DNA from: Kastovskya adunca ATA6-11-RM4
GTDB taxonomy: Bacteria; Cyanobacteriota; Cyanobacteriia; Cyanobacteriales; Coleofasciculaceae
Assembly: GCA_019359445.1 (NCBI GenBank)
Contig: JAHHHJ010000022.1
Location: forward strand, 1 to 64,000
Length of the DNA: 64,000 nucleotides
Direction of reading: 5' to 3'
The notes under the pieces were generated by a model, which was given only the letters and a program-made list of their open reading frames with translations, was not told the origin of the DNA and made no database searches. A program made the translations under genes and the position numbers. This document shows positions 1 through 64,000 of this stretch, piece by piece. Within the stretch, counting starts at the first letter, position 1, and every line of letters starts with the position of its first letter.

Positions 1-262
1 AGGTATTGGTTTTTCCACATTTTCTGACCTGATTTTTTCGGCGTTACACTAAACCTATTTTCCCTCCTCCACTTTTGCCCTTCTCTCTTTTGTAAAAAAC
101 CTACACCTGTGAGGATCTCCGAGGGGGATCTCGAGGGATTTACAAGTTTTTAGAGACAGCCTCTAAGCCTTGGGGTGTGAAGCTCAGCACTTTCTTCTTG
201 CCCAAATTCCAACAGGGCGGTAAGCTCATTCAAAATTGAAAAATATGGTATAGGAAATAACA
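1..262. other. Non-coding left edge of window
   Basis: I see no open frame with family-like content. The stretch is T- and C-rich on the given strand and leads into the hydrolase gene. No clear terminator or recognised RNA element is visible. Confidence 0.4.
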
Positions 263-1111
263 GTGACAACGAGCGAACACATTATTAAGGTTGGATCGTT
301 GCAATGGTTTTATCGAGAAGCAACTCCCAAGAGAGAAAGTGATAAGCCTCCTGTGCTGTTGCTGCACGGTCTGCCCTCCCATAGTCTGTGTTGGACGGGA
401 CTGATGCCAGGGCTGGCAGAAAAAGGATTTCGCGCGATCGCGCCAGATTGGATTGGTTCCGGTTCTTCTGCAAAACCCGATAAGCGAGATTTTGCCTATA
501 CCCCTGATGCCTTTGTAGATGTCTTAGCTGCCTTTGTAGACAAGTTAGACCTGCAATACTTTTCTCTGGTTGTGCAGGGCTTTCTAGCCTCTGTCGGTCT
601 GCAATATGCTCTGCGCTACCCTGACAAAATTGACCGTTTGGCGATTTTCAACACACCTATATCAACCTCAGCAAAACTGCCTTGGGCAATGCAGCAATGG
701 GGTGTTCCCTTTATGGGGGATATCTTAACCCAAGACCCTCTGTTAGTTGACCGTACCTTAGAGAAAGGTTGCGGCTATACCATTGTCGATAAAGACCTTG
801 ATATTTACCGCCAACCGTTCCTCAAAAGTTCTGATGTGGGGCGCAGTCTCCTAGCAACGGTGCAGAATCTTCAGATGAAGCAGGCAATGGCGGAAATTGA
901 AACGGGCTTCCACCAATGGACAAAGCCGACGCTGGTTGTCTGGGGAATGAAGGATCGTTGGCTACCCTTTTCCCCGGTGCAGCAATTTGTGGATCGCTTA
1001 AAGCAAGTGGAAGTGGTGCAACTGGAAGAGGGGGGACATTACCCTCAGGAACATTGGTCAGGGGAAATTAACGATACGCTGCAAACTTTTCTCCGTCGTC
1101 AGATGATTTAG
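263..1111 (+). CDS. alpha/beta-hydrolase fold protein with Gly at the nucleophile position
   Basis: A 282-residue protein with a GTG start. It has the oxyanion-hole motif LLLHGLPSH near residues 32-40, the strand PDWIGSGSS near 61-69, the late acid in WGMKDRW and the catalytic His in EGGHYPQEH. This resembles haloalkane dehalogenase/epoxide hydrolase relatives. The nucleophile elbow, normally Sm-x-Nu-x-Sm, reads VVQGFLAS, so residue 106 is Gly where Ser or Asp is expected. Acid and His are kept. It may be a non-hydrolytic member, or may use different chemistry. It is probably cytoplasmic because no signal peptide is visible. Family assignment is firm; activity is unknown. Confidence 0.85.
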   Translation: MTTSEHIIKVGSLQWFYREATPKRESDKPPVLLLHGLPSHSLCWTGLMPGLAEKGFRAIAPDWIGSGSSAKPDKRDFAYTPDAFVDVLAAFVDKLDLQYFSLVVQGFLASVGLQYALRYPDKIDRLAIFNTPISTSAKLPWAMQQWGVPFMGDILTQDPLLVDRTLEKGCGYTIVDKDLDIYRQPFLKSSDVGRSLLATVQNLQMKQAMAEIETGFHQWTKPTLVVWGMKDRWLPFSPVQQFVDRLKQVEVVQLEEGGHYPQEHWSGEINDTLQTFLRRQMI

Positions 1112-1412
1112 GCGATCGCTTTGTATGTCCGCTATCGGTAAGGCATAGCACGATCCGCCAATCCTTGGCTTTTCAGCAATACCTGCTCCATAAAGGTATG
1201 GCGGCGATCGCTATGCAAATCTTAATCCTGCTTGATCAGCTTCAACTTCTTCAACAGGGTAAAGCTAGCCAACCGCGTTATCAGTTTCTTAATCTCCGTT
1301 GAACTTTACTTAACCATGGCTTCATCTCTATATAAACAAGTCATGGGATTGTATACAAGGGTGTGAACCCTGATTTTTCTTGTAATATTTTTTTGATTTT
1401 TCTCTCCTCCAA
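1112..1412. other. Intergenic stretch, no gene recognised
   Basis: It contains two GCGATCGC-type palindromes and an AT-rich tract just before the next gene. Short frames on both strands were read; none looks like a known family. Confidence 0.4.
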
Positions 1413-1961
1413 ATGACCTTGAATAGGTTTTCCCTCTTGTGGCTCAATAAGAGTTTAATTCGTCAATTTCTTATAGCTGCCACAACCGCGTGTATTGTTG
1501 ATTTTTTTTGTGGGAGTTATCAACCAGCACGCTCAGAATCTCAAGGCATTGCTATTAACATGCCTTTATATGGTCAGATCATCTATGGCGATTTGATAAC
1601 AGAGGCAGAATTGTTAGTTAGCCGTGTGATTAACGGTCAGTTTACTCAAAGCGCTGACACTTCAACCGTTCAAGTGGTTGTTATGGGCAACCGCAATGGT
1701 GAAGTTATTCCGATTTTGACTACTACTGTGTCTCGTACTCAGTGGCAAAAAACTCCCCAGGTGAGAGCCTGGACTGAATACTACATGAATTCCTACGCGC
1801 TGATTCAGCGTCATGAGGTTAGGCAGGTGGCAACGGTAGCAGCGGCTCCGGTCAGGTCTACTGCTACGAATAATCGAGAGCAAACCTTAATTGATACAGC
1901 CTTCGATGAAGGTCGTCTAACTGGAAAAGCCGCCCAGAAATACCTAGATGACTTGGATTAA
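1413..1961 (+). CDS. Exported protein of unknown function
   Basis: A 182-residue protein. The N-terminus is basic (MTLNRF, NKSLIRQF) followed by a hydrophobic run FLIAATTACIVDFF, then an SYQPARSES region that could be a signal-peptide cleavage area. The mature part begins GIAINMPLYGQIIYGD and is rich in Val, Thr and Gln. It ends with the acidic helix TAFDEGRLTGKAAQKYLDDLD-like tail. No catalytic motif is seen. The residues QSADTSTVQVVVMGNRNGEV and VSRTQW look like a beta-rich periplasmic domain. It lies 213 bp before the phosphatase gene and may be cotranscribed with it. I do not recognise the family. Confidence 0.6.
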   Translation: MTLNRFSLLWLNKSLIRQFLIAATTACIVDFFCGSYQPARSESQGIAINMPLYGQIIYGDLITEAELLVSRVINGQFTQSADTSTVQVVVMGNRNGEVIPILTTTVSRTQWQKTPQVRAWTEYYMNSYALIQRHEVRQVATVAAAPVRSTATNNREQTLIDTAFDEGRLTGKAAQKYLDDLD

Positions 1962-2174
1962 TTGAACTAATTTTTGTGATGGCTGGCAAGTGAGTGTAAC
2001 AGCTCAATGACAAGAGCGTCTCAAGTCTTGTTTCAGTCCAGAGGGGTGATTTCTCATTCGAGAAAAACTCCAGATTTTGAGTTGGGGGTGCTAGGCGTTT
2101 TTGAGTTCGGAAACAGGGCAATTTTCAGTTCGCATTTGTCAATAATAAAGTTCAGCATTGAGAGGGGAACACAC

Positions 2175-4070
2175 ATGACTCACGACAACAAAAGCAGCAA
2201 CAGATCGGGTAATCGTTCCTTCGAGGATGTCCTGCGGGTTAGGATGTCTCGGCGCAACGTAATTGGTCATGGCGCTGCACTGTCAGCAACCGGTTTTTTA
2301 GCCGCTCTGGCTGGCAACAAGCTTTTTGCCGATAATGCCACCGCTGCTACAGCTCAGAGTGCTAGCAAGACCGTCGCTCAAGGTTCCGGTACAGCGATCG
2401 CCCAGCGTCAAGGCAGCAGCTTGATCAACTTCCCACCCCTTCCTGCCGCCAAGAGTGCGGGCCCTGTACCCAGCATTTCGTCAGCTTACCAGTTTGACGT
2501 GCTGATCCCCTGGGGCACACCGATCCAGCCAGGTGGCCCCACCTACGACGGGAATCCTAATACACGACCGACTGCTGCCCAGCAAGCCCAGCAAGTAGGA
2601 ATTGGTCACGACGGCATGTGGCTCTTCCCCATCGGCAACGGTAACGATCACGGAATGCTCGCTCTTAACAACGAATTTGGCAGCAACACCCATGTGCTGG
2701 GTAAAGAGGTACCAGAGAGTCTCGAAGATGTGCGCCTTTCTCAGCACGCTCATGGAGTTTCAGTAGTTGAGATTAAAAAGGTAAACGGCAAGTGGCAAAC
2801 AGTTCGCAGTGCTAACGCTCGCCGCATCCACGTCAATACGCCTGTAACCTTCAGCGGGCCAGCCGCCAACAGTAGACTGCTAAGAACAACTGCGGGGAAT
2901 CCTCCACTGGGTACAGTGAACAACTGCGCCAATGGTAAAACCCCTTGGGGAACCTATCTCACCTGTGAAGAAAACTTTAACGCTTACTTCGCTGCGACTG
3001 GTGAATGGACACCCACAGAAGCACAAGCCCGCTATGGTCTTAGTGCAGGTGGATCTGGCTACGGCTGGGAAAAATTTGACCCGCGCTTTGATCTATCGAA
3101 CTCTAGTTATACCAACGAAGAAAACCGCTTCGGCTGGGTAGTCGAGATTGATCCGATGGACGGTTCTCAAACACCCGTTAAGAGAACGGCGCTGGGACGC
3201 GTTAAGCACGAAAACGCAGAACTCGTAGAGGGACAGGGCGGTCGTGCTGTGGTTTACATGGGCGATGACGAGCGCTTTGACTACATCTATAAGTTTGTTT
3301 CCGAGAGCAACTGGCGGTCAATGCGCGCACGCGGCATCAGCCCCTTAGATCAAGGTAAGCTCTACGTCGCTAAGTTTAACGATGACGGTACAGGCAACTG
3401 GCTCGAACTCACCATTAATAACCCAGCTTTGAAAGCTAAGTTTGCCGACCAGGCTGAATTGCTGACCTACACCCGTATCGCTGCTGACACAGTGGGTGCC
3501 ACGCCCATGGATCGTCCAGAATGGATTGCTGTGGCTCCTAATGGCGAAGTCTATTGCAACCTCACGAACAACACTCGCCGCCAAGTTGCTGATGCCGCTA
3601 ACCCGTTGGCACCTAACCCCTTTGGTCACATCATCAAGTGGCGAGATAGCAACAACCACATCGGTACTACTTTTACTTGGGACATCTTCGTTCTCGCCAA
3701 AGATACCCATAGCATTGACAAAAGTGCCTTTGGTAGCCCGGATGGTCTCTGGGCTGATCCCGATGGCAGGCTGTTTATTGAAACCGACGGAAGTCAGCCA
3801 ATGGTCAATGGTGTACAGCTCAATGACCAGATGCTCGTTGCTGACCCAAGTACAGGTGAAATTTGCCGGATATTTTCGGGTGTAACGGATGGTGAAGTGA
3901 CTGGCATTACGGTTACACCAGATCGCCGGACGATGTTCATCAACATCCAGCATCCCGGTAATGGCGACCCCAGCAAGACAAACTTCCCGGCACCACAAGG
4001 TAGCAACAAAATCCCCCGTGACGCGACCATTGTCATCACCAAGAAGGATGGCGGCATCATCGGTTCCTAG
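2175..4070 (+). CDS. phoX: PhoX-type alkaline phosphatase (DUF839 family), TAT-exported
   Basis: A 631-residue protein. I chose the ATG at 2175, preceded by GAGAGGGG, over a longer upstream frame because it places a twin-arginine signal at the N-terminus: SRRNVI at residues 25-30, then a hydrophobic GAALSATGFLAALAG. The mature part has PhoX/DUF839 features, including the segment NNCANGKTPWGTYLTCEEN, GRVKHENAELVEGQGGRAVVYMGDDERFDY-type blocks, SPDGLWADPDGRLFIETD and IFSGVTDGEVTGITVTPD. Known PhoX enzymes are periplasmic, Ca- and Fe-dependent phosphomonoesterases that release phosphate from organic esters under phosphate limitation. No Pho box was confidently identified upstream. Substrate range is inferred from the family. 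Confidence 0.85.
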   Translation: MTHDNKSSNRSGNRSFEDVLRVRMSRRNVIGHGAALSATGFLAALAGNKLFADNATAATAQSASKTVAQGSGTAIAQRQGSSLINFPPLPAAKSAGPVPSISSAYQFDVLIPWGTPIQPGGPTYDGNPNTRPTAAQQAQQVGIGHDGMWLFPIGNGNDHGMLALNNEFGSNTHVLGKEVPESLEDVRLSQHAHGVSVVEIKKVNGKWQTVRSANARRIHVNTPVTFSGPAANSRLLRTTAGNPPLGTVNNCANGKTPWGTYLTCEENFNAYFAATGEWTPTEAQARYGLSAGGSGYGWEKFDPRFDLSNSSYTNEENRFGWVVEIDPMDGSQTPVKRTALGRVKHENAELVEGQGGRAVVYMGDDERFDYIYKFVSESNWRSMRARGISPLDQGKLYVAKFNDDGTGNWLELTINNPALKAKFADQAELLTYTRIAADTVGATPMDRPEWIAVAPNGEVYCNLTNNTRRQVADAANPLAPNPFGHIIKWRDSNNHIGTTFTWDIFVLAKDTHSIDKSAFGSPDGLWADPDGRLFIETDGSQPMVNGVQLNDQMLVADPSTGEICRIFSGVTDGEVTGITVTPDRRTMFINIQHPGNGDPSKTNFPAPQGSNKIPRDATIVITKKDGGIIGS

Positions 4071-4208
4071 ATCGGTGTGGCGTTGGGCTTCCTGAGTGTT
4101 CAGAAGTCTAATGCTAGAGAATCGGGCAGATAGGGCTTGCTCTGTTAGCCAAAAGCGATCGCCTGCAAGCTTTATCTGTTCACCAATGTTTACTAATTGG
4201 ATAGTTTT

Positions 4209-4799
4209 ATGAAATGCTTTGCTGTTGCTGTAGCTACAAGTTTGGGTTTAGGTTTAGCGACACTCGCTGCACCTGCTAATGCTGCAATGTTTGGTTGGAA
4301 TGTTGAATATACCGGTTGGTGGGAAGCTGATGGCGGCGGTTCTATTTCGGGTATGTTCTCCGCTGATGAAGAGGATGCCTCAGACGGAATCATATCGATT
4401 GATGAAATGAATTCTTGGATGTGGAATTGGAGTGGAAATGATGCTATATCGGCATTTTCCATCTCTTCTAAGGATGCAGGTGCATCAACCGATGCTTTCT
4501 TCCCCAGCTTCTATGTTGATGGCACGCCTAATCAGCCCTTTGATTTTGATGCTGCTCGCCCTGAGCTTAATCAAGGAGCTTTTACGGCTGGAAATTATTA
4601 CCTCGATTTAGAGTTTCTACGTGTGGAAAACTCTGAAGCTAGAGACGTTGTTGTTTCACAAGGGAACCCTGACTTAGCGCTCGGAACAATCACAGTTTCA
4701 GAGCCTGTTCCTATTCCCGAACCTACTACTGTTCTGGGTTTACTCGCTCTAGCTGGTGTTAGTGCTGCTACTTTGAAGCGCCAGAAGCAGGAAGTTTAA
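4209..4799 (+). CDS. PEP-CTERM sorted exported protein
   Basis: A 196-residue protein starting at the ATG at 4209; a TTG 12 bases upstream is in frame but less likely. The signal peptide MKCFAVAVATSLGLGL... ends near PANAA. The mature domain starts MFGWNVEYTGWWEADGGGS. The C-terminus is a typical PEP-CTERM signal: IPEPTTVLGLLALAGV (motif, hydrophobic helix), then the basic tail KRQKQ. Family knowledge says such proteins are processed by exosortase and often end up in extracellular matrix or the cell surface. The central domain has no recognised enzymatic motif. Confidence 0.85.
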   Translation: MKCFAVAVATSLGLGLATLAAPANAAMFGWNVEYTGWWEADGGGSISGMFSADEEDASDGIISIDEMNSWMWNWSGNDAISAFSISSKDAGASTDAFFPSFYVDGTPNQPFDFDAARPELNQGAFTAGNYYLDLEFLRVENSEARDVVVSQGNPDLALGTITVSEPVPIPEPTTVLGLLALAGVSAATLKRQKQEV

Positions 4800-4852
4800 A
4801 GGGAATGGCACTGACTTAAGCGGCAAATGGTTGTTTTTGAGAAAAACCCAGC

Positions 4853-5045
4853 TTGGGGGGAAGCCCCCCAAACCCCCCACTCTTGGGATGAGTGCCTCCC
4901 CCAGACCCCCTGCACAAGGTTTGATCGGTTGTGATGAGTTAGACTTCTTGCATGAATTGGAATTACCCCTCTTGGTAAGGCGGGAAACTATCTCCTTCCT
5001 CTTGCCAAGGGGAGGGTTGGGGAGGGGTCTAGAGGATTTGTGTAA
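4853..5045. repeat. Intergenic palindromic repeat block
   Basis: It begins with a perfect hairpin, TTGGGGGG-AAG-CCCCCCAA (4853-4871), followed by C-rich repeats. It ends with a CCTCTTGG...CCAAGGGG-type stretch and the purine tract GGGGAGGGTTGGGGAGGGG (about 5010-5030). A related GGTTTGGGGAGGGG piece occurs at 46147-46160. The block resembles the dispersed non-coding repeats of filamentous cyanobacterial genomes. No gene is supported here. Confidence 0.6.
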
Positions 5046-5099
5046 GAGGTCTATTCTGTAGTCACGTCTTACAAAATGCATAAGTAGGTAACTAAGGAG

Positions 5100-5130
5100 C
5101 CTCTCAGTAAAATTCTGAGAGGTTCTTTGT
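5100..5130 (+). terminator. Hairpin terminator downstream of the PEP-CTERM gene
   Basis: An 8-bp perfect stem CCTCTCAG / CTGAGAGG with a 7-nt loop TAAAATT is followed by TTCTTTGTCGTTTT. It lies 300 bp after the PEP-CTERM stop, so it could also end a small transcript. Confidence 0.6.
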
Positions 5131-5365
5131 CGTTTTACTAGGAAGTGCGATCGCTACTCTTATCAGTTGGGTTGACGCTAAGACAGCCAACTCCTTCCAC
5201 TCCCTATCTTGACTACATCCGCTGTCTCAGAGGGATAAGGGAGCTAAATATCTCCTGGCAACTCTTACCTCAGGTGTAAAGCTGTGATGGGATTTTTCGC
5301 TATATTTCATGGCGAAACTTAAGTTGGGTGATGTTTTGAATTGGTTAACGGTTAATGCTCGGTTG

Positions 5366-5818
5366 ATGACTCGTTTGAAAACTATTGTGTCGGGAATACT
5401 TGTGTTTTTTGCTGTTGTGTGCTTGACCTGCAACAGCGCTCTTGCCGATCATGTTCAGTATGAGCCAACTGCTACGGCATACCAGAAACGGCAAATGCAG
5501 GAGATCGTACCCACAATCATCCAAAAAGGCGATCGCCTGCCGGAACTCCAGCAACTGATTGCATCCCAACAGTGGCAAAATGTCGATCCCTTGATTCATG
5601 GCGACTTGGATGAGTTGCGCTCCAGTATGAGCGAAGTAACACAGCTCTTTCCTCCCAAAGACCAAGTTCAAGTCCGTAACACTGCAACGCGCTTTTTTCA
5701 ACACTTAGACGGCGTCGAGCAAGCGACAGAAAATCAAGACTCTTCCCAGGCGGGACAAGAATATCAAGCCGCATTGGAGGAATTTGACACCTTTTTAGAT
5801 TATGTTTCCCAAAGCTAG
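5366..5818 (+). CDS. psbQ: PsbQ-like photosystem II lumenal protein, copy 1 (no lipobox)
   Basis: A 150-residue protein if translation starts at ATG 5366; an in-frame ATG at 5309 adds 19 residues before the signal peptide. Signal sequence MTRLKTIVSGILVFFAVV ends near NSALA-DH, a signal peptidase I-like site. The mature part is a four-helix bundle-type sequence with the PsbQ signature: QMQEIVPTIIQKGDRLPELQ, SQQWQNVDPLIHGDLDELR, FFQHLDGVEQA, ALEEFDTFLDYV. CyanoQ is a lumenal extrinsic subunit of photosystem II. Most cyanobacterial PsbQ proteins are lipoproteins; this copy lacks a proper lipobox before a Cys. It is followed 146 bp downstream by a second psbQ-like gene. Confidence 0.8.
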   Translation: MTRLKTIVSGILVFFAVVCLTCNSALADHVQYEPTATAYQKRQMQEIVPTIIQKGDRLPELQQLIASQQWQNVDPLIHGDLDELRSSMSEVTQLFPPKDQVQVRNTATRFFQHLDGVEQATENQDSSQAGQEYQAALEEFDTFLDYVSQS

Positions 5819-5964
5819 GGAGTTGAGCAAACCGTTACTTTATCTAAGAACGAAGGCTATCTTTTGACAAACGTCAGTCTAGAGGTAGAAGTTTGCCCTA
5901 TGTCTCTTAACAAAACCCGCATCGCGGTATTTTTAAGTTGGTAAATAGCAAAAAATAAGCAATT

Positions 5965-6426
5965 ATGAGATTTTATCGTTCGATTTTGACAGGAATTCTG
6001 GTATTAGTTACTACATTCTTAGTGAGCTGCGGCGGCCCTAATGCTAACGTCCCGCCTCCTACTTATACAGCAGCGCAGTTAGAACAAATTCAGCGCTATG
6101 CTCCCATGGTTTATGAATTTCGCGATCGCCTGAAGGACATTCCCGCTATGATTGGGTCGCAAGAGTGGACAGATATCCAATCGGTCATCCACGGGCCTTT
6201 AGGGGAACTGCGTCGGTATATAAACTATACCGCTCGGAACTTCCTCCCCAATGACCAACGGGCGGCACTGGATGTGGCTAAAAGTTTATTTAATCGCTTA
6301 GAAGCCCTAGATCAAGCGGCTCAGTCTCGCGATACCCGTCAATCGATCTCCAGCTACAATGCTGCCATCGAAAGCTTCGATGAATTTTTGGAACTGATTC
6401 CAGAAACAACCGAAGTCGTTTCATAA
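5965..6426 (+). CDS. psbQ: PsbQ-like photosystem II lipoprotein (CyanoQ), copy 2
   Basis: A 153-residue protein. Signal peptide MRFYRSILTGILVLVTTFL is followed by the lipobox LVSC, as in canonical CyanoQ. The mature domain matches copy 1 block by block: QIQRYAPMVYEFRDRLKDIP, SQEWTDIQSVIHGPLGELR, SLFNRLEALDQAAQSRD, AIESFDEFLELIPE. This is the more likely functional extrinsic PsbQ, anchored to the lumenal side of the thylakoid membrane. A strong terminator follows at 6473, so the two psbQ genes may share one transcript. Divergence between copies suggests an old duplication. Confidence 0.85.
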   Translation: MRFYRSILTGILVLVTTFLVSCGGPNANVPPPTYTAAQLEQIQRYAPMVYEFRDRLKDIPAMIGSQEWTDIQSVIHGPLGELRRYINYTARNFLPNDQRAALDVAKSLFNRLEALDQAAQSRDTRQSISSYNAAIESFDEFLELIPETTEVVS

Positions 6427-6472
6427 ACGGGTAAGGAAGTAGACACTGATTTGGGCTGATTGTTTAGAGTCG

Positions 6473-6498
6473 GGTGGGCAATGCCCACCTGATTTTTT
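6473..6498 (+). terminator. Rho-independent terminator after psbQ
   Basis: Stem GGTGGGC / GCCCACC with loop AAT, followed by TGATTTTTT. It lies 47 bp after the stop codon of the second psbQ copy. Confidence 0.85.
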
Positions 6499-6632
6499 AA
6501 GTTGTTATATAGCTACTCGTTTAGGGGTTGTAAAATTCTCTTTTCTCTTTACTTCCGTGTTCTTTCTTACCTAATAGGGTGCGTTTTTATTTCGCCGATC
6601 AAATCAGAACTGCTATAGTTTTTTCTGGAAAT

Positions 6633-7742
6633 ATGACTAATGTTGCCGTCGTTGGGTGTGGAGTCATTGGGGCAGCGATCGCCTACGAACTCAGCCGCGT
6701 TCCTCAACTAAAGGTTACCGTCCTTGATCGGCAGCCTCCCGCTCAAGGTGCAACAGGTGCAGCCCTAGGGGTTTTGATGGGAGCGATTAGTAAAAAAACC
6801 AAAGGTAGGGCGTGGCAATTGCGGCAAAGCAGTATGCAGCGGTATGAAACCCTAATTCCCGAAATTGAGGCGATCGCTGGGCAAAAAATCCCCTTTAACC
6901 AGCAAGGTATTCTCCGGCTATGTTTTGCTGGGGATGATTTAAACAAATGGCAAGAATTAGTAGAAATTCGCCGTTCTCAAGGCTGGCAAATAGAAATCTG
7001 GGATAGCGCTCAACTTCAGCACCAATGCCCGCAACTGCACAATCACAGGATTATCGGTGCGATTTATTCCCCTCAAGACCGCCAAGTTGATCCCCTTGCC
7101 CTAACCCAGGCATTAGTCGCCGCCGCTAAGTACAATGGCGTCACCTTTAAGTTTGGCGTCGCTGTCGAAGGCGTTGAGTCTACAACCCCACAACCCTCAA
7201 TCCGCAAAACCTGCCATCAGATCCACACCAGTAATAATTTATCGCTGGATATTGATTGGCTAGTAATTGCCGCCGGACTCGGTTCTACTCCCCTTACCAC
7301 GGCTTTAGAGCCAAGCGTTGATATTAGACCCGTCCTCGGTCAAGCTCTACACCTGCGGCTCCCACAGTCTTTAGGCAACGCCGACTTTCAGCCTGTGATT
7401 ACTGGAGATGATGTCCATATTGTGCCCCTAGGTAACGGGGAATACTGGGTAGGTGCAACGGTTGAGTTTCCCGATGAAACTGGGGAGGCGATTGCCCAAC
7501 CCATGTTACTGGAGAAGGTAAGACAGGAGGCAATCTCGTTTTGTCCCCCCTTAGCTGAAGCCACCCTTCTCCGTACCTGGTCTGGTAAACGTCCTCGTCC
7601 CGAAAATCGCCCTGCTCCCATTATTGAGCCACTTATTGGTTACAGTAACGTCCTCCTAGCAACAGGTCACTATCGCAACGGTATCCTCCTTGCTCCCGCC
7701 ACTGCTCAAATCATCCGGAACCTAATTAGTCCAGCGATTTGA
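6633..7742 (+). CDS. FAD-dependent amino-acid oxidase family (DAO) oxidoreductase
   Basis: A 369-residue protein. I chose ATG 6633 because the Rossmann motif NVAVVGCGVIGAAIAYEL follows at once; a GTG 54 bases upstream would add an unmatched tail. Further DAO features are GATGAALGVLMG, QQGILRLCFAGDD, DRQVDPLALTQALVAAA, DWLVIAAGLGSTPL and the C-terminal TWSGKRPRPENRPAPIIEP and LLATGHYRNGILLAPATA. These match glycine/D-amino-acid oxidase relatives such as ThiO, which oxidise a C-N bond using FAD. The substrate cannot be read from sequence. It stands alone, with psbQ upstream and a small unknown gene downstream. Confidence 0.8.
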   Translation: MTNVAVVGCGVIGAAIAYELSRVPQLKVTVLDRQPPAQGATGAALGVLMGAISKKTKGRAWQLRQSSMQRYETLIPEIEAIAGQKIPFNQQGILRLCFAGDDLNKWQELVEIRRSQGWQIEIWDSAQLQHQCPQLHNHRIIGAIYSPQDRQVDPLALTQALVAAAKYNGVTFKFGVAVEGVESTTPQPSIRKTCHQIHTSNNLSLDIDWLVIAAGLGSTPLTTALEPSVDIRPVLGQALHLRLPQSLGNADFQPVITGDDVHIVPLGNGEYWVGATVEFPDETGEAIAQPMLLEKVRQEAISFCPPLAEATLLRTWSGKRPRPENRPAPIIEPLIGYSNVLLATGHYRNGILLAPATAQIIRNLISPAI

Positions 7743-7800
7743 GAATAATAAGAAATAATAAGCGTTGTGCTAGTGGTAACTACTGAGCGGAGGTAAAGAC

Positions 7801-8217
7801 ATGAACGCGGCTGAACAAGCAAGAGGGTTAGAAGTCACAACTAAGATTGCGGCGGTTGTAAATTTGTTTAAGGCTGAGTTTCCTGATGCAAAAGCAGACT
7901 TGAAGCCCTGGAAAAACGACCCGGATACGCGGGAATTAATCGATCCTGATTCCATTGATATTGGCTTTCATTTCCCTGGCTGGAGTCGGAAGTTTCAAAG
8001 CCGCAGTATTTTGGTGCAGATTCGCTTTTACAAAGACCCTTTGAATGGTTCCCACGCTTGTATTGGTGTGGAGGCGGCGGGATTTGACCATCGGGGCAAA
8101 GTGTGGAGATTCTCGACAGTGGAAAATTGGCAGATTTTGGGGCAATCGCAACCCGCCCCGGAAGTACAGGAGAAGCTGAAACACTTTTGCCGCCAGGTTT
8201 TTGAGTTATTTAATTAG
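7801..8217 (+). CDS. Conserved small protein of unknown function
   Basis: A 138-residue soluble protein preceded by a good GAGCGGAGG ribosome site. It has no signal peptide or membrane segment. Notable blocks are NLFKAEFPDAKADLKPW, DPDSIDIGFHFPGWSRKF and LVQIRFYKDPLNGSHACIGV, suggesting a mixed alpha/beta domain. I do not recognise the family. It converges with the DCC gene on the other strand, whose stop codon is only 16 bp away. Confidence 0.6.
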   Translation: MNAAEQARGLEVTTKIAAVVNLFKAEFPDAKADLKPWKNDPDTRELIDPDSIDIGFHFPGWSRKFQSRSILVQIRFYKDPLNGSHACIGVEAAGFDHRGKVWRFSTVENWQILGQSQPAPEVQEKLKHFCRQVFELFN

Positions 8218-8233
8218 TTTTTGAGAGTTAATC

Positions 8234-8644
8234 TTATGGCGATTTTGTGGCATTGCAGCCTATGGGGTAGGCGGACTGATAGGTGCTAGAGCGCTTACCA
8301 AACCAACTATAACGGTTGTCGCGCATTTGTTCGTAGACGCGATCGCCCATCCACTTCACTCCCGGCATTGCCCGATAAGCCGCGATAAAAATATCCCCCA
8401 GTGGCAAGAGATTGCCAATCTCTTCCGCCGCCGCACTGCCTTGCCAACGGCGTTCGGGTGAGTTGGCATCAATCAAAATCATCCCCATTTCGCAATCTTG
8501 CGCCGTAATCCCAAACTCTTTCAAGGCAGCTTCATCTTGCATGGGGGTGTAATCAAATAGTTGCCCTTGATCTAAAGTTTCGAGTAACTGCACTAAATTT
8601 GAACATAAATTGCACTTGCCATCGTAAATGACGTGATAGTTCAT
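8234..8644 (-). CDS. DCC family thiol-disulfide oxidoreductase (DUF393)
   Basis: A 136-residue protein. The N-terminus carries the diagnostic YDGKCNLCSNLV motif, with D-x-x-C-x-x-C near residues 8-14, in a thioredoxin-like fold. Further family features are FDYTPMQDEAALKEFGI and the ending FIAAYRAMPGVKWMGDRVYEQMRDNRYSWFG-type segment. DCC proteins are thought to be cytoplasmic redox proteins; physiological partners are mostly unknown. Confidence 0.85.
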   Translation of the reverse strand: MNYHVIYDGKCNLCSNLVQLLETLDQGQLFDYTPMQDEAALKEFGITAQDCEMGMILIDANSPERRWQGSAAAEEIGNLLPLGDIFIAAYRAMPGVKWMGDRVYEQMRDNRYSWFGKRSSTYQSAYPIGCNATKSP

Positions 8645-8844
8645 AAAAATCGTTACTTATTCTGTAATTTTGGGTTTATATCTTTATTTTTAACAAATAA
8701 TTCCAAAATATTGCGAGAAAACGATTTGATGAAACAGCCTATTAAATGTTCAGCAACGAGTGGTGGTGTCTTTAGCTACAGTCGTCTTGGATGCCTTCAA
8801 GCAAAATAGGGGTTTGAATACAATACAAAGCACTTCTCTCAGTA

Positions 8845-10542
8845 ATGCCGATCTCCATGAAACCCCGAATTATTGTCTGTGGCTTGGGATGCACTGGCTA
8901 TAAAATTTTTTGCTTACTGAGGCAGCAAGGAGCTGCTGTGGTTGGGATTAGCGACCGTATTATGGTGGGGGAAACCGATGTCATTGTTGGAGACCTACGG
9001 GCAGCTTCGACCTTGCTAGAGGCGGGTATCAAAGACTCTCAAGCCCTTGTGTTGGCTGGGAATGATGATGCTCTGAATTTAGCAATTTTGACCCAAGCAC
9101 GCGTCCTCAACCCGAAGATTCGTGTCTTGAATCGGCTGTTTAATCAAAGCTTAGGCGATCGCCTCGATCAAACGCTGCCCGATCACGTCAGTATGAGCGT
9201 AGCCGCGATGGCAGCACCTGTGTTTGTCTTTGCTGCCCAAGGCAATCAAGCCATCGGACAGTTGCGCTTATTTAATCAAACTTGGCCGATTTATGAAGAG
9301 TACATCGATGAAAACCATCCCTGGCTAGGACGTGCTTTGAGCGAACTGTGGGAAGAGCGATCGCGAATGCTGATCTATTACCTGCCGATTGATGGTCAGA
9401 TGAATTTGGTTACAGGGGTTACATCCGGACAACAATTACAAAAAGGCGATCGCTTAATCATTGGCACCAAACCCAACGTCCGCAAAATTCACAAAGGTCG
9501 CCTGCAAAAATTCCTCAAAGTTCTGACGAACCTACAACAATTTCAACGCCATGGTCAGCCAATGCTGCTCGTGTCCCTGGTGTTGTTTTTGACTATCTTC
9601 ACCGCTACCCTCACCTATGTCTGCGTTAACTTCGACACCTCCATTGTTGATGCCCTCTACTTTTCCGTCGGCATGATTACAGGGGCGGGAGGACAAGAAA
9701 AAGTTGCAGAACAAGCCCCCGACAGCATCAAGGTTTTCACCGCCATCATGATGTTGGTGGGTGCAGCCGTAATTGGCATTTGCTATGCCCTCCTCAACGA
9801 CTTTGTTTTAGGAACCCGTTTTAGCCAGTTTTGGGATGCCGCCAGGGTTCCCCGACGTCATCACTATCTCATTTGCGGACTCGGCGGTATTGGCATCCAG
9901 ATTACGAACCAACTACACGCCCACGGACACGAAGTTGTCGTGATTGAGCAAGACCCCAATAACCGCTTTATTGGCACCGCTCGTTCTTTAGGAGTCCCCG
10001 TAATTTTAGGCGATGCCAGTTTAGCCAACACTCTTAAGGCGGCTAATGTGCAAAACACAACGGCATTACTGGCTGTCACTAGCAACGACATGGCAAATGT
10101 CGAGATTGCCTTGAGTGCAAAAGCCCTTGCACCAAAGTTACCTGTAATTGTCCGCAATCAAGACCCCCAATTTGCCCGCACCGTGCAACAAGTCTTGGAA
10201 TTTGAGACAGTACTCAGTCCGATCGAACTCGCAACACCTTCCTTTGCAGCGGCGGCGTTGGGCGGAAAAATCCTCGGTAATGGCATGACAGGCGACACTC
10301 TTTGGGTTGCCTTAGCAACCATGATTACGCCAGGACATCCCTTTTGCGGACGCTGTGTTAAAGAAGCCGCCATCGAAGGGGATTTCGTGCCGCTATATAT
10401 CGAAACTCAACATCAAACAATTCATGGCTGGGATGTTTTAGAAAGCTACCTCAGTGCAGGCGATGTTTTGTATCTTACCTTGCCTGCGGCGGGGTTAGAG
10501 CAATTGTGGCGGACAAAAATTTCCCAATTAATTGTTAGTTAA
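8845..10542 (+). CDS. Two-RCK-domain channel-like protein with atypical pore motif
   Basis: A 565-residue protein with order RCK/TrkA-N - pore - RCK/TrkA-N/TrkA-C. The first Rossmann domain begins IIVCGLGCTGYKIF (residues 9-22). Two membrane helices (about 241-260 and 299-320) flank a pore loop, and a second Rossmann domain starts YLICGLGGIGIQI near 341. The overall plan matches potassium channel/NAD-binding family proteins. The filter position reads MITGAGGQ (T279-G283) rather than TVGYG, so potassium selectivity is uncertain. It lies upstream of the Mrp operon and may belong to the same ion-homeostasis neighbourhood, but a 920-bp gap separates them. Confidence 0.8.
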   Translation: MPISMKPRIIVCGLGCTGYKIFCLLRQQGAAVVGISDRIMVGETDVIVGDLRAASTLLEAGIKDSQALVLAGNDDALNLAILTQARVLNPKIRVLNRLFNQSLGDRLDQTLPDHVSMSVAAMAAPVFVFAAQGNQAIGQLRLFNQTWPIYEEYIDENHPWLGRALSELWEERSRMLIYYLPIDGQMNLVTGVTSGQQLQKGDRLIIGTKPNVRKIHKGRLQKFLKVLTNLQQFQRHGQPMLLVSLVLFLTIFTATLTYVCVNFDTSIVDALYFSVGMITGAGGQEKVAEQAPDSIKVFTAIMMLVGAAVIGICYALLNDFVLGTRFSQFWDAARVPRRHHYLICGLGGIGIQITNQLHAHGHEVVVIEQDPNNRFIGTARSLGVPVILGDASLANTLKAANVQNTTALLAVTSNDMANVEIALSAKALAPKLPVIVRNQDPQFARTVQQVLEFETVLSPIELATPSFAAAALGGKILGNGMTGDTLWVALATMITPGHPFCGRCVKEAAIEGDFVPLYIETQHQTIHGWDVLESYLSAGDVLYLTLPAAGLEQLWRTKISQLIVS

Positions 10543-11465
10543 TAGATACGGAACTACAGTTGCAGGGATGAACTAAAGCGGCAGAAGTCTCACACCATAA
10601 TCTCAGACTTATAGTAAGTAGTTCTCTCTTTATATTGGTAATAAGTAAAATTAATCAAATATCAAGCTAACAAGCAATTTCGGAAATCATCAAAGTTTGT
10701 GAACCTATATCCTTAGCGATTAATTAACTGGATGAATGACTGATAAGATGGTTTTCTCCCTACCATCCAAATAGTCAAACATTATTTGACTAGAGTCTTG
10801 ATACAATGGTCTGGCATCAGTCAAGCAGGCTAGATAGCGTCATTTGCTTGATTGGGGTGTGCGAGCAGTTTGACAAACCTGTCTGAACTCCTCTTTGAGT
10901 TCATAGACAATTCCTAAGCAGCAGGAACGACTGAGGGCTTATCCCAACTTGAGCTGCGGCTTCTCGGTCAGCACATTACTATGGCATGAGTCTATCGTTT
11001 ACCTTGGTATTTTTCAATAGTGTTAATGTTCTTTAGGGGTATTAAAGAATGTTATATATGTTTTAGCACCGTTTGACAGGCATCAATGCCAACTGGGTTT
11101 AATAGTGACACCATTAAATAAATCTTCTCCTATAAGTTACTTATCAAAGTTGTCACGCATTGATGAGATGAAAGAAAAATCTGAAGCTCTCAAAAAGTTG
11201 CTGGTATCAGCAAAAATAAAAGCGTAGTTTTGAAAAAGTACAATCGCTTTACCTGTGTAAAATTTGACAAGCGGCAGTTATTTACTAATCTCACTCAGTT
11301 AACACCTGAGCATGAAAAGTTCTAAAAGATTTAAATTAAGCCCTGATTACATATGTTATTAAATGGAAATTTTTAATCGAAGCCTTATTCATGAAAAGGA
11401 TTTAGAGACTTTATCTTATCTGCGTCAAACTTAAACCTGATTAATATTATTTATAGGCAATTTCC
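10543..11465. other. Long non-coding region upstream of the Mrp operon
   Basis: About 920 bp without a recognised gene. It is AT-rich near the operon and contains a small hairpin GGCAT-CA-ATGCC near 11080. Two tiny frames (11168-11227, 19 residues, and 11363-11434, 23 residues) have no support beyond being open. The length before a long operon makes a regulatory leader or a decayed gene plausible. I compared it by eye with known riboswitch cores and found no convincing match. Confidence 0.4.
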
Positions 11466-11801
11466 ATGTTAGAAGCCTTCATATTCGCAACAATATTCTG
11501 CGGATTTTTCGGCATCATCCTGAAAAAGAACCTGGTTATGAAGATCATCTCAATGGATGTCATGAGCACAGGGGTTATCGCCTATTACGTGCTAGTTGCA
11601 TCGCGAGATGGCTTATTCACACCCATTATTTCAGACGGCGCAAATGTCGCTTACTCCGATCCGGTTCCCCAGGCGGTGATATTAACGGGGATTGTGATCG
11701 GCTTTTCGGTTCAGTGCGTAATGCTGGTCGGTGTCATGAAGCTGGCGCGGGATAATCCGACATTGGAAAGCAACGAGATCGAGAAGAGCAATACCCCATG
11801 A
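11466..11801 (+). CDS. mrpC: Mrp-type Na+/H+ antiporter subunit C (NuoK-like)
   Basis: A 111-residue membrane protein with three helices, like NuoK. Key segments are LEAFIFATIFCGFFGIILKKNLVMKIISMDVMSTG and PVPQAVILTGIVIGFSVQCV, the latter matching the DP-PQALVLTAIVI block of MrpC/MnhC. It opens the operon and its TGA overlaps the mrpD start (ATGA). In Mrp complexes, subunit C helps form the proton/sodium-translocating membrane arm. Confidence 0.85.
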   Translation: MLEAFIFATIFCGFFGIILKKNLVMKIISMDVMSTGVIAYYVLVASRDGLFTPIISDGANVAYSDPVPQAVILTGIVIGFSVQCVMLVGVMKLARDNPTLESNEIEKSNTP

Positions 11802-13231
11802 GTAGCATTACCATCGCATGGATCGCACTACCGTTTTTTTTGGGGTTCACCATTTATCTGCTCCCCAAACTTGACAGAATCATCGCATTGTGCATGGCTT
11901 TTGTTTCGACTGGATATGCGTTGCAGCTATTTGTCACTCAGTCGTCGCTAACACTGCAATTATTAGATAATTTCGGCGTCACATTAATCGTCGATCAGTT
12001 AAGCGGCTACTTTATATTGACCAATGCGCTAGTAACAACCGCAGTCATCCTCTACTGTTGGAACACCGATAAGACAGCTTTCTTTTATACACAAGCCATC
12101 ATTCTGCATGGCAGCGTCAATGCCGCGTTCGTCTGTGCGGACTTTATCAGTTTATACGTGGCATTAGAGGTAATCAGTATTGCCGCATTTCTGTTGATTG
12201 CCTATCCCCGGACTAATCGCTCGATTTGGGTTGCCTTGCGCTATCTATTTATCAGTAACACGGCAATGCTGTTTTATCTGGTGGGTGCCGTCCTAGCCTA
12301 TCAGGCTAATCATTCTTTTAGTTTTGCAAGTTTGCGCGGGGCACCACCGGAGGCACTTGCCCTGATCTTTCTGGGACTCTTGGTTAAGGGGGGAATCTTT
12401 GTATCGGGATTGTGGTTGCCGTTAACCCACTCCGAATCAGAGACACCAGTATCAGCCTTGCTGTCGGGAGTTGTAGTCAAAGCTGGAGTCTATCCGCTAG
12501 TGCGTTGTGCGCTGATAGTGGAGGAGATTGATCCGCTCATCCGGCTGTTTGGAGTGGGAACGGCACTGCTGGGCGTATTTTATGCCGTCTTTGAAAAAGA
12601 TACCAAGCGGATGCTGGCGTTTCATACGGTTTCGCAGTTAGGCTTTGTCCTTGCCGCCCCAGTCGTAGGTGGCTTTTATGCACTGACGCACGGCTTGGTC
12701 AAATCGGCACTCTTCCTAATCGCGGGTGCTTTACCGAGCCGCAACTTCAAAGAGTTGCAACATAGACCAATCAATACAACGCTTTGGATTGCTCTGGTAA
12801 TAGCCAGCTTCTCGATCTCAGGCTTTCCTTTGTTGTCTGGCTTTGGGGCGAAGGTGTTGACGGCAAAGAATTTTCTGCCCTGGCAAGCGATCGCCATGAA
12901 CGTTGCGGCTTTGGGAACAGCAATCTCGTTTGCCAAATTCATATTCTTGCCGCATAAAGCAGACGGCGAAGAGGTAGTAAAGCCCGGTTTTTGGTCAGCG
13001 GCGATCCTGCTGCTCGGTGGTCTGTTTGTAGCAAATATTGCCTATTACGAGGCTTATACCCTTGCGAATATCGTAAAACCACTCGCAACCATCGGTCTTG
13101 GTTGGTTGGCGTATCTTTTAATTTTTAAACGATCCGTACTCAAGCTGCCCCGTGTTGTGGAGCAATTTGAGCATCTGATCGGTGGAATGAGTCTAATGTT
13201 GCTCCTACTCTTCTGGATGGTGTTGGCATGA
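11798..13231 (+). CDS. mrpD: Mrp-type Na+/H+ antiporter subunit D (NuoN/L-like)
   Basis: A 477-residue polytopic protein of the proton-pumping NADH dehydrogenase subunit family. Features include the conserved acidic residue in LYVALEVISIAAF, the Lys in LLVKGGIFVSGLWLPLTHSESETPVSALLSGVVVKAGVYPLVR, and FEKDTKRMLAFHTVSQLGFV. The start overlaps the mrpC stop. The TGA stop at 13229-13231 sits inside ATGAT, which marks the left flank of the inserted TnpB element. Before insertion, the stop would have overlapped the mrpE start in the same ATGA style. Confidence 0.9.
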   Translation: MSSITIAWIALPFFLGFTIYLLPKLDRIIALCMAFVSTGYALQLFVTQSSLTLQLLDNFGVTLIVDQLSGYFILTNALVTTAVILYCWNTDKTAFFYTQAIILHGSVNAAFVCADFISLYVALEVISIAAFLLIAYPRTNRSIWVALRYLFISNTAMLFYLVGAVLAYQANHSFSFASLRGAPPEALALIFLGLLVKGGIFVSGLWLPLTHSESETPVSALLSGVVVKAGVYPLVRCALIVEEIDPLIRLFGVGTALLGVFYAVFEKDTKRMLAFHTVSQLGFVLAAPVVGGFYALTHGLVKSALFLIAGALPSRNFKELQHRPINTTLWIALVIASFSISGFPLLSGFGAKVLTAKNFLPWQAIAMNVAALGTAISFAKFIFLPHKADGEEVVKPGFWSAAILLLGGLFVANIAYYEAYTLANIVKPLATIGLGWLAYLLIFKRSVLKLPRVVEQFEHLIGGMSLMLLLLFWMVLA

Positions 13232-13265
13232 TAAGTAATTTCCAAAAACTTTGAGTTTCTTGGCT

Positions 13266-13349
13266 ATGCTTTCAGCAATGGTAGAGCAAAGACGGCACAA
13301 AAACAAAACCCAAGCGACTATTAAAGCCTTATTAGAGGAAATAGAGTAA
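13266..13349 (+). CDS. Possible 27-residue leader frame before tnpB
   Basis: This frame starts ATG CTT TCA GCA ATG and ends in ...LLEEIE with TAA overlapping the tnpB ATG (TAATG). The sequence is charged and helix-like (VEQRRHKNKTQATIK). It may be a coupling leader or the tail of a lost gene. The only support is its position and the overlapping stop/start. Confidence 0.3.
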   Translation: MLSAMVEQRRHKNKTQATIKALLEEIE

Positions 13350-14452
13350 TGGCATCGAAGCGAAACAAGAATCTGATGAAGCGCACGGCAAGAGTTTACC
13401 TGAATGACCTGAATGCAGGTAAATCCGAGATTGTGCGTCAATTCTTGTTTCAATGTCACGATGTCATGCAGTATTTTATTGACCTGTTTTGGCAGCGAAA
13501 AGACTTTTCCGGGAAGCTGGCTGACTTGCCTACCGTCCACAGGGCAAGACAGAGGTTTGGCATCACAACCCGCTTGGGACAAGCCCTAGCCAAACAAGCG
13601 AGTGAGTGCGTTCGTTCTCAACACAAAAAGTACAGCAAGCGTAAGCCTCAATTAAGATGGCACACTGTCACACTGTTTTACCATTTCGTTACTATTAAAC
13701 CTTTCAAAGGAGATGGCTTTGATTGGTGCGTAAAACTGATTGGCTCTGGTGCGCCAAAACTAATTATTCCTGTCAAGTCCACAAAACTTATCAATCAACG
13801 ATTGGCTTCAGGCTGGCAGATATCTAAAACTATCCGCATGGGCTTGAGGAAGGGATGCCTGTGGATTGATTTTATTTTTGAGAAACAACGACCTCCCTTG
13901 AGAACATTTGGTAGGGTAGTTGGCATGGATTCCAACTACAAAAGCGGTGTCGTGTTTAGCAACTGCCAAGTAGTTGGAGAAGGTATTTATCAACGAATTC
14001 AAGGCTTCAAGAAGCGGCAAAAACACACCCGTACTGAAATTAAATCGATGCTGGGTTATGCACTGAAATCCGTTGATTGGTCTTCGATAAAAGTCCTTAG
14101 TATTGAGGACTTGAAGAAGGTTAAACACGGAAAACGGGAGACGTTCTCTCGCGTGTTTAACAGGCGGTTGTCTCATTGGCTTTATCGCACTTTGGTGCAG
14201 TTGTTGGAACGGAAGTGTGAGGAGGAGGGAATTCAGCTTGTGGTCAAAGATCCCTTTAAGACCTCACAGTTTTGCTCTCGCTGCAACAGATGGGACAGAC
14301 GAAACCGAAAAGGCGACAGGTTTAAGTGCGTTCATTGTGGCTACCTCACCCATGCTGACCACAATGCGGCTCACAACCTAGAGCTTTTAGGTGTGGCGGG
14401 AGTTTATGGTCTCCGTTCTTACTTAAGTTCATTTCGTCAAAGTGTTGGATAA
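13349..14452 (+). CDS. tnpB: TnpB-type RNA-guided nuclease / OrfB transposase accessory protein
   Basis: A 367-residue protein. The RuvC-like triad appears intact: D194 in VVGMDSN, E253 in VLSIEDLKK and D337 in THADHNAAHN. A four-Cys zinc ribbon lies between the last two (C309, C312, C327, C330). TnpB proteins of this family are RNA-guided DNA nucleases that promote retention of IS200/IS605 elements. The stop codon is only two bases before the right ATGAT, so any guide-RNA scaffold would have to overlap the coding 3' end, and the guide would be read from the start of mrpE. Confidence 0.85.
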   Translation: MASKRNKNLMKRTARVYLNDLNAGKSEIVRQFLFQCHDVMQYFIDLFWQRKDFSGKLADLPTVHRARQRFGITTRLGQALAKQASECVRSQHKKYSKRKPQLRWHTVTLFYHFVTIKPFKGDGFDWCVKLIGSGAPKLIIPVKSTKLINQRLASGWQISKTIRMGLRKGCLWIDFIFEKQRPPLRTFGRVVGMDSNYKSGVVFSNCQVVGEGIYQRIQGFKKRQKHTRTEIKSMLGYALKSVDWSSIKVLSIEDLKKVKHGKRETFSRVFNRRLSHWLYRTLVQLLERKCEEEGIQLVVKDPFKTSQFCSRCNRWDRRNRKGDRFKCVHCGYLTHADHNAAHNLELLGVAGVYGLRSYLSSFRQSVG

Positions 14453-14454
14453 CC

Positions 14455-14844
14455 ATGATTGGACATCTGAATCTGATATTGCGACTGGCTATCTGGTTTT
14501 TGCTCACCGCCAATCTGAGTGTGGCAAATATCATCATCGGCGTCAGTGTCGCACTCCTATTACCGGGACGCCCCAAAACCCCGGAAGCCTTAAAGGATTG
14601 GCTGCGCGTGCTGTGGGAAACCCTCGTGGCGATTCCCCAAGCGTATATGGAGGCATTTGAAATCATCTTCCGTCCCCATAATCACGAAGATGTGACGATG
14701 GAACGAGTCAAAGCCGGACGGACACCTGGACTCATCTTCCTGGATATATTCCTGATCACCTTTACGCCCAAGTCCATTGTCTTGAAGTACCACGAAGAGG
14801 GCTGGTACGAAGTCCACTGGGTACGACGGAGGAAAAAGGCATGA
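14455..14844 (+). CDS. mrpE: Mrp-type Na+/H+ antiporter subunit E
   Basis: A 129-residue protein with two or three N-terminal helices (HLNLILRLAIWFLLTANLSVANIIIGVSVALLL) and a cytoplasmic tail. The family blocks LLPGRPKTPEAL, FEIIFRP and PGLIFLDIFLITFTPKSIVL are present. Its start codon lies in the ATGAT at the right border of the inserted element, so the frame survived insertion intact. Expression from the original operon promoter would have to read through the 1.2-kb element. Its stop overlaps the mrpF start. Confidence 0.85.
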   Translation: MIGHLNLILRLAIWFLLTANLSVANIIIGVSVALLLPGRPKTPEALKDWLRVLWETLVAIPQAYMEAFEIIFRPHNHEDVTMERVKAGRTPGLIFLDIFLITFTPKSIVLKYHEEGWYEVHWVRRRKKA

Positions 14845-15092
14845 ACTTGGTACTGATTGCAATGATTCTGGCTCTGCTCATACCCATGTACGAGGCTTGG
14901 CAGGATGAGAATATCTGGCAGAAGATGTTGGCATTTTCAAGTATTGCGACCAAGACATCAATCATGATTCTAGTCGTATCCATCTTACGGGATGATTGGA
15001 TGCTCGGTGTTACAGGAGTAATCATCCTAAGTGTAGGTAATGCCGGATTAATGTTGTTGGCACAAGTCCTTAAACGCATCAATGAACTATGA
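14841..15092 (+). CDS. mrpF: Mrp-type Na+/H+ antiporter subunit F
   Basis: An 83-residue protein with three predicted membrane helices (LVLIAMILALLIPMYEAW, MLAFSSIATKTSIMILVVSIL, WMLGVTGVIILSVGNAGLMLLA). Size and helix pattern match MrpF/MnhF. Its start overlaps mrpE and its stop overlaps mrpG, indicating translational coupling within one transcript. Confidence 0.8.
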   Translation: MNLVLIAMILALLIPMYEAWQDENIWQKMLAFSSIATKTSIMILVVSILRDDWMLGVTGVIILSVGNAGLMLLAQVLKRINEL

Positions 15093-15367
15093 TCAACGCG
15101 CTTAGTTATACCTTCATAGGTATAGGAATTTTCTTCTGGTTTTGGGGAACCTTTCCCCTAGTCGGTCACCGCTCGGTATTATTCAAGCTACATACTCTTT
15201 CGGTTGCAGATACCCTAGGGAGCATGCTCATCATCGTCGGACTGCTCCTGAAGAGACCGGGCGAATGGCCGCTGCTTGTCCTGGGCATTATCACCTTAGC
15301 AATCTGGAATACAGTGCTGGGGTATGTATTAGCATACTCTTCCAGCACGGGAGGGAGCGATGAATGA
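15089..15367 (+). CDS. mrpG: Mrp-type Na+/H+ antiporter subunit G
   Basis: A 92-residue, three-helix protein. The blocks GIGIFFWFWGTFPLV, VLFKLHTLSVADTLGSMLIIVGLLL and LAIWNTVLGYVLA fit MrpG/MnhG, including the conserved K-LH-LSVADT-G motif. It overlaps mrpF by four bases and the next gene by eight. Confidence 0.85.
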   Translation: MINALSYTFIGIGIFFWFWGTFPLVGHRSVLFKLHTLSVADTLGSMLIIVGLLLKRPGEWPLLVLGIITLAIWNTVLGYVLAYSSSTGGSDE

Positions 15368-16022
15368 TAGCTATATCTATGTCATAACTGCCCTGCTGCC
15401 GTTGTCCGCGTTGATGTTGGTACTTCAGACTAATCCTTACCATGCCTTAGTAATCCAGGGAATACTGGGAGCGGTGGCAGCATTGGTATTTGCGGTTTTG
15501 GGGGCGGCGGATGTTGCTTTGACGCAAGCCTTGATGGGCACTCTGCTGGCGATTACGCTTTATGCGATCGCGGTGCGTTCATCCCTGGTGATGCGTCTTG
15601 GTGTACTCGAAGACGAGCCGATTGTGCAAAGCGCAGTGCCAAAGGCAATCGAGACAGATGACGAGTCTCTACCAGACGGCAAAGCCGTTAGCGTAGCGAC
15701 TCCGCAGGAGTGTGACCATTTTAAGCAACTGATGGATGACATGCGTTCAATTTTTCACAAACACTATATGCGTGTTGAGGTAGTCCCGTTCACGAATACG
15801 CAGGCTTTGCACCGAGCGTTGATCGACAAAGAAGTCCATGCAACTTGTGCCAGATCGGAACACGATGCTCAAAACCAGGCGCTGCCTGAAGCCGAAAAGC
15901 AACCCTATCACACGGCGACTAGAGTTCAACGCCTCTATGAGATCATGCAAGCCGAACTTTCGTCACCAGCGACAAGCCTAACCTATGTAAATGCATCAGA
16001 TTCAGAGGAGAAACATCAATGA
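15360..16022 (+). CDS. mrpA: Short MrpA-like subunit (DUF4040 domain) with soluble tail
   Basis: A 220-residue protein. Residues 1-80 hold three membrane helices and the DUF4040/MbhD-like block VFAVLGAADVALTQALMGTLLAITLYAIAVR-type sequence, which corresponds to the C-terminal part of large MrpA proteins. The remaining 130 residues are hydrophilic, with a tail ending SSPATSLTYVNASDSEEKHQ. In cyanobacterial Mrp operons this short subunit replaces full-length MrpA. The stretch around 15677-15712 (DGKAVSVATPQEC) looks like a cyanobacterial TTAGCGTAGCG repeat absorbed in frame. The 3' end is duplicated as a relic near 18.5 kb. Confidence 0.75.
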   Translation: MNDSYIYVITALLPLSALMLVLQTNPYHALVIQGILGAVAALVFAVLGAADVALTQALMGTLLAITLYAIAVRSSLVMRLGVLEDEPIVQSAVPKAIETDDESLPDGKAVSVATPQECDHFKQLMDDMRSIFHKHYMRVEVVPFTNTQALHRALIDKEVHATCARSEHDAQNQALPEAEKQPYHTATRVQRLYEIMQAELSSPATSLTYVNASDSEEKHQ

Positions 16023-16678
16023 AATGGGTTTACATTGCAGCGGGGATAGCGCTGTTTGTCAAATTCCTGATCATGCCCAATCCAACACCGGACTTATCGC
16101 TCTCGATCGTCCAAACGCTTGTACAAGAGAGTGGAGTACCTAATGCCGTTACGGCTGTCATTCTCAGGAATCGGCTGTATGACACGATCTTTGAAGTGGT
16201 GGTATTTACGATCGCGGTCATGGGTGCAAAGTTTCTGCTGGCTGATGAAAGACCTTTCTGCACGGTTTATCGGTTCACCGATCAACCATCCATTGTTATG
16301 GCGCGTCTAGGAGCAACAATTGCCGCGATGGTGGGTATCGAACTGGCGATTCGGGGGCATCTGAGTCCAGGAGGTGGTTTTGCGGCTGGAGTTGCGGGTG
16401 GAACTGCGATCGGTTTGGTGGCGATTACCTCATCATCGGAGTGGATGCAGGCGATCTACAAACGCTGGAACGCCGCTATATGGGAGAAGGTTTCGGTTCT
16501 GATTTTCATTGTCCTGTCGGTTATAACTCTAGCCGGATTAGAATTACCGCACGGAGAGTTGGGCGCACTTTTCAGCGGCGGAGTCATTCCCCTGCTCAAC
16601 ATCCTAGTCGCCGTCAAAGTCGCGTTGGGTTCTTGGGCGGCTATTTTGGTGTTTATTCATTATCGGGGATTGTTGTGA
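16019..16678 (+). CDS. mrpB: Mrp-type Na+/H+ antiporter subunit B (MnhB domain)
   Basis: A 219-residue membrane protein. An N-terminal helix pair precedes the MnhB domain, with the diagnostic GIELAIRGHLSPGGGFAAGV block near residues 101-120 and a glycine-rich LSGGVIPLLNILVAVKVALG-like end. Start overlaps the previous stop (ATGA). It closes the operon; a MITE lies 86 bp downstream of the stop. Confidence 0.85.
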   Translation: MKWVYIAAGIALFVKFLIMPNPTPDLSLSIVQTLVQESGVPNAVTAVILRNRLYDTIFEVVVFTIAVMGAKFLLADERPFCTVYRFTDQPSIVMARLGATIAAMVGIELAIRGHLSPGGGFAAGVAGGTAIGLVAITSSSEWMQAIYKRWNAAIWEKVSVLIFIVLSVITLAGLELPHGELGALFSGGVIPLLNILVAVKVALGSWAAILVFIHYRGLL

Positions 16679-16764
16679 GAGATCGGAGGCTGGAGAATTA
16701 CAGCAATTGTCCCTTGTGCGACATCCTCTGCTACGGGAACACATCAGTGCGGATCTACAGATGC

Positions 16765-16855
16765 AGGACTTACGCGGCAACTCTACTAGTAGGTTGCTTA
16801 TGCTAACCCCCTACTTTATAGATAGTGTCTAACGGAGAATTTTGCGTAAGTCCTG
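16765..16855. mobile_element. 91-bp MITE with terminal inverted repeats and 6-bp target duplication
   Basis: Terminal repeats AGGACTTACGC and GCGTAAGTCCT are perfect complements, and flanking C/G extend them to 12 bp. AGATGC occurs directly on both sides (16759-16764 and 16856-16861), which looks like a target-site duplication. The interior holds a further near-palindrome, GCAAC...GTTGC (16777-16797). There is no coding capacity. AGGACTTACGC-type ends recur in cyanobacterial genomes as non-autonomous elements. Confidence 0.8.
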
Positions 16856-16882
16856 AGATGCAGATGTACCCTCTGTAGTGCC

Positions 16883-18139
16883 TTATCTCATCGCAAAGCG
16901 GGAAGCGGGGAGGTTGAAGAGAGCTTGAAAGTTAGATTGCCGTTCTGTAATGGGTTCGGGGCCTTCGTCCCAAAGGCTTTCATAGTAGAAGAACGATACA
17001 CCCAATTCGCGATCGCGTGCCGAGTTTACCTTAGCCTGAATCAGTGACATCGCAACTGGCTTATTTCTTAAGCCTGTTAGCACACCAACTCCGGTTGGGA
17101 TCTTTTGTTGCACCTCTTGAATTTCAGGTCGGGTAATCTGGTTGAGAAAACTTTGCAAATCAGGACGATAAACCTGCACAATTAGCTCATCCACAATATC
17201 CTGCCGCACCCAAGTCAGCCAGTCTTGTAGGTAAGTATTGTAAGCCGTGACATAGGGATTAGGGGAAACGGAGAATATTGCATTGGGCTTTCTCTGTTTT
17301 ACAGCTTGGTTGAGTTGGGTCACGAACGCTGTAATTTTATCAGCCCGCCAGCGCACCCATTCGGGATCTTGGGGATTGGCAGGTGCATCTTTCTTGGTTT
17401 CCTGTTTGTACAAAGCCAGCGTGTAGCTATCATAGCCAAATACATTGGGTAAGCTGGTGTGATCGTCAAACTGAATGCCATCAACATCATATTGGGTAAC
17501 GGCTTCTAGCACGAGATCGGTGATGAACTTCTGCACCTCTGGCAAGAAGGGATTGAGCCACACAACCTCACCTGCTGCACTAATCCAAGTTTGGTTACCA
17601 TCCCGCTGTTGCGTCAGCCACTCCGGATGATTTAATGCCAGTTCCGATGTAGGAGGAGCCATGAAGCCGAACTCAAACCAGGGAATTACGAGCAACCCTT
17701 GGCGATGGGATTGAGTAATCAGATCAGCGAGGATATCTTGCCCCTGTAAGCCTTGGCGAATAAATGGTTGAATCTCTGCCCGTTGAGCTACAGCACTCGG
17801 ATACAGTACGTAGCCAGAATTCCACACCACTGGATAGATCGTATTGAGGTTCAACCGTGCTAATTGACTCACAGCCTCTTGCATTTTGGTGCGATCGCTG
17901 AGAATGTCATGGTCATTTTCAGTCATCCAAACCCCACGAATTTCTTGCATGGGCCGCTGTGCAATTGGCTCTGGCATTGCGCTTTGTGCGATTGCCTGTG
18001 GCACCGCCCAAGGGGCGATCGCAGACATAGGATAGTCCGCCAACAAAATTGTAAGGAATAATCCCATGAAGAGTAAGGAAAAATACTTAAGCGATCGCCA
18101 CCAATGTCTAGGGATACAACGCAATTTCATAGGCTTCAA
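16883..18139 (-). CDS. Exported glycoside-hydrolase-10-like protein (DUF187/GHL10 family)
   Basis: A 418-residue protein. A membrane-spanning signal segment (FSLLFMGLFLTILLADYPM, residues 20-38) precedes an Ala/Pro/Gln-rich linker. The TIM-barrel domain starts at EIRGVWMTENDHDILSD. Further GHL10 blocks are LARLNLNTIYPVVWNSGYV, HRQGLLVIPWFEFGFM, GEVVWLNPFLPEVQKFI, YDVDGIQFDDHTSLP and FSVSPNPYV. Relatives are thought to act on cell-wall or extracellular glycans; the substrate is not established. It is convergent with the Mrp operon. Confidence 0.85.
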   Translation of the reverse strand: MKPMKLRCIPRHWWRSLKYFSLLFMGLFLTILLADYPMSAIAPWAVPQAIAQSAMPEPIAQRPMQEIRGVWMTENDHDILSDRTKMQEAVSQLARLNLNTIYPVVWNSGYVLYPSAVAQRAEIQPFIRQGLQGQDILADLITQSHRQGLLVIPWFEFGFMAPPTSELALNHPEWLTQQRDGNQTWISAAGEVVWLNPFLPEVQKFITDLVLEAVTQYDVDGIQFDDHTSLPNVFGYDSYTLALYKQETKKDAPANPQDPEWVRWRADKITAFVTQLNQAVKQRKPNAIFSVSPNPYVTAYNTYLQDWLTWVRQDIVDELIVQVYRPDLQSFLNQITRPEIQEVQQKIPTGVGVLTGLRNKPVAMSLIQAKVNSARDRELGVSFFYYESLWDEGPEPITERQSNFQALFNLPASRFAMR

Positions 18140-18439
18140 AGATAAGTCAGTTATTCATACACACGTTGCCGTTGGTACTACCCAAGGGGCAATTAGGTAT
18201 GTCCACGATGGAATGAATTATTCATAGACTGGTATTTATTATTTACTAAAGAGTTAGTTAACTACAGGATTCCTTCCATGAGTAATATCTATGATTGTGA
18301 TAGAAAAAAATAAGCATTATGAGATTGGATCTGGCAAGATATCCAATCGTCATCTGCTTGCAGTAGTACTTATCTCCAAAGCGCTGTCACTTAATGCAAG
18401 GAGTCGAAGAAACAGAGCGATCGCCTGGGCATGAATACT

Positions 18440-18537
18440 AAGTTGTTGCGCGTATAGGACATCATAATCAAGCAACTTTCGTCACCAGCGATAAGCTTAT
18501 GTTATGTAAATGCATCAGACTCAGAGGAAGAATCATC
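18440..18537 (+). pseudogene. Relic of the mrpA 3' end
   Basis: Bases 18473-18535 match 15957-16018, the end of the mrpA-like gene, closely: both share AACTTTCGTCACCAGCGA, then ATGTAAATGCATCAGA and TCAGAGGA. Weaker similarity extends upstream (AGTT...CGC...TAT...ATCAT) to about 18440. The copy is not followed by mrpB and carries no long frame. It is a decayed duplicate lying 2.5 kb from the intact operon. Confidence 0.75.
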
Positions 18538-18603
18538 GCCAGTAAAGCTGAGCTGTTGTTTGCCTAATCGCTAGTCCCACGCGATCGCGTTCAGGCTAAG
18601 CGG

Positions 18604-19314
18604 CTACTTAAAGAGTGAAATAATCCAAGCAGCAGTTATGCTCATCAACACGATAATCTCTAGAACCTTGAGGGGAAAAGACAGTTTCAACCACTCTTTA
18701 GCTAAAGTCGGTCGCAAACCATACCACCATTGAAGAATATTTTCTCGCCACAAAGCAGGACTATCTTTAGGGCGAAATTGGTAACTTAATATTGACAAGA
18801 GAAGGGGAACTCCTCCTACCTTGGCACTCATCAAGAGATGCAAGGCGATGCAGCCAACCATCACCACCCATGAAATGAGGTGAGCATAATACCAACTATG
18901 GTCAAGCTCTCCCTTAGGTAGCCACTTTTCATCCATCATCTTGCCGGAGAAAACGGCAAAAGTCAGTGCCAAGATAGCCAGGGTGTTAATGACTCGATGC
19001 AGCGTGTACCACCATATCGGTTTACCCAACTGTCCAAGTTTTCCCACAGAATCCTGCTGGATAAGTCTTTTTTGCCCACGATGGAAAGCGTATAGAGCAA
19101 ATAGAGGGAATACAAGTAAGGCATATAGCCCAAAGGTGCCATGAATTCCTTCTATTTCCTTCAACTTAGGCAAGGGAATTCTTCCCCATCGTCCGTCGTA
19201 GACATCGTATGTCCAATAGGCGGTCAAAATCGCGGCAATTACGAAAAGACTAGTAAAGCCATGCAGAATACGAAGAAGAAGAGGTTGGTATGGCCCAGAG
19301 AGTTTTGCAGGCAT
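18604..19314 (-). CDS. Cytochrome b561-type membrane protein
   Basis: A 236-residue membrane protein with four or five hydrophobic segments. His residues sit at plausible haem positions: LLLRILHGFTSLF (N-terminal helix), IEGIHGTFGLYALLVFP, WWYTLHRVINTLAIL and HLISWVVMVGCIALHLLMSAK. This fits the bacterial cytochrome b561/DUF4405 type, which passes electrons across or within the membrane. No partner dehydrogenase is adjacent, so the electron donor is unknown. Confidence 0.7.
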   Translation of the reverse strand: MPAKLSGPYQPLLLRILHGFTSLFVIAAILTAYWTYDVYDGRWGRIPLPKLKEIEGIHGTFGLYALLVFPLFALYAFHRGQKRLIQQDSVGKLGQLGKPIWWYTLHRVINTLAILALTFAVFSGKMMDEKWLPKGELDHSWYYAHLISWVVMVGCIALHLLMSAKVGGVPLLLSILSYQFRPKDSPALWRENILQWWYGLRPTLAKEWLKLSFPLKVLEIIVLMSITAAWIISLFK

Positions 19315-19369
19315 ATTCAGAAAGTTACCGAAATCTTCCCTACGTCTTTCATTTAATTTAATTGTCTCA

Positions 19370-19460
19370 CTCTGCGATCGCCCTACGTAAAAAATCCATA
19401 ACCTATCGATTTAGGTAGGAGTTGACGGATGCTTGACAGAGTTTGAGACAACGTGATCGC
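19370..19460 (+). repeat. 91-bp direct repeat, left copy flanking the reverse transcriptase
   Basis: Aligns without gaps to 21479-21569, with about 75 of 91 positions identical by my count. Shared blocks include CTCTGCGATC, AAAATCCAT, GACCTATC/AACCTATC and CAGAGTTT. The right part of this copy runs into a LuxR-type regulator relic. Confidence 0.75.
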
Positions 19461-19591
19461 GATATTGGTGATCGTCTCATTATTACTGAGAGTACTGTGA
19501 AGTTCCATATAAAAATGTTCTCAGAAAGCTCAAAGCCCAAACTCGTTATCAGGCACTTCATCAAGGGAATATAAGTGATTGGATTCAGTAG
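19433..19591 (+). pseudogene. Decayed LuxR/NarL-type HTH fragment
   Basis: With two frame changes this reads LTEFE, then QRDRDIGDRLIITESTVKFH followed by IK and NVLRKLKAQTRYQALHQG. This closely resembles the C-terminal HTH of NarL-type response regulators (LTERE...STVKFHIKNVL.KL...TRYQA). The segment between LTE-E and RDRDIGDRL is shortened, and one base is missing in the AAAAAT run. It is a gene relic lying partly inside the left 91-bp repeat. Confidence 0.65.
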
Positions 19592-19715
19592 TTTAGCGGT
19601 AAGGGTCAGTGGCGGCAAGTAACCTAGAACTCAGCACCGAGATTTCCCTTCTATTCGCTGCACCACAGTGTTAGCCTGCGGAACCACTCTAACTTTTAGG
19701 GTGTAAACTCAGAGT

Positions 19716-21266
19716 TTATACTTCACCAGAAGGACCACTAGTGTCTCCAGGAGGAATGATAAGTGGTACAGATTGATCGTAAAAAGCAATACCATTTTGC
19801 TTTAGTTGAGAAAACCAAGAATCTTTGGAGACATGATCATACCCAGTAGGCAGATATCCTTGAAGATTTGCCTCATATGAGAGTAGCCACTGATTACCAT
19901 ACAGTTCATCTTCGGTTAGAAACTGTTCCCATTTCTTTGTACTTAACCTGGCTGGAATTCTTCCTCTTTTCTGTGCATCCAGAGCCACAATAGCAACAAT
20001 AGAATCTTCCATATCAGAAATTACCTGGGCTGCTTCTTTATGTATAGCTAACTTAAAGACGATTATTGACCATATTGCCCAAGCGACTTCGCTACTATGT
20101 CCAAGTGGGGCGTGCTGGAGGATTTGCAAATTCAGATTTTTCTCAAGAGAGTCTAGATCAATTGGATAATTCTTAACTTGTTTGCTTTGAAATATTGATA
20201 AAGCATCGCGTAAAGTGCTAGCTTCTATTGTCATTGATTGCAAGAGTAGGCTTTCGAGCAATGACCAATTATCGTGATGAAGTTCGTCGAAGTTTCCAAT
20301 TCTTGCAATGGCATATTTAAGCACTGGCTCTTGAGGAATCTCTCTAGCAATTTGAAAAGCTCGATCAAAATAACGAATCAGATCTTGCATTTGAGCAAGC
20401 TTTTTATCGCTAAACTTATAATCAGATATTTCTAAGACCCAGATAGCATCTAAAGAGCATGGCAACTCAGTAATTCTAGTTTTGTTAGGATTAAGTGTCA
20501 GCTCAAAGTATGATAAGACTTGTTGAAGATAACTTAAAGCTGTTTCGGCTTCTGAGCGTGTTAAAAATATAAGTTCGTAATCATCGCTATAACGAAAACC
20601 TCTATAGGGATATGCACACAAGCTTGCAAGTCGTTTTTCCAATTCTATATCCGACGCACAAAGTATTAATTCAGCGATAACTAGCGAAGTATCAGGACCA
20701 ATGGGGATTCCCATTGTTTGTCCATCCTGGCTATTGCGAACCAATTTATCAAGCTGATTTCCAAATAGAGAGAAATTGCTTCTTTGGTTTTTGGCAATTT
20801 CCTTTCCGTGTACAGCCCAAGGAATGCTGTGTGTGTAGATAGACTGATAGAACTGTGAAATATCTGTTTGTAAAGCATATCGACCAATTGCTCTGTTCTT
20901 AGCTCTTTCTTTAGGTAAATCAGAGAAATCAAGTAGAGGAGAAATTGAACGATTGCGTTTTGGATGTGGTGTATGAATAGGTTGACTTTTTGATAAATGA
21001 GATTTTTGGGTTATCAATTTTATGTCAGCCCAGTGACTTTCTATTATTTTAGTGGTTTCTAAAAAGAAAACTGGATTTGGTATGCTCAGTTTTCTTCTTA
21101 AAGATCCATACTTAACATGGCTATGTGAATACAGTTTTGAAGTGGCTTTGGAAGCTGACTGTAAAGATGGATTAGTTACAGCAAAGTTGGCGAGAGAGTC
21201 GGTTTTGAATGGTGGAGGAAGTTCTTTAGGAAAGTACCCTCTACTAATTAAATCTCTTCTATGCAT
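19716..21266 (-). CDS. Solitary reverse transcriptase of the UG/Abi/DRT type
   Basis: A 516-residue protein. RT motifs are clear: motif A TDISQFYQSIYTHSIPWA with catalytic D135, motif B GQTMGIPIGPDTS (182-194), motif C YSDD (226-229) and motif D LTLNPNKT. The SIYTHSIPWA-HGK block and the N-terminal DLISRGYFPKELPPPF are typical of unknown-group and abortive-infection-like RTs, not group II intron or retron RTs. No maturase, zinc-finger or endonuclease domain is seen. Residues 300-516 are mostly helical and acidic. Related DRT enzymes defend against phage. The gene stands alone between two direct repeats. The exact subgroup cannot be assigned by eye. Confidence 0.85.
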   Translation of the reverse strand: MHRRDLISRGYFPKELPPPFKTDSLANFAVTNPSLQSASKATSKLYSHSHVKYGSLRRKLSIPNPVFFLETTKIIESHWADIKLITQKSHLSKSQPIHTPHPKRNRSISPLLDFSDLPKERAKNRAIGRYALQTDISQFYQSIYTHSIPWAVHGKEIAKNQRSNFSLFGNQLDKLVRNSQDGQTMGIPIGPDTSLVIAELILCASDIELEKRLASLCAYPYRGFRYSDDYELIFLTRSEAETALSYLQQVLSYFELTLNPNKTRITELPCSLDAIWVLEISDYKFSDKKLAQMQDLIRYFDRAFQIAREIPQEPVLKYAIARIGNFDELHHDNWSLLESLLLQSMTIEASTLRDALSIFQSKQVKNYPIDLDSLEKNLNLQILQHAPLGHSSEVAWAIWSIIVFKLAIHKEAAQVISDMEDSIVAIVALDAQKRGRIPARLSTKKWEQFLTEDELYGNQWLLSYEANLQGYLPTGYDHVSKDSWFSQLKQNGIAFYDQSVPLIIPPGDTSGPSGEV

Positions 21267-21987
21267 TTATCTACTTCAAGTTAACTCACAAGACATAAAT
21301 CAAAAATTCATCAATCTTCAATTATAGCTTTAGCATTTTATGGTTTGAATATATTTCACCGATAATCTAGAAGATCTGTCTCACCAACAGCTCTCAAGGT
21401 CACATAACGCTCAACTCCGACAGATAAGCTTCAGCCTCCCATCTCCACCGAGAAGCCAAGCAGGTTCATAATGACTCTCTCTGCGATCACACTATTCCAA
21501 AAATCCATGACCTATCAATTTAGATAGTAGTTAATGGCTGCTTGGCAGAGTTTTAGACAACGCGATCGCATTCATTCAGCAACTGTAGGGCGATTTCTAG
21601 AACTTCCTCTGCGAAGTGATATTTCCTAGAGAAGTCTTTGATGATTAAAACACTGGTCATCCTGACTAGATGAACTTACTTGTGGTTCGCTTAACTCTGA
21701 GTGTTGTTCAGAATTACTGGAGGCGACGATTTCTGGTTCTACACTCTTAGTAAGAACACAGCTATTTAATTTCCAGATTGGAATGAAAAATAACAGGCAG
21801 TAGCGAATCAACATTAACCTCCGGTCAAGTCAAGTTTATCAACCGTAATGTTGAAGCTGCTGCACTGTCAAAGGCGATCGCTGGTATGGCACAGAAGGAG
21901 GAGCGATCGCTTCCTAACTGATGAGGGTTTTTACGCTATGCTCAAGGTGATGCCATTATCAACATCATTCTAAGCATCAAGATAGCT
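21267..21987. other. Non-coding region between reverse transcriptase and RHH/MazF genes
   Basis: About 720 bp. The part next to the RT start (21267-21478) could hold its promoter and any upstream structured RNA, as some DRT systems do. The right 91-bp repeat lies at 21479-21569. A 62-codon minus-strand frame (21626-21814) begins with a hydrophobic stretch, but nothing else supports it as a gene. Confidence 0.4.
21479..21569 (+). repeat. 91-bp direct repeat, right copy flanking the reverse transcriptase
   Basis: Same orientation and length as 19370-19460. It ends in GCGATCGC where the left copy has GTGATCGC. The right copy lacks the STVKFH part of the regulator relic that follows the left copy. 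The two copies bracket 2.0 kb containing only the reverse transcriptase and non-coding DNA. Confidence 0.75.
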
Positions 21988-22263
21988 ATGAAAAATCAGA
22001 CTGTCCGCACGACAATAACTCTACCTGCAAAACTGTTAGCTGCGGCTGACAAAGCAGTGAGCCAAGGAAAAGCTAAGAGTCGCAATGAGTTTGTAGCGCA
22101 GGCACTTCTACATGAGCTGGAAGCACTCAAACGGACAGAAATTGATGCAGCACTAGCTGAAATGGCACAAGACCCAGAGTATCAAGCTCAAGTGCTACAG
22201 ATGGAGGCTGAGTTTGCCGTAGCCAGTTGGGAAGCCTTGCAATTGGGAGAATCCCCAGCATGA
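21988..22263 (+). CDS. Ribbon-helix-helix antitoxin
   Basis: A 91-residue protein. The N-terminus VRTTITLPAKLLAAADKAVS followed by KSRNEFVAQALLHELEAL is a ribbon-helix-helix DNA-binding domain of the CopG/MazE-like type. The C-terminal half (ALAEMAQDPEYQAQVLQM) is acidic and probably wraps the toxin. Its stop codon overlaps the toxin start as ATGA, the classic coupled type II arrangement. It likely represses its own promoter. Confidence 0.85.
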   Translation: MKNQTVRTTITLPAKLLAAADKAVSQGKAKSRNEFVAQALLHELEALKRTEIDAALAEMAQDPEYQAQVLQMEAEFAVASWEALQLGESPA

Positions 22264-22610
22264 AGCGGGGAGAAGTTTATGATGCTCGACTTGAACCTGT
22301 CGAGGGTTCAGAACAAGGGGGAACCCGTCCAGTCATTATCGCTAGTCGAGATGCAATCAATGTCTATAGTCCTGTAGTTTTGGCTATTCCCTGCACTACT
22401 TATCAAACTGGTAAACGAGTTTATCCAACTCAGGCGCTAATTCAAGCTCCGGATGGTGGATTAACCAACAACTCTATCGCTATGGCAGATCAGGTACGGG
22501 TATTATCCAAAACTCGCTTATTGCGTTTACGAGGAATGCTAAGTGAAGAAGTAATGGATTTATTGAATCAAGCTTTGTTGATTGCTTTGGATTTACCAGG
22601 TCAAGTTTGA
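22260..22610 (+). CDS. mazF: MazF/PemK-family endoribonuclease toxin
   Basis: A 116-residue protein starting at the ATG overlapping the antitoxin stop. The MazF fold is marked by MKRGEVYDARLEPVEGSEQGGTRPVII-type N-terminal strands, then VVLAIPCTT, NNSIAMADQVRVLSKTRL and the C-terminal helix DLLNQALLIALDL. MazF toxins cleave mRNA at short sequences when the labile antitoxin is degraded. The cleavage site cannot be predicted here. Confidence 0.85.
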   Translation: MKRGEVYDARLEPVEGSEQGGTRPVIIASRDAINVYSPVVLAIPCTTYQTGKRVYPTQALIQAPDGGLTNNSIAMADQVRVLSKTRLLRLRGMLSEEVMDLLNQALLIALDLPGQV

Positions 22611-22644
22611 AAAACCTAACTAAAAATTCAAAACGCAAACTTTC

Positions 22645-24867
22645 TTAAACATCCGTCAGTACTTCTCCAAAGGCAAAATCAGGAGCGGCAAGTACCAGAA
22701 GGGTTGTGGGAAGATTGGCGGCGCGTGCTTGTAAGTTTTCGTAGTAATCGCTGAAGTTGTCTTTTGGTGTAGCGATGCCGAGGAAAATGAGATCGGCTTT
22801 CTCGGATGATTCATGAAGAATAGTATCAAAGGAACGTCCATCTGCCACTAAGATTTGGGAAGATGCCCCAATGCGTATCTGCTTGACGAGACCTTCAACA
22901 TTTGCCCGTGCAGCTTGGGCAGCGGCTTCGTTAGGAACAACTAATTTCAGGCAAATCTCAGCGTTGCGCCAGTCAATATCGGAGCGTAGGAGATAGGCTA
23001 AAAGCAACATCAAGCCACCGTTGGCTTGCACACCACCACCCCACCAGACATCAATGCGTCGGCGCGAACCAAAACCCTTGGCGGTATTTTCCCGCAGGAT
23101 CACTACGTTACGCTTGGCGCGGTGGAGCTGGTTGATCATCTGACAGTAGCGATCGCGCCGCGAGGATTCCTCACTATCTCCCAGCAAAATCGTATTCGGC
23201 ACAAGGGGGCCAAGACCATAAGTTTCCACCAGTTGCTTTGCTCCCTCAAACGGATCGGGGGCAGTTACCAACCGCACCAACGCTTGCACACCTCGACGGT
23301 CGAGATAGTCGCGAATTGTTGCTTCAAGTTTGGCTTGCTGGGCAATATCTCGCGAACCGCTAGGGAGAACGCTAGACACCGTCACTAGTCCCCGATTGTG
23401 GGTCAGGGCATCGGCTAATTCAATCAACGACCAACGCTTTGTCGGTGACCCAGAAAGGACGAGGATATGAGGTCGCCAATTTTTCGTATCCGGCTGATGA
23501 CCAATTTGAAATATGGCAGTCCGTATCAGCGTCAGCCACATACCGCGCCGGGTATCTCCCCAAGTGGCTCGCAGTTCCCGTTGTTGTAGCCAAAAGTAAA
23601 TCCCTAGGATGATTACCGCCGCTGCTACTGTGGCAACAGCGTTGATCAAAAACATGACAGCGAGGCAGCCAATCGCCCCTAACAGGGATAACGACCAGTG
23701 AACGCGAAAGGAAGGACGGAAAGACGGACTTTGTAAAAAACCTTCAATGGCTGCTGAGAGGTTCAATACCAGATAGGTAGTAAGAAAGAACATCGTCAGC
23801 ACGGGGGCGATCAAGTTTAATTCGCCAACGTAAACAGCCGCTGTCGCCACAACCAAAGTAACAGCCGTACCAATGCGAGGTTCGTCGTCTCGCCCACTCC
23901 CTGTACCCAAAAAGCTCAACCACTGGGGCAAAACTCCATCCCGCGCTAGTGCCTGTAAGACGCGAGGTGCCCCTAAAATACTACCAATGGCGCTACTAAG
24001 GGTTGCTCCCCAGACTCCTAGGAGAATTGCCGGCCCCCAAAATGCTATCCGCTGCATAATCAGGGGTTCTGCAATCAGCGTTGTTGCATCTGCTCTCATT
24101 GCTAGGATGACGGGCAAACCCATGTAGATGATATATCCTGTTCCTACAGCGGCTAGCGTCCCTTTAGGGATAGAGCGAATCGGGTCGCGCAAGTCACCCG
24201 ACATATTTACCCCTGCCATAATGCCCGTCACGGCGGGGAAAAAGACGGCAAAGACAACCCAGAAAGGTTCGGAGAGGCGATCGGCTGCCCCCCACATCTC
24301 AATCTGTGTGTTTTCTATCGGCTGCCCAAGCAGTAGTGAAACTAAAGAGAGAACGATCGCTGCCATGATGATGTACTGGGCGCGAATCGCCAAGCTGGCA
24401 GAAGTCAGCGCTAGGATGGCAACAAATACAGTAGTAGCCAATGCTACATAAAGCTGGTTGAGGTTTCCAAAGACTGCAACAACACTTTCGGCAAAGCCAA
24501 TGGTGTAGAGGGCAACGGAGAGGGCTTGGGCAAAGTAGAGGGGAATCCCCACCGCTCCTCCCGTTTCAATGCCGAGGGAGCGGCTAATCATGTAGTAGGC
24601 TCCACCCGTTCGTATAACCCTATCAGTAGCGATCGCGCTAATTGAAAGTGCTGTCAAAAAGGTGATCGAGGTGGCGAGAGTGACAATGATCAGCGTGCCA
24701 ATCAAGCCAACATTACCAACCACCCACCCAAAGCGCAGATACATAATCACGCCGAGGATGGTCAGAAGCGACGGAGTATAAACTCCACCGAAGGTTCCTA
24801 GTCCTGAAGATTTGGCAGGAACGGTTTGCTCTGTAGACGGCGGCTGGCGTTGGAAAGGTGACTTCAT
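22645..24867 (-). CDS. SLC12-like cation-chloride cotransporter / amino-acid permease family protein
   Basis: A 740-residue protein starting at the ATG at 24867; an upstream TTG would add eight residues. The N-terminal motif LGTFGGVYTPSLLTILGVIMYLRFGWVVG is characteristic of bacterial Na-K-Cl cotransporter-like proteins. Twelve membrane segments extend to about residue 440, including RTGGAYYMISRSLG and FFPAVTGIMAGVNMSGDL. The cytoplasmic tail (about 470-740) resembles the SLC12 C-terminal domain, with HILVLSGSPTKRWSLIELAD and a USP-like ending. Substrate ions are inferred from the family only. Confidence 0.85.
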   Translation of the reverse strand: MKSPFQRQPPSTEQTVPAKSSGLGTFGGVYTPSLLTILGVIMYLRFGWVVGNVGLIGTLIIVTLATSITFLTALSISAIATDRVIRTGGAYYMISRSLGIETGGAVGIPLYFAQALSVALYTIGFAESVVAVFGNLNQLYVALATTVFVAILALTSASLAIRAQYIIMAAIVLSLVSLLLGQPIENTQIEMWGAADRLSEPFWVVFAVFFPAVTGIMAGVNMSGDLRDPIRSIPKGTLAAVGTGYIIYMGLPVILAMRADATTLIAEPLIMQRIAFWGPAILLGVWGATLSSAIGSILGAPRVLQALARDGVLPQWLSFLGTGSGRDDEPRIGTAVTLVVATAAVYVGELNLIAPVLTMFFLTTYLVLNLSAAIEGFLQSPSFRPSFRVHWSLSLLGAIGCLAVMFLINAVATVAAAVIILGIYFWLQQRELRATWGDTRRGMWLTLIRTAIFQIGHQPDTKNWRPHILVLSGSPTKRWSLIELADALTHNRGLVTVSSVLPSGSRDIAQQAKLEATIRDYLDRRGVQALVRLVTAPDPFEGAKQLVETYGLGPLVPNTILLGDSEESSRRDRYCQMINQLHRAKRNVVILRENTAKGFGSRRRIDVWWGGGVQANGGLMLLLAYLLRSDIDWRNAEICLKLVVPNEAAAQAARANVEGLVKQIRIGASSQILVADGRSFDTILHESSEKADLIFLGIATPKDNFSDYYENLQARAANLPTTLLVLAAPDFAFGEVLTDV

Positions 24868-24967
24868 GCTTCTAGAATACTGCCACAACAAGTAACCTGT
24901 TCTAGAAATAAGCGTAGTTCGCCTTTAACAGGAATCAGGCGATCGCCTCGAAGATACACCCGACGCT

Positions 24968-26107
24968 CTACATTCGTTCCTTAATTGGAGTGTAGGAGGC
25001 ATCGCGACGACCACGGTAAATCTGAGTAGGACGGAAGATGCGATTTTCTCCCAACTGCTCTTTCCAGTGAGCCAGCCAACCCGCCACACGAGCGATCGCA
25101 AATACCGGAGTAAACAAGTCAGTCGGAATTCCCAGCTTCCGATACACCAGCCCTGAATAAAAGTCTACATTCGCATAAATACCTTTTTCGCCCAGTCGTT
25201 CTTCAACAACCCGTTCCATTTCAATGGCGATGTCATAGTACTGGTCACGACCAAACTTCTCAAATAGCTGTTCGGCAAGTTCTTGCAAAATCGTTGCTCG
25301 CGGGTCTTTCACCTTATAAACACGGTGACCAAAACCCATAATTTTCGATTTTTCCTCAAAACACCGATCTAGGTAAGGGCGAACGTTCTCCACCGAGCCA
25401 ATTTCTTCCAGCATCGTGATCACTTCCTCGTTCGCTCCCCCATGCAAGGGCCCCGCAAGGGTTCCCACCGCCGACGCGACGACCGCATAGGGGTCAGTCA
25501 ATGTCGAAGCCGTAACCATTGCGGAGAAGGTTGAAGCGTTAATCGTGTGTTCGGCGTGCAGCGTCAAACAAATATCGAAAATACGAGCCGCCAGCGGATC
25601 GGGTTCCCGCTCATTGAGCATATACAAAAAGTTAGCTGCATAGTCCAACTCATCATTCGGTTTAACCGCGTCGTTCCCCTTCCGCATCAGCTGAAACGCT
25701 GCCACCATCGTGGGAATTTTCGCCAGCAACCGTACCGCCGCTTCTCGGATATAAGCCGGGTTATCTAAGGCTCGTTTTGAGTAAAAAAGACCCAATGCCG
25801 CTGCTGAAGCTTGCAGAGCGTCCATGGGATGCCCGGTTTCGGGAAAACATTTCATCATGTCCCGAATGCGGTACTTAATCCGCCGATGATAGCGAATTTC
25901 GTTTTCAAATGTTTCTAGTTCTTCTTTGTTCGGCAGTTCGCCCCAAATCAAGAGATACGCAGTTTCTAAAAACGTACTTTTGACTGCGAGTTCTTCGATG
26001 CGAATGCCGCGATATTCCAGTATGCCTTGCTTACCATCAACGTAGCTGATACTGGATTGGGCAGCGGGAATACCTTCTAAACCTGGCTTGTACTCGCAGA
26101 CGTTCAT
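24968..26107 (-). CDS. gltA: Citrate synthase
   Basis: A 379-residue enzyme condensing oxaloacetate and acetyl-CoA to citrate at the entry of the TCA cycle. Catalytic residues are visible: His in LTLHAEHTINASTFS, His in KIMGFGHRVYK and Asp in YANVDFYSGLVYRKLG. Other family blocks are SYVDGKQGILEYRGI and GPLHGGANEEVITML. Length and the short N-terminus match the type I citrate synthases of many bacteria and cyanobacteria. The protein is cytoplasmic. It is followed downstream only by the short 22645-24867 transporter on the same strand. Confidence 0.95.
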   Translation of the reverse strand: MNVCEYKPGLEGIPAAQSSISYVDGKQGILEYRGIRIEELAVKSTFLETAYLLIWGELPNKEELETFENEIRYHRRIKYRIRDMMKCFPETGHPMDALQASAAALGLFYSKRALDNPAYIREAAVRLLAKIPTMVAAFQLMRKGNDAVKPNDELDYAANFLYMLNEREPDPLAARIFDICLTLHAEHTINASTFSAMVTASTLTDPYAVVASAVGTLAGPLHGGANEEVITMLEEIGSVENVRPYLDRCFEEKSKIMGFGHRVYKVKDPRATILQELAEQLFEKFGRDQYYDIAIEMERVVEERLGEKGIYANVDFYSGLVYRKLGIPTDLFTPVFAIARVAGWLAHWKEQLGENRIFRPTQIYRGRRDASYTPIKERM

Positions 26108-26257
26108 GTGGCTAACAACGTGACATTAAACCTTCTCAGGCTAACTTACCAGAAAGTACTGAAGAGTTGCCCCTTTTACCAAAATCATTTTCACAAGACG
26201 CCACACTGTCAGGGCATGGTGAAAAATGGTCAAGCTTTATGAAGGATGAAGGCAGAG

Positions 26258-26416
26258 TGCTGAGTCCTGAGTGCTGAGTAGGGGAGAAAGTGTGAAGTGT
26301 GAAGGATGAAGGATGAAGTATGAAGTATGAAGTATGAAGGGTAAGAGGTTCTCCCCTACTCCTCCGCACCCCTGCTCCCCTGCTCCTCCGCACCCCTGCT
26401 CCCCTGCTCCCTGCTC
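26258..26416. repeat. Composite short tandem repeats (heptamer/octamer arrays)
   Basis: Three repeat types in fixed order: GTGCTGAG/TCCTGAG units, TAGGGGAGAAAG, GATGAAG/TATGAAG heptamers, and CCCCTGCTC/CCGCACC units. The same order recurs at 32755-32890. These are short tandemly repeated sequences of the kind described from filamentous cyanobacteria. They sit between citrate synthase and sixA and are non-coding. Confidence 0.75.
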
Positions 26417-26916
26417 TAAATCAGCCATTTCGGTGAAGTGAGTAAGAACAACTCGCTCTTGGCGATAGGCATTCCTGAATCCGGTAGATGTAAGCCAATG
26501 ACCCCGGCTTTTTTTAACTCTAGTTTTTCTTTGATCTGACCCCAGACTAAGGTTTCTGCCCAGTTTGCTAAGTTAGGTTGATGACCAACTAGAGCCAGAC
26601 ACTGTACTTTACTGGCATCCTGACGTCGTTGGGTTTCTAGCCAGCTAATCCAGTCTTGGATATTACCCTCAGGAGCCAAGGGGGGAAACTCTTGCATGTG
26701 GGAGCTGAGGTTAGCGGCTTTCAGGATAGCAGCGGTTTGACGCGATCGCACTAGCGGGGATGCCAAAATCATGTCGAAGCGCAATCCCATATCCCGCAGA
26801 CGTTTGGCTACCTTGTCAGTTTTCTGACGCCCCTTATCAGTCAGGGGGCGGTCTTCATCACTAATACAGGCGTCTCGCTCCACAGCAATTCCGTGGCGAA
26901 TTAGGTAAAGTTCCAT
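26416..26916 (-). CDS. sixA: Phosphohistidine phosphatase SixA
   Basis: A 166-residue protein beginning MELYLIRHGIAVERD; I chose ATG 26916 because it places the RHG motif at residues 7-9, as in the family. Other histidine-phosphatase features are RPLTDKGRQKTDKVAKRL, ILASPLVRSRQTAAIL and CLALVGHQPNL with the second catalytic His. E. coli SixA dephosphorylates histidine phosphocarrier proteins; the cyanobacterial target is not known. The C-terminus is at the edge of the tandem repeat array. Confidence 0.85.
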   Translation of the reverse strand: MELYLIRHGIAVERDACISDEDRPLTDKGRQKTDKVAKRLRDMGLRFDMILASPLVRSRQTAAILKAANLSSHMQEFPPLAPEGNIQDWISWLETQRRQDASKVQCLALVGHQPNLANWAETLVWGQIKEKLELKKAGVIGLHLPDSGMPIAKSELFLLTSPKWLI

Positions 26917-27084
26917 GATCGAAGTTCTCAGCTTATGAGTTCTCAGTGTTGGGCGAGGAGGTGACATTTGGCAACTAGGCGGTCTCTCCCTTTTGCTCTC
27001 TACTTCCTCATGGGTTGTTAGTTACTCGCGATCGCCAAAACCTTTTTTCGCTAACAACTAACAGCCAAAAACTTCTCACAGTCC

Positions 27085-28341
27085 CTAATCTGTATGAATC
27101 ACAGTATCTTCTGGGCTAATCAAACGCAGAAGTTTTTGCTTGAGTTGGATGTCAAACACTTCCCATTTCATCTTGGTATACTCAGCACTTTCATTAAAGC
27201 CGCCTAAGAAGCCCATGGGGATTTCAAAACCACCCGCCGTCATGCGCCCACCTCCAAAGAAGCGTCCGTGGCTATCTTGACCGAAAGCTTCTTTGATGAA
27301 CTCGTCTGGATCAAGGGTGAGTTTATTAGTTCTCAAAGAGCCAATCACCACCTCTAAGTCTTCATCCTCGTCGTGTACAATCCCATAAACAACGGCTGTG
27401 TGAACATTCTCTTCAGTCACCAGAAAGTCAGCCGCTTGGGGGATAGCATCTCGGTCATCGTAGCGGAGGTAGCCGACACCAGCGATGGAGAAGTTGTTTT
27501 GGAGGAGGCGGTTTTTTAGCGATCGCTCAATTACATCCATCACACGTTTAGACCGTGCTGTCTGTAGCACCGCATTCAATAATTGGACATCGTAGAAGCG
27601 ACTCAGATACGCCGCCGCCATAAAGTCTTCTTCCTGCGCCTGCATGAGTCGATTGGTATCCGAGCGCAGACCATGCATCAGAGCCGTCGCACACTTGATG
27701 TGGTCGCTGTCGTTACCGTCTAGCTTCAGTAACCCCCCCTGCAAGTACTGCGCCATCAGGGTGGCTGTGGAACCCGTCTGAGGTCGCAGGTCGATAAATT
27801 CCGCGTTTAAATCTTCCTGCATTTTGTGGTGGTCGATGATGACGGTAATCGGCAGACCCGCTTGCTTTATCCAAGGTAAGAGTTGGCTCGTGGTTCCCTG
27901 ATTATCAATCAGAACACAACCTTGATAAGTAGACCAATCCCGGTCTTTTAAGGTCTGCACACCCCAGCGTTTTGCAGGTAAACCGGTCAACTTGACTAGG
28001 GCAACATTTTCCTGATGGCTCAGAGTACCCGCATACACGATATCTGTTTGGATATTGTGTTGTTGGGCAATCAGTTGGTACGCCCAAGCACTGGAGAGCG
28101 CATCAGGGTCTGGGAAATCCTGAATAACAATGAGTTGCCGTTCAGAGCGGTGCAGCTCTAAGATATTGCGTAGCTCCGAAACTTTCGGCTCTGAAGAGGC
28201 TTCTAACCACCGTTTCTGACGGGAGTTACTGCTGCTGGCTGTAGTAGATTCTTTCTCTTTAGATTCACGGAGCGTCGGCTCTGGAGGCGACGCGGTGAGT
28301 TTAGAATCTTGTTTAGGAGACTTGAGAGAATTCGATGACAT
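27085..28341 (-). CDS. DHH/DHHA1 family phosphoesterase
   Basis: A 418-residue protein. After a Ser/Lys-rich unstructured N-terminus (residues 1-50), the DHH domain begins with LIVIQDFPDPDALSSAWAYQLIA. The DHH signature follows in VIIDHHKMQEDLNAEFIDLRP and GSTATLMAQYL, and DHHA1 ends with GRFFGGGRMTAGGFEIPMG. Relatives such as NrnA degrade short RNAs, pAp or cyclic dinucleotide products. The cyanobacterial subgroup has PDPDA in place of DHNEPDPD-like motif, so the substrate is uncertain. Confidence 0.8.
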   Translation of the reverse strand: MSSNSLKSPKQDSKLTASPPEPTLRESKEKESTTASSSNSRQKRWLEASSEPKVSELRNILELHRSERQLIVIQDFPDPDALSSAWAYQLIAQQHNIQTDIVYAGTLSHQENVALVKLTGLPAKRWGVQTLKDRDWSTYQGCVLIDNQGTTSQLLPWIKQAGLPITVIIDHHKMQEDLNAEFIDLRPQTGSTATLMAQYLQGGLLKLDGNDSDHIKCATALMHGLRSDTNRLMQAQEEDFMAAAYLSRFYDVQLLNAVLQTARSKRVMDVIERSLKNRLLQNNFSIAGVGYLRYDDRDAIPQAADFLVTEENVHTAVVYGIVHDEDEDLEVVIGSLRTNKLTLDPDEFIKEAFGQDSHGRFFGGGRMTAGGFEIPMGFLGGFNESAEYTKMKWEVFDIQLKQKLLRLISPEDTVIHTD

Positions 28342-28698
28342 GTTGGGTAAAAAAGTGCAAGATAATAGTAACTTCGCCAGTGCAGTCAGGGTGGCTGTTT
28401 TTTTGAAGCAGCTATGAATAATCTGGATCTATAATCAGTCCACTACTATCTTGACAAAATAACAGTAATCTAGGAAGCATTTAGCCGTTGTGTTTTACGA
28501 TATCAATCTAAATGCGTAACTCCGAGTAGGGAAATGAGACAAGGCTGGCTCGGAAAACAGAACTGATGTCAAGTCGGCGTTTGGTTCAACCTGCGGACTC
28601 CCCTAAAAATGTCCCCCCGTCAGGAGCCGCGTTTTACCCAACAACCTCTTTTAGAGGAACTATAAAAAAACTGTGCTTTTTAGGTTAGACAGGGGTAA
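28342..28698. other. Intergenic stretch between DHH and HNH genes
   Basis: About 360 bp with no recognised gene. It should contain the promoter of the DHH gene on the minus strand. No strong hairpin or repeat was seen. Confidence 0.35.
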
Positions 28699-29196
28699 TT
28701 AAAGACCAATTACATACTTTCGCCACTCTTGATGTAAACCACCTTTGACGTGTTTAGCCACTTCAAAATGGAGACTACTGTAGGGTCGGCGAGGTTGATG
28801 CCGCAATATCATGTTGGCTTCTTTAGGAGTTCGGTTGCCTTTCTTGACATTGCAACGGACACAAGCTGTGACAATGTTTTCCCAGGAATCACCTCCATGA
28901 CGGGAACGGGGAATAACGTGGTCTAGGGTTAAGTCGTCCCCCGTGTAACCGCAGTATTGACAGGTATGACTATCTCGATGGAGGATATTACGGCGCGTTA
29001 GGGGAATTTCTTTATAGGGAACGCGGACATAGTAACGTAGCCGAATTACCGTTGGGAGTGGAAACTCCGAGTAAACGTATAAGCCGTTATGTTCAACTTG
29101 TTCGGCTTTACCTTTGATCAACAAAACAACCGCCCGTCGCCAGTTGGTGATGTTGAGCGGTTCGAAGGAGGCGTTTAACACCAGAACCTTGCTCAT
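28699..29196 (-). CDS. HNH endonuclease family protein
   Basis: A 165-residue protein starting at MSKVLVLNASFEPLN (ATG 29196), the usual start in cyanobacterial and actinobacterial homologues. The HNH motif with two zinc Cys pairs is clear: CQYCGYTGDDLTLDHVIPRS, then WENIVTACVRCNVKKGNRTP. The N-terminal half (INNW-like RRAVVLLIKGKAEQVE) is conserved in this family. Its biological role is not established. It is not next to a restriction gene or phage genes. Confidence 0.85.
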   Translation of the reverse strand: MSKVLVLNASFEPLNITNWRRAVVLLIKGKAEQVEHNGLYVYSEFPLPTVIRLRYYVRVPYKEIPLTRRNILHRDSHTCQYCGYTGDDLTLDHVIPRSRHGGDSWENIVTACVRCNVKKGNRTPKEANMILRHQPRRPYSSLHFEVAKHVKGGLHQEWRKYVIGL

Positions 29197-29553
29197 TGGA
29201 TCGCAAGTGATATATAAAGATTTTTTCAGATGGTAGCACAGCTGAGTTTGATGCGGCTGAAATGAGCGATTTGGATGTTGAGGAAGCCAAGTCAATTTGC
29301 CAGCTAGTTATGTCTGCGGTTGGGTATTTGGGCAGTTGCGATCGCCACAATTATTCGCTTCCTGTCACTGTTGCTGCGGCTTTGTAATACCCGCCGTCAT
29401 TAAGCCGTATTTAATTGGCAAGGGTTAGGCTGTGCGAGTTTCCTCTGCTATCACATTAATTTTGGGAAAGGAAATCTGTCTTTAGATATAAACACAAATC
29501 TAACTTGCTATAGCTGACAGAGTTTTTCCAAAAAACAATAGTTTAGAAACTCT
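29197..29553. other. Divergent intergenic region between HNH gene and CPA2 antiporter
   Basis: About 360 bp, bounded by divergent genes, so promoters for both should lie here. It contains a GCGATCGC-like palindrome near 29339. No other element was recognised. Confidence 0.35.
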
Positions 29554-31650
29554 ATGGAAAGTATTTTGCACCAACTCGAAAACTGGCAGCGATCGCTTCC
29601 TAATGTTCTGGGTCTTTCAATCTTCTCTGAGCCAATCACTGACCCAGTTTTAGTATTTCTGGTCATCATGGCGATTATGCTGGTCGCCCCGCTAGTATTT
29701 CAGCGGTTAAGGCTACCTGGCATTGTCGGTTTGATTTTGGCAGGGGTAGTTGTCGGGCCTTCTGGACTCGGCGTTTTAGAACGAGACAGCACCATTGTTC
29801 TACTCGGAACAGTAGGACTGTTGTTTCTCATGTTCATGGCGGGACTAGAAACGAGTCTAGATGACCTGAAATACAACGGCGATAAAGCCGCCGTCTTTGG
29901 GTTAGCCACATTTGCCTTGCCCATGGCGATAGGAACTGCTGCCATGATGCTGCTAGGCTACAACCTCCTCGCCGCCGTCTTAGTAGCGTCTTGTTTTGCC
30001 TCCCACACCCTACTGGCGTTGCCCATCTTAAGCAAGTTAGGAATTATGCGATCGCAGGCGGTGACAGCCACCTTGGGGGCAACGTTAATTACTAATGTCT
30101 TAGCCCTACTCGTCCTGGCTGTTGTAGTGAAAGCGCACGAAGGCAGTCTCACCCTTGGCTTTTGGTTCACCCTGATTCCTTCCTTAATCGTGTATACCTT
30201 TGTAACGCTGTGGGGAGTTCCTAAAGTCGGGCGCTGGTTTTTTCGACGCTTCGGTCATGATGAGGGTGCAGAGTTTACCTTTGTTGTTGCCACATTATTT
30301 GTGGTGTCTTATGGCGCGGGGGTAATCGAAATTGAGCCGATCATTGGCGCATTTTTGGCAGGAATTGCGATTACACAACTGATTCCTCAACTCAGCCCCT
30401 TGATGAATCGGATTCAGTTTATTGGCAATACTTTGTTTGTGCCATTTTTTCTGATTTCGGTAGGGATGTTGATTGACCCGCTGATTTTACTGAGCGAACC
30501 GCGATCGCTTCTCGTTGCTGGCGTCATGATTGTTGCAGAAATCATTAGTAAGTACGCCGCAGCTTGGGGTTCAGGAAAACTGTTTAACTTTCAGTTTCCT
30601 AGCATCATGGTGATGTTTGGTCTTTCTATGGCGCAAGCCGCTTCTACCCTAGCCGCGATTACAGTGGCGTTTCGCATCGAATTAGTCGATCAAGCCACAG
30701 TCAATGGCATTATTGCCATGATTTTATTTACCTGTATTGCTTCACCTTGGATTACTGAACGTTGGGGACGGGATATTAAGTCAGAGGTGGCAAAGCCAGC
30801 CACGAGTGGGAAACAACAATCTGGTGAAAGCCTAGATAAAAGCCTACGCATCTTAGTTCCTGTTGCCAACCCCAACACAGAAGATAATCTCCTACAACTA
30901 GCACTGATTTTGGCGAAACAGTCAAACGGGACGCTGCTCCCCCTGCATGTTTTATCTGATAGAAATGGGGCGATTCCCCCAGAAGCAAAGACCCAGCAAG
31001 CCCAGCTTCTTGCCGCCGCCGAAACCGTTGCTCATGCGGCTGTCACCGCTGTTGAACCGATTGGACGCGTGGATAGCTCCATTGCTAAGGGGATTGTCCG
31101 AGTTGCCCAAGAGCGGAACGCTGATTTGATTGTTTGTGGCTGGAAGGGATACTCTACCTATCGAGACAACTTCTTTGGCAGTGTGATTGATAAGGTAACG
31201 CGACAAGCGACTGTTCCTGTCTTAATCTCCCGCTTTCCTCAACCGATTGAGAATACGAACCGAGTATTTTTAGCTTTCACAGAGACAGAAACGAAATCTG
31301 GTTCCTTTGGGCAAACGGTAACTCTTGCCCAAATCTTGGCGAATGAACTCAAGGCATCGCTGCAATTGTTGCAGGTAATGACCAATGCTAGAAGTACTCC
31401 CCTGAATGTTGAATCTGTGGGGTTAAAGTCAGATGTTCCCATTGAGCGGGTACGAGGCAATTTTGTCAATAAGGTGTCTAAGAGCCTGACCACGGATGAT
31501 TTACTGATTTTAACGACTGGAACCCATCCTGATATACCGGGTTTTCCTGCCTTGGGTAGCGAACCAGAAGCGATCGCTCGCAGCCACACCGAGATTTCTA
31601 TGATTGTTATCTACTTCCCTAACAAAGCTTTAGAGGCGAAAACCTCCTAA
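29554..31650 (+). CDS. CPA2-family cation/proton antiporter with C-terminal universal-stress domains
   Basis: A 698-residue protein. Residues 30-410 form a Na+/H+ exchanger domain of about 12 helices: LRLPGIVGLILAGVVVGPSG, LMFMAGLETSLDDLK and EIEPIIGAFLAGIAI. The soluble C-terminus has two USP-like units (about 425-560 and 565-690), with RILVPVANPNTEDNLLQLA, ADLIVCGWKG and FFGSVIDKVTRQATVPVLI. Similar cyanobacterial antiporters exchange Na+ or K+ for H+ in the plasma or thylakoid membrane. The ion is not predictable here. Confidence 0.85.
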   Translation: MESILHQLENWQRSLPNVLGLSIFSEPITDPVLVFLVIMAIMLVAPLVFQRLRLPGIVGLILAGVVVGPSGLGVLERDSTIVLLGTVGLLFLMFMAGLETSLDDLKYNGDKAAVFGLATFALPMAIGTAAMMLLGYNLLAAVLVASCFASHTLLALPILSKLGIMRSQAVTATLGATLITNVLALLVLAVVVKAHEGSLTLGFWFTLIPSLIVYTFVTLWGVPKVGRWFFRRFGHDEGAEFTFVVATLFVVSYGAGVIEIEPIIGAFLAGIAITQLIPQLSPLMNRIQFIGNTLFVPFFLISVGMLIDPLILLSEPRSLLVAGVMIVAEIISKYAAAWGSGKLFNFQFPSIMVMFGLSMAQAASTLAAITVAFRIELVDQATVNGIIAMILFTCIASPWITERWGRDIKSEVAKPATSGKQQSGESLDKSLRILVPVANPNTEDNLLQLALILAKQSNGTLLPLHVLSDRNGAIPPEAKTQQAQLLAAAETVAHAAVTAVEPIGRVDSSIAKGIVRVAQERNADLIVCGWKGYSTYRDNFFGSVIDKVTRQATVPVLISRFPQPIENTNRVFLAFTETETKSGSFGQTVTLAQILANELKASLQLLQVMTNARSTPLNVESVGLKSDVPIERVRGNFVNKVSKSLTTDDLLILTTGTHPDIPGFPALGSEPEAIARSHTEISMIVIYFPNKALEAKTS

Positions 31651-31705
31651 ACTGAGGCTTCAGGTAAGGCGGTTTTAAAATCCGCTACAAGGCAAAAAAG
31701 ATTAC

Positions 31706-32749
31706 ATGAGCGAACTTCCGAGAAGAACCATTTTAGAAATGTTAAACAATAGCCGATTAGTTCGCTACTTGCTCTTATTTGCTTTGGGTTGGGCAAGCCT
31801 ACAAGTTTTAGCCTACTTTGAAACAGTAATTATCGTCTTTACCTCTGCCGCCATCCTAGCTTTTTTACTCAATTACCCTGTAGGCTGGCTGCGGCGTTTT
31901 TTACCTCGTAGCGCCGCCGTTATTATTGTTTTTCTTCTTAGTCTTTTAATTCTTGCTAGTCTGACCTTGACAATCGGGGTAGCAATTTTGTCTCAAGCAC
32001 AACAACTACTTAGTCAAGATCCAGAATTGTTGGATTTTGTAATTGTTCAAATACAAAGGATAGAAAACATTTTAGGTCGCTGGAATTTGCAATTAGATTT
32101 AGGAGCGATAGAAGAGCAACTCCGGGAGCAAGCTTTATTAGGAATTGGGTTAGGATTAACTGCCATACAGCAGATACTAACAAACTTAGTAGATTTGATT
32201 TTGATTGCCGTTGTTGCTTTCTTTATGCTCCTAGATGGACAACGTCTTTGGAATTTGCTGCTAAGAATTTTTCCCAGACAATTTCGCGGCAAAATCACCG
32301 AAACGATCCAGCGTAACTTTTTAGGCTTTTTTTGGGGACGGCTGATTCTTTCAACATTTTTCGGGGTATCTACTTTTATCGTCTTTCTATTTTTGCAAGT
32401 TCCCTATCCCGTGATTTTAGCCGCAGTCGGAGGGGTTTTTGATTTAGTTCCGGGAATTGGAGCCACAATTGGAATTACTATTATTGCTTTTACTTTGCTA
32501 CCTCAAGGAATTTGGTTAAGTATTCAAGTGTTAATTAGCTGTATTTTGTTACAGCAAGTCGAAGAAAACTTGTTGATGCCACGCATTATGCAAGACTCAA
32601 TAAATCTTAATCCCGTGGTGATGTTTTTTGCTTTATTAGTCGGTGCAAAACTTGCGGGACTGTTTGGTATCTTTCTAGCGATTCCGATTGCTGGAGTTTT
32701 AATTAGTTTATTTGAAATTGATGAAATGCAGTCAGGAGAGGACGGTTGA
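31706..32749 (+). CDS. AI-2E family membrane transporter (PerM-like)
   Basis: A 347-residue polytopic protein with seven or eight hydrophobic segments. Family marks are AAILAFLLNYPVGWLRR, LDGQRLWNLLLRIFP and LLQQVEENLLMPRIMQDSINLNPVVMFFALLVG-type C-terminal blocks with ALLVGAKLAGLFGIFLAIP. The family was named for one member that exports autoinducer 2; others act as Na+/H+ antiporters. It lies 55 bp downstream of the CPA2 gene and is probably cotranscribed. Confidence 0.85.
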   Translation: MSELPRRTILEMLNNSRLVRYLLLFALGWASLQVLAYFETVIIVFTSAAILAFLLNYPVGWLRRFLPRSAAVIIVFLLSLLILASLTLTIGVAILSQAQQLLSQDPELLDFVIVQIQRIENILGRWNLQLDLGAIEEQLREQALLGIGLGLTAIQQILTNLVDLILIAVVAFFMLLDGQRLWNLLLRIFPRQFRGKITETIQRNFLGFFWGRLILSTFFGVSTFIVFLFLQVPYPVILAAVGGVFDLVPGIGATIGITIIAFTLLPQGIWLSIQVLISCILLQQVEENLLMPRIMQDSINLNPVVMFFALLVGAKLAGLFGIFLAIPIAGVLISLFEIDEMQSGEDG

Positions 32750-32754
32750 AGAAA

Positions 32755-32890
32755 GTCCTGAGTCCTGAGTCCTGAGTCCTGAGTAGGGGAGAAAGTATGA
32801 AGTGTGAAGTATGAAGGATGAATTCGGTTATTGGTTCTTTTCCTCTCCCCTGCACCCCTGCACCCCTGCACCCCCGCTCCTCCTCTCCCC
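32755..32890. repeat. Composite short tandem repeats, second locus
   Basis: TCCTGAG heptamers are followed by TAGGGGAGAAAG, TATGAAG/TGTGAAG heptamers, a short unique gap, and CCCCTGCA octamers. Order and sequence match the array at 26258-26416, so this is the same composite repeat at a second site. It begins just after the AI-2E transporter stop. Confidence 0.75.
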
Positions 32891-33027
32891 ACATTCCCAT
32901 TCCTTCATGTGCCATTTTCCCCTGACAGATGGTAAATTAGCGGCATTAGAAATGTAAAGTGCGACTCAATGCTGCCTGTCGCCCTTAAAACTTTGGGAAC
33001 ACTATCTTATTGGAGCCGTAAGCCATC

Positions 33028-33576
33028 GTGAGCCAGACTGAAACCCCAACCCCAAAAACGGTTCAAGCCGAAGTTTCTCGTCTGCGGGAAGAGTTACAGA
33101 TGCGAGACCAGTTAGTCCAGCAGCTATCACAAGAACTATTCCGGCTAGTTAAGGGTAATGCTACCTTTATGCCCAAGGCGGAAGCGTCTGAACGTCATCT
33201 GACTGAGATGCGTGTCCTGCGCGAGCAACTGCAAGAGGTTGAGCAGCAGGTAACGTTTTATCAAGAGCAGATTGCTAGCCGCGATGGCGAGATTTATCAG
33301 TTGCGGCAGTCTGTTCAGGAGTTAAGCGATCGCTCGCGGATGCTAGAGCAAGTAGTTCAAGAGTTGCCCCAAATTTACCGTCAGAAGTTCGCCGAACGGA
33401 TGGCACCTGTACGGGAAAAAGTAGCAATGCTGCAACGGGAAAACCGTCAACTCCATGCCGAACTGCAAAGCGTCAGCTATCGCCTCGCCGTCAGAAGCCG
33501 CAATGTGAGTCGTGTTGATTTGCCGAGTTTCGCTCGCCCCATGACAGGGCCAATCCCCACCTTTGGGCATGTCTAA
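33028..33576 (+). CDS. Coiled-coil protein conserved in cyanobacteria
   Basis: A 182-residue protein with a GTG start. Residues 15-155 are almost continuous coiled coil: VSRLREELQMRDQLVQQLSQ, LREQLQEVEQQVTFYQEQ, EIYQLRQSVQELSDRSRM and MLQRENRQLHAELQSV. The C-terminus is Pro-rich (SFARPMTGPIPTFG). There is no signal peptide or membrane segment. I recall similar cyanobacterial proteins of this kind but no established function. It lies 132 bp upstream of the kinase gene. Confidence 0.65.
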   Translation: MSQTETPTPKTVQAEVSRLREELQMRDQLVQQLSQELFRLVKGNATFMPKAEASERHLTEMRVLREQLQEVEQQVTFYQEQIASRDGEIYQLRQSVQELSDRSRMLEQVVQELPQIYRQKFAERMAPVREKVAMLQRENRQLHAELQSVSYRLAVRSRNVSRVDLPSFARPMTGPIPTFGHV

Positions 33577-33707
33577 AGTTGTTGTCGATACCGAAACTAG
33601 GGAAACAGACAAATTAATTTCGGCTTCATCGGCAACAAAGCGAAAGATAGGTACCCTCAACGTGTCGCGACGTGGAGATCATCAAGTAAGCAGGTACAAC
33701 CTCAGCT

Positions 33708-35540
33708 ATGAGTTACTGCCTCAACCTGCGTTGCCAGAAGCCTCAAAATCCTAGCAATGCCAGGTTTTGCTTAACTTGTGGAGCGAGGCTATTGTTGGGC
33801 GATCGCTACCGGGCTTTGCAACCTATGAGCCAGGGAGGTATCGGTCGCACCTTCTTAGGGGTAGACGAGCAGAAGGCAGCTAAACCCCGTTGCGTCATTA
33901 AGCAATTGCCCCCCAAAAACCAAGGCACCGACAACGTTGAGGAAGCCGCCAAGTTATCTCGTCAAGCTGCCGCCTGCCTGCAATTGGGACAACACCCTCA
34001 GATTCCCGAACTCCTGGCATATTTTGAACCTGACAGCCTGTTAGGAAATGGCAGCGCACCGACTTTGGTGCAAAGCTTGATTGAGGGAGAGAGTTTAGCG
34101 CAGAAACTACAAGCCGAAGGAGCATTGAGCGAAACTCAAATTCGGCAAATCCTCAACGAACTGGCAGCAGTTCTAGAATTTGTCCACGCTCAAGGCGTGA
34201 TTCATCGGGATATCAATCCCGAAAATATCATTCGTTCCGACAAAGAGGATCAACTCGTGCTGGTAGATTTTGGTGCAGCAAAATTTACCACCAAAACTGC
34301 CCTGGCAAGAACCGGAACCACAATTGGTTCTGCTGCCTACGCCGCACCCGAACAACTCCGAGGCAAAGCTTTTCCCGCCAGTGATTTGTACAGCTTAGGC
34401 GTCACCTGCATTCACCTCCTGACTCACATCCATCCCTTCGACTTATTCAACAGCCTGGAAGGAATTTGGGTGTGGCAAGACTACTTAATTAATCCGGTAA
34501 GTAATGAATTGACTGCAATCTTGAACAAAATGCTGGCAGATGCGGCTAGCCAGCGTTACCAATCCGCCCAGGCAATCCTCAACGACCTCAACCCCCAAGG
34601 TATGCCTGCCTCAACGGTCGTAAACCCGACCCCAGCACCCAAATCTATTATTCCTACCTGGCACTGCCTACGCACGCTTACAGGTCATCTCAGCTCGATT
34701 CACGCCGTCACCTTTAGCCCAGATGGACAAAGCCTTGCCAGTGCCAGTGCCGACCGAACGGTCAAACTTCGCTCCCTCAATAGCACCCTTACGCCTTGCA
34801 CCTTTGCAGGTCATTCCAGCTTAGTTGCTGCTGTTGCTTTCAGCCCAGATGGTCAGTTCCTGGTGAGCGGTAGCTGGGATCACACGATTAAATTCTGGCG
34901 GGTAGACACCCTGGCATTACGTCGCACCCTCTACGGGCATTCCGGTTGGATTCACTCCCTAGTCATTAGCCCGGATGGGACATTACTTGCCAGTGGTAGT
35001 GCGGATAAAACCATCAAAATTTGGGATTTGTCTACAGGCGAAGTTAAGGCAACCCTTGAGGGACATGACAGTGCCATTCACACCGTTACCATTAACCCAG
35101 ATGGGACATTACTTGCCAGTGGTAGCGCCGATAAAACCATCAAAATTTGGAACTTGACCACAGGCGAGGTACAAGCAACTCTGTGTGGACATGCCGATAC
35201 TGTAAACTCGCTGGTATTTAGTCCCGGTGGACAACTGCTCATTAGTGGTAGTGGGGATAAAACGATCAAACTTTGGCACTTGAATAGTAGCCAGTTGTTG
35301 ACGACACTGACAGGACATACTGAGGCGGTTCGTTCTGTTGCTATTAGCGCTCAAGGTAGCCTCCTGATTAGCGGTAGCGCCGACAATACCCTCAAACTTT
35401 GGCATCCCGGTAGTCAGGAACTGCTTTACACCCTCACTGGACATACAGCCGGGTTAACTAGCGTTGCCATTAGTCCGGATGGTTCCCTGCTTGCCAGTGG
35501 CTCTCAAGATCAGACAATCAAAATTTGGCAGTTTGAATAA
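33708..35540 (+). CDS. Serine/threonine protein kinase with WD40 repeats
   Basis: A 610-residue protein. An N-terminal zinc ribbon (C4, C9, C21, C24) precedes a kinase domain with the glycine loop QGGIGRTFLGVD, the Lys in CVIKQL, catalytic loop HRDINPENI, and DFGAAKF. About seven WD40 repeats follow from residue 315 (DGQSLASASADRTVKLRS, GSWDHTIKFWR, GSADKTIKIWD and similar), probably forming one propeller. Such kinases are common in filamentous cyanobacteria; substrates are unknown. Two middle WD repeats are nearly identical in DNA. The stop overlaps the tsaB start (TAATG). Confidence 0.9.
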   Translation: MSYCLNLRCQKPQNPSNARFCLTCGARLLLGDRYRALQPMSQGGIGRTFLGVDEQKAAKPRCVIKQLPPKNQGTDNVEEAAKLSRQAAACLQLGQHPQIPELLAYFEPDSLLGNGSAPTLVQSLIEGESLAQKLQAEGALSETQIRQILNELAAVLEFVHAQGVIHRDINPENIIRSDKEDQLVLVDFGAAKFTTKTALARTGTTIGSAAYAAPEQLRGKAFPASDLYSLGVTCIHLLTHIHPFDLFNSLEGIWVWQDYLINPVSNELTAILNKMLADAASQRYQSAQAILNDLNPQGMPASTVVNPTPAPKSIIPTWHCLRTLTGHLSSIHAVTFSPDGQSLASASADRTVKLRSLNSTLTPCTFAGHSSLVAAVAFSPDGQFLVSGSWDHTIKFWRVDTLALRRTLYGHSGWIHSLVISPDGTLLASGSADKTIKIWDLSTGEVKATLEGHDSAIHTVTINPDGTLLASGSADKTIKIWNLTTGEVQATLCGHADTVNSLVFSPGGQLLISGSGDKTIKLWHLNSSQLLTTLTGHTEAVRSVAISAQGSLLISGSADNTLKLWHPGSQELLYTLTGHTAGLTSVAISPDGSLLASGSQDQTIKIWQFE

Positions 35541-36187
35541 TGCAAAACCCTTCAAAATACGGTTTGGCTCTCCACACCACCAGCCCCCAGCTTGGCTTGG
35601 CTCTGAGCAATTTTGCGGGTAGCGATCGCTCTGCCACCTGGGACTTAGGGCGGGATTTATCCACGCACTTACACCAATATCTTGCTGAGTTTCTGATTCC
35701 TCAGACTTGGGCAGATTTATCCTTTATTGCCGTTGCTAAGGGGCCAGGAAGCTTTACAGGCACTCGCATCGGCGTCGTTACTGCCCGCACTCTGGCACAG
35801 CAGCTCGATATCCCTCTATTTCCTATTTCGACACTAGCGGCTGTCGCGTGGTCAGAACAAGGCAAATCTCAATCTGCCCTCAAAACTCCCATTGCTCTAC
35901 AAATGGATGCCCGTCGCGGTCAGCTCTTTGTGGCGATTTATCAACCTGTCGATTGTGGATTGAGTCCGTTGCTCTCAGAGACAGTGATGACTCCGGATAC
36001 TTGGCAGCAAGAGCTGGAGGCGATGGAGAGGCATTATCAGTTAGTTGATGTTCCTGGGGATTTGGGGAATGTAACAAGTGTGCTGTCTCTTGCTTATCTA
36101 GATTGGCAACAGGGACAGCGCCCCCACTGGTCAGAGGCGTTGCCGTTTTATGGGCAACATCCGGTAGAGGAGAAATCTGTCGGCTAG
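35540..36187 (+). CDS. tsaB: tRNA threonylcarbamoyladenosine biosynthesis protein TsaB
   Basis: A 215-residue protein of the TsaB/YeaZ family, a partner of TsaD in adding threonylcarbamoyl to A37 of ANN-decoding tRNAs. Signature blocks are YGLALHTTSPQLGLAL, FIAVAKGPGSFTGTRIGV, PISTLAAVAW and IALQMDARRGQLFVAIY. The start codon overlaps the kinase stop, so it is translated from the same transcript. The acyl-adenylate-forming Sua5/TsaC-type enzyme lies 6.4 kb away at 42598. Confidence 0.85.
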   Translation: MQNPSKYGLALHTTSPQLGLALSNFAGSDRSATWDLGRDLSTHLHQYLAEFLIPQTWADLSFIAVAKGPGSFTGTRIGVVTARTLAQQLDIPLFPISTLAAVAWSEQGKSQSALKTPIALQMDARRGQLFVAIYQPVDCGLSPLLSETVMTPDTWQQELEAMERHYQLVDVPGDLGNVTSVLSLAYLDWQQGQRPHWSEALPFYGQHPVEEKSVG

Positions 36188-36292
36188 AGTTGAGGAGGAA
36201 ATGCGATCGCGTTTTTTAAACAGGTAACGGCTACTGATACTTCTAAAACGAGGTTATCGTCGGTTTCCCAGCTAGGTTTTGCGATCGCTTGA

Positions 36293-36460
36293 GACAAGAA
36301 GACTGTTTTTTCCCAAACAAATACATTGGTTCTTACCATTACTACAGGCTATCAAGGTACGACAACACTTATCCCTTTTAGACCGCAAACAACCCCCGCC
36401 ACCAGTGTTAGCTTTAACTTAGATAAAATTTCCGCGTATCTACCCGCCGTCTTGCTCTAA
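36293..36460 (+). pseudogene. Possible C-terminal gene remnant
   Basis: A 55-codon open frame without a start codon ending just before the peptidase gene. It reads NTLVLTITTGYQGTTTLIPF and later TSVSFNLDKISAYLPAVLL. The beta-strand-like composition resembles the end of a secreted protein. It could be chance; no upstream part of a gene was found. Confidence 0.3.
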
Positions 36461-36470
36461 AACTACTAAA

Positions 36471-37442
36471 ATGCCAACTTACACCGGAATCAAGTGCGAA
36501 GCCTTTAGACATCCCCTCGATCGTCAAGCCGAAGCTTCGCTACGTAGTGTCCCTGGCTTTGACTTAGTTGCCCGTAGATTTGTAGAATTCATCTACGAAC
36601 GTCCCCAATTTGTCTATCTCATGGGCAACAGCATCCAGGCTGGCCCTCGTCAATATGCGACAATTTATGGTTTGTTTCGAGAATCTGTCAAGGATTTAGA
36701 TATCTCACCTGAACCCGCTTTATTTGTTAGTCAAAACCCGGAGGTCAATAGCTATGCTTTGGGGCAAGACCATCCCTATGTCGTCGTGAATACAGGGTTA
36801 TTAGACTTGCTCAGCGAAGCAGAAATTCGCACAGTTTTTGCCCATGAACTGGGACATATTAAATGCGGTCATACTATCTTAATTCAGATGGGTATTTGGG
36901 CGATGAACGCCGCATCAATGCTGGGGGAAATGACGTTTGGGTTGGGCAATCTTATCAGTAGTGGTTTAATTTACGCCTTCTATGAATGGCGTCGCAAAGC
37001 AGAACTCTCCTCCGATCGCGCCGCCTTACTGGTGACAGATGACCTCAATCTTGTGATGCAGACGATGATGAAAATTTCCGGAGGTAGCGCCAAATATGGT
37101 CACGAGTGCAGTCTCAATGAGTTCATCCGTCAATCCGAACGTTATCAAGAACTCGATCAAGATGGTTTGAATCAAGTTTATAAATTCTTACTCTATAACG
37201 GGGGCAATGGTGCCCTCCTCAGCCATCCTTTTCCAGTGGAACGCCTGCGCTACTTGCAGGAGTGGGCAGCCTCAGCAGAATATCATCAGATTCGCCAAGG
37301 AAACTACCAGAAGGAAACAGCCAAAGGTGCAGTTGAGGTAAACACAGCCTCATCGGATGGTGAAGCTGAGACGCTGCGGCAGCAAATCGAGACGCTACAA
37401 CAAGAAATTGACCAAATCAAGTCGCGATCGCAAAAGTCATAG
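36471..37442 (+). CDS. M48-family zinc metallopeptidase
   Basis: A 323-residue protein. The zinc motif HELGH is in VFAHELGHIKCGHT, with the third ligand Glu likely in RRKAELSSDRAALL. Hydrophobic segments around IQMGIWAMNAASMLG and GNLISSGLIYAFY may associate it with the membrane, but it lacks the long N-terminal helices of HtpX. The C-terminus is a short coiled coil (ETLRQQIETLQQEIDQIKS). It is probably involved in membrane-protein turnover, by analogy with the family. Confidence 0.85.
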   Translation: MPTYTGIKCEAFRHPLDRQAEASLRSVPGFDLVARRFVEFIYERPQFVYLMGNSIQAGPRQYATIYGLFRESVKDLDISPEPALFVSQNPEVNSYALGQDHPYVVVNTGLLDLLSEAEIRTVFAHELGHIKCGHTILIQMGIWAMNAASMLGEMTFGLGNLISSGLIYAFYEWRRKAELSSDRAALLVTDDLNLVMQTMMKISGGSAKYGHECSLNEFIRQSERYQELDQDGLNQVYKFLLYNGGNGALLSHPFPVERLRYLQEWAASAEYHQIRQGNYQKETAKGAVEVNTASSDGEAETLRQQIETLQQEIDQIKSRSQKS

Positions 37443-37920
37443 TTGATGCATAACAGAGCCTCTCGAAGAGTTATATTGCTTTCGGTTGCTAAGCTATCGT
37501 TAAAACTGATGGAAAATAGAGAGATAGGAAGAGCAAACCAATTCTGCCACCAGCAGAATTGACGTTAAACTATCCACAATTGATTGGGAGACAGTTGTCT
37601 AATTCTAGATTCAGAAATTTTAGCTCTTTGGTTTGTAGTTAAACTTGATGTGTCTGACAGAGCCTAGCCCTGGGGTTGACAGCGCCAACTGGTTGCTCGC
37701 TGTTACTCACTAATGTACTTCCCCGCCACTAGATAAAAGGAGACCCGCTACTTACATACCCAAGAGACTTTTTTGAAAATTCTGATGATTAGTCTATGCT
37801 GTTTTAAACTTCATTTTGAGCTATCAAGTTTACGATGTAAGCGGTTATCAGCATTGACACAGGGTGCACTCAGCTTTCTTCCATACTTTAAGCAGGGACA
37901 AAATCCTCCTAAGGATGCTC
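37443..37920. other. Intergenic region without recognised gene
   Basis: About 480 bp. It is AT-rich in the middle. A ribosome-site-like AAGGA occurs at its right end before the next gene. No repeats or RNA genes were identified. Confidence 0.35.
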
Positions 37921-39303
37921 ATGAGCAGGGACATTTTATCAGAAGGTCATCAGACAACGCCGCGCGTCAATCTAAATCAGCCGGGGCGCTCTACGCAGCA
38001 GGGTCAGGAGATGATCTACCAATTCCTCTTAAATCTAGTTCGTAAAGAGCCACCAGAAACCGTTTTATTGGAGTTTAAGTATCTATTTATTACCTATGAA
38101 TCTCATGCTGGCAATTTAGAAGTAATCCAGTATTTGGCAGAGATACTTTTTGTTAATGATGAAGAGGAGTTTAGAAATGTCCTCAAGCGGTCTTGCTATA
38201 TTTTAATTAATAACTGGGAGACATCTAGAAGTCACGATAAAATTAAAGACCTAGTTAAGCTTTTTCCAGAAGAAAAAATTAAGAAAAAATCACTTTCTCT
38301 AACAATCAATCGCCTGAGGCATTGGTTATACAACTTTGTTGAAAGCCAAGACTTTCAGGAACTCAAACTATTTGTCGCTAAACACGATCAAACTCATTGG
38401 AGTAGCCGCTACACGTCTTACTTATTAGTCCCTCAGTATACCGACCACAATAACTCGGCAGAACAGCGAGAAGCAGCAAGAGCGCTCTCCAAAAAGCTAA
38501 AAGACCAGTTTAAGTTTGAACTGGCGATGTATACTGCTCGTTCGCAGTCGGCGGTTCATCAAAGCCAAGTGCCAAAAAACCCAACGGCTCTTGGGGATAG
38601 TGTTTTGCAGTTTATCAAAAGGATTGTAGCTAAACGGGGTTCGTTTAGTTATGCTAATTTAGCCAATATTTTTTTGAAACAAGTCTATCAAGTTAGTTAT
38701 AAGCATTTTAAATTTTGCTTACAGAGATATTTGATTTTTTCAGTGGCTCATAAAGAGAATGTTGAAGTTTTAAATCAACAACTTTCCGAAAAGCTGCAAA
38801 ATCTTTATGAGATTTACCACGAAGAGACTCTTAATGACGCTCTTTTGTTAAGAACTTGTAATCGCGTTATCGAATCTCTAACTATAGAAAATCGGCAAGA
38901 TCCTTCGTCTTTATTTATCTTGCTAATGTACCAAGGAAATCCCCTAACCTTGGTGATTGTACTGTTGAAGGTGATCTTGATCTGCCCTAATGCTCGTACT
39001 CATTTAGAAATTTGTATTGCAGACTTGATTCAGTACTATATGAAATATCCAGAGGAAGAGTGTAAATGGGTAGTGAATTTTTTTGAAATATTTAATATCA
39101 CTTTTGCGATTTACGCAGACAATGTGCAGTACAACTTGATCAAGATGGATCTACAGACGCCTGATCTGCAAGTGCTTGAAGATGACTCAGATACCGCTTG
39201 GGATGCTTATCGGGTTTTTTCCCAACTTAGATACACGGTGAGTTTGGAAGATATGGAAGATACCTTAGATTACCAATTAGACTCTGAAGATACGGAAAAG
39301 TAA
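37921..39303 (+). CDS. Large cyanobacterial protein of unknown function
   Basis: A 460-residue protein when started at ATG 37921, six to seven bases after AAGGA; an in-frame GTG lies at 37864. It is helical and charged, with no membrane segment or signal peptide. Notable blocks are GQEMIYQFLLNLVRKEPPETVLLEFKYLFI-type N-terminal helices, FRNVLKRSCYILINNWE, KLKDQFKFELAMYTARSQS and CRYLVFSVA-like segments near residue 280. The C-terminus is acidic (DLQVLEDDSDTAWDAY, DSEDTEK). I recognise no catalytic motif. It may be a scaffold or RNA-associated protein; function is unknown. Confidence 0.65.
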   Translation: MSRDILSEGHQTTPRVNLNQPGRSTQQGQEMIYQFLLNLVRKEPPETVLLEFKYLFITYESHAGNLEVIQYLAEILFVNDEEEFRNVLKRSCYILINNWETSRSHDKIKDLVKLFPEEKIKKKSLSLTINRLRHWLYNFVESQDFQELKLFVAKHDQTHWSSRYTSYLLVPQYTDHNNSAEQREAARALSKKLKDQFKFELAMYTARSQSAVHQSQVPKNPTALGDSVLQFIKRIVAKRGSFSYANLANIFLKQVYQVSYKHFKFCLQRYLIFSVAHKENVEVLNQQLSEKLQNLYEIYHEETLNDALLLRTCNRVIESLTIENRQDPSSLFILLMYQGNPLTLVIVLLKVILICPNARTHLEICIADLIQYYMKYPEEECKWVVNFFEIFNITFAIYADNVQYNLIKMDLQTPDLQVLEDDSDTAWDAYRVFSQLRYTVSLEDMEDTLDYQLDSEDTEK

Positions 39304-39854
39304 GGTAAGCTGACATACACTTTAGCGAAGATGGCGATCGCCACTAGACCCATGATTACGGGGAACAGATATTTGGGGCTAGCAAGCTTAGAAGAGGAGA
39401 GCCTCAGGAGTGCGATCGCGCCTATTTTCCCATGGCGTCAGATTAAGATTGATTTATAGTTAAGTAAAGATATTTGCTCAACCGAGTACTAACTAATAGA
39501 CCAGCTTTCCTTCGAGGTTGTTACCGCTACAAAATGACCTGCAAACCCTAGGAAAAGTGTCACTCTCTCTACAGTTAGAGAATCATGATTTGTGCATCGT
39601 CTTTAGAATGTCACCTTTGCTAGAGGTGACATTGGTTTCAGCCTCGGTATGCTTGACAAGCGTTATCGGAAGGGACACAACTACAAAACCCATACAACGC
39701 GAACTACCGTCAGACTAAGATTTAGTTCTGGCTGTAGAGACGCTGCTTTGATAAACGCCAGCAGCATCAGGTGTTCGCATCTATTAACGTTGTGACGTAG
39801 CAGTTAGCCTTCCATGTTCACCATTCCCTGCAATTGAAGTGGGAAGGAGTATTG
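39304..39854. other. Intergenic region with one perfect hairpin
   Basis: About 550 bp. A perfect 8-bp hairpin, TGTCACCT-TTGCTAG-AGGTGACA, lies at 39609-39631 without a following T-run. Several GCGATCGC palindromes occur near the left end. No gene was recognised. Confidence 0.4.
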
Positions 39855-40403
39855 ATGGAAACAATAAAGAATTTCTTGAAACAACTACAACTCAGTCGGG
39901 TAGTGACTGTGTTTTTAGCCGTATTTGTACTTTTCGTTAGCACGGCTTGTAATAGCGGTAATGTCCAAGGCGCACGTCCTGGCAATCCTCCCGTCCAAGC
40001 TGGAGGTCAAAACAATCCTCATAAAGTTGGTGGAGACGGTTATACCAATTATAAACAGTCCCCCGACCCCAAGGTCAGCCGTAAAAACCAAGCGGCTTTG
40101 CCAAATACATCTCAGTCATTGCTTGCCGATAATCGTGCTGATAGCGAGTTGATTTATCCAGCATCGAAAGCGCCAGCGCCCAATCGTCAGTTTCCAGTCG
40201 TCGGGAAAGACAAGGCAACTTCAATTCTAGAAAAGCCGGCAATACCAGCGGTGCGTGAACCTGTCGTTGACCGCAGTGACCCTAACGCCAACATTTTAGA
40301 ACGGTCAACCGAAGCGGTACAAGAGGCTTCTGCTTTCTTGAAAGAAAAAGCAGACGAAGCTTCACAACGACCGGAAGCTCAGATTAATCCGGCTGTGCGT
40401 TAA
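39855..40403 (+). CDS. Predicted lipoprotein, copy 1 of tandem pair
   Basis: A 182-residue protein starting at ATG 39855 after AAGGAG. The N-terminus IKNFLKQLQLSRVVTVFLAVFVLFVSTAC carries a lipobox STAC. The mature part is hydrophilic and Pro/Asn/Gln-rich (GNPPVQAGGQNNPHKVGG), then a helical acidic tail (SEAVQEASAFLKEKADEASQ-like). The signal peptide and general layout closely match the next gene (SRVVTVFLAVFVLFVSTACN versus AQVLTVFLAGVLLIVSTACN). It probably sits in the cell envelope. Function is unknown. Confidence 0.7.
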   Translation: METIKNFLKQLQLSRVVTVFLAVFVLFVSTACNSGNVQGARPGNPPVQAGGQNNPHKVGGDGYTNYKQSPDPKVSRKNQAALPNTSQSLLADNRADSELIYPASKAPAPNRQFPVVGKDKATSILEKPAIPAVREPVVDRSDPNANILERSTEAVQEASAFLKEKADEASQRPEAQINPAVR

Positions 40404-40489
40404 TGGATTGAAAACGCTTTCTAATGCTGAATTTTAGTTAAAGCGATTTGCAATTTACTGTCCCAAAGAAACTCAAAGGAGAGAAACTT

Positions 40490-41059
40490 ATGAACAAAGT
40501 ATTTACCTGGTTAAAAAAAATTCGCCTTGCTCAAGTGCTGACCGTATTTTTAGCGGGAGTCTTACTAATTGTCAGTACAGCTTGTAATGGTGCGGCTAAT
40601 GCTCGTGGAGCAGGAGATACTGGCTTACTCAGAGGCGATAGCAGCTCTGTCAAAGGAGATGCTAGCACCCTCAGAGAAGAAGTTCCAGAAAATGCTGTCA
40701 CCAACAAGCGTGAAGGTGGGATGAATAACTACAGCGATATTGATCCCAGAATGGACGCTTCTAAGGTAGGAGCCAAGTCAAGAGCCTTAGTGGACAAGGC
40801 GGAAAGAAACGTCATTGACCAAACTGACGATCTAGGAACAAATACCAAGCGCATTTTGGATAAGAAAGGCGAGAACCTCAAACACCTTGGTCAGAATGCC
40901 AAAGAAGACGCAGCAGGATTTGGTGATAAAGCTCAAAACGCAACTGAAGCTGCAACCGGAAGAGCGAAAGAAGCCAGCCGGAAAACCCAGCAAGCAGCGG
41001 AACAGGCGGCTAGCCACACCAAAGGAGCCTTGAATAAGGCGGGTGACGCGATTGATTAA
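40490..41059 (+). CDS. Predicted lipoprotein with LEA-like tail, copy 2
   Basis: A 189-residue protein starting at ATG 40490 after AAAGGAGAG. The signal VLTVFLAGVLLIVSTAC ends in a lipobox. The mature region is acidic and Ala/Lys/Gln-rich: GQNAKEDAAGFGDKAQNATE and AKEASRKTQQAAEQAASHTKG. Such 11-residue-like amphipathic helices resemble late-embryogenesis-abundant proteins, so a role in desiccation or membrane stress is possible but not shown. It is paralogous to the preceding gene in its first 35 residues. Confidence 0.7.
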   Translation: MNKVFTWLKKIRLAQVLTVFLAGVLLIVSTACNGAANARGAGDTGLLRGDSSSVKGDASTLREEVPENAVTNKREGGMNNYSDIDPRMDASKVGAKSRALVDKAERNVIDQTDDLGTNTKRILDKKGENLKHLGQNAKEDAAGFGDKAQNATEAATGRAKEASRKTQQAAEQAASHTKGALNKAGDAID

Positions 41060-41219
41060 ACTCACACAGATTACTCCTATCAACTGCCTACCAAGCAATG
41101 GGTAGTAATCCTGATTAACTTACACCACTCTTAACGATGGTTTAAGTAGCCTGGTTGAGTTCCGGGCTGATAGCAAGAGTTAGTTAAAATATCTTGCACC
41201 TGATGAACGTAGATAGTTA

Positions 41220-42515
41220 TTATCTGCGTTTATCTGTGTTTAAGGGAGTGGGCGACGTTTGGAGAAACCAAGCCTGTAGTGCGGCTTGATGCACTTCTCG
41301 CCAAGAGCAGTTGCTGGTTCTTGCCAACTGAGCGCAATCTTCGTACTCTGGTTGGACGTTGGTAATTGTTTTTGGCTCACAGCGATCGCTCCAAGCCAGT
41401 TTGACTCGTACCTCCCCATAGGGTGTCTGCACTCGCTGAATTTCCCGTTGCAAAATTGAGCGTTGCTGAGTCAGGCGACGTATCCCTAGGGTGGTTGTCT
41501 CGCAAAATAACACCGCTTCACACGCCGATAACTGCTCCGGATGACAAATGACAGTCAGCAAAATCCCCGGACGAGACTTCTTCATCCCAATTCCCTGAGT
41601 GAAGACATCCACCGCACCCGCCGCAAATAGGGCTTCAAACACATACCCGATCGCCTGAGGATTTAAGTCATCAATCTGCGTTTCTAGGACTGAAATGGTC
41701 TCTAAATGAGCTGATGGGGAAGAATTGATCTGAAAATCTTCACTCGTTATGGGAGCACGCGTCTCTCCCAGCCACAGGCGGAGGATATTGGGAAGGGGGA
41801 ATTCGGCTGAACCTGCTCCTAAACCTACTGTTTGAATGGTCATGGCGGGGGGAGAACCAAACTCTGTAGCCAGAGCAACAGCGATCGCTGCTCCGGTTGG
41901 CGTCACCAATTCCCGATTGATACCATTACTGTAAACAGGCACCTGACGGCTTTCCCACAACTTCAACACAGCAGGTACAGGAACGGGTAATTGACCGTGG
42001 GCGGCTCGCACCGTACCGCCTCCCGTTGGCAAGGGTGAGCAGTAGAGTTGGTCAACCCCCAACCAATCCAAGCCCAGGCAAGTTCCTACAATATCCACAA
42101 TGGCGTCTGTGGCTCCCACTTCATGGAAATGTACTTTTTCCGGTGCAATCCCATGCACTGCCCCTTCTGCCTCTGCTAGCCGCCGGAAAATGGCGAGACT
42201 CTGAGCAGTTACTTGGGGCGGAAGTTGAGCCGCAACGATCAAGCGCTCGATTTCCGGTAAATGCCGTGTTGCGTCATGATGGTCGTGGTGGTGCGAGGCG
42301 CGATCGCCTGGCGATTGACTCAGCACAACATGCACTTTTGTCGCCAACTGACCGTTGCGGTGAACGGCTTCTGAACGTAATTGAAATTCCTGTTCAATCC
42401 CCAACTGATGGAGTTTTTCAATTAAGTACTCTAAGGGAACGCCTGCATGGACTAATGCCCCTAGGCACATATCCCCGGCAATTCCTGTCTGACAATCCAG
42501 ATATGCTGTTTTCAC
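41220..42515 (-). CDS. larC: LarC-type nickel-insertion protein
   Basis: A 431-residue protein. The N-terminus [23 protein letters not shown] is diagnostic for LarC. A His-rich loop ([11 protein letters not shown]) follows near residue 75, suited to metal binding. Later blocks are [47 protein letters not shown] and [15 protein letters not shown]. LarC inserts nickel into the pyridinium cofactor of lactate racemase and relatives. LarB, LarE and LarA are not seen in this window. Confidence 0.85.
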
Positions 42516-42597
42516 ACCTCACAACCCCTGTAAGTCACCGCTACTGACTGAGTTTGACAACATTCTCTATTGAATATTCTTTGCATCAAAAACTTTT

Positions 42598-43254
42598 ATG
42601 GCTACTATTTACACCGTTCACCCGGATAACCCCCAACCGCGTCTGATCAAGCAAATCGTAGACGCTCTGAAAGATGGGGCTGTGATGCTTTATCCCACTG
42701 ATACCGTTTATGCCATCGGTTGTGATTTAAATGCCAAGTCGGCAGTAGAACGAGTCAGGCGTCTCAAGCAACTCGCTAATGATAAACCCTTAACGTTTTT
42801 GTGTCCGTCGTTGTCCAACATTGCTCAGTATGCGGTGGTTAGTGACAAAGCCTACCGGATCATGAAGCATCTGATTCCCGGTTCCTATACCTTTGTGCTT
42901 CCAGCAACAAAGTTAGTCCCCCGAATCGTGATGAATCCCAAGCGCAAAACCAGCGGCATCCGCGTTCCCGATCATTCGGTTTGTCAGGCACTTTTGCAGG
43001 AATTGGGTAATCCGATTATTTCCACCTCTGCCTATCTAATTGATGAAGAGGGGGAAATGCCCACCATGGGCTTAGAGCGAGTAAAACTCTTTGACCATCT
43101 CGATAATATGGTAGACATCATTGTCGATGAGGAGTCGGAATCCGGTTTTCAGGTTTCTACGATTATTGATATGACGACTGAGGAACCTGTAATAGTTAGA
43201 AAAGGTCAGGGGTGGGAAGAAGCATCGGCTTGGGCAACACCCGTTACTAACTAG
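42598..43254 (+). CDS. L-threonylcarbamoyladenylate synthase family protein (Sua5/YciO/YrdC)
   Basis: A 218-residue protein. The YrdC domain is marked by DALKDGAVMLYPTDTVYAIG, RRLKQLANDKPLTFLC, IPGSYTFVLPATKLVPR and IRVPDHSVCQALL. Domain length and lack of a C-terminal Sua5 extension place it with YciO/YrdC proteins. True Sua5/TsaC enzymes make the threonylcarbamoyl-AMP used in tRNA t6A synthesis; YciO-type members may differ. It starts 82 bp from the larC start, and the two are divergent. Confidence 0.8.
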   Translation: MATIYTVHPDNPQPRLIKQIVDALKDGAVMLYPTDTVYAIGCDLNAKSAVERVRRLKQLANDKPLTFLCPSLSNIAQYAVVSDKAYRIMKHLIPGSYTFVLPATKLVPRIVMNPKRKTSGIRVPDHSVCQALLQELGNPIISTSAYLIDEEGEMPTMGLERVKLFDHLDNMVDIIVDEESESGFQVSTIIDMTTEEPVIVRKGQGWEEASAWATPVTN

Positions 43255-43708
43255 GGGTTGGAATCTGAGGGCGAGGGATGAGGAGAGGCTAAAGATCGGC
43301 AGCCAGAGGTGATGGGGATGAACAACACCGCTAGCCCCAATCTCTAAACTACAGACGACTCGTGAGGCATTACGGACTGGGGATAAACTATCAACCCAGT
43401 TTTGAGATTGTCCACTAAAACCAACAGTTGGCTAGGGTAACTCAGGAGGAGGGAACAAGTATCCCAACCCGGCTCTAGCAATGACTGACAGGACTTGACC
43501 GTCAGTCATGGTCAACTGCCGATGCGGAGATCGTAACTCAGTTATTTGAACGTAGTGACACAACACTGTCCCGACGGATGAGGATAGCCCTCTACAGTCG
43601 AACTATAGACAACTTAGCGAAGGTTCAAGCGGCTTCGGACGCTGTAGGCAAGCAAATTCTTCGCTGGTGTCACTGCATCTCGCGACTGTAATTGATAGGG
43701 GCAATACC
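43255..43708 (+). promoter_or_regulatory. hetZ upstream region with overlapping hairpins
   Basis: About 450 bp. A perfect 9-bp hairpin ATGACTGAC / GTCAGTCAT with an 11-nt loop lies at 43481-43509. Part of it overlaps a second hairpin, TTGACC (43495-43500) / GGTCAA (43510-43515), so only one can form at a time. A 9-bp palindrome this close to hetZ may be a regulator site or a leader structure. I did not find the known HetR palindrome of Anabaena hetZ. Confidence 0.45.
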
Positions 43709-44917
43709 ATGAACGTCAAAATCGCTAATCTCAACCACACTTCTGATAATCATCTGCACTCTCCGGAAGATCTATCCGGCGACCCGGATACCTGGACAAT
43801 CAAACAGCTATTGCTGGAGGAATTGCAGAGCGCAGTGGGTTCAACCTCCCGCAGCGTTGAGGCAGTAGCCAATCGGATGGCACAGGAGGTAGAACGAATT
43901 TGCTGCAAAAGTATGCGGATTCAAAACTCCGGTCAAGTCCGCTCTTGGCAGGTAACACTGGGGCGTCATCGCCTGCAAAAGTGCCTGTTGTACTATCAGT
44001 TGGGTTCCAAGCAAGGTCGAGTTGAGCTGCATAGCAACTTGAGCGTCATGGTGTATCGGCATATTGCCCTGGCACAGTCGCAGTTAAAATTTGCGGCTCG
44101 CTGTAATTTAATTGAAGACTTTTTGCAAAATTTTTACGCAGAGTCTTTAAAGGCGTTTCGGCGGGAAAACGACGTAGCAAGCGACTATACTCCCCGCACT
44201 CAGTTGGAACTGGCAGAATATATGGCGTTTACCGAGCAATACGCCAAGCGTCGCATTTCGCTACGCAATCACGTAACACAGCAGTTGATTGTACTGCGGG
44301 CGCAAAGCTTTGCTCGTCGTCAGCCAGAAGACATGGTGCTGGATATTGAGCAAGCGGTGGAGTTTGACAGAAGTGAGGATCTGGCTAAGAGTCGCAGTGC
44401 AGCATTGCAACAAGTGCGATCGCAAATGGTTGCCGATACGACTGATCCCTCGGAAGCCGTTTTACGCGATCGCGTTGTCTCAGAACTAATGCACTACCTC
44501 GAAGAACAGGGACATTCTGACTGTGCAGATTACCTCGCCTTGAAACTCAAAGACCTCTGTGCCACTGACATCGAAGAAATTCTTGGTCTTACTCCCCGTC
44601 AGCGCGACTATCTGCAACAGCGCTTCAAGTACCATGTCGAAAAATTTGCCCGTTCTTCCAACTGGAGGCTGGTGCATCAATGGTTAGGTGCTGACCTTGA
44701 CCAAAAGCTAGGCATGTCTTCTGATCAGTGGGAGGCATTTATTGCCCAACTCTCACCCCAGCAGCAGCAGCTACTACAACTCAAACAATCCCTTGGCAAC
44801 GATGAGGAAATAGCACAAACCCTCCGCTGCACCTTAAAGCAAGTGAAAAAGCGCTGGACTCAGCTTCTAGAGCTGGCGTGGAAGACGCGTAACACAGCAA
44901 TGGAGGAGAACAACTAG
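43709..44917 (+). CDS. hetZ: HetZ-type heterocyst differentiation regulator homologue
   Basis: A 402-residue protein starting at MNVKIANLN (ATG 43709); an in-frame upstream start at 43667 adds 14 residues. Length and character match HetZ. The body is helical with no membrane segment: WTIKQLLLEELQSAVGS, ELAEYMAFTEQYAKRRISLR, TLKQVKKRWTQLLELAW. The C-terminal region, with LSPQQQQLLQLKQSLGNDEEIAQTL, looks like a sigma-region-4-like HTH. In Anabaena, HetZ acts with HetR in heterocyst commitment. Homologues also occur in non-heterocystous filamentous species. The usual patU neighbour is absent here. Confidence 0.75.
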   Translation: MNVKIANLNHTSDNHLHSPEDLSGDPDTWTIKQLLLEELQSAVGSTSRSVEAVANRMAQEVERICCKSMRIQNSGQVRSWQVTLGRHRLQKCLLYYQLGSKQGRVELHSNLSVMVYRHIALAQSQLKFAARCNLIEDFLQNFYAESLKAFRRENDVASDYTPRTQLELAEYMAFTEQYAKRRISLRNHVTQQLIVLRAQSFARRQPEDMVLDIEQAVEFDRSEDLAKSRSAALQQVRSQMVADTTDPSEAVLRDRVVSELMHYLEEQGHSDCADYLALKLKDLCATDIEEILGLTPRQRDYLQQRFKYHVEKFARSSNWRLVHQWLGADLDQKLGMSSDQWEAFIAQLSPQQQQLLQLKQSLGNDEEIAQTLRCTLKQVKKRWTQLLELAWKTRNTAMEENN

Positions 44918-45034
44918 TTAGTACTCCTAAACAACTGACTACTGACTTTTGCTAAGGTAGTGTTAACAATTTGCAATTTATTAGTGCGATTAATCGTCTA
45001 AAATAACAACTCCTAAATAGTTGGGAGTCGCATC

Positions 45035-45778
45035 TTGGCAGTCAACCCACACAATATACAGCAGGCAGTTATGGCGGTCAATATTGCTCAAGCCTCTGCT
45101 TCGACCCCTGTGGCAGCACAGAATTCGCCAGCACTCAGGCAGGTCTGGGAGACGATACAGGCAGATAGCTGTCCCCACTCCTACAACTTCCACATGCACA
45201 CGACTTGTTCCGATGGTCAGCTCAAGCCAGAAGCATTGATCGAGCAAGCTGTTGGCATTGGACTTAAGGGACTTGCCATTACCGATCACCATAGCGTCAG
45301 GGGTTACCAGGCGGCTCATTGCTGGTTAGAACAGCAAGACCAACAATCCTCCTCCCGTCCCCTACCTCACCTGTGGACAGGCGTAGAAATTACATCTAAT
45401 CTGCTAGAAACGGAAGTTCATATCCTGGGGTACGCCTTCAACCCAGAACACCCAAGTTTAAAAATGTATTTGCAAGGGCACGCCGTTAAAGGTAAAGATG
45501 CCAAGGCAGCCAGAGTAATTGCTGTCCTTCATGAAGCCGGGGGTTTAGTTGTGCTGGCTCACCCGGCTCGCTATCGCCGCTCGGCAGAGGTACTCATTCC
45601 GGCGGCAGCTCAATTAGGCGTTGACGGTGTCGAAACTTACTACGCCTATAAAAATACTGACCCCTGGGAACCTAGTGCCACTCAAACCAAACTCATAAAA
45701 AAATTAAGCGCTACTTACGGTTTACTCAATACCTGTGGTACGGATACTCACGGTTTAAATTTGCGGCGGCGGATGTGA
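45035..45778 (+). CDS. PHP-domain metal-dependent phosphoesterase
   Basis: A 247-residue protein. The PHP domain starts with the HxH motif in YNFHMHTTCSDGQLKPEAL, then GLKGLAITDHHSVRGY, VEITSNLLETEVHILGYAF, GGLVVLAHPARY and a final NTCGTDTHGLN with the last metal ligands. I kept the TTG at 45035, eight bases after GGGAG; an ATG at 45071 is the alternative. Stand-alone PHP proteins hydrolyse phosphodiesters or nucleoside phosphates; the substrate is unknown. It follows hetZ in the same direction by 117 bp. Confidence 0.85.
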   Translation: MAVNPHNIQQAVMAVNIAQASASTPVAAQNSPALRQVWETIQADSCPHSYNFHMHTTCSDGQLKPEALIEQAVGIGLKGLAITDHHSVRGYQAAHCWLEQQDQQSSSRPLPHLWTGVEITSNLLETEVHILGYAFNPEHPSLKMYLQGHAVKGKDAKAARVIAVLHEAGGLVVLAHPARYRRSAEVLIPAAAQLGVDGVETYYAYKNTDPWEPSATQTKLIKKLSATYGLLNTCGTDTHGLNLRRRM

Positions 45779-45801
45779 GTATCTGTGAGTTTCTTATGAA
45801 A

Positions 45802-45830
45802 AAGCCGCTCAGGGTTTGAGCGGCTTCTGT
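45802..45830. terminator. Terminator between the PHP gene and a small minus-strand gene
   Basis: A 9-bp perfect stem AAGCCGCTC / GAGCGGCTT with a 7-nt loop AGGGTTT, then CTGT. It lies 24 bp after the PHP stop and 23 bp after the small minus-strand gene, so it can serve both. Confidence 0.8.
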
Positions 45831-45852
45831 ATATAAATTGATGAAAAAGGCT

Positions 45853-45963
45853 TTAGAAACTACTGTTTACAATCATTACTGCGAAAACACCAATGCTCAT
45901 GATTACTAAAACAGATCCAAAAGCAAGGGATTCGCCGAGGTGTTTTTTAGTCGAAACTTTCAT
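45853..45963 (-). CDS. 36-residue single-helix membrane protein
   Basis: A small frame from ATG 45963 to TAA 45853. The product starts MKVSTKKHLGESLAFG and then forms a single hydrophobic helix, SVLVIMSIGVFAVMIV, ending NSSF. The charged N-terminus and one helix are typical of small membrane subunits. I could not match it to PsaM, PetM, PsbX, Psb30 or NdhQ. Support comes from the helix, size, and a shared terminator 27-50 bp downstream. Confidence is moderate because the ribosome site is weak. Confidence 0.5.
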   Translation of the reverse strand: MKVSTKKHLGESLAFGSVLVIMSIGVFAVMIVNSSF

Positions 45964-46187
45964 AAATTTATCTCGAATGTTATGTAATGAAGATATCAGA
46001 TTTCTAGAGAGCAACCTGATAAAAAGACATACTTCTTTAAGAAAAGCAACTCAGGTTAACAAAGTTGGGCGATCGCCTGCTCACTAAAACCGTATTTTCA
46101 CCCATAAAAAAGTGATGAAAATTCTAGCTCCCTCCCCGTTTTCAGGAGGTTTGGGGAGGGGCTTCAAGTATTTTTGTAAACGAGAAA

Positions 46188-46287
46188 TTAAATCTCTTTC
46201 GCCCAAGAGATCCAGGTATCAACAGGTTGAAATCCCACTGCGTGATAAAGTTGCTTGGCTCCCGTGAGGCTTTCCCCTCTACTGATT
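46188..46287 (-). pseudogene. C-terminal relic of a GNAT acetyltransferase
   Basis: Read on the minus strand, the frame ends SRGESLTGAKQLYHAVGFQP followed by VDTWISWAKEI and a stop. This resembles the A-xLY-x-x-GF-xPV end of GNAT acetyltransferases. Two stop codons lie just upstream in the same frame, and no N-terminal part is present. It lies between the small membrane gene and pyrC. Confidence 0.5.
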
Positions 46288-46354
46288 CACTAGACTCGCA
46301 GATGAGTAATTGTCCAAAGCCGATTAACTTACCGCTACTATCTCGTCAACCAAA

Positions 46355-47407
46355 TCAATTAGCTTCAGCCATGCTAGCGTCAAGCATTTGCCACATCATC
46401 TCCTGACCTGCCCGTAAGGGCACAAGTCCGGATTCAGTAAATGGCACTTCATCGGGAACGCGCCAGGTCGTTCTGGTCAAGGTAATCTGTTCGGTATTGC
46501 GCGGAAGTTGATAAAAATCTGGCCCATAGAAACTGGCGAAAGCTTCAAGTTTATCGAGTGCATCAACGCTTTCAAAAGCTTCTGCATATAACTCCATAGC
46601 GTGTAGAGCCGAATAGCAACCCGCGCAGCCACAGGAACTTTCTTTGCCATTGCGGGGATGGGGAGCGCTATCAGTGCCAAGAAAAAACTTAGGATTGCCA
46701 GAGGTTGCTGCTTGCAAAAGAGTCAGGCGATGCTCCTCACGTTTCAAAATTGGCAGGCAATAAAAATGGGGACGAATGCCACCTTGAAATAGGATATTGC
46801 GATTAAACAGTAAATGTTGTGGCGTAATCGTTGCAGCAACGTTGTTCGCAGACAGGACATACTGCACAGCATCTGAGGTGGTAACGTGTTCAAGCACCAC
46901 GCGCAGATTGGGAAATCGCTGCTTGAGGGGGATCAAATGTCGCTCGATAAACGCTTTCTCGCGGTCGAACATATCAACATCTTGATCGGTCACTTCCCCG
47001 TGCAGTAGTAAAGGCATATCTACCTGCTGCATCGCTTCAAAGACGCGATCGCACTGACGAATGTCCGTCACGCCGGAGTCTGAATTGGTCGTTGCACCCG
47101 CTGGGTAGTACTTCACCGCTTTGACAAACTGGGATTCTTTAGCCCGGATAATTTCTTCGGGGCTGGTGTTGTCGGTGAGGTAGAGCGTCATCAGGGGTTC
47201 AAACCGTTTGCCATCTGGAATCGCTGCAAGGATGCGATCGCGATAGGCCGCAGCATCAGCGACCGTGCGTACTGGGGGCTTCAAGTTCGGCATGACGATA
47301 GCGCGGGCAAACTGCCGCACCGTATGGGGCAGAACCGCTTTCAGTGCCGCACCGTCGCGTAGATGTAGATGCCAGTCGTCAGGTTGGGCGATCGTAAGCT
47401 TTTGCAT
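46355..47407 (-). CDS. pyrC: Dihydroorotase, class II type
   Basis: A 350-residue enzyme that cyclises carbamoyl-aspartate to dihydroorotate in pyrimidine synthesis. The zinc motif is in [15 protein letters not shown], with the carboxylated Lys in [19 protein letters not shown] and further ligands in LLLHGEVTD and [11 protein letters not shown]. The catalytic Asp is in [10 protein letters not shown] chose ATG 47407 because the family starts a few residues before [10 protein letters not shown]. It is next to the integron-type integrase relic, which runs into its 5' end. Confidence 0.9.
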
Positions 47408-47550
47408 CTTTCCATCATAAAACACATAGAACTGATGAACTTCATGGGCAGGGCGTGGTGATCGAGCAGGAGCCGATGTCCTAAAGCGTGCAGCCGCCGA
47501 AGGGCTTCTGCGATCGCTCTATGAAGGGCGGGCGCGATCGCCCCCAAGGG

Positions 47551-47691
47551 TCGGTCTTTAGAAGTCAGTACAGTAGGTAGCTTCCGGGTTTCTTCTGTGC
47601 GATACGAATAGTGTTTCACGCGAATAGCATCGCGAACTTGATCCAGCAATTTCTTAGGAGGTGGCTGACTAGACTCCATAGGTAGACGCAT
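47551..47691 (-). pseudogene. intI: Relic of an integron-type tyrosine recombinase
   Basis: Residues read PPKKLLDQVRDAIRVKHYSY then RTEET, matching the N-terminal core-binding start of integron integrases. They continue directly into RKLPTVLTSK, which in intact IntI lies some 75 residues farther on (LPTVLTKEE). A large in-frame deletion has joined the two. No catalytic R-H-R-Y residues remain, and the frame then enters a short dispersed repeat. It points left, away from the gene array to the right, as in integrons. Confidence 0.6.
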
Positions 47692-47857
47692 ACTGATTGG
47701 ATAGTAAATAAAACCTAAACAATCCAGCCCAGCAGAAAGAGGGGTAGTTATACTGAATTTTTCTACCTAATCTCCACTATAGGTGTATTAGGCTGACGTA
47801 TTTCTAACTAATCTTCCCTATAGGTGTATTAGGTGGAAAATTTCCCTTTAAATAATT
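47692..47857. other. Non-coding platform region, attI-like by position, with tandem repeats
   Basis: About 165 bp between the integrase relic and the first right-pointing module. It holds two 35-bp imperfect direct repeats with 41-bp spacing (47761-47795 and 47802-47836), both with CTATAGGTGTATTAGG preceded by CTAAT, so each can fold on itself (CCTAAT...ATTAGG in the first). The region ends at G of GTTATCC (47858), the probable left border of the first cassette. Calling it attI rests only on position. Confidence 0.4.
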
Positions 47858-47868
47858 GTTATCCTGCC
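47856..47868 (+). other. Left 13-nt end of first module (cassette border-like)
   Basis: TTGTTATCCTGCC is the exact reverse complement of 50942-50954. It contains GTTATCC, a reasonable GTTRRRY-like core site for integron recombination. Confidence 0.5.
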
Positions 47869-48081
47869 TCAGCTTCTACCAGACAGCAAAATTTTTCAAC
47901 AAAACCCAATAGAAACCATAGTTTTATTGCTGAAGCTTAACTATTGGTAGCTATTAGTGATGTTTTCCAATAGCTTGTCAGCATCTTTTCAAAAGCCAAC
48001 TTTTAGACAACATTCAGTAAAATAGAGGATAAATCTCTTTGTGGAAATTTTACTCTTCACTTGAAAAACTGTTGTTCTTTG

Positions 48082-48678
48082 ATGCGCTACACAAAAACTA
48101 AAGTCGCGGTAGCTACTTTACTTGCTTCTTGCCTAGCTGGAATCTTTTTTACCGCATTTTCTATGCACAGTACATTGTCAAATAAATTAACGATTTTTGA
48201 TATCACTCCAAAAGGTGTTATCAGTTTTCAAGAAATTGAGATTTCACATGCAGAAGCACCACCTGAACAGTTGTCTTCTGCAATAAAAATCGCCCTTAGA
48301 AATTCTTCACTGCAAGATATTGATGTTGACGTAGAATCTTACAGCGCTAATGTCTCTAGAATTAGTGAGCACCAAGCCAAGCAGCTCACTCAAAGAATGC
48401 AAAAAGCTTTTACTATTAGCCATGAACAAGCTTGGGAATTAGAATTAAACGGAACTTCTTATGCAGTAAAAGTTTACTACTTCCAAGACACTCAGTGGGA
48501 CATAGCCATTGTATCAATTGGATTTCAGCATTATATAGATGCCTTATGTTATTCTTTAAAGCTTCCCGGATATGAATCTTTGAATTCCAATAATGCTTTG
48601 AAGCTTTTGGCACAACTATCAGATTTAGAAAAGATTAACAGCATGCATTCTCTCAATATGAGTTCGGGTGCGCCATGA
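48082..48678 (+). CDS. Membrane-anchored protein of unknown function, first gene of module
   Basis: A 198-residue protein starting at ATG 48082 (MRYTKTK); a TTG 21 bases upstream is in frame. A single N-terminal helix (VAVATLLASCLAGIFFTAFSM) is followed by a soluble domain of about 170 residues outside the cytoplasm or in it. It contains TIFDITPKGVISFQEIEISH, SDISVD-like segments and the acidic repeat LSDLEKINSMHSLNMSSG. No catalytic motif is seen. Its stop overlaps the start of the pentapeptide-repeat gene (ATGA), so the two are coupled. I do not recognise the family. Confidence 0.6.
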   Translation: MRYTKTKVAVATLLASCLAGIFFTAFSMHSTLSNKLTIFDITPKGVISFQEIEISHAEAPPEQLSSAIKIALRNSSLQDIDVDVESYSANVSRISEHQAKQLTQRMQKAFTISHEQAWELELNGTSYAVKVYYFQDTQWDIAIVSIGFQHYIDALCYSLKLPGYESLNSNNALKLLAQLSDLEKINSMHSLNMSSGAP

Positions 48679-50927
48679 GATCGAGTAAAGTGAAGTACAG
48701 TGCTCAACTCTTGCTGAAGCAATATGGGACAGGACGCAGAGATTTCAGAGAAATTGATTTAATAAATGTGAACCTAAGTAATGCAGATCTTTCAGGCGTG
48801 AACTTGAGTAGTTCTGATATTAGAGGTACAAATTTATCAAGAGCCATTTTAAAAGAGGCAAAATTATGTAAAGTTGAAGCTGGAATACCTCTAAGAGTCG
48901 GTTTTTTTTTAGCAGCCTTATCCTGCCTAATTGCTTTTGTGGCCTGTGCAGCAGCTTCAATTTCTGGCTTTTTATTACTTAGTCTTTTAGAGCCTGAGCT
49001 TATCTTTATTCACTCTATATCTAAACCAGCTAAATTTGTTTCTATATGGCTGATTATCACTTTATCACTGATGACAATCACAGGGATTAGCCAAAGATTC
49101 TCTGAAAGTGAAATTTTTGAGTTCAAAGCAACATGGGCAAATTTTTTCGCCATTCTGACAGCAACCCTAGGGCTTGCTCTTGGCGTTTTTGGTTTCATGA
49201 TATTCTTGGTTTCAGAAAATCTTAAATACCATATGCCATATGTTAGCAATATTTTTTATCAATCTTTTAATTTTGATCAAAATTTTAAATATGTTTTGAG
49301 CATTTTTGTCTTGATTGCTATAGGACAAGCTATAGCGACGGGTCTTTCTATTATTGGAGTTTTTTCCTATCTTGCATCTAAAACCATACCTTATCAGATG
49401 TCGATCATATTTGGATTTATAGGTGCAGGAACTGGGCTTTTAATTATTTCAGGAAAGCACATTCTGATACCAGGGTTAATACTCGTAGCTCCATCTGTCT
49501 TGATTGGTTTGCTTTCCTGTAAAGGAGCTGTAGGATATAAATCAACTTGGGCATCTACAAGGGGTGCTGGTACTCTTATTGCCTGTTTATTTGGGACAGA
49601 TTTTCGGGGGGCAGACTTAACCAAAGTGGATTTTTATGAATCTATTCTTGAAAGTACGAACTTTGATAAAAGCGGAAATAAAAATACTAGGCTTACAGGA
49701 ATTTACTGCAAAAACGTTAGAGGTTTAGGATTCACCAAGACTAGAAACTCCATTTTTGCAGATCCTAAGGTTCAGAATTTGGTTGTGAGTTGTGATGGGC
49801 AGGGAAAGAATTTTGATGGCTTGGATTTGGCTGGAGTCAATTTACAGGATGCACGTTTGCAAGGTGCTAGTTTTGTCGGAGCAAGTTTGAACCAGTCAAA
49901 TTTACGAGGAGCAGATTTATCGAGAGCGATTCTGAAACAGACGCAATTGGACGAAGCCGATTTGACTGGGGCTGTTCTCACGGGGGCCTACATCGAAGAT
50001 TGGGGCATTACTAGTGCGACTATACTGGAAAACGTTCAGTGTGATTACGTCTATATGCGAGTGCCAACGGAGGAAAATCCGCATCCATTGCGAAAGCCGG
50101 ATTATTTGGAAGAAACGTTTGCAGAAGGGGGGTTTGCGGATTTTATTCAACCTTACTTTGATACGTTGGATTTGTATCACAGTCAGAAGGTTGACCCTCG
50201 TGCTATTTCGATAGCCTTCAAAGAACTGTCTCAGAATCATCCAGAAGCCAATCTAGAGATTGTAGCAATGGAGAAACGAGGACAAAACAGCCTTAATCTA
50301 AAAGTGCGGACAGCAGCAGCCGCCGATAAATCAGAACTCAGTTCAGAATACTTTGCGGATTATAATCAACTCAAGGCGTTATCTGAGGCACAAGTTTTGC
50401 GGCTGGCGGAAAAGGACGATCACATTCACAGATTGGAGCAGATGATTCAAACTGCCCTTCATCAGCCAACTTTCAATGTTGAAACTGTTCAAGGAGATTT
50501 TATGCCGGAAAATAGAGGAATTAATGTCAGTGCAGGTGATAACGCCAATATCAGTGGAGTGAGTAGTGGCGACGGTATTCTTAACTTGGGCATAATCAGC
50601 GGTCATGTGACTAATGCCATCAACCAATTGCCTGATTCCTCTGAAACAGGGCAAGCAAGTCTTAAAGTTCTGCTAACCCAACTACAAGCGGCAATTGAAA
50701 CCGATACTAATCTATCCGATCCAGATAAATCCGACCTGCTTGAACAGGTACAATCCCTTGCTGAAGCTAAACAGACTGAGGAACCGACAAAGCGGGAAGG
50801 GATTGTGCGGAAAGCAATGAAAATGTTTGATGCAACGCTGAAAAGCCTGCCCGATACCGCCAAGATTGTAGAAGCCTGTAGTAAGCTCTTGCCGCTGATT
50901 CTTAAAGCATTAGGTATTCCTACCTGA
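48675..50927 (+). CDS. Membrane pentapeptide-repeat protein, second gene of module
   Basis: A 750-residue protein. Pentapeptide repeats (NLSNADLSGVNLSSSDIRGT) fill residues 30-65, then five or six membrane segments to about 290 (FFLAALSCLIAFVACAAASI and others). A second pentapeptide block lies at 310-430 (LAGVNLQDARLQGASFVGAS). A linker and coiled coil (QLKALSEAQVLRLAEKDDHI) follow. The glycine-rich block NVSAGDNANISGVSSGDGIL precedes a C-terminal helical domain (LKVLLTQLQAAIETD, LPDTAKIVEACSKLLPLILK). The layout, a membrane sensor with a helical C-terminus, resembles some bacterial defence-associated or cell-death proteins, but no function is established. Confidence 0.7.
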   Translation: MRSSKVKYSAQLLLKQYGTGRRDFREIDLINVNLSNADLSGVNLSSSDIRGTNLSRAILKEAKLCKVEAGIPLRVGFFLAALSCLIAFVACAAASISGFLLLSLLEPELIFIHSISKPAKFVSIWLIITLSLMTITGISQRFSESEIFEFKATWANFFAILTATLGLALGVFGFMIFLVSENLKYHMPYVSNIFYQSFNFDQNFKYVLSIFVLIAIGQAIATGLSIIGVFSYLASKTIPYQMSIIFGFIGAGTGLLIISGKHILIPGLILVAPSVLIGLLSCKGAVGYKSTWASTRGAGTLIACLFGTDFRGADLTKVDFYESILESTNFDKSGNKNTRLTGIYCKNVRGLGFTKTRNSIFADPKVQNLVVSCDGQGKNFDGLDLAGVNLQDARLQGASFVGASLNQSNLRGADLSRAILKQTQLDEADLTGAVLTGAYIEDWGITSATILENVQCDYVYMRVPTEENPHPLRKPDYLEETFAEGGFADFIQPYFDTLDLYHSQKVDPRAISIAFKELSQNHPEANLEIVAMEKRGQNSLNLKVRTAAAADKSELSSEYFADYNQLKALSEAQVLRLAEKDDHIHRLEQMIQTALHQPTFNVETVQGDFMPENRGINVSAGDNANISGVSSGDGILNLGIISGHVTNAINQLPDSSETGQASLKVLLTQLQAAIETDTNLSDPDKSDLLEQVQSLAEAKQTEEPTKREGIVRKAMKMFDATLKSLPDTAKIVEACSKLLPLILKALGIPT

Positions 50928-50941
50928 GATACAACTGCGAC

Positions 50942-51026
50942 GGCAGGATAACAAATCGTTGCAGCGGCGGAATGGAGATAATCTGCATAAATCCAAGATT
51001 ATTCGCCGCCGCTCTCATTGTTGCCT
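50942..51026 (+). other. attC-like site after the pentapeptide gene
   Basis: Possible R'' GGATAAC (50946-50952) and R' GTTGCCT (51020-51026). Between them lies a strong hairpin: AGCGGCGG (50963-50970) pairs with CCGCCGCT (51006-51013), and ATAATC (50978-50983) pairs with GATTAT (50997-51002), leaving GGAG unpaired. Extrahelical bases and a 13-nt loop are attC-like. It starts 14 bp after the pentapeptide stop. Box spacing is not fully canonical, so confidence is moderate. Confidence 0.4.
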
Positions 51027-51040
51027 CTGGTTCTACATAC

Positions 51041-51342
<302 letters not shown>

Positions 51343-51588
51343 TCAAGGATCAGTCTTTGACCATCGCACCCGTCATCACCCCTAACTTTCAGCCCTTCCG
51401 ACCTTGCGGCTCATGACGCTGATGTACTCGCCGTTTCGGTCTGTTGCAATGGGTTCTATCTACAGGGCGCGATCGCACCCTAACAAGTCGATGAAGCGGG
51501 CTGACGAGAGGTTTTTGTGGGGTTGCCGAAGTTGTTTTCTGCCGCTTATCTTGGTCGTTCGAGTGCTTCAGTTAGTTGGTTGTAAGCA

Positions 51589-53202
51589 TTAGGAGAGTGC
51601 CAATTCTGCTGCACTAGCTAAACTTTTCGTCAGTACTTTCCAATCGCTGAGCCGCTCAATGAAAGGATCAGGTTTGAGTGTGGCAAGATCGAAAGCAACG
51701 TAGGCATCAGGACGCACCAAAAGAATACGACCTGTTGCTGCGCCAAGTTTGGTTTCAAATTCACCCCGGTAGTCCACTAAAGTATTTACACCGAAACGAT
51801 GCCGTTCTGGTAGACCACTGTTGAGAACAATACATGGTTGCAACATTTCATCGCTTTGGCACAGAATTCGATCGATCTGTTGGTGTACAGATATTGCTTC
51901 GTCAGGATTAATAAACAGCAACAGGGTGTATCCCGGAAACCGCAACAGATCGTATAGCCGAACAGGATTGTGATCTGCATCCCGCAGTTCAAGATCGGGT
52001 AAACGCATTCCCCGAGTTTGACCGTCTCCGGTGTTGTAGCGAATACCAATTCCTGAAAGATTACCCGCTAGCTGTTTCTGCACAGGCGCGATCGGGATCA
52101 GGAATCGAAACAGCGCTTCGCGGATCTGACGCAATTGACGTTGCCGAAGCAATAGGCTGCGAAGCAACAAATCACTCACCCGCAGGACACGCTGACCGAC
52201 CGTATGACGCTCGGCGTGGTAAGTCTCTAGCAGTGGCTCCGGTGCAATTCCCTTGATTACAAACGCTAGCTTCCAGCCCAGATTAAAGGCATCTTGAATG
52301 CCTGTGTTCATTCCCTGTCCTCCCGCTGGACTATGGGTATGGGCAGCATCTCCAGCGAGAAAGGCACGACCTACACAATACTGAGACACGAGCCGCAGGT
52401 CTGCTCCCCAGCGCGTCAGCCATCTTGGATTGCTAAGCTGGATCGGTTTTTCCAGGATGGCACTAATCGACTCCTGAAGCTGCTCTAGTGTCAAATCTTG
52501 CCGTTTCGGTTCCCTCTGATAGTGGCGATCGATCGTAACAATCCGGTGCGAGCCGTCGGCAAACGGCACAATAAAAGCAAGTCCACGATCGTTAGAATGC
52601 TGCTCAGTGCCACCTTCGGCATGGTGTCCTTGCATGAACACATCGCCGAGAAATGCAGTCCACTCATAGGGCGATCCTGCAAACGGCAAACCCAAAGTTT
52701 TCCGCACGGTGCTATGCGCCCCATCAGCGCCCACAATGTACCGTGCTTCAATTTCAATCGTCTTGCCATCCTCTGCTTCAATCGTGCCACGTATTCCAGT
52801 TTCAGTTTCGACGAAGTGAGAGAGCGATCGCTGCCGTTCTACCGTCACTCCAAATTGATTCAGACGAGCTTCTAGCGCTGCCTCTGTTTCGGCTTGCGGC
52901 AGAATCAAAATAAATGGAAATCGCGTATCGAGGCGGTGCATATTGGCTCGCAGGGGCGATCGAGCCTTGGCACTAAAATCAATGCCAGGAGAGGTGTAGC
53001 CGCGCCTGACGAGCTCATCCGCAACACCCAATAAATCTAAGAGTTCAAGCGTACGAGCATGGACGACGAGCGCTTTACTTTGGGTTGAAGGCGTGCTGCG
53101 GCGATCAATAATCCGGACGTTAATATTGCGGCGTGCAAGTTCGATCGCGGTGGTTAAACCCGTTGGACCTGCTCCGACAATCAGTACATCAGTTTGGCTC
53201 AT
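51589..53202 (-). CDS. FAD-dependent aromatic-ring monooxygenase family protein
   Basis: A 537-residue protein of the PheA/TfdB-type FAD hydroxylase family. The dinucleotide motif VLIVGAGPTGLTTAIELARR (residues 6-25) starts the protein. The DG motif is YIVGADGAHSTVRK, and the GD motif AFLAGDAAHTHSPAGGQGMN. A C-terminal thioredoxin-like domain ends near LVRPDAYVAFDL. Such enzymes hydroxylate phenols or similar aromatics with NAD(P)H and O2. It is divergent from a TetR regulator across a 144-bp gap with two palindromes, so it is probably under TetR repression. Confidence 0.85.
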   Translation of the reverse strand: MSQTDVLIVGAGPTGLTTAIELARRNINVRIIDRRSTPSTQSKALVVHARTLELLDLLGVADELVRRGYTSPGIDFSAKARSPLRANMHRLDTRFPFILILPQAETEAALEARLNQFGVTVERQRSLSHFVETETGIRGTIEAEDGKTIEIEARYIVGADGAHSTVRKTLGLPFAGSPYEWTAFLGDVFMQGHHAEGGTEQHSNDRGLAFIVPFADGSHRIVTIDRHYQREPKRQDLTLEQLQESISAILEKPIQLSNPRWLTRWGADLRLVSQYCVGRAFLAGDAAHTHSPAGGQGMNTGIQDAFNLGWKLAFVIKGIAPEPLLETYHAERHTVGQRVLRVSDLLLRSLLLRQRQLRQIREALFRFLIPIAPVQKQLAGNLSGIGIRYNTGDGQTRGMRLPDLELRDADHNPVRLYDLLRFPGYTLLLFINPDEAISVHQQIDRILCQSDEMLQPCIVLNSGLPERHRFGVNTLVDYRGEFETKLGAATGRILLVRPDAYVAFDLATLKPDPFIERLSDWKVLTKSLASAAELALS

Positions 53203-53250
53203 GACAGACCTCCTAAAATCTAAAACGATGAGGTGTTAATCTAAAAAAAA

Positions 53251-53273
53251 TCTGACTGAACGGTTCGGTCAGA
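53251..53273. promoter_or_regulatory. Palindromic operator, site 1, in the monooxygenase/TetR gap
   Basis: TCTGACTGAACGGTTCGGTCAGA is a near-perfect 23-bp palindrome in the divergent gap, typical of TetR operators. Half-sites TGACTGAAC and GTTCGGTCA are 9 bp. Confidence 0.7.
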
Positions 53274-53312
53274 TGCCTTTATCCTAGAAGTCGGCTAGAA
53301 TTTTGTCAATAA

Positions 53313-53332
53313 TGACCAAACCGTTTAGTGCA
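53313..53332. promoter_or_regulatory. Palindromic operator, site 2, in the monooxygenase/TetR gap
   Basis: TGACCAAACCGTTTAGTGCA is a weaker palindrome related to site 1 (TGAC-x-AAC-C-GTT-x-GT-CA pattern). Two such sites suggest cooperative or divergent autoregulation. Confidence 0.55.
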
Positions 53333-53346
53333 AAATTCGTCTAAAG

Positions 53347-53964
53347 ATGGAAAGTCTACAGCCATTCGCAACTCAAACCCCCAAGGTGCATCAGATTCTC
53401 AACGGCGCGAAGCAGGTATTTCTAGAGCTTGGGTATGAAGGAACCAGCGTAGAAGCGATTGCCCGTCGAGCCAAAGTCTCGAAAGGGACACTCTACAACT
53501 ACTTCCCTGATAAGCGGGCGTTATTTACGGCAGTGGTTGAGGGGGAATGTCACGAGCAGGCACAACGCATTTTTCAGATCGAGCGCAATGGAGAAGCGAT
53601 TGCAACTGTGTTGTATCAGATTGCACTGAACTATGTGACTTTTCTGGTGTCGCCCTTTGCTCAGAGTATGTTTCGGATTGCGATCGCAGAAGCCCAACGG
53701 TTTCCTGCTCTCGGTCACACCTTCTATCGGTCGGGTCCAGAATTGGGGACGCATCGATTGATACAATTTTTCAATGAAGCCGTGGCGCGGGGCGAACTGG
53801 TGATAGACAACCCAGAACTGGCTGCCCATCAGTTTATCGAACTATGCAAAGCGGATCTCTTCTATAAATGCTTACTTAGTGTCAAAAGTCAGGTCAGCCC
53901 CTCTGAAATTGAACGGATCGCGAGCGGTGCAGTCGAGACTTTCCTGAAAGCTTTTGGTCGATGA
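53347..53964 (+). CDS. TetR/AcrR-family transcriptional regulator
   Basis: A 205-residue protein. The HTH is in QILNGAKQVFLELGYEGTSV followed by EAIARRAKVSKGTLYNYFPD, with K-RAL following, at residues 16-55. The ligand domain is helical and hydrophobic. It is transcribed away from the FAD monooxygenase with paired palindromes between, so it most likely represses both genes and responds to an aromatic ligand or its product. Operator and ligand are inferred, not shown. Confidence 0.85.
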   Translation: MESLQPFATQTPKVHQILNGAKQVFLELGYEGTSVEAIARRAKVSKGTLYNYFPDKRALFTAVVEGECHEQAQRIFQIERNGEAIATVLYQIALNYVTFLVSPFAQSMFRIAIAEAQRFPALGHTFYRSGPELGTHRLIQFFNEAVARGELVIDNPELAAHQFIELCKADLFYKCLLSVKSQVSPSEIERIASGAVETFLKAFGR

Positions 53965-54024
53965 GGTGAGATGGAAAGCTTTGGACGTGGAGCGATTGCC
54001 AATTTCTCGGTCGTTTGAGCGATG

Positions 54025-54264
54025 TCAACAACGCGTTTTAATGTCCTGTATAGCGAGTTGATGGGTGTTTGGAATTAGTAGTGCGATCGGATCGTAAAAT
54101 AGTAACTCAAAGGTTAAGTCTAAATTTGCGCTTGGCGGTGAGCAAATCGCTAAATCAAGCGATCCAGAAGCTACGCGCTGACTAATCAATTGAGTAACAC
54201 CAACTTCTAACGTCAGCCTCACTTTAGGATGATCATGACAAAACTGCACCAATATGGCAGGCAA
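54025..54264 (-). pseudogene. LysR-type regulator substrate-domain fragment
   Basis: The frame reads LPAILVQFCHDHPKVRLTLEV-type start, then VTQLISQRVASGSLDLAICS and FELLFYDPIALLIPNTHQLA. This matches the beginning of the LysR effector-binding domain (P.L..F...P.V.L.L......L...V..G.LDLAI). The HTH and the rest of the domain are missing. It lies next to the TetR gene. Confidence 0.7.
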
Positions 54265-54398
54265 ATGGCTTAATCAAAAGCTTATAATAGTACAAATAGA
54301 CTATGAGGTAGGGGGATCTCCCATAGCTTTTACTGCAAGAACTGTATAAGCTGTGTATGTATGTATACAGATCTTCCTAAGACGTTGTAAGTAAGGGG

Positions 54399-54857
54399 GT
54401 GAGCTTAGTGCTGTCCTGCTTTGACATAGCAAACTATTTTATTTGGATAGCGAATGAAACTGGCTCCTTCATTAGTAACTTGAAGCTTCAAAAGCTTGTT
54501 TACTACGCTCAGGCTTGGCATATTGCACTCCACAACAATCCTCTCTTTGAAGAAGATTTTGAGGCATGGGTGCATGGACCAGTAATTCCATCTCTGTATC
54601 AGAAATATAAATCTTTTGGATGGCAGCCAATCTCTGAAGATGTTGCTCCTGAGCTTCCTAACGACGTTTTTCAATTTCTTGATGAAGTTGCGGAAGAATA
54701 TTTTGCTTGCGATGCCTATGAGCTAGAGCAGATGACTCATGCTGAAGATCCTTGGAACTGCGCTAGAGGAGATCTAGCCCCGGACGAACCCTCTAATGAA
54801 GTTATCAAGAAAAAGTGGATGAAGGAGTTTTACGGAGCACGTGTCGAAGAAGATTAA
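54399..54857 (+). CDS. Panacea-domain (SocA-like, DUF4065) antitoxin
   Basis: A 152-residue protein with a GTG start. The Panacea fold is indicated by FISNLKLQKLVYYAQAWHIA, FEEDFEAWVHGPVIPSLYQK, DEVAEEYFACDAYELEQMTH and the basic end KWMKEFYG. Panacea-domain proteins neutralise many different toxins encoded next to them. The next gene begins 17 bp before the stop of this one, the usual toxin-antitoxin overlap. An attC-like site follows the pair. Confidence 0.85.
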   Translation: MSLVLSCFDIANYFIWIANETGSFISNLKLQKLVYYAQAWHIALHNNPLFEEDFEAWVHGPVIPSLYQKYKSFGWQPISEDVAPELPNDVFQFLDEVAEEYFACDAYELEQMTHAEDPWNCARGDLAPDEPSNEVIKKKWMKEFYGARVEED

Positions 54858-55272
54858 AAAGACTAAAGTCCCAAAGACTAGTACATCTGGGATTAAATCA
54901 ACAAAGCTGAAGCCACAAGGCATCAGCTTTTCGTTTAAGTACTATCAGGATGGTCATAATAAGTTCTCTTGTAATGAGAAGGCAGCTACATATTGGTTAA
55001 CCCTAATTGACCGTCTAAAGGCTCTGTCAGGTTTATCTAATCAAGAACTACTAGTGAACCGCAGTAGCACTCTTAGATGTCATCCAATTAGATGGGAGGA
55101 CACAAGTGAAAATGGCTTTGGATTGCCGAATGAGGAGCAGTTAGTAGACACCCCCTACCAGTTTTCTCTCTCTTCAAATGAGCATGGCAGAGTTCATGGA
55201 TTTCTTATTGATGAAGTCTTCTACATTGTTTGGTTAGATCCCAACCATTTGCTTTATTCCGCAAAAGGTTAG
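54841..55272 (+). CDS. Probable toxin partner of the Panacea antitoxin
   Basis: A 143-residue protein with a GTG start overlapping the antitoxin gene by 17 bp. The N-terminal 30 residues are Lys/Ser/Thr-rich and probably disordered (KKIKKTKVPKTSTSG). The compact domain begins GISFSFKYYQDGHNKFSC and includes YWLTLIDRLKAL, LRCHPIRWEDTSENGFG, LVDTPYQFSLSSNEHGRVHG and FLIDEVFYIVWLDPNHLLY. The conserved R-HPI-W-D and HGF-ID--FY-VWLDP elements suggest an active site. No known fold is recognised. Its partner's identity makes a toxin role likely. Confidence 0.65.
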   Translation: MSKKIKKTKVPKTSTSGIKSTKLKPQGISFSFKYYQDGHNKFSCNEKAATYWLTLIDRLKALSGLSNQELLVNRSSTLRCHPIRWEDTSENGFGLPNEEQLVDTPYQFSLSSNEHGRVHGFLIDEVFYIVWLDPNHLLYSAKG

Positions 55273-55283
55273 TAGAGAGCGCC

Positions 55284-55371
55284 GCATAACAACCCCAATG
55301 CACACCGACCGTCGAGAGGTTATTGGTTGGAGTTTGAGGTTACTGGCGGCGGGTGATTGGGAACGTTGTGC
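55284..55371 (+). other. attC-like recombination site 1
   Basis: R'' GCATAAC (55284-55290) and R' GTTGTGC (55365-55371) bracket an 88-bp imperfect palindrome. Next to R'', ACCCCAATGCACACCG pairs with CGGGTGATTGGG near R', with the AAC/GTT spacer unpaired and extra G bulges, as attC folding requires. It begins 11 bp after the toxin stop codon. The recombination point would be G55365^T. Confidence 0.6.
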
Positions 55372-56000
55372 CGTCGCGCCGCAGCTTGGCAGAAGGTGTT
55401 AGTAAACTATAGGTATGAAACCAGTTGTGTATCTGATGTGTGGCCTGCCGGGGTCTGGCAAAACGACACTCTCAGGAAAACTCGAATATGAAAATAATGC
55501 TGTGCGATTTTCTATAGATGAATGGATGCTGAATTTTTACGGTGAAACGATGTCACGCGAAGAGTTTGACGAGCGTTTTGAGCGGTGCGAACATATGATA
55601 TGGAAAACTGCTAACCGTCTGACTCAGTTAGGGGGTTCTGTCATCTTAGATTTCGGCTTTTGGAAGAGGGAAAGAAGAAGGAATTATAAAACTCGCATCA
55701 CAGAAACAGGAGCACATCCGGTCTTGTATTACATTCAAGTTTCTGACGAGGTTCTACAGCGTCGGCTTGAGGCGAGGAATGAACTTTTGCCTGATGATGA
55801 TGATGTATTTCATATCACCGAAGAGATGCTCTATTCTTTCATAGCTCAGTTCGAGCCTCCAACCGAAGAAGAGGGGTTCGAGATTGTAGAAGTGAAGTCC
55901 TGATGCACTAACAACGGCACAACAAGGCGCTGCACCCGACCACCTACAGCCCTGCGCTCGTGCCTCGCTTTGGGCTTCCAGCAGCGGGTGAATCGGAACG
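55366..56000 (+). mobile_element. 635-bp integron-type gene cassette
   Basis: This unit runs from the cut in site 1 (G55365^T) to the cut in site 2 (G56000^T). Its 5' end TTGTGCCGTCG is the reverse complement, at 10 of 11 positions, of CAACGGCACAA (55912-55922), next to its R'' box. That is the relation expected when a circular cassette carries one intact attC. It contains a single gene (55415-55903) and a 49-nt leader. Confidence 0.65.
55415..55903 (+). CDS. P-loop ATP-binding kinase-like protein in a gene cassette
   Basis: A 162-residue protein of the AAA_33 / zeta-toxin-like kinase type. Walker A GLPGSGKTT lies at residues 10-18 (YLMCGLPGSGKTTLSGKL). Then come FSIDEWMLNFYG and the Walker-B-like GSVILDFGFWKRERR. 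The lid is in LQRRLEARNELLPDDDDVF. Relatives phosphorylate small molecules or nucleotides; a toxin or resistance role is possible in cassettes, but no partner gene is encoded. It fills the 635-bp unit with a 49-nt leader and ends 14 bp before the R'' box of site 2. Confidence 0.8.
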   Translation: MKPVVYLMCGLPGSGKTTLSGKLEYENNAVRFSIDEWMLNFYGETMSREEFDERFERCEHMIWKTANRLTQLGGSVILDFGFWKRERRRNYKTRITETGAHPVLYYIQVSDEVLQRRLEARNELLPDDDDVFHITEEMLYSFIAQFEPPTEEEGFEIVEVKS

Positions 56001-56006
56001 TTAGGA
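55917..56006 (+). other. attC-like recombination site 2
   Basis: R'' GCACAAC (55917-55923) and R' GTTAGGA (56000-56006), about 90 bp apart. Next to R'', GCGCTGCACCCGACC pairs partly with GCGGGTGAATCGG near R'. R' belongs to the next unit after insertion, so it does not match R''. The true partner is the 5' end of the cassette itself, which matches at 7 of 7 core positions (GTTGTGC). Confidence 0.6.
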
Positions 56007-56157
56007 TCTGGAGCGAATAGCGGCGTACCTCAAAAGGTTAGACCTACTCTACATTGCAACTCCACGCAACGCTGTGGGCAGTTGTTGTATGTTTGATTTT
56101 CTGGGTGCTCTGGTGGGTGTTTTAGGTTATGCCAAAGCTCGCACAATTGGGCACTAA
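56001..56157 (+). other. Remnant of a further cassette
   Basis: The stretch after site 2 begins TTAGGATCTGG. It contains an open frame without a clear start, ending MFDFLGALVGVLGYAKART and IGH with TAA at 56155. The stop overlaps CACTAACAA, an R''-like box. The left part of an attC may follow (hairpin TATAGCGC-TAC-GCGCTATA at 56177-56195), but the next 258 bp are the katG repeat. It looks like a cassette cut off by that repeat. Confidence 0.35.
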
Positions 56158-56200
56158 CAAGAACCCAATTGCAGCTTATAGCGCTACGCGCTATACCCGC

Positions 56201-56722
<522 letters not shown>

Positions 56723-56758
56723 CTACATCTACTCAGAACTTTCAAAGTAGTCGGCGGC

Positions 56759-57445
56759 TTACTTTGCCAAACCGTGTTCTAGGGCATAGCGAACTAACTC
56801 GGTGCGGCTATTGGTTCCGGTTTTACTAAATAAACGGCTGACGTACTTCTCAACATTGCGGACGCTGGTTTCTAAGCGGCGGGCAATTTCTTTATTCATC
56901 AGCCCTTGGGCAACCAAATCTAAGACACTTTGTTCGCGGGGAGTCAGATCAATGCGAATGGGTGGCGGCGTCTGCGCGATCGCTCCCCGTTGGTCTAACA
57001 TGCCTCTGATTTCTGCAATCTGCTGGGCAATTTTTTCGAGTTCAACATTGCCATTCGACGTTTCAGGAGTAGTGGCGCGACGTTGTAGCAAGTTTTCGAT
57101 CATTGCTACCAACTCATCGGGGTCAAAGGGCTTTGGCAAGTAGGCATCGACTCCTGCTTGATAACCCCGGATGCGATCGGAGGTCATTCCCCTAGCGGTG
57201 AGAAACACAACAGGTAGGGCTTTAAAGCGGGGGTCGTTGCGTAGCTGCTCAAGGAACTGATAGCCACTTACCTGTGGCATCATGATGTCGGAAATAATTA
57301 AGTCAGGGTGGTTTTGCTGCAACAAACTCCAGGCATCCACAGCATTACTAGCAACCTGGACGCTAAAACCACTTTCTTCTAAATAGTCCTTAACGGCTTC
57401 ACGTACTCCTGGTTCGTCGTCTACTAGTAATAGTTGTGCTGACAT
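56759..57445 (-). CDS. LuxR-type two-component response regulator
   Basis: A 228-residue protein. The receiver domain starts MSAQLLLVDDEPGVREAVKD with the phosphoacceptor Asp in PDLIISDIMMPQVSGYQF and the Lys in AYLPKPFDPDEL. A linker precedes a LuxR HTH (DLTPREQSVLDLVAQGLMNK, EIARRLETSVRNVEKYVSRL, FSKTGTNSRTELVRYALEHG). The C-terminal layout resembles the Ycf29-type regulators of cyanobacteria and algal plastids. No histidine kinase is next to it. It is near the right katG fragment and convergent with no gene. Confidence 0.8.
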   Translation of the reverse strand: MSAQLLLVDDEPGVREAVKDYLEESGFSVQVASNAVDAWSLLQQNHPDLIISDIMMPQVSGYQFLEQLRNDPRFKALPVVFLTARGMTSDRIRGYQAGVDAYLPKPFDPDELVAMIENLLQRRATTPETSNGNVELEKIAQQIAEIRGMLDQRGAIAQTPPPIRIDLTPREQSVLDLVAQGLMNKEIARRLETSVRNVEKYVSRLFSKTGTNSRTELVRYALEHGLAK

Positions 57446-57495
57446 CGATCTTCCTTTGCGGCTGTTTCATTTAACGATAGGGACAAAAAACGCCC

Positions 57496-58515
57496 CTATT
57501 TTTCAGGATACCCGTCTGAGCTGATGCTGGAGGAATTTTCTAGCCATTCAATTGCCTTCGCCTTCTCCGGTAGTCTCGCTTCCCGTTGCCCATTTGTCCG
57601 CGCCCAGGCACCAAATAAGCCAATCGGTGTACTGACAATCTCGATGGGAGAAGTTCGCCGCGCGATCGCTCTTACACTATGAATCGGTACTTCCTTCACC
57701 AACCACCGCGTCAAGCGACGCATATATTCTGGTGGTTTCATCTCCCGCATCAACTCAACACCGTGCAGTTCGTGCAAGTAGCGATTTGAACGACCGTAAC
57801 GCTGCCACTGACTTTTATAATCTTCCAGGGTTGAGCGGTGGCGATGACGGACGATCGCATCTGGGGAAAACTGTAACTGGCAGTTACTCTGCTGCTGAAT
57901 GCGCCAACACATATCCGCATCGCCTCCCGTTGTCAGATAGGGGCGAAATAGCCCCACCGTTGCGAAGATTTGCCGCCGAATTGCCAGGTTTGCCGTCTGA
58001 CCGTAAGGATAAAAGGGATGGCTCAGGGTATGTCGCTGAGACAAGACATCATTTTTGTCGGCGTGTCGTTCTAGTAAGGTTTTACCGGGAAAGGCAGCAA
58101 TTTCACCAACAACTATGCCAATGGTGGCGTTAGCAAACGGCTGCATGAGCTTTTCTAACCATTGAGGCTGAGGACGACAATCGGCATCTGTAAAGGCGAT
58201 AAACTCGCTTTTTGCTGCCCGAATGCCTGTATTACGGGCAGCATAGGAGCTTTGGATTTCCGTTTCTGCCAGGTAACGGATTGTAATTCCCTCAAAAGAC
58301 GCTTCCTTAGCAGCGGTTTGGATAATTGATGCGGTGCGATCGCGACTGGCATTATCCACCAATAAATACTCCACCTTCTCTACCGGATAGGTTTGCGTCC
58401 GCAAGCAGCTAATCAAATCCGGTAAATCAGCCTCGCCGTTATAAATCGGAATGACTACAGAAACGTTAGGCAAAAAAGCTTGGGAAGCGCTGCTATCAGT
58501 AGGAGGAATGACCAT
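57496..58515 (-). CDS. Family 2 glycosyltransferase
   Basis: A 339-residue protein starting at ATG 58515 (MVIPPTDSS). A longer frame to 58581 is less likely because its first 22 codons lie in a palindromic repeat (GACGCCTTCAGCGCG). The GT-A fold shows VSVVIPIYNGEADLPDLISC (residues 20-39), EYLLVDNASRDRTASI and FIAFTDADCRPQPQWLEKLM with the DxD motif DAD. Later blocks are GGDADMCWRIQQQ and VRHRHRSTLEDYKSQWQRYG. It transfers a sugar from a nucleotide donor, probably for surface polysaccharide or lipid glycosylation; donor and acceptor are unknown. Confidence 0.85.
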   Translation of the reverse strand: MVIPPTDSSASQAFLPNVSVVIPIYNGEADLPDLISCLRTQTYPVEKVEYLLVDNASRDRTASIIQTAAKEASFEGITIRYLAETEIQSSYAARNTGIRAAKSEFIAFTDADCRPQPQWLEKLMQPFANATIGIVVGEIAAFPGKTLLERHADKNDVLSQRHTLSHPFYPYGQTANLAIRRQIFATVGLFRPYLTTGGDADMCWRIQQQSNCQLQFSPDAIVRHRHRSTLEDYKSQWQRYGRSNRYLHELHGVELMREMKPPEYMRRLTRWLVKEVPIHSVRAIARRTSPIEIVSTPIGLFGAWARTNGQREARLPEKAKAIEWLENSSSISSDGYPEK

Positions 58516-58878
58516 AGCGTTCTTTTTTTCACAATTAGGATTGACGCGCTGAAGGCGTCGCCTACGAGTTGGCATTGCCAATCCCCTACAGAAAACGAGG
58601 GCATTCGAGCGTCAACTGCGTAACTCATGACAATCTTAATCGGTGAACCTAACCGATGACAGGATGAAAACTCTTAATTAGGCTACTTCTTTGCTGCTAC
58701 GCAATTTTCTCTTGAGTATCTCTTCCCTGTTTAACTTGTGAGGGGTTCGGGGAGCTATAAGTCCCGCGCTGTATCTGAAAGGTCAGCGTTGGGATAAATG
58801 GAAGCGTCGGGAGGATGTCACAAGGTTTAGACGTGACAAAACTCTCACGTCTAAACCAAAATCAGTAACGCTACTGAA

Positions 58879-60447
58879 TTATATTCGCGAACCTACCGTT
58901 GACTTTTTCATCCCACTACAGAAGATGTCTTCCGCAATCTTCAAACCGAGCGGAACGCCTCCGATGTGTTGAGAAAAGTCGGGTTCGTCATTGTTTTTGA
59001 CTTTAAAGGCATCAAAAACCCAATGGACACCAAGGTAAACTCGGCTTAGTCCATTCTCTATAATCATCTGCCATAAACCCCCAGCAAACTTACGGCGATG
59101 AGTTGGTCGCACGGTACCTTCATTATCCTGAGTGCCGCATTCAAGCTCTGCGTTGCCGCTGTTGAGTTCATCGGAAATCAGATCGAGTCCGTCAAATAAG
59201 TTGTCAGGTTTTCTGTTTCCAACCTTTACGCCATAGAAAAGCCGCGTGATATGCAGAGCCGCAGCCCCAAAAGTAGCGTGTCCTGATGGATATGCCGGGA
59301 AATTGGGCGTGAAATTCTTGTTCAAGGTTAGACATTCTGCACATCTTCGCCTTGGATCTTTATCCATTGCCAATATTGATTCCTCATCAGTCTGAGACAA
59401 CGACCGATTCGTCGGTGGATTTATCGGGGCGTTTGAGAAAAACTTTCTATTGAGAATGTTTGATTTTGGCGCGCCTAACGGCAACCAAAACGGATCGCCA
59501 TCATCTGAAATATCGTTGTTAGCTTTGGTTGCTGCTGGGCCAAAGGATTCATCGTGTTCGCGAATCCCAACTACGGGACGCCACAGATCGTGGATGTATT
59601 TCTGATCCCAAGCCAAAATTCCGGCATCCCCCATCGCTACGTTCACCAAGGCAAATAGACGGGCGTTTTGGTCTTCCGTATTGCCTTTAGCGATCGCCAC
59701 ACGCCGAACAATCTGGTTGTACAAGCGTGGCGGTGTTCCTAACCGGATGGCTCCGTCATAACCCCAGAAAATACCAATCAACGTTTCTTCTGGGAGTCGT
59801 TGTTCCTTCTCGAACTTTTTGGGCAGTGAGCCGATCAATTCGGGCATAATTCCTTTCGCGCGTACCTGCCTCAATGCCTTCAAATATTCACCATCACCGC
59901 GCGGGGGGGCATCAAGTTCATGGCGCGCTGTAATCGCAAATCCCTTTGACTTTGCTCCGTAGAACGGTGCGTCAAAACATTGATCGGGGTTATTGGGGTC
60001 GGGACGATGGCGGAAACGCTCAGGCGAAGGCTTGTAGCCATCGGAGTTTGCTTTGGGATCGCTGGCTCGATCGGCAAGAATTGCTTGAGCTACTTGCACT
60101 CCAAAGCCATGTCCTGAGTTAGAGGGGTCGCCAAGTTCTGCCAGCTTGGAATCAAAAAAAGCCTTTTGGCAGGAAAATAAACTTTTCAACGTTTCGTAGG
60201 CTGCCGCCGCAACTGCCGCTTGTGGCGACGCACCCTTTGGGGCAGTCGGTAGTCCGGGCAAGTAAGGTGGCAATTCTGGTGGATTACCTCGCACACCAGC
60301 GTAAGCGTCATACATTGCCAAATGAACAATGGCTAGCGCTCGCGAACTTAACGTCGGCCCGTTTTGTTCCCTCTTATCTACTTTAGTGTGGCTTTCGCGG
60401 TTAGCTTCGAGTGCTACTTCGTTCCAAGCGAGAATTGAATCTGCCAT
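58879..60447 (-). CDS. Vanadium-dependent haloperoxidase-like / PAP2 family protein
   Basis: A 522-residue protein. The active-site region has YPSGHATFGAAALHITRLFY near residue 390 with the acid/base His and a C-terminal SRVYLGVHWVFDAFK with the vanadate or phosphate ligand His. N-terminal marks are ALAIVHLAMYDAYAGVRGNP and a long insert between the two motifs. This matches the cyanobacterial vanadium chloroperoxidase/PAP2 clade. True haloperoxidase activity depends on residues that cannot be judged by eye. No export signal is apparent. Confidence 0.8.
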   Translation of the reverse strand: MADSILAWNEVALEANRESHTKVDKREQNGPTLSSRALAIVHLAMYDAYAGVRGNPPELPPYLPGLPTAPKGASPQAAVAAAAYETLKSLFSCQKAFFDSKLAELGDPSNSGHGFGVQVAQAILADRASDPKANSDGYKPSPERFRHRPDPNNPDQCFDAPFYGAKSKGFAITARHELDAPPRGDGEYLKALRQVRAKGIMPELIGSLPKKFEKEQRLPEETLIGIFWGYDGAIRLGTPPRLYNQIVRRVAIAKGNTEDQNARLFALVNVAMGDAGILAWDQKYIHDLWRPVVGIREHDESFGPAATKANNDISDDGDPFWLPLGAPKSNILNRKFFSNAPINPPTNRSLSQTDEESILAMDKDPRRRCAECLTLNKNFTPNFPAYPSGHATFGAAALHITRLFYGVKVGNRKPDNLFDGLDLISDELNSGNAELECGTQDNEGTVRPTHRRKFAGGLWQMIIENGLSRVYLGVHWVFDAFKVKNNDEPDFSQHIGGVPLGLKIAEDIFCSGMKKSTVGSRI

Positions 60448-60831
60448 AGGGGTAAGTATTCTCCCAAAATTTAATGAGGCAAACCAAAATCAGGTCGCGA
60501 GCAATATACTGACGCGTCCAACAGGGTAGAAGTCTCTTTGGCGTGAATGCCCGACGACCAAGGTTAGCGGCAGCAGATGACAATGACTTTACTCTGGCTG
60601 TTACGTTCATTTTGGAAAAACTCATTCAGTCCCCGCAGTACCCCTAAGGGTACTTTCGGAGTTTTTGCGATCGCCGGAAAGGATTAAAGATTACGTGTTG
60701 CGATCGCCTTGTTGGTCGTTCAGTCCAGAAGCGCTGCATCAGGTGACAATTCTGTTTAGTGATCGCGGCAACTGAGTTAGACCGCTATGGAGTGCGATCG
60801 CACTTAAAAAAAAGCCCAAGCATAAGTTTGT
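60448..60831. other. Intergenic stretch with a hairpin and several GCGATCGC sites
   Basis: About 380 bp. A perfect hairpin AGTACCC-CTAA-GGGTACT (60637-60654) is followed by TTCGGAGTTTTT, so it may be a plus-strand terminator with no gene in front. Three GCGATCGC or near copies occur. No gene was recognised. Confidence 0.4.
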
Positions 60832-62164
60832 TCATGGCAATGGTGTACCTTGCCATTGATGTGCTCTCTTTTTGGCAGCTTCAACGCCCTTCTGAGGCAA
60901 CGGTTGACCCGGTTGAGGTATTAGACCTTGTTTTTCAACTACTTCCCAACCCTTCCCATCTGCTTTCTTGATAACTCTTTGAGCTTCAAGCTCTGCAAGC
61001 TGTGCGTCTAGATAATTTTGTCCCATCTCCGTTAATGCCAACCCCCGGCTAATTCCTTTTCTGCCTATGGGAGACCATATTGAGAAACAACGTTTTACCA
61101 TTAATCCTACTGTATAGCTGTTTAAAAATTTTTCCTCATAGTCTTTTTCAGGTAAAACCTGGATGCCTAGCTCGAATTTTTTAACAGAATCTTGCCAGCG
61201 ATAGCAGTAATGTGAAATAAGCTGATTGAGGTCATTATTTTCAAATTCGCTCTGCTCAATTAGGTGATATGAATGTTGCAATTTATTGTTGTAATTATAT
61301 GAGCAACGAAAGGCATATCTAGATTCAATTCTTGCATTAGGTTCTTGCCTACGTTGCTTCCATTCTTTATCGTTTTTCACTTCTGTGAGTAGAAGTCTCA
61401 TTTCATTCTTATACTTATAGTCAACTCGCTCGCCTTCTTTAAAGTGACAATCTTTTCCACAAAACCTGATGTTATCCTGTTGATGCCAGCGCCAATCAAT
61501 ATCGTCTATGAGCCGAAATGCTATCCAATCTATCTGCTCGACCTCACTAGGTTTTAAAAAGGGTTGATAAGTGTTTGAGACTGAGTTCGGATTAGAGGCG
61601 ATCAGTTTTAAAGTAGGTTGATAATGCTTTGAAATCAATGGTATTGCACTCACCGAAGGTACTGAGACACCACTGACGGTTGGTATCTGTATCAGCGTTT
61701 TTGCCAAGCCACCAGACCACATCAATTCCTGCATTTAGGTAATCCTCCGTTCGTTTCTGAAGTTCTTCAACTGTGATTGAAGAGAGTTGACACTCATGCA
61801 CTACTACCCAACCATTAGGGAACAGTATGGCAACATCGGCAACTCGTTTGGTTTCTTCGCAACGCCACTCATACTCAATTCCGGCTGTGCTATATCCTGC
61901 TAATTCTTTTATAAGAGTTTTAGCAATAAGTTCTTTACCAGCTCTGTGTTCATCACTCTCAGGATGATATCCATAATTAGTTGTGCATGGGATGCTGGGT
62001 TGATGGGCAAAGTGAGGACGCCTAACCACACCTGACTTAATAATCATGGGAACACCACAGAGCTGGCAGATAAGGTCTCCTTTTACTAATTCTTCTCGTG
62101 GACTTTTTAATTTTGTAATGTCTACCCTTTCGCCTGTACTCTTTTTAAGTGCGATGAATGGCAT
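60832..62164 (-). pseudogene. CoiA-like competence protein gene with a frameshift
   Basis: The 5' part (61592-62164) encodes MPFIALKKSTGERVDITK, then GDLICQLCGVPMIIKSGVVR, RPHFAHQP and VVHECQLSSITVEELQKRTE, the CoiA-like N-terminal half with the zinc site and a nuclease core. It stops after STYFKTDRL. The rest of the gene continues in the +1 frame from about 61610 (LKLIASNPNSVSNTYQPF, then SEVEQIDWIAFRLIDDIDW) to 60832. The shift lies near TTTAAAA. Both halves look like one gene of about 440 codons. It may be inactive, or the base change may be a sequencing error. Confidence 0.65.
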
Positions 62165-62406
62165 TTTGGCTCTATAGTTGCTACTGCCTAGTCTTCTGAA
62201 TTGCTTTACTTAATTCTATAGACAAAAATAGCAACAACTTCCAGACGTTAACTGTTCTAACAATTAGAAAATTTACCGTTTTGCGATCGCGTTTGTTGGT
62301 GTGCGGAGTGCGATCGCACTCACTCTTCCTCACCTTTGTTGCGGTGTCGTCTAAGGTAAGGGTGACGTGAAAAGCAAACTGATGACTGTGGTACGGGATT
62401 TTATTT

Positions 62407-63267
62407 ATGAACCGAGATCCGGAGAGAGACGATGAAGCAACCAAGCTTCGTCCCCAAGAAGAACTGGATTTGAGCGATCGCGAAAAAAGGGAGATCAAGC
62501 GACTAGGTCGCCCTAAAGCTGTCATCATTCACGAAGCAATTCGGATAGAAGGTGAGAGTCAATTACGCAGTTCGCTTTCCGAGCTAGCTTGGTCTGGGTT
62601 AGCTGCTGGACTCTCGATGGGCTTTTCACTCGTTGCAGAGGGCTTAATTCATGCAAGCCTACCGGATCAACCCTGGCGTCCATTGATCTCAAATCTTGGA
62701 TATAGTATCGGTTTTTTGATTGTGGTGATGGGTCGCCAGCAGTTGTTCACAGAAAAGACACTTACAGCAGTTTTGCCTTTACTGAATCGCTTTAATCTGA
62801 GGAACCTAAAACGAGTCTTGCGGCTATGGATTGTAGTACTCTTGAGCAATCTGGTTGGGACGTACCTGTTCGTCTGGCTTTTAGGACATACCGAAACCTT
62901 TACACCTGGAGTCCGGCACGCGTTCACCCAGATAGGTCATGCAGCGATGGCTGGTGGCTTCTGGACAATCCTAGAGCGAGGGATTTTTGCTGGGTGGTTG
63001 ATTGCCTTGATGGTATGGCTGCTCCCCGCAGCGGAATCTTCCCGGCTATGGATTATCATCATCCTCACCTATCTAGTGGGGCTGGGTGGGTTAGCGCATA
63101 GCATTGCTGGCTCGGTTGAAGTCCTCTATCTCGTCACAACCGGAACGACCTCTTGGGGAGCGTATTTCGGCGGGTTCATGGTGCCTGCACTACTGGGCAA
63201 TATCTTTGGTGGAGTCACACTGGTTGCTGTGCTTAACTATGGACAAGTTGCCCCACAGACAAAATGA
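62407..63267 (+). CDS. Formate/nitrite transporter family protein (YfdC-like)
   Basis: A 286-residue protein. A charged N-terminus (residues 1-60; LDLSDREKREIKRLGRPK) is followed by six membrane helices: LAWSGLAAGLSMGFSLVAEG, LGYSIGFLIVVMGRQQLFTE, LWIVVLLSNLVGTYLFVWLL, IFAGWLIALMVWLLP, IIILTYLVGLGGLAHSIAGS and FGGFMVPALLGNIFGGVTLV. The conserved GRQQLFTE and GHAA-type blocks match YfdC within the FNT family. Substrate is unknown; family members carry small monocarboxylates or nitrite. Confidence 0.85.
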   Translation: MNRDPERDDEATKLRPQEELDLSDREKREIKRLGRPKAVIIHEAIRIEGESQLRSSLSELAWSGLAAGLSMGFSLVAEGLIHASLPDQPWRPLISNLGYSIGFLIVVMGRQQLFTEKTLTAVLPLLNRFNLRNLKRVLRLWIVVLLSNLVGTYLFVWLLGHTETFTPGVRHAFTQIGHAAMAGGFWTILERGIFAGWLIALMVWLLPAAESSRLWIIIILTYLVGLGGLAHSIAGSVEVLYLVTTGTTSWGAYFGGFMVPALLGNIFGGVTLVAVLNYGQVAPQTK

Positions 63268-63388
63268 AACGCTGGATTGTTCAGCAGCGCCGTCGCCAGA
63301 TGGATAATACCCAGAGAGCTTTTTTTGAATTTGAGCATTAGCAATATCGTTACCCTACTACAAAGCTTGGAAAGCTGAGAGCTAGAGA

Positions 63389-64000
63389 ATGTTGTTAGAA
63401 CTGAGGCAATTGAGTGTTCCACCAGGGCAACGGGTATTGTTGCACAATGTTACCTGGCAAGAATTGGAAGTCATTCTAGAGGAATTGGGGGAACATCGTG
63501 CTGCAAGAATTGCCTACGATAATGGAACGCTAGAGATTATGACGCCACTGCCAGAACATGAGGGCAACAAGGAAATTGTTGGGGACTTGGTGAAGGCGTT
63601 GCTGGAAGAACTCGACATAGAATTTAGAAGCCTTGGCTCGACAACATTCCAAAATCAAGCGATGGCAAAGGGGATTGAGCCTGATCAGTGCTTTTACATC
63701 CAGAATGAGGTGGCAATTCGGGGGAAGAAGCGAATTGACTTGAGAGTCGATCCTCCCCCCGACTTAGTGCTGGAAATTGATATCACCTCTCGCACCCACC
63801 CCAGCATTTACGAGGCATTAAACGTTCCCGAACTTTGGCGATTCGAGCGGGGCAAACTACAAATTAACGTCCTGCGAGAGGGAAAATATGTTGAATCTGA
63901 ACAAAGTCCAACCTTTCCGGGAATGCCGCTAGCTGAGGTCATTCCTCAATATTTGGAGCGAAGTCAAACCGCAGGGAGAAACGCAACCTTGAAAGCATTT
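63389..64000 (+). CDS. Uma2-family (DUF820) putative endonuclease, cut by window end
   Basis: The gene runs out of the window after 204 codons. The Uma2 core is visible: LHNVTWQELEVILEELGEHR, TLEIMTPLPEHEGNKEIVGD, FYIQNEVAIRGKKRIDLRVD and PDLVLEIDITSRTHPSIYEA. PD-(D/E)xK residues are in DLVLEIDIT. The family is abundant in cyanobacteria and has unknown biological role. The 3' end is outside the window. It follows the FNT gene by 121 bp. Confidence 0.85.
   Translation, partial: MLLELRQLSVPPGQRVLLHNVTWQELEVILEELGEHRAARIAYDNGTLEIMTPLPEHEGNKEIVGDLVKALLEELDIEFRSLGSTTFQNQAMAKGIEPDQCFYIQNEVAIRGKKRIDLRVDPPPDLVLEIDITSRTHPSIYEALNVPELWRFERGKLQINVLREGKYVESEQSPTFPGMPLAEVIPQYLERSQTAGRNATLKAF

Follow-up and report, generated by a model that had tools for sequence, protein, structure and literature searches.

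The reverse transcriptase (RT) gene described here is likely to be a DRT6-type integron cassette that lies inside an old local duplication of the region upstream of a cytochrome b561 gene. It is located in the window, by which we mean the whole stretch of 64,000 nucleotides analysed (contig JAHHHJ010000022.1 of Kastovskya adunca ATA6-11-RM4, positions 1 to 64,000), between two direct copies, R1 and R2, of a short sequence (Table 1). An earlier note on this DNA remarked that no known RT-carrying element has such ends. The repeat, however, does not mark the ends of such an element: they had been misplaced, as the copies are part of the host locus, and the mobility signature of the RT is an attC site located behind it.

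Table 1. Features of the RT locus and other attC sites in the window
Feature	Position	Strand	Remarks
Possible trace of LuxR 3' end	18577..18589	+	Adjoins cytochrome b561; by-eye alignment, weak
Cytochrome b561-type protein, 236 aa	18604..19314	-	Adjoins R1
Repeat copy 1 (R1)	19363..19460	.	Lies natively upstream of cytochrome b561
Degraded LuxR/NarL-type HTH fragment	19455..19593	+	Frameshifted; GerE E 6e-8
Integron attC	19590..19677	-	38 nt 3' of RT stop, RT polarity; 45.5 bits
Proposed RT cassette extent	19597..21408	-	Sequence reading; 5' end G|TTATGT (~21408) candidate only
Reverse transcriptase, DRT6-type class-1 UG RT, 516 aa, intact	19716..21266	-	PADLOC, fold, motifs
Repeat copy 2 (R2)	21472..21569	.	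206 nt upstream of RT start
attC behind 750-aa pentapeptide-repeat gene	50945..51027	+	26.5 bits; outside RT slot
attC	51477..51564	+	54.8 bits; outside RT slot
attC 10 nt behind SocA/Panacea-type gene pair (54399-55272)	55283..55372	+	38 bits; outside RT slot

Judged by its sequence and a predicted model, the RT belongs to the class-1 defence RTs, is intact and is of the DRT6 type. Firstly, the PADLOC Drt6 model matches residues 2-499 with 584 bits (E 5.5e-176), Drt4 models scoring nearly equally (575 bits); the RT misses the cut-off of the NCBIfam Drt4 equivalog (268 of 450 bits). Secondly, the catalytic motifs TDIS and YSDD are present, and D135 and D228-D229 are invariant in nine homologues. 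Thirdly, the predicted model (pLDDT 83.8), in which, as in the DRT6 hexamer, an RT domain is followed by a helical C-terminal one, aligns over its full length with the cryo-EM structure of that hexamer (9wy8) at a TM score of 0.91 and 33% identity. The scores are 0.80 for DRT4 and 0.64-0.70 for AbiK, within an AbiK/AbiP2 range of 0.5-0.7; DRT4 (UG15), AbiK and AbiP2 have the RT domain and the helical C-terminal domain in common with our protein, but resemble it less in sequence and fold than DRT6 does. The RT is like DRT6 (UG12) in its full-length fold, PADLOC match, solitary gene and intact catalytic motifs; unlike the known ones it is cyanobacterial and has an attC site, and it is known from sequence and model. 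A retron, a group II intron and a diversity-generating retroelement (DGR) were rejected, as the window contains no Rfam match and the group II and retron profiles scored far below cut-off. A phage origin was likewise rejected, because no close relative was found in phage records or IMG/VR (best identity ~30-40%). The gene is rare in its order, with any match present in 39 of 388 sampled genomes and a full-length one in nine, this genome included, and its GC content (37.6%) is low compared with that of the window (46.7%), which counts in favour of a cassette. DNA homology to the locus of the closest RT (66% identical; G244, L113) is limited to the RT open reading frame (ORF). Directly to the right of R2, at 21988-22610, lies an RHH antitoxin and PemK/MazF-type toxin pair.

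The repeat itself had been read essentially correctly: compared with the 91 bp, gapless and similarly oriented, at about 82% identity, noticed earlier, self-comparison of the window gave an ungapped direct repeat of 98 bp with 82% identity and a start-to-start distance of 2109. What had been overlooked is that R1 belongs to the neighbouring gene, cytochrome b561, as its upstream region, and has the same orientation towards it as R2 has towards the RT. Also, the repeats do enclose the RT gene, but not only non-coding DNA besides, because a degraded LuxR helix-turn-helix (HTH) fragment and the attC site are located between them. Searches for both repeat cores with at most three mismatches found only these two copies in the window (0 expected, from 100 shuffles), and a pattern search with the left core found the same two only in the whole 5.09-Mb genome; this kind of search was chosen because a genome-wide repeat search at the DNA level overlooks the 82% copy, probably owing to its seed length. 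Two copies in the genome, and a single match in each of the related genomes G030, G057 and G079, rule out a dispersed repeat or MITE.

The sequence of R1 is kept upstream of cytochrome b561 in four related genomes. In G030, G057 and G079, all of family f12, one repeat copy is present at the orthologue's upstream position, followed by other DNA and no RT. Scanning a degenerate core pattern over 85,000 genomes yielded one further contig, from Trichocoleus sp. FACHB-40. In this strain, contig C80 carries cytochrome b561 and then the repeat, fused at an identical junction to the LuxR HTH fragment known from the window, after which it ends; contig C29 starts with the remaining LuxR fragment, followed by a 427-aa gene (minus strand) unrelated to the RT, a second repeat copy and the flank that we call Z. 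The ends of both contigs share matching insertion sequence (IS) inverted repeats (CCTCAGTTCGGG(A/T)TAAGC) and, by reading, the same 9 bp target (TATGAATAA); from this we infer that C80 and C29 join through a multi-copy IS that broke the assembly. An IS with CCTCAGTTCGGG inverted repeats thus appears to be inserted in the LuxR fragment of FACHB-40, splitting the assembly there (ends of L126 and L127).

These data bear directly on how the RT came to lie between the two copies. G030, which belongs to the genus of FACHB-40, has cytochrome b561, a single repeat copy and then Z, with no cargo. The two-copy layout with other cargo in FACHB-40, together with this cargo-free single copy, makes the duplication seem older than the RT, as far as sequence comparison can tell. 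In agreement with this, R2 of the window is closer to R2 of FACHB-40 (87% identity) than to R1 of the window (81%), a grouping that has a bootstrap of 57% on ~90 sites. Of the two origins offered earlier, insertion between old duplicates is therefore supported, and acquisition of the RT with duplication of its target is contradicted: a relative with both copies but no RT had been named as evidence against the latter, and FACHB-40 is such a relative. An empty site with one copy, proposed as a sign of gain by insertion, does exist in relatives, but the layout of G030 may equally well be original or a collapsed pair.

As to how the duplication arose, the homology between the copies extends to the final base of a HIP1 octamer, GCGATCGC, and no further; this octamer forms the exact right end of R2 (21562-21569), and the right end of R1 is the HIP1-like GTGATCGC, fused to the LuxR fragment. 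Beyond this point one copy runs into LuxR and the other into Z, its own flank. In G030 and FACHB-40 the LuxR tail is also present on the other side of cytochrome b561; the putative LuxR 3' trace of the window is cut at a HIP1 site (18581), where G030 and FACHB-40 have a longer tail. Moreover, the order repeat, gene, LuxR occurs twice in FACHB-40. These observations suggest, at the level of sequence, a tandem duplication joined at HIP1 in which the gene of one unit was replaced. No remnant of a second cytochrome b561 was found when the slot between R2 and the LuxR fragment was searched, so that duplication of the whole unit is only deduced. The breakpoint exactly at an octamer resembles the HIP1-associated illegitimate recombination discussed for cyanobacteria (PMC4390886), with the caveat that HIP1 is so frequent here, about 1 per 890 bp, that a single coincidence has a probability of about 1%.

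Alternatively, the second copy could be xenologous, having arrived together with the cargo on DNA of a related strain by homologous recombination on one side and illegitimate (HIP1) recombination on the other; the differences between the copies would then reflect strain divergence and not the age of a duplication. The composition of the window lends some weight to this. Most of the block 10976-19460 is 85-92% identical at the nucleotide level to f12 genomes, and the genes to its right, including citrate synthase, are 65-82% identical to them. Cytochrome b561 shows 90-93% amino acid identity to family f12 and at most 60% within its own family f1, unlike citrate synthase, which is equally close to both. 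The block thus looks imported from an f12-like donor, and its presence indicates that DNA of such donors has indeed been transferred. The window holds two further brackets of similar identity (15930/18449, 81%; 51040/56200, 84%). However, FACHB-40 has the same layout of R1 fused to LuxR and followed by R2, with other cargo, from which it follows that the two-copy arrangement existed without the RT. We therefore regard a xenologous second copy as rather unlikely.

Several other repeats and insertions were noticed in the window. The direct repeat at 15930-16017 and 18449-18537 (91 bp, 81%) repeats the end of an antiporter-operon gene, and a GHL10 glycosyl-hydrolase-like gene (16883-18139), absent at that place in G079, is inserted between its two copies. 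A TnpB-type (IS605-like) gene (13349-14452) lies in a segment, 13233-14453, that is an insertion relative to G079, where the flanks are contiguous. The 281-bp direct repeat at 51040-51320 and 56200-56460 (84%) apparently consists of catalase-peroxidase 3'-end fragments and encloses a stretch in which two attC sites accompany a SocA/Panacea-type gene pair. Finally, a 63-bp direct repeat (94%) is present at 26255-26317 and 32760-32822; the overlapping stretch ~26293-26346 matches several places in f12 and is therefore a dispersed sequence.

The case for a cassette, to which we now return, depends on the attC site behind the RT. Structures with R and L boxes and an extrahelical base were noticed behind the RTs of G300, G016 (AbiP2) and G318 (UG14), and also on a Kovacikia plasmid. 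A covariance model was built from four other sites, with those of G016 and G318 used and those of the window and G300 left out; the window site is the sole independent test among the RT sites, because G016 and G318 were training sites. The model found it on the minus strand only, with an E of 1.4e-9 when 655 kb are searched and of 1.4e-10 for the window. By sequence reading, the L stem with its extrahelical G is intact (GGT[G]CAG / CTGACC), as is the R'' box (GGCTAAC); the R' box (GCTAAAC), where the site meets the LuxR fragment, is degraded, so that the cassette is probably no longer mobile. Our claim from the sequence is thus that the RT probably derives from a cassette, and does not extend to a cassette that is still active. 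A site lies within 150 nt of three of 31 RT loci, for which a rough binomial gives 1e-7, with the training sites of G016 and G318 counted among the three. The G300 site is short and scores low (16.4 bits), that of FACHB-40, with 18.9 bits and an E of 0.0014 on its contig, is weak, and the model found none at the closest RT, in G244. In favour of a cassette, searches detected no attC at 29 cytochrome b561 loci. A second attC upstream of the RT was looked for and not found.

It is also conceivable that the attC-like site has no integron function, being a dispersed palindromic repeat or a terminator, and that the RT was gained by ordinary recombination. The 90 matches of the model across 12 genomes, 21 of them in this genome, mostly lie singly and scattered, a motif search found no intI or attI in the window or in the sampled stretches of this genome (a fraction of it), and a position 3' of genes would fit terminators. 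Yet the sites have the hallmarks of attC: R and L boxes, an extrahelical base, covariation and a strict placement 3' of genes on the same strand. Among 57 distinct sites, stem covariation amounted to 125 double-change cells against 48 in shuffles (0 of 500 reaching it), and was also above slid controls, in an alignment fitted to the model, which somewhat favours covariation. For 72% of 54 sites, a same-strand ORF ends at most 80 nt 5' of the site, compared with 9% for the reverse and 12% for random placement. The genes before them include Nudix, SnoaL-like, HNH and toxin-antitoxin-like proteins, family names that come partly from reading of the sequences alone. Moreover, five attC sites in one orientation form a 7.7-kb array with Nudix and SnoaL-like genes (L172:9010-16735; G000:C20:164-172 kb), near which a motif search found no integrase, and cyanobacterial attC sites have already been modelled (PMC8352920). 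Structure-only regular-expression scans gave no more matches than in shuffled DNA, and the attC claim therefore rests on the covariance model and the placement statistics; minimum-energy folding of the attC strand in the window gave a z-score that was not unusual. On balance, a site without integron function appears improbable, more so than a xenologous repeat. Nevertheless, a single 3' attC is no proof of insertion by an integrase, as a larger transfer could have brought the attC along.

The last alternative, that a ~2-kb element copied its ~98-bp target when the RT inserted, may draw on the one-copy empty sites and on a different DRT locus, in G289, which likewise lies between repeats copied from a neighbouring gene's 5' end, but is very hard to maintain, given that both copies flank an unrelated gene in FACHB-40, that the LuxR fragment separates R1 from the RT, and that only four of nine DRT loci (window included) have a flanking direct repeat, unrelated in sequence and length, and five have none. 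In G289 (L115), the repeats, at 8026-8168 and 10953-11086, are HIP1-bounded, permuted in order and placed around a DRT4-type RT and a neighbour gene; the gene whose 5' end they copy is the adjacent GNAT gene.

A DRT6 cassette in an old duplication would have come about as follows. In an ancestor, the 98-bp segment upstream of cytochrome b561 would have been duplicated, probably within a tandem of upstream region, cytochrome b561 and LuxR tail joined at HIP1 octamers. The gene position of one unit would be the one that now holds a foreign gene, which we see to be the DRT6 RT here and the 427-aa gene in FACHB-40. The RT would have arrived as an integron gene cassette consisting of its ORF and the attC present at the locus, presumably inserted by an integrase. 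Single-gene DRTs (DRT6/DRT4) need no template for DNA synthesis, and their product is made toxic by a DNA-binding protein of the phage (PMC13213688); by analogy, our RT may be a single-gene hexameric polymerase of template-free DNA that becomes toxic once a phage protein stabilises it. Speculatively, R2, which lies upstream of the RT in the same direction, may supply expression; it holds one weak promoter-like match, and the regional number of such matches is not above chance. Going further, the repeat pair might act as a small exchangeable cargo slot, in which defence cassettes enter beside the LuxR fragment, use the captured upstream sequence of b561 for their expression and are lost again when the repeats recombine, so that a single chimeric copy is left behind, as in G030; we consider this idea doubtful.

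Integron cassettes that carry phage defence have been reported (Darracq, Littner et al. 2025; Kieffer et al. 2025), and, as summarised in a review of that work (PMC12409362), they have in common with our locus an ORF followed by attC, a defence-type gene and a single small system. Compared with the cassettes as that review presents them, ours differs in that it stands alone, has a decayed attC, lies in a cyanobacterium and shows neither integrase nor attI. Cassette insertion at non-classical attG sites (Loot et al. 2024, as cited in PMC11023631) would, going by that citation, account for single cassettes outside an integron platform; the target here would be a putative one. We found no link between DRTs and integrons in the open literature.

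The components of this locus are known and their setting is new: it is an ordinary but informative case in which a known defence RT, on a cassette of known kind, lies in an old and unusual duplication by which the first reading was led astray. It also shows that what looks like a novel element end may turn out to be an old host duplication. Solitary defence RTs are sporadic, and their mode of spread is rarely visible. The RTs of the DRT6, AbiP2 and UG14 types, each with an attC directly behind it in a separate cyanobacterial genome, point to integron cassettes as one vehicle, and would extend the idea of the integron as a defence store to the cyanobacteria, a phylum in which this idea has been little studied.

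Follow-up and report, generated by a model that had tools for sequence, protein, structure and literature searches.

A pair of overlapping genes in the window (the whole 64,000-nt stretch of DNA analyzed here) would encode a membrane sensor or anchor cartridge joined to a resident pentapeptide scaffold with an exchangeable effector tail, a reading to which we assign a probability of about 0.5. The pair consists of P0001, a small anchored protein, and P0002, a long pentapeptide-repeat membrane protein. Judging from the sequences, the gene pair is real and conserved, P0002 has a mosaic structure, and its tail is exchanged within the family between helical, CHAT, and STAND-like forms. The coordinates of the features are listed in Table 1.

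Table 1. Features of the P0001–P0002 locus, in window positions.
Feature	Position	Strand	Basis or remark
HIP1-containing direct repeat, left copy	47506..47559	+	81% identical over 54 nt; brackets the module
Two copies of a 33-nt direct repeat (47760-47792, 47801-47833)	47760..47833	+	91% identical, 41-nt step, CTAAT...ATTAG dyads
Inverted repeat, left arm	47856..47868	+	Judged chance
P0001, 198 aa	48082..48678	+	ORF list, hydropathy; N-terminal membrane anchor at about residues 8–26, then a soluble domain of about 165 residues
P0002, 750-aa pentapeptide-repeat membrane protein	48675..50927	+	ORF; start overlaps the P0001 stop by 4 nt
P0002 residues 1–68: short helix and first pentapeptide coil	48675..48878	+	Model pLDDT 69–78 over residues 11–70
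P0002 residues 69–302: membrane segment, about seven hydrophobic helices	48879..49580	+	Hydropathy, profile searches
P0002 residues 303–455: second pentapeptide coil; similarity and GC3 shift near residues 340–380	49581..50039	+	Sliding identity; GC3 of 0.33 up to residue 380 and 0.43 past it
P0002 residues 456–608: conserved helix-helix-strand-strand-helix core and coiled coil	50040..50498	+	Secondary structure from a low-confidence model
P0002 residues 609–750: Gly/Asn-rich strand-like motif and helical tail	50499..50927	+	Resembles the C-terminus of PADLOC PDC-M14B
attC-like hairpin, weakly stable, without typical 3' core	50940..51030	+	Folding versus shuffles
Inverted repeat, right arm	50942..50954	+	Judged chance
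Broken katG 3' end, right border of the module	51040..51320	-	84% identical to 56200-56460
HIP1-containing direct repeat, right copy	51306..51358	+	Brackets the module

The sequence-only reading had described an anchored protein of 198 residues and, coupled to it, a pentapeptide-repeat membrane protein of 750 residues, and both were recovered as open reading frames (ORFs), P0001 with a single hydrophobic segment and P0002 with about seven. P0001 would be 205 residues long if the TTG at 48061 were its start. It gave no Pfam match and no convincing NCBIfam match, and its soluble domain was assigned to no known family. Phages, plasmids, and viral contigs were searched for P0001, and plasmids and viral contigs for the P0002 membrane segment, with no match in either case. 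A weak match between P0001 and a CBASS cyclase model (E 0.008; E 0.035) was taken as chance, since the model was covered only in part and the score was far under the curated cut-off, and a weak P0001-like match in one other genome (G257) was dropped, as it is interrupted by five stops. P0002 is a pentapeptide-repeat protein (PF00805, E 5.2e-30, 103 bits versus a cut-off of 20.2), which shows, in this order, a pentapeptide coil, about seven hydrophobic helices, a second pentapeptide coil, an alpha/beta core with a coiled coil, and a helical tail. The AlphaFold models, based on two-row alignments, were poor (pLDDT 44 in the case of P0001), fair confidence being reached in the pentapeptide coils of P0002 only. 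No convincing match to P0001, the core, or the tail was found among the solved structures.

A second copy of the pair was identified in G002 (CASBRB010000215), a MAG from a different family, where the two genes occur in the same order and with the same 4-nt overlap, and where the P0001 homologue is 55–61% identical. Among the 391 genomes of the order, the P0001 profile and the membrane-segment profile each matched the same two genomes, and neither part was seen without the other; a third match to the membrane segment was weak, short, and stop-interrupted. If the two parts were independent, the chance of both landing in the same two genomes would be about 1 in 76,000, the count being two only, and the co-occurrence rests on n = 2 because P0001 is known from two copies only. 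The proposal that the two genes form a two-component system, for which co-occurrence across genomes had been suggested as the check, was supported at this scale. In 20 other members of the protein family examined, the membrane segments are unrelated to that of P0002, and the genomes of these members gave no match to P0001.

The closest partner of P0002 changes along its length, the switch in sliding identity being located near residues 340–380. Upstream of the switch, the G002 copy is the closest, most clearly so in the membrane segment (30–58% versus 2–24%), and downstream of it a homologue from Allocoleopsis PCC 7113 (L066) is the closest overall, with 52–78% identity from residue 350. The trees place P0002 with the G002 copy in the case of the N-terminus (residues 1–68; 98/97) and the membrane segment (100/100), and with L066 in that of the core (100/98) and the tail (98/100). 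Since the part trees are in strongly supported conflict, P0002 is a mosaic, and the travelling unit would therefore consist of P0001 plus the N-terminal half of P0002, across the gene boundary, rather than of a cassette with the repeat arms as its ends. The initial view that the whole module is the exchanged unit does not agree with these trees, which place the end of that unit inside P0002. Mosaic structure is seen in the G002 protein too: in the trees, the core falls with L082 (99/95) and the CHAT tail with L080 (100/100). The GC3 is 0.26–0.33 in P0001 and in P0002 up to residue 380 and 0.39–0.43 past that residue, the ORFs of the window having a value of 0.46; values as low as 0.27 occur in other ORFs of the window, and a low GC3 by itself is no proof of recent transfer. 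Relatives of the C-terminal half are present in 19 of the 22 genomes from the family (a count that includes the genome of the window itself), often in multiple copies, and the core/tail was found on 25 plasmid records, 11 of which are predicted to be conjugative or mobilizable. A paralogue of P0002 in its own genome (L021:5238-7253, G000:C16) carries an Ala/Gly-rich repetitive membrane segment and consists of two ORFs, split by a stop or a frameshift.

The C-termini found across the family are a helical tail, a CHAT domain (PF12770; in the G002 copy and in L080), or a STAND-like ATPase (L077). The CHAT domain of the G002 copy was detected at E 5e-10, its His and Cys motifs are visible in the translation, and the gene is followed by a DUF1822 gene. 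A Pfam scan detected no CHAT/caspase domain in P0002 of the window. The helical tail, which is preceded by a Gly/Asn-rich stretch with a ...SGxVTNTINQLP motif at its end, is also C-terminal in Roc-COR and LRR proteins and also stands alone. All the tails searched (6/6) matched PADLOC PDC-M14B (E 6.6e-7), over positions 179–263 of the 267 in the profile only; no paper using the name PDC-M14 was found.

When P0002 is compared with known proteins and systems, the Allocoleopsis homologue L066, which belongs to an unnamed cyanobacterial pentapeptide family with variable C-termini, is alike in the second pentapeptide coil, the core, and the tail, but it occurs without P0001, and its N-terminus and membrane segment are unrelated to those of P0002. 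In the EACC2-caspase systems described with DUF1822 and an ECF sigma factor (PMC8195603), a constant module is joined to variable parts, as here, and the G002 copy likewise has a CHAT (caspase-like) domain and an adjoining DUF1822 gene. The likeness is drawn from these two features of G002, however, the window having no protease, DUF1822, or sigma gene, and the position of the G002 CHAT domain, C-terminal and behind a pentapeptide protein, differs from that in the EACC2 systems. PADLOC PDC-M14B has a C-terminal helical domain in common with the P0002 tail, but it is a phage-defence candidate only, with the match confined to the last 100 or so of its 267 profile positions and the remainder of the protein unlike P0002. 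The bacterial TRADD-N systems, which are also cyanobacterial, combine a central alpha/beta adaptor with pentapeptide repeats and variable effectors (PMC7159879, PMC8195603), but the strand-strand-helix order differs in the low-confidence model of the P0002 core, and no Pfam match to TRADD-N was obtained in 12 core sequences. The NLR/BASS amyloid signalosomes, of which CHAT domains are reported to be effectors, show overlapping two-gene clusters, a Gly/Asn-rich motif before a helical domain, and CHAT as an alternative effector (PMC7889193); unlike in these, no NLR gene is present at the locus, and no short motif common to P0001 and P0002 was noticed. Cyanobacterial caspase homologues with pentapeptide repeats have also been described (PMC3501461, PMC8283722).

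In the mechanism we propose, the N-terminal half of P0002 and P0001 together would make up a module that serves as membrane sensor or anchor. This module would move as one unit across the gene boundary, and a resident family of pentapeptide-repeat proteins would have supplied the C-terminal half to which it was fused. From the latter half would come the rigid beta-helix, the conserved adaptor of alpha/beta type with its coiled coil, and the effector tail, which is exchangeable: helical in the window copy and a CHAT protease in the G002 copy. P0001 would lie mostly outside the cytoplasm and might, together with the membrane segment, detect envelope damage or an invader, and the C-terminal tail might then oligomerise and give rise to a response of the defence or cell-death type; we infer the sensing, the orientation, the oligomerisation, and the outcome from the domain types found in place of the tail. 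By analogy, a defence role is plausible in view of the C-terminal swaps with CHAT and STAND-like domains and the likeness of the tail to a PADLOC candidate. More tentatively, P0001 and the matching membrane segment might constitute a sensor cartridge that is transferable and previously undescribed. It would plug into a ready-made cyanobacterial scaffold on which the helical tail, the CHAT protease, and the STAND-like ATPase serve as interchangeable death effectors, and the exchange point would fall inside a pentapeptide coil, not between genes.

Housekeeping roles are known for pentapeptide membrane proteins of cyanobacteria, HglK and RfrA among them, and P0002 might, in the same way, be an ordinary envelope or thylakoid scaffold or a transport protein, with P0001 as an accessory subunit and no link with defence. 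This is rather unlikely in our judgment: the locus has no defence neighbours and the tail is tied to defence through a candidate family alone, but the exchange of CHAT and STAND-like C-termini, and the presence of numerous diverged copies within one genome, are characteristic of conflict systems, not of housekeeping scaffolds. We regard as distinctly improbable the possibility that P0001 is an inhibitor (an immunity or antitoxin partner) silencing the membrane part of P0002 in a toxin-antitoxin-like pair, since P0002 has a long conserved scaffold and an exchangeable effector, unlike the usual toxins, and members with other membrane segments exist without P0001, even though such a pair would be expected to look like this one, in which a short first gene is coupled in translation to that of a larger membrane protein and pairs specifically with one type of membrane segment. 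Cyanobacteria have many long pentapeptide-repeat membrane proteins, which are annotated by the repeat alone. Under the sensor-and-scaffold reading, the present case shows such proteins to be assembled from exchangeable input and output parts, P0001 being the identified partner of one type of input and the CHAT protease and STAND-like ATPase being alternative outputs on one scaffold, so that the sensing and effector halves of an expanded and unexplained family could be tested separately.

As regards the boundaries, the module had been presented as a large cassette or mobile unit, bounded by a 13-nt inverted repeat and an attC-like hairpin. The repeat is exact, as stated: TTGTTATCCTGCC and its exact reverse complement are the only two exact copies of the arms in the 5.1-Mb genome. 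If all exact inverted repeats that have arms of 13 nt or longer and span 0.5–4 kb are counted, however, the window contains six, versus a mean of 3.65 (range 1–9) in 20 random Markov-1 windows with the same dinucleotide make-up; no target-site duplication was read beside the arms, and the G002 locus carries no exact or one-mismatch copy of them. Because comparable counts arise in random windows and these ends are missing from the G002 copy of the pair, the repeat is not considered meaningful, and the idea of shared ends was abandoned. In the 5' half of the hairpin, TAACAAATCGTTGCAGCGG does resemble an attC half-site, but the 3' core is absent, both halves of an integron attC ending in the core GTTRRRY, and the stability is weak (z -2.3, with 5/200 shuffles equally good, and z -1.4 with a longer stretch). 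Two attC-like 5' half-sites, at 50949 and 51481, are found on the same strand, 532 nt apart; the one at 51481 forms no hairpin, no module lies in between, and no cassette array was found beyond this second half-site. The half-site pattern had 8 near matches in the genome versus 0 in the reversed control, the pattern being derived from two of these matches. An Rfam scan of the window gave no match, and no tRNA target was found. We attribute the inverted repeat to chance, and the hairpin could at most be a decayed relic. With the mosaic breakpoint located inside P0002, away from the arms, it is very improbable, despite the unique arms, the z value of the hairpin, and the half-site matches, that the repeat forms the ends of a mobile unit or that the hairpin marks an integron cassette.

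The module may instead have arrived by recombination between dispersed HIP1-type repeats in gene debris, an unlikely scenario which would be compatible with the sensor cartridge on a resident scaffold. The 54-nt direct repeat, of which only two copies occur within the window, is a better candidate for the edge of the inserted stretch than the 13-nt arms, and a katG (catalase-peroxidase) 3' fragment begins 13 nt beyond the stretch delimited by the sequence-only reading and is repeated at 56200; but HIP1 sites are very common in cyanobacteria, and no genome with an empty site around pyrC was found, nor could one be demonstrated, because the flanks around pyrC are not syntenic in the relatives. 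The two broken katG 3' ends (51040-51320 and 56200-56698) have the same orientation, are 84% identical over 281 nt, and lie 5.1 kb apart, with no intact katG seen between them. The 33-nt direct repeats, located about 250 nt upstream of P0001 and present in the genome in these two copies only, could be operators.

A defence island, which had been named as something to test for, was not seen around the pair, the neighbours being pyrC, a FAD monooxygenase, and gene debris, and a scan of the neighbouring genes with defence models gave no convincing match beyond that of the tail to PDC-M14B. At 54399-55272, an antitoxin-like ORF with a SocA/Panacea domain overlaps a 143-aa ORF with a weak match to the MAG6450 family, and the two are likely to form a toxin-antitoxin pair. 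In an Allocoleopsis relative (L093:321-3806), ORFs which by eye resemble the Tn7-like TniQ, TnsC, and TnsB adjoin a pyrC that is 93% identical.
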